Source: DASVDK01 sp036562265 [NCBI: Thermodesulfobacteriota bacterium] (lineage in GTDB: Bacteria; DASVDK01). From it: a stretch of DNA of 11,879 nucleotides. The notes under the pieces were generated by a model. It saw nothing but the letters and a program-made list of their open reading frames with translations. It made no database searches and was not told the origin of the DNA. This document shows positions 1 through 11,879 of the stretch, piece by piece (position 1 is the first letter of the stretch; each line of letters starts with the position of its first letter). Position numbers and translations under genes: made by a program. Location: contig DATCKS010000315.1 of assembly GCA_036562265.1 (NCBI GenBank), positions 1-11,879 of the forward strand, given 5' to 3'.

Positions 1-2
1 TC

Positions 3-716
3 GCCGTGACGCCGCGCCTCGCGCTCGGCAGCCTCCTCCCCGACGGGACGCTGGTTCCGCTCGGAGACGACGGCCGATCGGCCTCGGTGCGCCGGGTCAT
101 CGCGCCGGAGACCGCTCGCCGGCTAACCTCGATGCTCGAGGCGGTGGTCGGTCCCGACGGTACGGGCCGCCTCGCCGCCATCGACGGGTACGCCGTGGCC
201 GGCAAGACGGGCACCGCCCGCAAGATCGAGGAGGGCGGTGGCTACGCGCGCGATCGCCACGTCTCGTCGTTCGTCGGCTTCGTGCCGGCCGACGCGCCCC
301 GGTTCGTGATCGCGGTCTTCGTGGACGAGCCGAAGGCGCACGTCTACGGCGGCGTCGTGGCGGCGCCGGTCTTCCGGGCGATCGCCGAGGCGGCGCTCGC
401 GGCGTACCGCATCCCTCCCTCGCGTCCCTCCCACGCGCCGTCGGCGCCGAAGCACAGGGCGCCCGCCGCGCCGGCGCCCGGCTCGGTCGTCCTGGCCTCG
501 ACCGCCGCGGCGAGCCGAAGGGGAGGCGAGACCGATCGCGCGACCCCGGTCGTGCCGGACTTCTCGAACCTCGGCATCCGCGAGGCGCTCGCCCTGGCCC
601 GCGCGCACGGCCTCTCGGTGGCGATCGAGGGGCACGGGTGGGCCGTGCGGCAGCGTCCCGCGCCCGGGGCGCCACGGCCGCGCGACGGGCGCGTGACGGT
701 GAGCTTCGAGCCATGA
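3..716 (+). CDS. ftsI: FtsI/PBP3 septal transpeptidase, C-terminal part with PASTA-like domain (5' truncated by window)
   Basis: This is the end of a class B penicillin-binding protein, the periplasmic D,D-transpeptidase that cross-links septal peptidoglycan. The frame is open to the left edge, so the N-terminal membrane anchor, the dimerisation domain and the SxxK and SxN active-site motifs lie outside the window. The third active-site motif is visible as AGKTGTARK, with KTGT at bases 204-215. It is followed by SSFVGFVPADAPRFVIAVFVDEP and GGVVAAPVFRAIAEAAL, typical of the end of the transpeptidase fold. A roughly 40-residue Pro/Ala/Ser-rich linker (about bases 410-540) leads to a last segment starting VVPDFSNLGIREALALARAHGL, which reads as a single short PASTA domain. 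PASTA tails on FtsI are known in several deltaproteobacteria-like groups. The TGA stop overlaps the murE ATG. Family call is secure; ftsI rather than a paralogue is inferred from the dcw context. Confidence 0.93.
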   Translation, partial: AVTPRLALGSLLPDGTLVPLGDDGRSASVRRVIAPETARRLTSMLEAVVGPDGTGRLAAIDGYAVAGKTGTARKIEEGGGYARDRHVSSFVGFVPADAPRFVIAVFVDEPKAHVYGGVVAAPVFRAIAEAALAAYRIPPSRPSHAPSAPKHRAPAAPAPGSVVLASTAAASRRGGETDRATPVVPDFSNLGIREALALARAHGLSVAIEGHGWAVRQRPAPGAPRPRDGRVTVSFEP

Positions 717-2224
717 CGCTCGGCGAACTGCTCGGCGGGATGCGAGGCGTGCTCGAGGTCAGGGGGCCGACCGACGTCGCCCTCTCGGCCGTCGTCGTCG
801 ACTCGCGCGAGGCGGTCCCCGGAGCGGCGTTCGTGGCGATCCGCGGGACGGCGACCGACGGGCACCGCTTCGTGGCCGAGGCGGCCTCGCGGGGGGCCGC
901 GGCCCTTCTGGTCGAGCGCTGGCCGGACGCGCCGCCTCCCGGCCCGACGCTCGTTCGGGTGACGGACGGCCGCCTCGCCGCGGCCGAGGCCGCGGCGGTC
1001 TGGTACGGGCGGCCGGCCTCGCGGCTTGCGCTCGTGGGGGTCACCGGGACGAAGGGGAAGACCACGACGACCTTCCTCATCGAGTCGATCCTCGCCGCGG
1101 CCGGCCGGCGCCCCGGACGGCTCGGAACGGTCGACTGCCGTTTCGAGGGACACACCTGGCCGGCCGCCACGACGACCCCCGACCCGATCGGGCTTGCGCG
1201 GCGGCTCGGCGAGATGGTCGACCTCGGTGCGCAAAGCGCCGTCATGGAGGTCTCCTCGCACGCCCTCGACCAGCGTCGCGTCGACGGCTGCCGGTTCGCC
1301 GGCGCGGTGTTCACGAACCTGTCGCGCGACCACCTCGACTATCACGGGACGATGGACCGGTACTTCGAGGCGAAGGCGCGCCTCTTCCGGCTCGGCGCCG
1401 GGTTCGCCGCGGTGAACGTCGACGATCCCTACGGCCGCCGGCTCCTCGAGGCGGTCGACGGGCGGCCGATCCCCTTCGCGGTCGATCGCCGCGACGGCGC
1501 CGTGGTCTACGCCGAGGCGATGACGCTCTCGCCGGACGGCATCGAGGGGCGCATCGTGACGCCGGCCGGTCGGGTGCCGGTGCGGTCGCGGCTGGTCGGG
1601 GCGTTCAACGTGGCGAACCTCGTCGCCGCCGCGGCGGCCGCCGTGGGGCTCGGCGTGCCGCCCGAGGCGATCGCCGAGGGGATCGCCGCCCTGCCGGGCG
1701 TGCCGGGCAGACTCGAGCCGGTCGCGAACCGGCGCGGGATCACGGTGCTCGTCGACTACGCGCACACCGCCGACGCGCTCGACAAGGTCCTCGAAGCGGT
1801 GAACGGGTTCGCGAAGGGGCGCGTCATCACCCTGTTCGGCTGCGGCGGCGACCGCGACCGCGGCAAGCGGCCGCTCATGGGCGAGGCGGCCGGCCGTCGC
1901 TCGTCGCTCGTCGTCGTGACGAGCGACAACCCGCGCACGGAGGACCCGGCCGCCATCATCGCCGAGATCGAGCCGGGGCTCGCCGGTCTCGGCCTCGCGC
2001 GCCGGACGCCGGCCGACCTCGAGCCGGGCGAGTGGCCCGCGGGGGCCTACCTGGTGGAGCCGGACCGCCGGGCGGCCATCCGGCTCGCCCTGCGCCTCGC
2101 GCGGCCGGGCGACGTGGTGCTCATCGCCGGCAAGGGGCACGAGACCTACCAGATCGTCGGCCACGAGCGGCGCCGCTTCGACGATCGGGAGGAGGCCGCG
2201 GCGGCACTGGAGGCGCTCGCGTGA
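713..2224 (+). CDS. murE: UDP-MurNAc-L-Ala-D-Glu:meso-diaminopimelate ligase MurE
   Basis: Cytoplasmic ATP-dependent ligase that adds the third stem-peptide residue to UDP-MurNAc-L-Ala-D-Glu. The 503-aa length is normal for MurE. Visible features in order: N-terminal uridine-binding domain with VVVDSREAVPGAAFVAIRG (about 27-45); ATP-binding P-loop GVTGTKGKTTTT at 109-120; TTTPDP at 153-158; SSHALDQRRVDG at 181-192; SRDHLDYHG at 204-212; the lysine that is carbamylated in Mur ligases at K221 (EAKARLF); DYAHTADAL at 348-356; and DNPRTEDP at 405-412. The DNPR motif marks meso-diaminopimelate rather than L-lysine specificity. GKGHETYQ at 473-480 closes the C-terminal domain. The ATG at 713 overlaps the ftsI stop (ATGA). 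The frame is open further upstream to 638, but that stretch lies inside the ftsI PASTA region. No strong Shine-Dalgarno sequence is seen, so initiation is probably coupled to ftsI translation. Confidence 0.97.
   Translation: MTLGELLGGMRGVLEVRGPTDVALSAVVVDSREAVPGAAFVAIRGTATDGHRFVAEAASRGAAALLVERWPDAPPPGPTLVRVTDGRLAAAEAAAVWYGRPASRLALVGVTGTKGKTTTTFLIESILAAAGRRPGRLGTVDCRFEGHTWPAATTTPDPIGLARRLGEMVDLGAQSAVMEVSSHALDQRRVDGCRFAGAVFTNLSRDHLDYHGTMDRYFEAKARLFRLGAGFAAVNVDDPYGRRLLEAVDGRPIPFAVDRRDGAVVYAEAMTLSPDGIEGRIVTPAGRVPVRSRLVGAFNVANLVAAAAAAVGLGVPPEAIAEGIAALPGVPGRLEPVANRRGITVLVDYAHTADALDKVLEAVNGFAKGRVITLFGCGGDRDRGKRPLMGEAAGRRSSLVVVTSDNPRTEDPAAIIAEIEPGLAGLGLARRTPADLEPGEWPAGAYLVEPDRRAAIRLALRLARPGDVVLIAGKGHETYQIVGHERRRFDDREEAAAALEALA
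2209..2213 (+). promoter_or_regulatory. Shine-Dalgarno site deciding the murF start
   Basis: GGAGG inside the end of murE. It is 7 nt before the GTG at 2221 but 13 nt before the in-frame ATG at 2227, so it favours the GTG start that overlaps the murE stop. Seen in sequence; use is inferred. Confidence 0.55.
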
Positions 2225-3705
2225 CGATGCCCCTCACGCTCGACTTCGTCCTCGCGGCAACCGGCGGCCGCCTCGTCGGACCGAAGCCCGTGGCGCCCTT
2301 CACGGCCGTCACGACCGACTCGCGCGCCGTTGCGGCGGGCAGCCTCTTCGTAGCGCTCGCGGGCGAGCGGTTCGACGGCCACACGTTCGTGCCGGCGGCC
2401 CGCGCGGCGGGAGCGGCGGCGGCCCTGGTCTGGGCGCCGGCGGCCGAGTCGCTCGCCCTCGGCCTGCCGGGGTTCCCCCTGGTGGCGGTGGCCGATCCGC
2501 TCACCGCCCTCGGCGACCTCGCGGCGGCGCGCCGGCGGCGCGCGGAAGACCTCAAAGTCCTCGCCGTGACCGGGTCCAACGGGAAGACGACGACCAAGGA
2601 GATGCTGGCGGCCGCCGTCGCGCCGCTCGGGCCGATGCTCAAGACCGAGGGGAACCTGAACAACCTCATCGGGCTGCCCCGGACGCTCCTCGCGATGGCC
2701 GAGGGGACGAGGGTCGCGGTCCTCGAGATGGGGATGAACCGGTTCGGCGAGATCGCCAGGCTCACCGAGATCGCGCGGCCGGACATCGGCGTCATCACCA
2801 ACGTCGGGCCGGTGCACCTCGAGCGGCTCGGCACGCTCGACGGCGTGAGGCGGGCGAAGCTCGAGCTGTTCCGCGGGATGCCGGCCGGCGGCACGGCGGT
2901 GGTGAACGCCGACGACCCGAACCTGCGCGACGGCACGGCGGGGCTCGCGGTGACGCCGCTGCGCGTCGCCCTCGACGGGACGCCGGACGGCGCGCTGGCG
3001 CGCGGGCTCTCGGTCGACGTGATCGCCCGCGCCGGCCGGACGACGCCGGAGGGACGCACGCCGCTCACGCTCGAAACACCGGCCGGGCGGGTGGAGGTGA
3101 ACCTCCCGGCCGAGGGCCGGCACCAAGCGATGAACGCCGCGCTGGCGGCGGCCGCCGCCCTGGCGGCCGGCGTGGCGCTCCCCGAGGTCGCCGCCGGCCT
3201 CGAGCGTTTCACGCCGGTCCCCGGCCGCTTCGAGCGGGTGCGGCTCGAGGGGGACGTGGTGGTCGTCAACGACGCGTACAACGCCAACCCGGCGTCGATG
3301 GCCGCCTCGCTGGAGGTCTTCTGCGCCGCCCCGATCGGACCGGGCGGCCGCCGGCTCGCGGCCTTGGGGGAGATGCGCGAACTCGGCGACGCGAGCGCCG
3401 CCGCCCATCGCGACCTCGGGCGGCGCGTGGCGGCCCTTCCCCTCGACGGCGTCTACGTCTACGGCCCCTCGGCCGAGCTGGTGGTGGCGGGCGCCCGCGA
3501 GGCGGGCGCGCCCGACGGGCGGGTCGTGGCGCTCGAGACGCACGAGGCGATCGCCGAGGCGATCGCGGCCCGGCTCGTGCCGGGCTCTGCCGTCTTCGTG
3601 AAGGGGTCGCGGGGCGTCACGATGGAGCGGGTGATCGCGGCCCTCGAGCGGCGGCGGCCCCGCATCGACACCATGCCGGCCGGACGGCCGGGCGCGCGGA
3701 GCTGA
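2221..3705 (+). CDS. murF: UDP-MurNAc-tripeptide:D-alanyl-D-alanine ligase MurF
   Basis: Adds the D-Ala-D-Ala dipeptide to UDP-MurNAc-tripeptide, giving the pentapeptide precursor used by MraY. With the GTG start the protein is 494 aa. Motifs: N-terminal [24 protein letters not shown] (31-54); P-loop [11 protein letters not shown] at 117-127; [17 protein letters not shown] at 141-157, a hallmark of Mur[13 protein letters not shown] at 167-178; [12 protein letters not shown] at 193-204; NADDPNL at 229-235; [13 protein letters not shown] at 348-360, also MurF-specific; LGEMRELG at 382-389; and [12 protein letters not shown] at 461-472. The last 20 or so residues are a Pro/Arg-rich tail. The GTG at 2221 overlaps the murE TGA (GTGA) and has GGAGG 7 nt upstream; the ATG at 2227 is the alternative (492 aa). 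The longer open frame back to 2032 lies inside murE and is not coding. Confidence 0.97.
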
Positions 3706-3706
3706 C

Positions 3707-4782
<1,076 letters not shown>

Positions 4783-4783
<1 letters not shown>

Positions 4784-4790
4784 GGGAGGA
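4783..4790 (+). promoter_or_regulatory. Strong Shine-Dalgarno site for murD
   Basis: GGGGAGGA begins on the last base of the mraY TAG stop and ends 6 nt before the murD GTG at 4797. It supports the GTG start of murD, which lacks the stop/start overlap common elsewhere in this operon. Confidence 0.7.
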
Positions 4791-4796
4791 CGCCGG

Positions 4797-6212
4797 GTGG
4801 ACCTCGCGGGACGGCAGGTGCTCGTAGTCGGGCTCGGCAAGAGCGGGCAGGCGGCTGCCCGCTTTCTCGCCGCCCGCGGGGCGGCCGTCACGGGCAACGA
4901 CGTGCGGCCGTCCTTGCCCCCCGAGGTCGAGGCGTCGCTCAGGGACGCGGGCGTGACGCTCGCCCTCGGCGGGCACGAGGCGGCGCGCTTCGCGGCGGCC
5001 GACCTCATCGTCCTGTCGCCCGGCGTGCCGCCGATCCCGGCCCTCGAGGCGGCCGACCGGGCCGGCGTGCCGGTGGTGAGCGAGGTGGAGCTGGCGAGCC
5101 GGTTCCTCGCCGGGCCGATCGCGGCGATCACCGGGACCAACGGGAAGAGCACGACGACCGAGGTCCTCGGCGCCTGCTGCCGGGCCGCCGGCTGGCGCGT
5201 CTTCGTCGGCGGCAACCTCGGCACGCCGCTCGTCGAGGCGGCCGACGAGGAGGCGCGCGCCGGGCGGCCCTTCGACGCGGTCGTCGCCGAGGTGTCGTCG
5301 TTCCAGCTCGAGCGGATCGCCACCTTCCGGCCGCGCGTCGCCTCGATCATCAACATCACCGAGGACCACCTCGACCGCTACCCGTCGATGGCGGCCTACG
5401 TCGCCGCCAAGGCGCGGCTCTTCGAGAACATGGGGGAGGGGGACCACCTCGTCCTCAACGCCGACGACCCCTGCGTGGCGGCGCTGGCGGCCGGCGTCCG
5501 CCCCGGCACGCGGATCACCTGGGTGAGCGTCCTCGGCCGGCCGACCCCGAAGGGGGCGCCGGCCGAGGCGACCGTCGAGCCCGGCTCCGGCGTCGAGGTC
5601 GGCCGGGAGGGGCGCGGGGCGCTCCGCTTCGAGGGCGAGCGCTACCCGCTCGCGAAGGTCCGGCTGCCCGGGCGGCACAACCTCGAGAACATGCTGGTCG
5701 CCGTGGCCATGGCGCGCAGGCTCGGCGTGCCGCCCGACGCCATCCAGCGCGCGCTCGAGGGGGTGGCGAGCCTCGCGCACCGGATCGAGCGGATCGGCGA
5801 GGTGGGCGGCGTCGGCTTCTACGACGACTCGAAGGGGACGAACGTCGGCGCCGTCGTGCGCGCGCTCGAGTCCTTCGCGACGCCGGTCGTCCTGATCGCG
5901 GGGGGCAAGGACAAGGGGGGCGACTACGCGCCGCTCGCCCCGCTCGTCGCGGCGCGCGTGCGCCGGCTCGTCCTCATCGGCGAGGCGGCCCCGCGGATGG
6001 CGGCCGCGCTCGGCCACCTCACCGACACGGTTCGGGCGGAGTCGCTCGAGGCGGCGGTCGAGGCCGCCTTCGCCGCGGCCAGGCCGGGCGACAGCGTCCT
6101 CCTGTCGCCCGCCTGCTCGTCGTTCGACATGTTCCGCGACTACCTCCACCGCTCGGAGGTCTTCGCGGCCGCGGTCCGGGCGCTCGTCGCTCGCGTCGGA
6201 GGCGTGTCGTGA
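4797..6212 (+). CDS. murD: UDP-MurNAc-L-alanine:D-glutamate ligase MurD
   Basis: Cytoplasmic ligase adding D-glutamate to UDP-MurNAc-L-alanine, the second peptide step after MurC. 471 aa, within the usual MurD range. Features: N-terminal Rossmann-like VLVVGLGKSGQAAARFLAARG (8-28); LSPGVPP at 73-79; SEVELASRF at 95-103; P-loop ITGTNGKSTTTE at 111-122; GGNLGTPL at 138-145; EVSSFQLE at 165-172; ITEDHLDRY at 187-195; carbamylated-lysine position K205 (AAKARLF); GRHNLENMLVA at 292-302; DDSKGTNVGA at 343-352; LIAGGKDKGGDY at 366-377; and LLSPACSSFDMFRDYLHRSEVF at 435-456, a MurD signature. It begins with GTG 13 nt after mraY and ends in a GTGA overlap with ftsW. Confidence 0.97.
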   Translation: MDLAGRQVLVVGLGKSGQAAARFLAARGAAVTGNDVRPSLPPEVEASLRDAGVTLALGGHEAARFAAADLIVLSPGVPPIPALEAADRAGVPVVSEVELASRFLAGPIAAITGTNGKSTTTEVLGACCRAAGWRVFVGGNLGTPLVEAADEEARAGRPFDAVVAEVSSFQLERIATFRPRVASIINITEDHLDRYPSMAAYVAAKARLFENMGEGDHLVLNADDPCVAALAAGVRPGTRITWVSVLGRPTPKGAPAEATVEPGSGVEVGREGRGALRFEGERYPLAKVRLPGRHNLENMLVAVAMARRLGVPPDAIQRALEGVASLAHRIERIGEVGGVGFYDDSKGTNVGAVVRALESFATPVVLIAGGKDKGGDYAPLAPLVAARVRRLVLIGEAAPRMAAALGHLTDTVRAESLEAAVEAAFAAARPGDSVLLSPACSSFDMFRDYLHRSEVFAAAVRALVARVGGVS

Positions 6213-7435
6213 ACGGCCGCCTCCAGGCGATCTGGGGCGACCGGCAGATCGTGCTGCCGGTCGTGGCCCTCGTCGCGCTCGGCATCGTCATGGTCTACTC
6301 GGCGTCGTTCGTGCTCGCCACCGATCGGTTCGGCGACGGGGCGTACTACCTGCGCCGGCAGCTCCTCTACGCCGCCCTCGGCTTCGTGGTGATGGCGGCG
6401 TGCGCCACGATGCCGCTTGCGCGCCTCGAGCGCCTCGCCCGGCCGGCCCTCCTCGGCGGCCTCGTCCTCCTCGCGCTGACCCACGTGCCCGGCGTCGCGC
6501 ACCGCGTCGCCGGCACGGCGCGGTGGATCGCCGCCGGGGGGCTGAGCTTCCAGCCGGCCGAGGCGATGAAGGTCGCGCTCGTGCTCTGGCTCGCCGCCCG
6601 CCTCGCGCGGCCCGACGCCCGGGTGGACCGGTGGGACGGCCTGCTGCCGCGGCTCGCCGTGGTGGGGCTGGTGGTGGGCCTCGTGGTGGCGCAGCCGGAC
6701 TTCGGCACCGCCGTGCTCCTCGGCGTCGTGGCGGCGGCGCTCCTCTTCGTCGGCGGCGCGCGGATCTCGCACCTGGGGCTCCTCGCGCTCGCCGCGCTGC
6801 CGGTGCTCTACCTGCTCGTCATGCGCGTGCCGTACCGCCGCGCCCGCGTCCTGGCCTTCCTCGACCCCTGGAGCCACGCGACCGGCAGCGGCTGGCAGAT
6901 CATCCAGTCGTTCGTCGCCGTCGGCTCGGGCGGCCTCTTCGGGCGGGGGCTCGGCGAGGGGCAGCAGAAGCTCCTCTTCCTGCCGGAGCCGCACACCGAC
7001 TTCGTGGCGGCGGTCGTGGCGGAGGAACTCGGCCTCGTCGGCTTCTCGGTGATGGTGGCGCTCTTCGCGCTGCTCGTGGTGCGCGGCCTCGAGCTGGCGC
7101 GCCGGGCGCCGACCCCCTTCGCGGCGCTCCTCGCGACCGGTGCGGCGCTGACGATCGGCGTGCAGGCGATCGTCAACCTCGGCGTCGTCCTCGGCTGCCT
7201 GCCGACGAAGGGGCTGCCGCTGCCGTTCGTCTCGGCCGGCGGCAGCGCCCTCGTCGCGGCGCTCGCCTGCGCCGGGCTCCTCCTGAACGTGTCGGCCGCG
7301 GTGCGGTCGGGCGCGCCGATGCGGGCCGTTCGCGCCGCCGCCGTCCCCCTTGCGCGCGGCACGGCGACGCGAGGGGCGACCCGTCGTGCGCCGGCCGGGC
7401 CCGTTTCGCCGGCCGCGCGCAGGAGGCGGCCATGA
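6209..7435 (+). CDS. ftsW: Septal SEDS glycosyltransferase FtsW
   Basis: SEDS-family integral membrane protein that polymerises lipid II into glycan strands at the septum together with FtsI. 408 aa with about ten hydrophobic segments. Visible family motifs: VMVYSAS at 27-33; TARWIAAGGLSFQPAE at 103-118; QPDFGTA at 162-168; GWQIIQSFVAVGSGGLFGRGLGEG at 228-251; LPEPHTDF at 258-265, with D264 matching the aspartate essential in SEDS polymerases; and KGLPLPFVSAGGS at 334-346. The last 40 or so residues (about 366-408) form a basic, Arg/Ala-rich cytoplasmic tail. The GTG at 6209 overlaps the murD TGA, with GGAGG at 6198-6202 six nt upstream. FtsW rather than RodA is inferred from its place between murD and murG, the canonical dcw position. 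Confidence 0.96.
   Translation: MNGRLQAIWGDRQIVLPVVALVALGIVMVYSASFVLATDRFGDGAYYLRRQLLYAALGFVVMAACATMPLARLERLARPALLGGLVLLALTHVPGVAHRVAGTARWIAAGGLSFQPAEAMKVALVLWLAARLARPDARVDRWDGLLPRLAVVGLVVGLVVAQPDFGTAVLLGVVAAALLFVGGARISHLGLLALAALPVLYLLVMRVPYRRARVLAFLDPWSHATGSGWQIIQSFVAVGSGGLFGRGLGEGQQKLLFLPEPHTDFVAAVVAEELGLVGFSVMVALFALLVVRGLELARRAPTPFAALLATGAALTIGVQAIVNLGVVLGCLPTKGLPLPFVSAGGSALVAALACAGLLLNVSAAVRSGAPMRAVRAAAVPLARGTATRGATRRAPAGPVSPAARRRRP
7421..7426 (+). promoter_or_regulatory. Shine-Dalgarno site for murG
   Basis: AGGAGG inside the 3' end of ftsW, 5 nt before the ATG at 7432. With the ATGA overlap it fixes the murG start despite a long open frame extending upstream. Confidence 0.7.
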
Positions 7436-8551
7436 GGCTCCTCGTGGCGGGCGGCGGCACCGGCGGTCACCTCTTCCCCGGCCTGGCCGTGGCCGAGGCG
7501 TTCCTCGATCGCACGCCGGGCGGGGAGGTGCGCTTCGTCGGGACGCGGCGCGGCATCGAGGCGCGCGCCGTGCCGCGGGCCGGCTTCCCGGTCGAGTTCA
7601 TCGAGGTCGGCACGCTCAAGGGGCAGGGGGTCGCGGGACTGGCGCGCACGCTCCTCGGCCTGCCGGCGGCCCTCGTCGCGGCGGCGAGGATCGTGCGGCG
7701 CGTGCGGCCGGACCTCGTCCTCGGCGTCGGCGGCTACGCCTCCGGCCCGGTCGTCGCGGTCGCGGCGCTGCTCGGCCGGCCGACGGCGATCATGGAGCAG
7801 AACGCGGTCCCCGGGCTCACGAACCGGTGGCTCGGCCGCCTGGTCGACCGGGTCTTCACGACGTTCGAACCGCGGTCCGGGTCACGGGCGTTCCCGCCCG
7901 CCAAGGTCGTGCGCACCGGGAACCCGATCCGGCGCGCCTTCCGGTCGGTGCCGTCGCGCGACGCCTCGGAGGACGGCCGGCTCCACCTGCTCGTCTTCGG
8001 CGGCAGCGCCGGCGCGCGCCGGATCAACGAGGCGATGCTCGGCGCCCTGGCCCGCCTCGAGCGCTTCGGCGACCGGCTCGCGATCGTGCACCAGACGGGC
8101 GAGTCGACGCGGGCGGCGGTCGAGGCGGGTTATCGCGCGGCCGGATGGGGGCCGGATCGAGCCGACGTGCGCGCCTTCATCGACGACATGGCGGCGCAGT
8201 ACGCGTGGGCCGACCTCGTGGTCTGCCGGGCGGGGGCGAGCACGGTCGCGGAACTCACGGCCGTCGGCCGGCCCGCGGTCCTCGTGCCGTACCCCTTCGC
8301 GGCCGACGATCACCAGGAGGCCAACGCGCGCGCCCTCGTCGACGCGGGCGCGGCGGTGCGGGTCCGGGACGCCGAGCTGACCGGCGAGCGGCTGGCCGAC
8401 GAGGTCGCCCGGCTGCTCGACGACCCCGGCCGGCGGGCCGAGATGGCGGCCGCGGCCGCGCGCCTCGGCGAGCCGGCGGCGGCCGACCGGGTCGTGGACG
8501 AGCTGATGCGCCTTGTTCGCCCGTCGGGCACGGCGGCGGCGAGGGCCGTCC

Positions 8552-8559
<8 letters not shown>
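7432..8559 (+). CDS. murG: Lipid II synthase: undecaprenyl-PP-MurNAc-pentapeptide GlcNAc transferase MurG
   Basis: Peripheral inner-membrane glycosyltransferase (GT28 family, GT-B fold) that adds GlcNAc from UDP-GlcNAc to lipid I, making lipid II on the cytoplasmic face. 375 aa, normal length. Motifs: glycine loop [17 protein letters not shown] (6-22); GTRRGIEAR at 37-45; [12 protein letters not shown] at 97-108; [13 protein letters not shown] at 122-134; TGNPIR at 162-167; [14 protein letters not shown] at 186-199; HQTG at 220-223; [27 protein letters not shown] (249-275), containing the donor-binding region; and [14 protein letters not shown] at 286-299. The start ATG overlaps the ftsW stop (ATGA). 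The 3' end overlaps murC by 8 bases. The open frame continuing upstream to 6400 is an artefact of high GC within ftsW. Confidence 0.97.
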
Positions 8560-9933
<1,374 letters not shown>

Positions 9934-9937
<4 letters not shown>

Positions 9938-10059
9938 GCCGTACGAGGCCAGGCGCCACCGGTGGGTGGGGTCCGGGGGCCGCAGGCCCCCGGTTGAGCG
10001 GAGGCCAGGCTCTGCCTGGCCGGAGCGGAAGGTGGCGCCGACGGGGAGGCGCGGCGTGA
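9934..10059 (+). CDS. Possible 41-codon bridging reading frame between murC and ftsQ
   Basis: A small open frame starting [11 protein letters not shown] and ending RWRRRGGAA. Its GTG overlaps the murC stop as GTGA (9934-9937), with AGGAGG at 9921-9926 seven nt upstream. Its TGA at 10057-10059 overlaps the ftsQ GTG at 10056, again GTGA. It would therefore carry ribosomes from murC to ftsQ in the same way as the other quadruplet overlaps in this operon. The peptide is Gly/Arg/Pro-rich with no recognisable domain and is encoded across hairpin DNA, so a functional product is doubtful. Its first three codons match the start of ftsQ in the first two residues because of the 13-bp direct repeat. It may be only a coupling device or chance, since stops are rare at this GC content. 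Confidence 0.3.
9952..10039. repeat. 88-bp hairpin-rich palindromic element in the murC-ftsQ spacer (REP/MITE-like)
   Basis: The ends form a perfect 9-bp inverted repeat: GGCGCCACC at 9952-9960 and GGTGGCGCC at 10031-10039. Inside are two perfect hairpins: a 9-bp stem CCGGGGGCC/GGCCCCCGG with loop GCA (9973-9993), and an 8-bp stem GGCCAGGC/GCCTGGCC with loop TCT (10003-10021). The heptamer GAGCGGA flanks the second hairpin on both sides (9996-10002 and 10023-10029). No transposase or known family is recognised. It resembles short non-coding palindromic repeats such as REP or MITE elements. Neither hairpin is followed by a T-run, so an intrinsic terminator is unlikely. A role in RNA processing or stability is possible but not shown. 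Confidence 0.6.
10043..10049 (+). promoter_or_regulatory. Shine-Dalgarno site deciding the ftsQ start
   Basis: GGGGAGG ends 6 nt before the GTG at 10056. It favours that start over the in-frame GTG (10065), TTG (10068) and ATG (10071) codons further down. It lies downstream of the outer stem of the hairpin element, so it should stay accessible. Confidence 0.6.
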
Positions 10060-10063
10060 GCCG
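10051..10063 (+). repeat. 13-bp direct repeat, copy 2 (ftsQ start)
   Basis: Identical to 9929-9941 and includes the ftsQ GTG in the GTGA context. The repeat places a copy of the murC-stop/ftsQ-start sequence at each end of the spacer. Confidence 0.75.
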
Positions 10064-10937
10064 CGTGTTGATGACCCAGCGAGCCGTGCGCCGCGCCCGG
10101 CGGTCGACGGTGCGGCGCGGGCTGGCGCTCGGCGCGGCCGCCGGCCTCGCGGCGGTGATCGTGGCGGTCGGCACGGCGCGCTGGCTGTCGACGCTTCCGG
10201 CGTTCGCGATCGAGGAGGTCGACGTGCGCTTCACGCGGCCGGCGCGGCACCTCACGCGGCAGGCGGTCCTCGAGCTTGCGCGGGTGACCCCCGGCGCGTC
10301 GCTCCTCGCGCTCGACCTCGGCCTCGTGGCGGAGCGCGTGGAGGCGCATCCCTGGGTCGGCCGGGTGGTGGCGCGCCGCGAGCTCCCCTCGCGGCTCGTG
10401 CTCGAGGTGACCGAGCGGCGCGCGGCGCTCCTCGTCCAGCTCGACCGGCTCTACTTCGCCGACGCGTCGGGCCGGCTCATCAAGCCGGTCGAGCACGGAG
10501 AGGAGACCGACCTTCCGGTGGTCACCGGACTCAGCGCGCAGGCCGTCGCGACCGACCCGTCCGGGACCGCGGCGCGTCTGGTCGAGGCGCTCGGCGTCCT
10601 CGACCTGGCCGACGCGCGGCTGCCGATCCGGGTCTCGGAACTGCACGTCGACCCGGTCCGCGGGTTCGTGCTGCGCACCGCGGCGGAGCGGACCTCCGCG
10701 GGCGGCCGGCTGACGATCGTTCTCGGGGACGGACCCTTCGGGCCCAAGCTCGAGCGCGCCGTTCGGGTCCTCGCCTACCTCGCGGCCGCCGGCGAGGCGG
10801 CCGAGCGGATCGACCTCACCCTCGGGCATCGGGCCGTGGTGAAGACCCGCTCGGAGGGCCGGACGATGGCGAGGTCGGGCGCGAGGGCCGAGGGGCCGCG
10901 GTCCACCGAGACCTCCGGAGGGGGACACGAGCTGTGA
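10056..10937 (+). CDS. ftsQ: Cell division protein FtsQ (POTRA-domain divisome protein)
   Basis: Bitopic inner-membrane divisome protein that links early cytoplasmic and late periplasmic division proteins. From the GTG at 10056 it is 293 aa. Layout: short basic cytoplasmic N-terminus (QRAVRRARRSTVRRG, about 8-22); one transmembrane helix (about 23-44); POTRA domain from FAIEEVDVRFTRPARHL to LVLEVTERRA (about 50-123), including the HPWVGRVVARRELPSRL stretch conserved in FtsQ; FtsQ-type beta domain with LYFADASGRLIKPV (132-145) and LPVVTGL (153-159). The last 25 or so residues are a polar Gly/Ser-rich tail. Start choice rests on GGGGAGG 6 nt upstream and on the preserved GTGA context; ATG at 10071 (288 aa) is the alternative. 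The stop overlaps ftsA (GTGA). Sequence is divergent, as usual for FtsQ, but position and domain order agree. Confidence 0.92.
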   Translation: MSRVLMTQRAVRRARRSTVRRGLALGAAAGLAAVIVAVGTARWLSTLPAFAIEEVDVRFTRPARHLTRQAVLELARVTPGASLLALDLGLVAERVEAHPWVGRVVARRELPSRLVLEVTERRAALLVQLDRLYFADASGRLIKPVEHGEETDLPVVTGLSAQAVATDPSGTAARLVEALGVLDLADARLPIRVSELHVDPVRGFVLRTAAERTSAGGRLTIVLGDGPFGPKLERAVRVLAYLAAAGEAAERIDLTLGHRAVVKTRSEGRTMARSGARAEGPRSTETSGGGHEL

Positions 10938-11879
10938 GCAAGCAGGGGAACCTCATCGTCGGCCTCGACATCGGCACGACGAAGATCTGCGCCATCGTCG
11001 GTGAGGCGACCCCCGACGGCGTCGACATCATCGGGATCGGGACGTATCCGTCCAGGGGGCTCAGCAAGGGCGTCGTGATCAACATCGACGCCACCGTCGC
11101 CTCGATCAAGAAGGCCGTCGAGGAAGCCGAGCTGATGGCCGGCTGTCAGATCCAGTCGGTCTACGTCGGCATCGCGGGTGGGCACATCAAGGGGTTCAAC
11201 TCCCACGGCATCGTCGCGGTCAAGGACCGGGAGGTGACGCCGCAGGACGTCCGTCGCGTCATCGACGCCGCCAAGGCGATCGCGATCCCGCTCGACCGCG
11301 AGGTCATCCACATCCTCCCCCAGGAGTTCATCGTGGACGACCAGGACGGCGTCAAGGACCCGGTCGGCATGAGCGGCGTGCGGCTCGAGGCCAAGGTGCA
11401 CATCGTGACCGCGGCCGTGACGAGCGCCCAGAACATCGTGAAGTGCGTGAACCGCACCGGCCTCGAGGTGTCCGACATCGTCCTCCAGCAGCTCGCCTCG
11501 GCCGAGGCGGTGCTCACGCCGGACGAGCGCGAACTCGGCGTGGCGCTGCTCGACGTCGGCGGGGGGACGACCGACGTGGCGGTCTTCGCCGAGGGGGGCG
11601 TGAAGCACACCGCCGTGATCGCCATGGGGGGCAACCAGATCACGAAGGACATCGGCTTCGGCGTGCGGACGCCCGACGTGGAGGCGGAACGGCTCAAGAA
11701 GAAGCACGGCTGCGCCCTCACGAGCCTCGTGCGGCGCGACGACACGATCGAGGTGCCGTCGGTCGGCGGCCGCCCGCCGCGGGTCCTGTCGCGGCAGATT
11801 CTCGCGGAGATCATCCAGCCCCGCGTCGAGGAGATCTACCAGCTCGCCGCGCGGGAGATCGTCAAGAGCGGGTTCGAGG
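10934..11879 (+). CDS. ftsA: Cell division protein FtsA, N-terminal 315 residues (3' truncated by window)
   Basis: Actin-like ATPase that tethers FtsZ filaments to the inner membrane and recruits later divisome proteins. The frame is open to the right edge, so the C-terminal subdomain and membrane-targeting helix are not in the window. Visible motifs: phosphate-1 loop LIVGLDIGTTKICAIVGE (7-24); RGLSKGVVINIDATVASIKKAV (41-62); YVGIAGGHIKGFNSHGIVAV (77-96), in the FtsA-specific 1C subdomain region; HILPQEFIVDDQ at 126-137; VGMSGVRLEAKVHIVTA at 144-160; phosphate-2 loop LLDVGGGTTDVAVF at 205-218; and GGNQITKDIGFGV at 232-244. It starts with GTG overlapping the ftsQ stop (GTGA), with a GGAGGGGG stretch at 10917-10924 upstream. 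ftsZ would be expected next. Confidence 0.96.
   Translation, partial: MSKQGNLIVGLDIGTTKICAIVGEATPDGVDIIGIGTYPSRGLSKGVVINIDATVASIKKAVEEAELMAGCQIQSVYVGIAGGHIKGFNSHGIVAVKDREVTPQDVRRVIDAAKAIAIPLDREVIHILPQEFIVDDQDGVKDPVGMSGVRLEAKVHIVTAAVTSAQNIVKCVNRTGLEVSDIVLQQLASAEAVLTPDERELGVALLDVGGGTTDVAVFAEGGVKHTAVIAMGGNQITKDIGFGVRTPDVEAERLKKKHGCALTSLVRRDDTIEVPSVGGRPPRVLSRQILAEIIQPRVEEIYQLAAREIVKSGFE

Follow-up and report, generated by a model that had tools for sequence, protein, structure and literature searches.

A REP sequence between malE and malF stabilises the upstream message, and in MITEs the terminal inverted repeats adjoin direct repeats. According to two published accounts, REP sequences lie mostly downstream of genes and are plausibly transcribed (PMC3733652), and REPINs are REP doublets that form hairpins, a clover form being mentioned (PMC3116915). 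The dcw cluster is counted among the most conserved bacterial gene clusters; its content varies, and murB and ddlB are missing from the cluster in some groups (PMC8871954). Stop-start coupling is almost lost once the gap between two genes reaches about 20 nt (PMC10666635). In gal, when initiation at a cistron junction fails, Rho terminates transcription, and the message carries a hairpin at its 3' end (PMC9239205).

Here, we describe a palindromic element between murC and ftsQ in the dcw cluster of a Thermodesulfobacteriota bacterium, carried on a stretch of 11,879 nt (the window). The element resembles REP sequences and REPINs in its short small-loop hairpins, which are extragenic and two close together (PMC3733652, PMC3116915); stems of 9 bp and 8 bp with 3-nt loops fall within the 6-13 bp stems and small loops given for REP (PMC3733652). 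Unlike REP, the element consists of two unlike hairpins inside a closing stem. The GTAG tag of REP is absent from both strands of 9942-10050, and although a CGTC (10040-10043, minus strand) directly adjoins the outer arm, it lacks the stem and loop described for CGTC families. With MITEs the element shares inverted repeats, no evident coding capacity, a size within 70-300 bp and direct repeats nearby, but the terminal inverted repeats of MITEs are given as 15-30 bp and those here measure 9 bp (PMC3733652). In addition, the inverted repeats here are not next to the direct repeats, and neither a transposase nor a second copy of the element was seen. Rickettsia palindromic elements, as outlined in the same source (PMC3733652), are comparable in being palindromic units of a length that keeps the reading frame open; in contrast to them, the present element lies between genes rather than within one, and its in-frame state may be due to chance. 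Strong GC-rich hairpins also recall intrinsic terminators, as do look-alikes located mostly between convergent genes in one genome (G171, see below), but the element has no T-run (a scan of 9700-10300 found no hairpin followed by one) and lies inside an operon-like cluster. Taken together, the defining features of REP and MITEs failed where tested, and the element is ordinary in kind, a palindromic intercistronic element.

Structure of the murC-ftsQ spacer

The window has a G + C content of 0.744 and carries, all on the plus strand, the end of ftsI, murE, murF, mraY, murD, ftsW, murG, murC, ftsQ and the start of ftsA. MurC and FtsQ were named by Pfam, and the other genes through their translations and tblastn matches to dcw loci. 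The murC stop (9935-9937) and the ftsQ GTG (10056-10058) enclose a spacer at 9938-10055, so the 118-nt gap reported in a preliminary description of this DNA is correct, as is its statement that the genes at the remaining junctions in the window either overlap or lie no more than 13 nt apart. Four-base ATGA/GTGA overlaps occur at 713, 2221, 6209, 7432 and 10934, murG and murC overlap by 8 nt, and the gaps flanking mraY measure 1 and 13 nt. The same description had noted identical 13-mers that flank the spacer, as well as inverted repeats of 9 bp lying 10-11 nt further in; both were recovered exactly (Table 1), the 13-mer being GCGGCGTGAGCCG and the distances 10 nt on the left and 11 nt on the right. 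A scan for promoter or terminator consensus at the spacer was negative.

Table 1. Features at the murC-ftsQ junction, in window positions
Feature	Position	Strand	Basis
murC, upstream neighbour	8552..9937	+	Mur ligase Pfam domains; sequence
Shine-Dalgarno-like AAGGAGG within murC end	9920-9926	+	sequence
13-mer direct repeat, copy 1, with murC stop in GTGA	9929..9941	+	exact sequence match
41-codon ORF, GTGA overlap with murC and ftsQ	9934..10059	+	codon composition not gene-like
88-nt cloverleaf: outer 9-bp inverted repeat enclosing two hairpins	9952..10039	+	fold and rare architecture
Outer inverted repeat, left arm GGCGCCACC	9952..9960	+	sequence
Hairpin 1: perfect 9-bp stem, GCA loop	9973..9993	+	sequence; look-alikes in other genomes
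Hairpin 2: perfect 8-bp stem, TCT loop	10003..10021	+	sequence
Outer inverted repeat, right arm GGTGGCGCC	10031..10039	+	sequence
Shine-Dalgarno-like GGGGAGG, 6 nt ahead of ftsQ GTG	10043..10049	+	sequence
13-mer direct repeat, copy 2, with ftsQ start in GTGA	10051..10063	+	exact sequence match
ftsQ, downstream neighbour	10056..10937	+	POTRA_1 E 7.3e-11

As RNA, the cloverleaf is predicted to fold into a closed three-way junction around the two perfect hairpins. The predicted energy is -59.4 kcal/mol, whereas shuffled sequences average -48.5 (z -3.30, 0 of 200 shuffles). When the flanks are included (9929-10063), the best RNA fold does without the outer stem and stands out less from the shuffles (z -2.53, 4 of 200), and the minus-strand DNA fold gave z -2.71 (3 of 200 shuffles). 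The architecture, scored as two perfect hairpins of at least 8 bp enclosed within 120 bp by a 9-bp outer repeat, was absent from 300 shuffled windows. A single case turned up in 86 other loci with a G + C content above 0.66, which total 633,129 bases; some of these loci overlap, leaving about nine tenths of the 40-mers distinct. That sole other cloverleaf among the loci tested, at L175:1220-1302, is unrelated in sequence. Single hairpins of at least 8 bp are not special alone, as 11 are present in the window, most of them within genes; hairpin pairs within 30 nt are rarer, with one in the window and three in a set of 30 GC-rich loci that amounts to 200,296 bases. The fold predicted for the 88 nt is far from random, and the structure is confirmed as real at the level of a predicted fold. 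None of the 4227 Rfam families reached its gathering score in the window with covariance models. The compact palindromic element of the preliminary description is present and its fold exceeds chance; its insertion with target duplication is a possibility only.

The direct repeats extend slightly beyond the 13-mers, with 15 of 16 bases identical when the pair is widened to 9926/10048. Exact 13-mer pairs at most 150 bp apart were found at three places in the window, the murC-ftsQ junction included, and gave 4 counts against a mean of 0.87 in 60 shuffles. When 36 GTGA gene-end sites were compared with 145 GTGA start-like sites from GC-rich loci (the window's own sites included, some loci overlapping), 2 of the 5220 pairs had a shared run of at least 13 through the GTGA. 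The in-register match is therefore unusual, at most about 4 in 10,000, but the site was chosen after the match had been seen, and we regard the figure as suggestive. Any TGA stop that follows a G yields GTGA, and in this genome the motif at the murC end therefore counts for little.

The junction in other genomes

In concatenated trees, the window was placed beside Desulfuromonadales on a long branch, with a support of 0.87 in one tree. The nearest MurC was that of a Nitrospirae bin (69%), the nearest mraY that of G166 (71.5%), whose class consists of one genome, and the best FtsQ match reached 38-39%. No close relative was found, and MurC and FtsQ searches in further groups gave nothing nearer; two of the FtsQ searches covered almost identical genome sets.

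The gene following murC was surveyed in 85 loci (L001-L080, L227, L228 and L230-L232; not among them were L229, which lies on the opposite strand, and L081-L129, which are shorter). Six were set aside as their contigs end too soon after murC, leaving 79 informative loci. murB followed murC in 62 of these, including L059 and L076, where it lies 0.8-1.0 kb downstream; 12 had a direct murC-ftsQ joint, lacking murB and with space for one gene only before ftsA, and the remaining five were other cases. Pfam confirmed MurB in all four loci tested and FtsQ in all six, and the further murB calls were made by tblastn. Within the window's own tree clade, murC is followed by murB in L013, L024 and L036 and by ddl, not murB, in L005 and L028 (both among the five other cases), and the contig of L037 ends too soon after murC to be read. 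The window itself has no murB, any murB similarity in it or in the spacer being at noise level only. The ancestral state was thus probably murC-murB(-ddl)-ftsQ rather than a GTGA overlap, and the spacer would stand where murB or ddl once stood, most likely through loss. A GTGA overlap of murC and ftsQ as the original state, as first proposed, is accordingly unlikely.

In 10 of the 12 loci without murB, the next possible start lies at most 25 nt beyond the murC stop; in L042 and L075, it is 110 and 109 nt away, respectively. The spacers of these two contain no hairpin of at least 7 bp, indicating that a spacer at a murB-less joint does not need such structure. In L006, L025, L038 and L040, all of distant lineages, murC runs directly into ftsQ and the two genes overlap by 1 to 4 nt, the overlap being 4 nt in L006, L025 and L038. 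Joints of the empty-site type asked for in the preliminary description therefore exist, but only in distant lineages.

Two of the surveyed loci carry tandemly repeated spacers: L042:7396-7505, from a Desulfosarcina bin, is a 110-nt spacer of short tandem units, GGCGTAAG-like and then ACCAGAG-like, and L063:7402-7541, from an acidobacterial bin, is a 140-nt spacer 3' of murC with GGGCAAA-type tandem units.

Searches for related sequences

No long match to the element was found in 195, 395 and 95 genomes of three phyla, with few candidates scored per genome, so diverged copies could be missed. In the 195 genomes, from the phylum of G009 (L023), 96 genomes gave weak DNA hits at E <=0.01, the best of 46 bits at query positions 77-120; these are scattered short GC-rich stretches and were treated as noise rather than as copies of the element. 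The 395 genomes from the phylum of G010 (L024) yielded three short hits in two genomes, and the 95 from the phylum of G003 (L003, Rokuibacteriota) none at E 1e-4, an empty answer that shows little. Plasmids and phages gave only 28-nt partial hits to the element, and no exact hairpin 2 was present in viral contigs.

Hairpin 1 preceded by a GGTCC lead, in comparison, was matched 19 times in a set of 326 genomes, each strand being counted, so that three sites enter twice. These matches fall in 7 genomes, against 5 matches in 3 genomes for a reversed control pattern, and the hairpin 1 pattern also matched 60 viral-contig stretches. Ten of the 19 matches were in G171 (loci L212 and L218-L226). By eye, another, unlike hairpin follows downstream at six of these 10 sites, and a CCGCCGGAGG-like tail is present at six; with a rough filter for gene-like ORFs, nine lie outside such ORFs and seven between convergent ones. 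In placement, the G171 copies are closer to bidirectional terminators than to operon spacers. In their own right, the GGTCC-led sites of G171 are possibly an undescribed REP-like terminator family. The look-alikes show a recurrent kind of GC-rich hairpin, which may have arisen by convergence rather than descent, and in the searches made the sequence outside hairpin 1 has no convincing relative.

The outer repeat, searched with a gap of 55-85 nt, had more than 120 viral matches, and 103 distinct sites examined in the loci each contain at most one inner hairpin of at least 6 bp. The outer repeat alone is therefore not diagnostic. Separately, the viral-labelled loci L160, L180, L183, L185, L187, L191, L202 and L206 have TATCCCGGGGGTCCGGGGGC-type hairpins in common; some of these contigs are about 14 kb long and may be gene transfer agents.

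Origin and possible role of the element

The reading that we prefer, although tentatively and at somewhat less than an even chance, is that a REP-like palindromic element occupies the vacated place of murB and uncouples ftsQ from murC in the mRNA. In its favour are the closed fold and its rare architecture, the murB or ddl that follows murC in most loci and the lack of murB in the window, the base composition of the spacer frames, which differs from that of the genes, the recurrence of hairpin 1 with its GGTCC lead in G171, and the published findings on coupling and on gal. Against it, the complete element is known from a single copy, the fold is weaker with flanks, the sequence outside hairpin 1 has no convincing relative in the searches made, the copies in G171 lie mostly between convergent genes, and the spacers of L042 and L075 are of similar length but have no such hairpins. 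An alternative hypothesis, which we consider rather unlikely, is that a mobile palindromic element was inserted into a murC/ftsQ GTGA overlap and duplicated 13 bp of its target. The exact 13-mers in register with stop and start, the low chance estimated from the GTGA site pairs and the 4-nt joints of L006, L025 and L038 argue for such an event; however, the inverted repeats lie inside the direct repeats rather than at them, the window contains exact 13-mer pairs at two further places, the genomes searched (few candidates each) yielded no second copy, and the usual neighbour of murC is murB, not ftsQ. Insertion with target duplication is therefore a possible origin, partly supported but unproven. 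It is also conceivable, though unlikely, that the spacer is a deletion scar, i.e., a rearranged leftover or filler remaining after the loss of murB and ddl, with GTG 9934 as a fossil murB start. In relatives such as L013, L023 and L227, the murC stop and the first start available to murB share a few bases, and AAGGAGG stands 7 nt upstream of GTG 9934, as at live starts in the window. A scar of this kind would, however, leave the ordered cloverleaf unexplained, murB similarity does not rise above noise, and recombination between the 13-mers should have reduced the two copies to one.

The other alternatives assume that the spacer is translated, and base composition bears on all of them. In the nine window genes measured, the third-position G + C content is 0.94-0.98 and the second-position content 0.40-0.56, whereas the second-position content in all three spacer frames is 0.72-0.91. 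If ftsQ started at GTG 9966, the spacer would encode a disordered Arg/Pro/Gly tail of FtsQ; we hold this to be very unlikely. The frame is open from that GTG, its third-position content is 0.90, and the length before POTRA would then be about that of L006, L038 and L228, but the second-position content is 0.80 over this short stretch against 0.55 in ftsQ, two perfect hairpins fall within one short stretch, and by eye no Shine-Dalgarno-like site lies near 9966, whereas GTG 10056 has GGGGAGG. A slim chance, in our judgement, attaches to the idea that the 41-codon ORF, from GTG 9934 to TGA 10059, is translated as a bridging leader and relays ribosomes from murC to ftsQ through its two GTGA overlaps. 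Frame and overlap are exact at both ends and both GTGs (9934 and 10056) are preceded by Shine-Dalgarno-like sites; against this, the ORF has a third-position content of only 0.71 and a second-position content of 0.91 (short stretch), it has no Pfam match, and by our estimate roughly one such insert in five would have a fitting stop-free frame. Neither the ORF nor the ftsQ extension resembles a normal gene here, the short length limiting both tests. Least probable of all is a combined scenario, in which the cloverleaf filled the vacated murB place and keeps the ORF open, a noncoding palindrome having turned into a translated coupling relay.

Under the preferred reading of a REP-like element in the vacated murB place, murB (and ddl) would have been lost from the murC-ftsQ position in this lineage, and the element would have arrived or formed there free of coding selection, its arrival being conceivable by transposition, strand slippage or capture. 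Once in the dcw transcript, it would break stop-start coupling between murC and ftsQ, and the uncoupled ftsQ would start from its own ribosome site, GGGGAGG. As in other operons, murC-side messages may have a 3' end at the hairpins, produced by Rho or by RNase processing. By analogy with the published findings on coupling and on gal, the spacer should uncouple ftsQ and offer a stable structure at the murC-side 3' end. A structured spacer where murB is missing would be a case of an operon joint rebuilt after the departure of a gene, and it offers a test of whether palindromic elements, rather than clean overlaps, settle at such joints and shift the MurC/FtsQ ratio.
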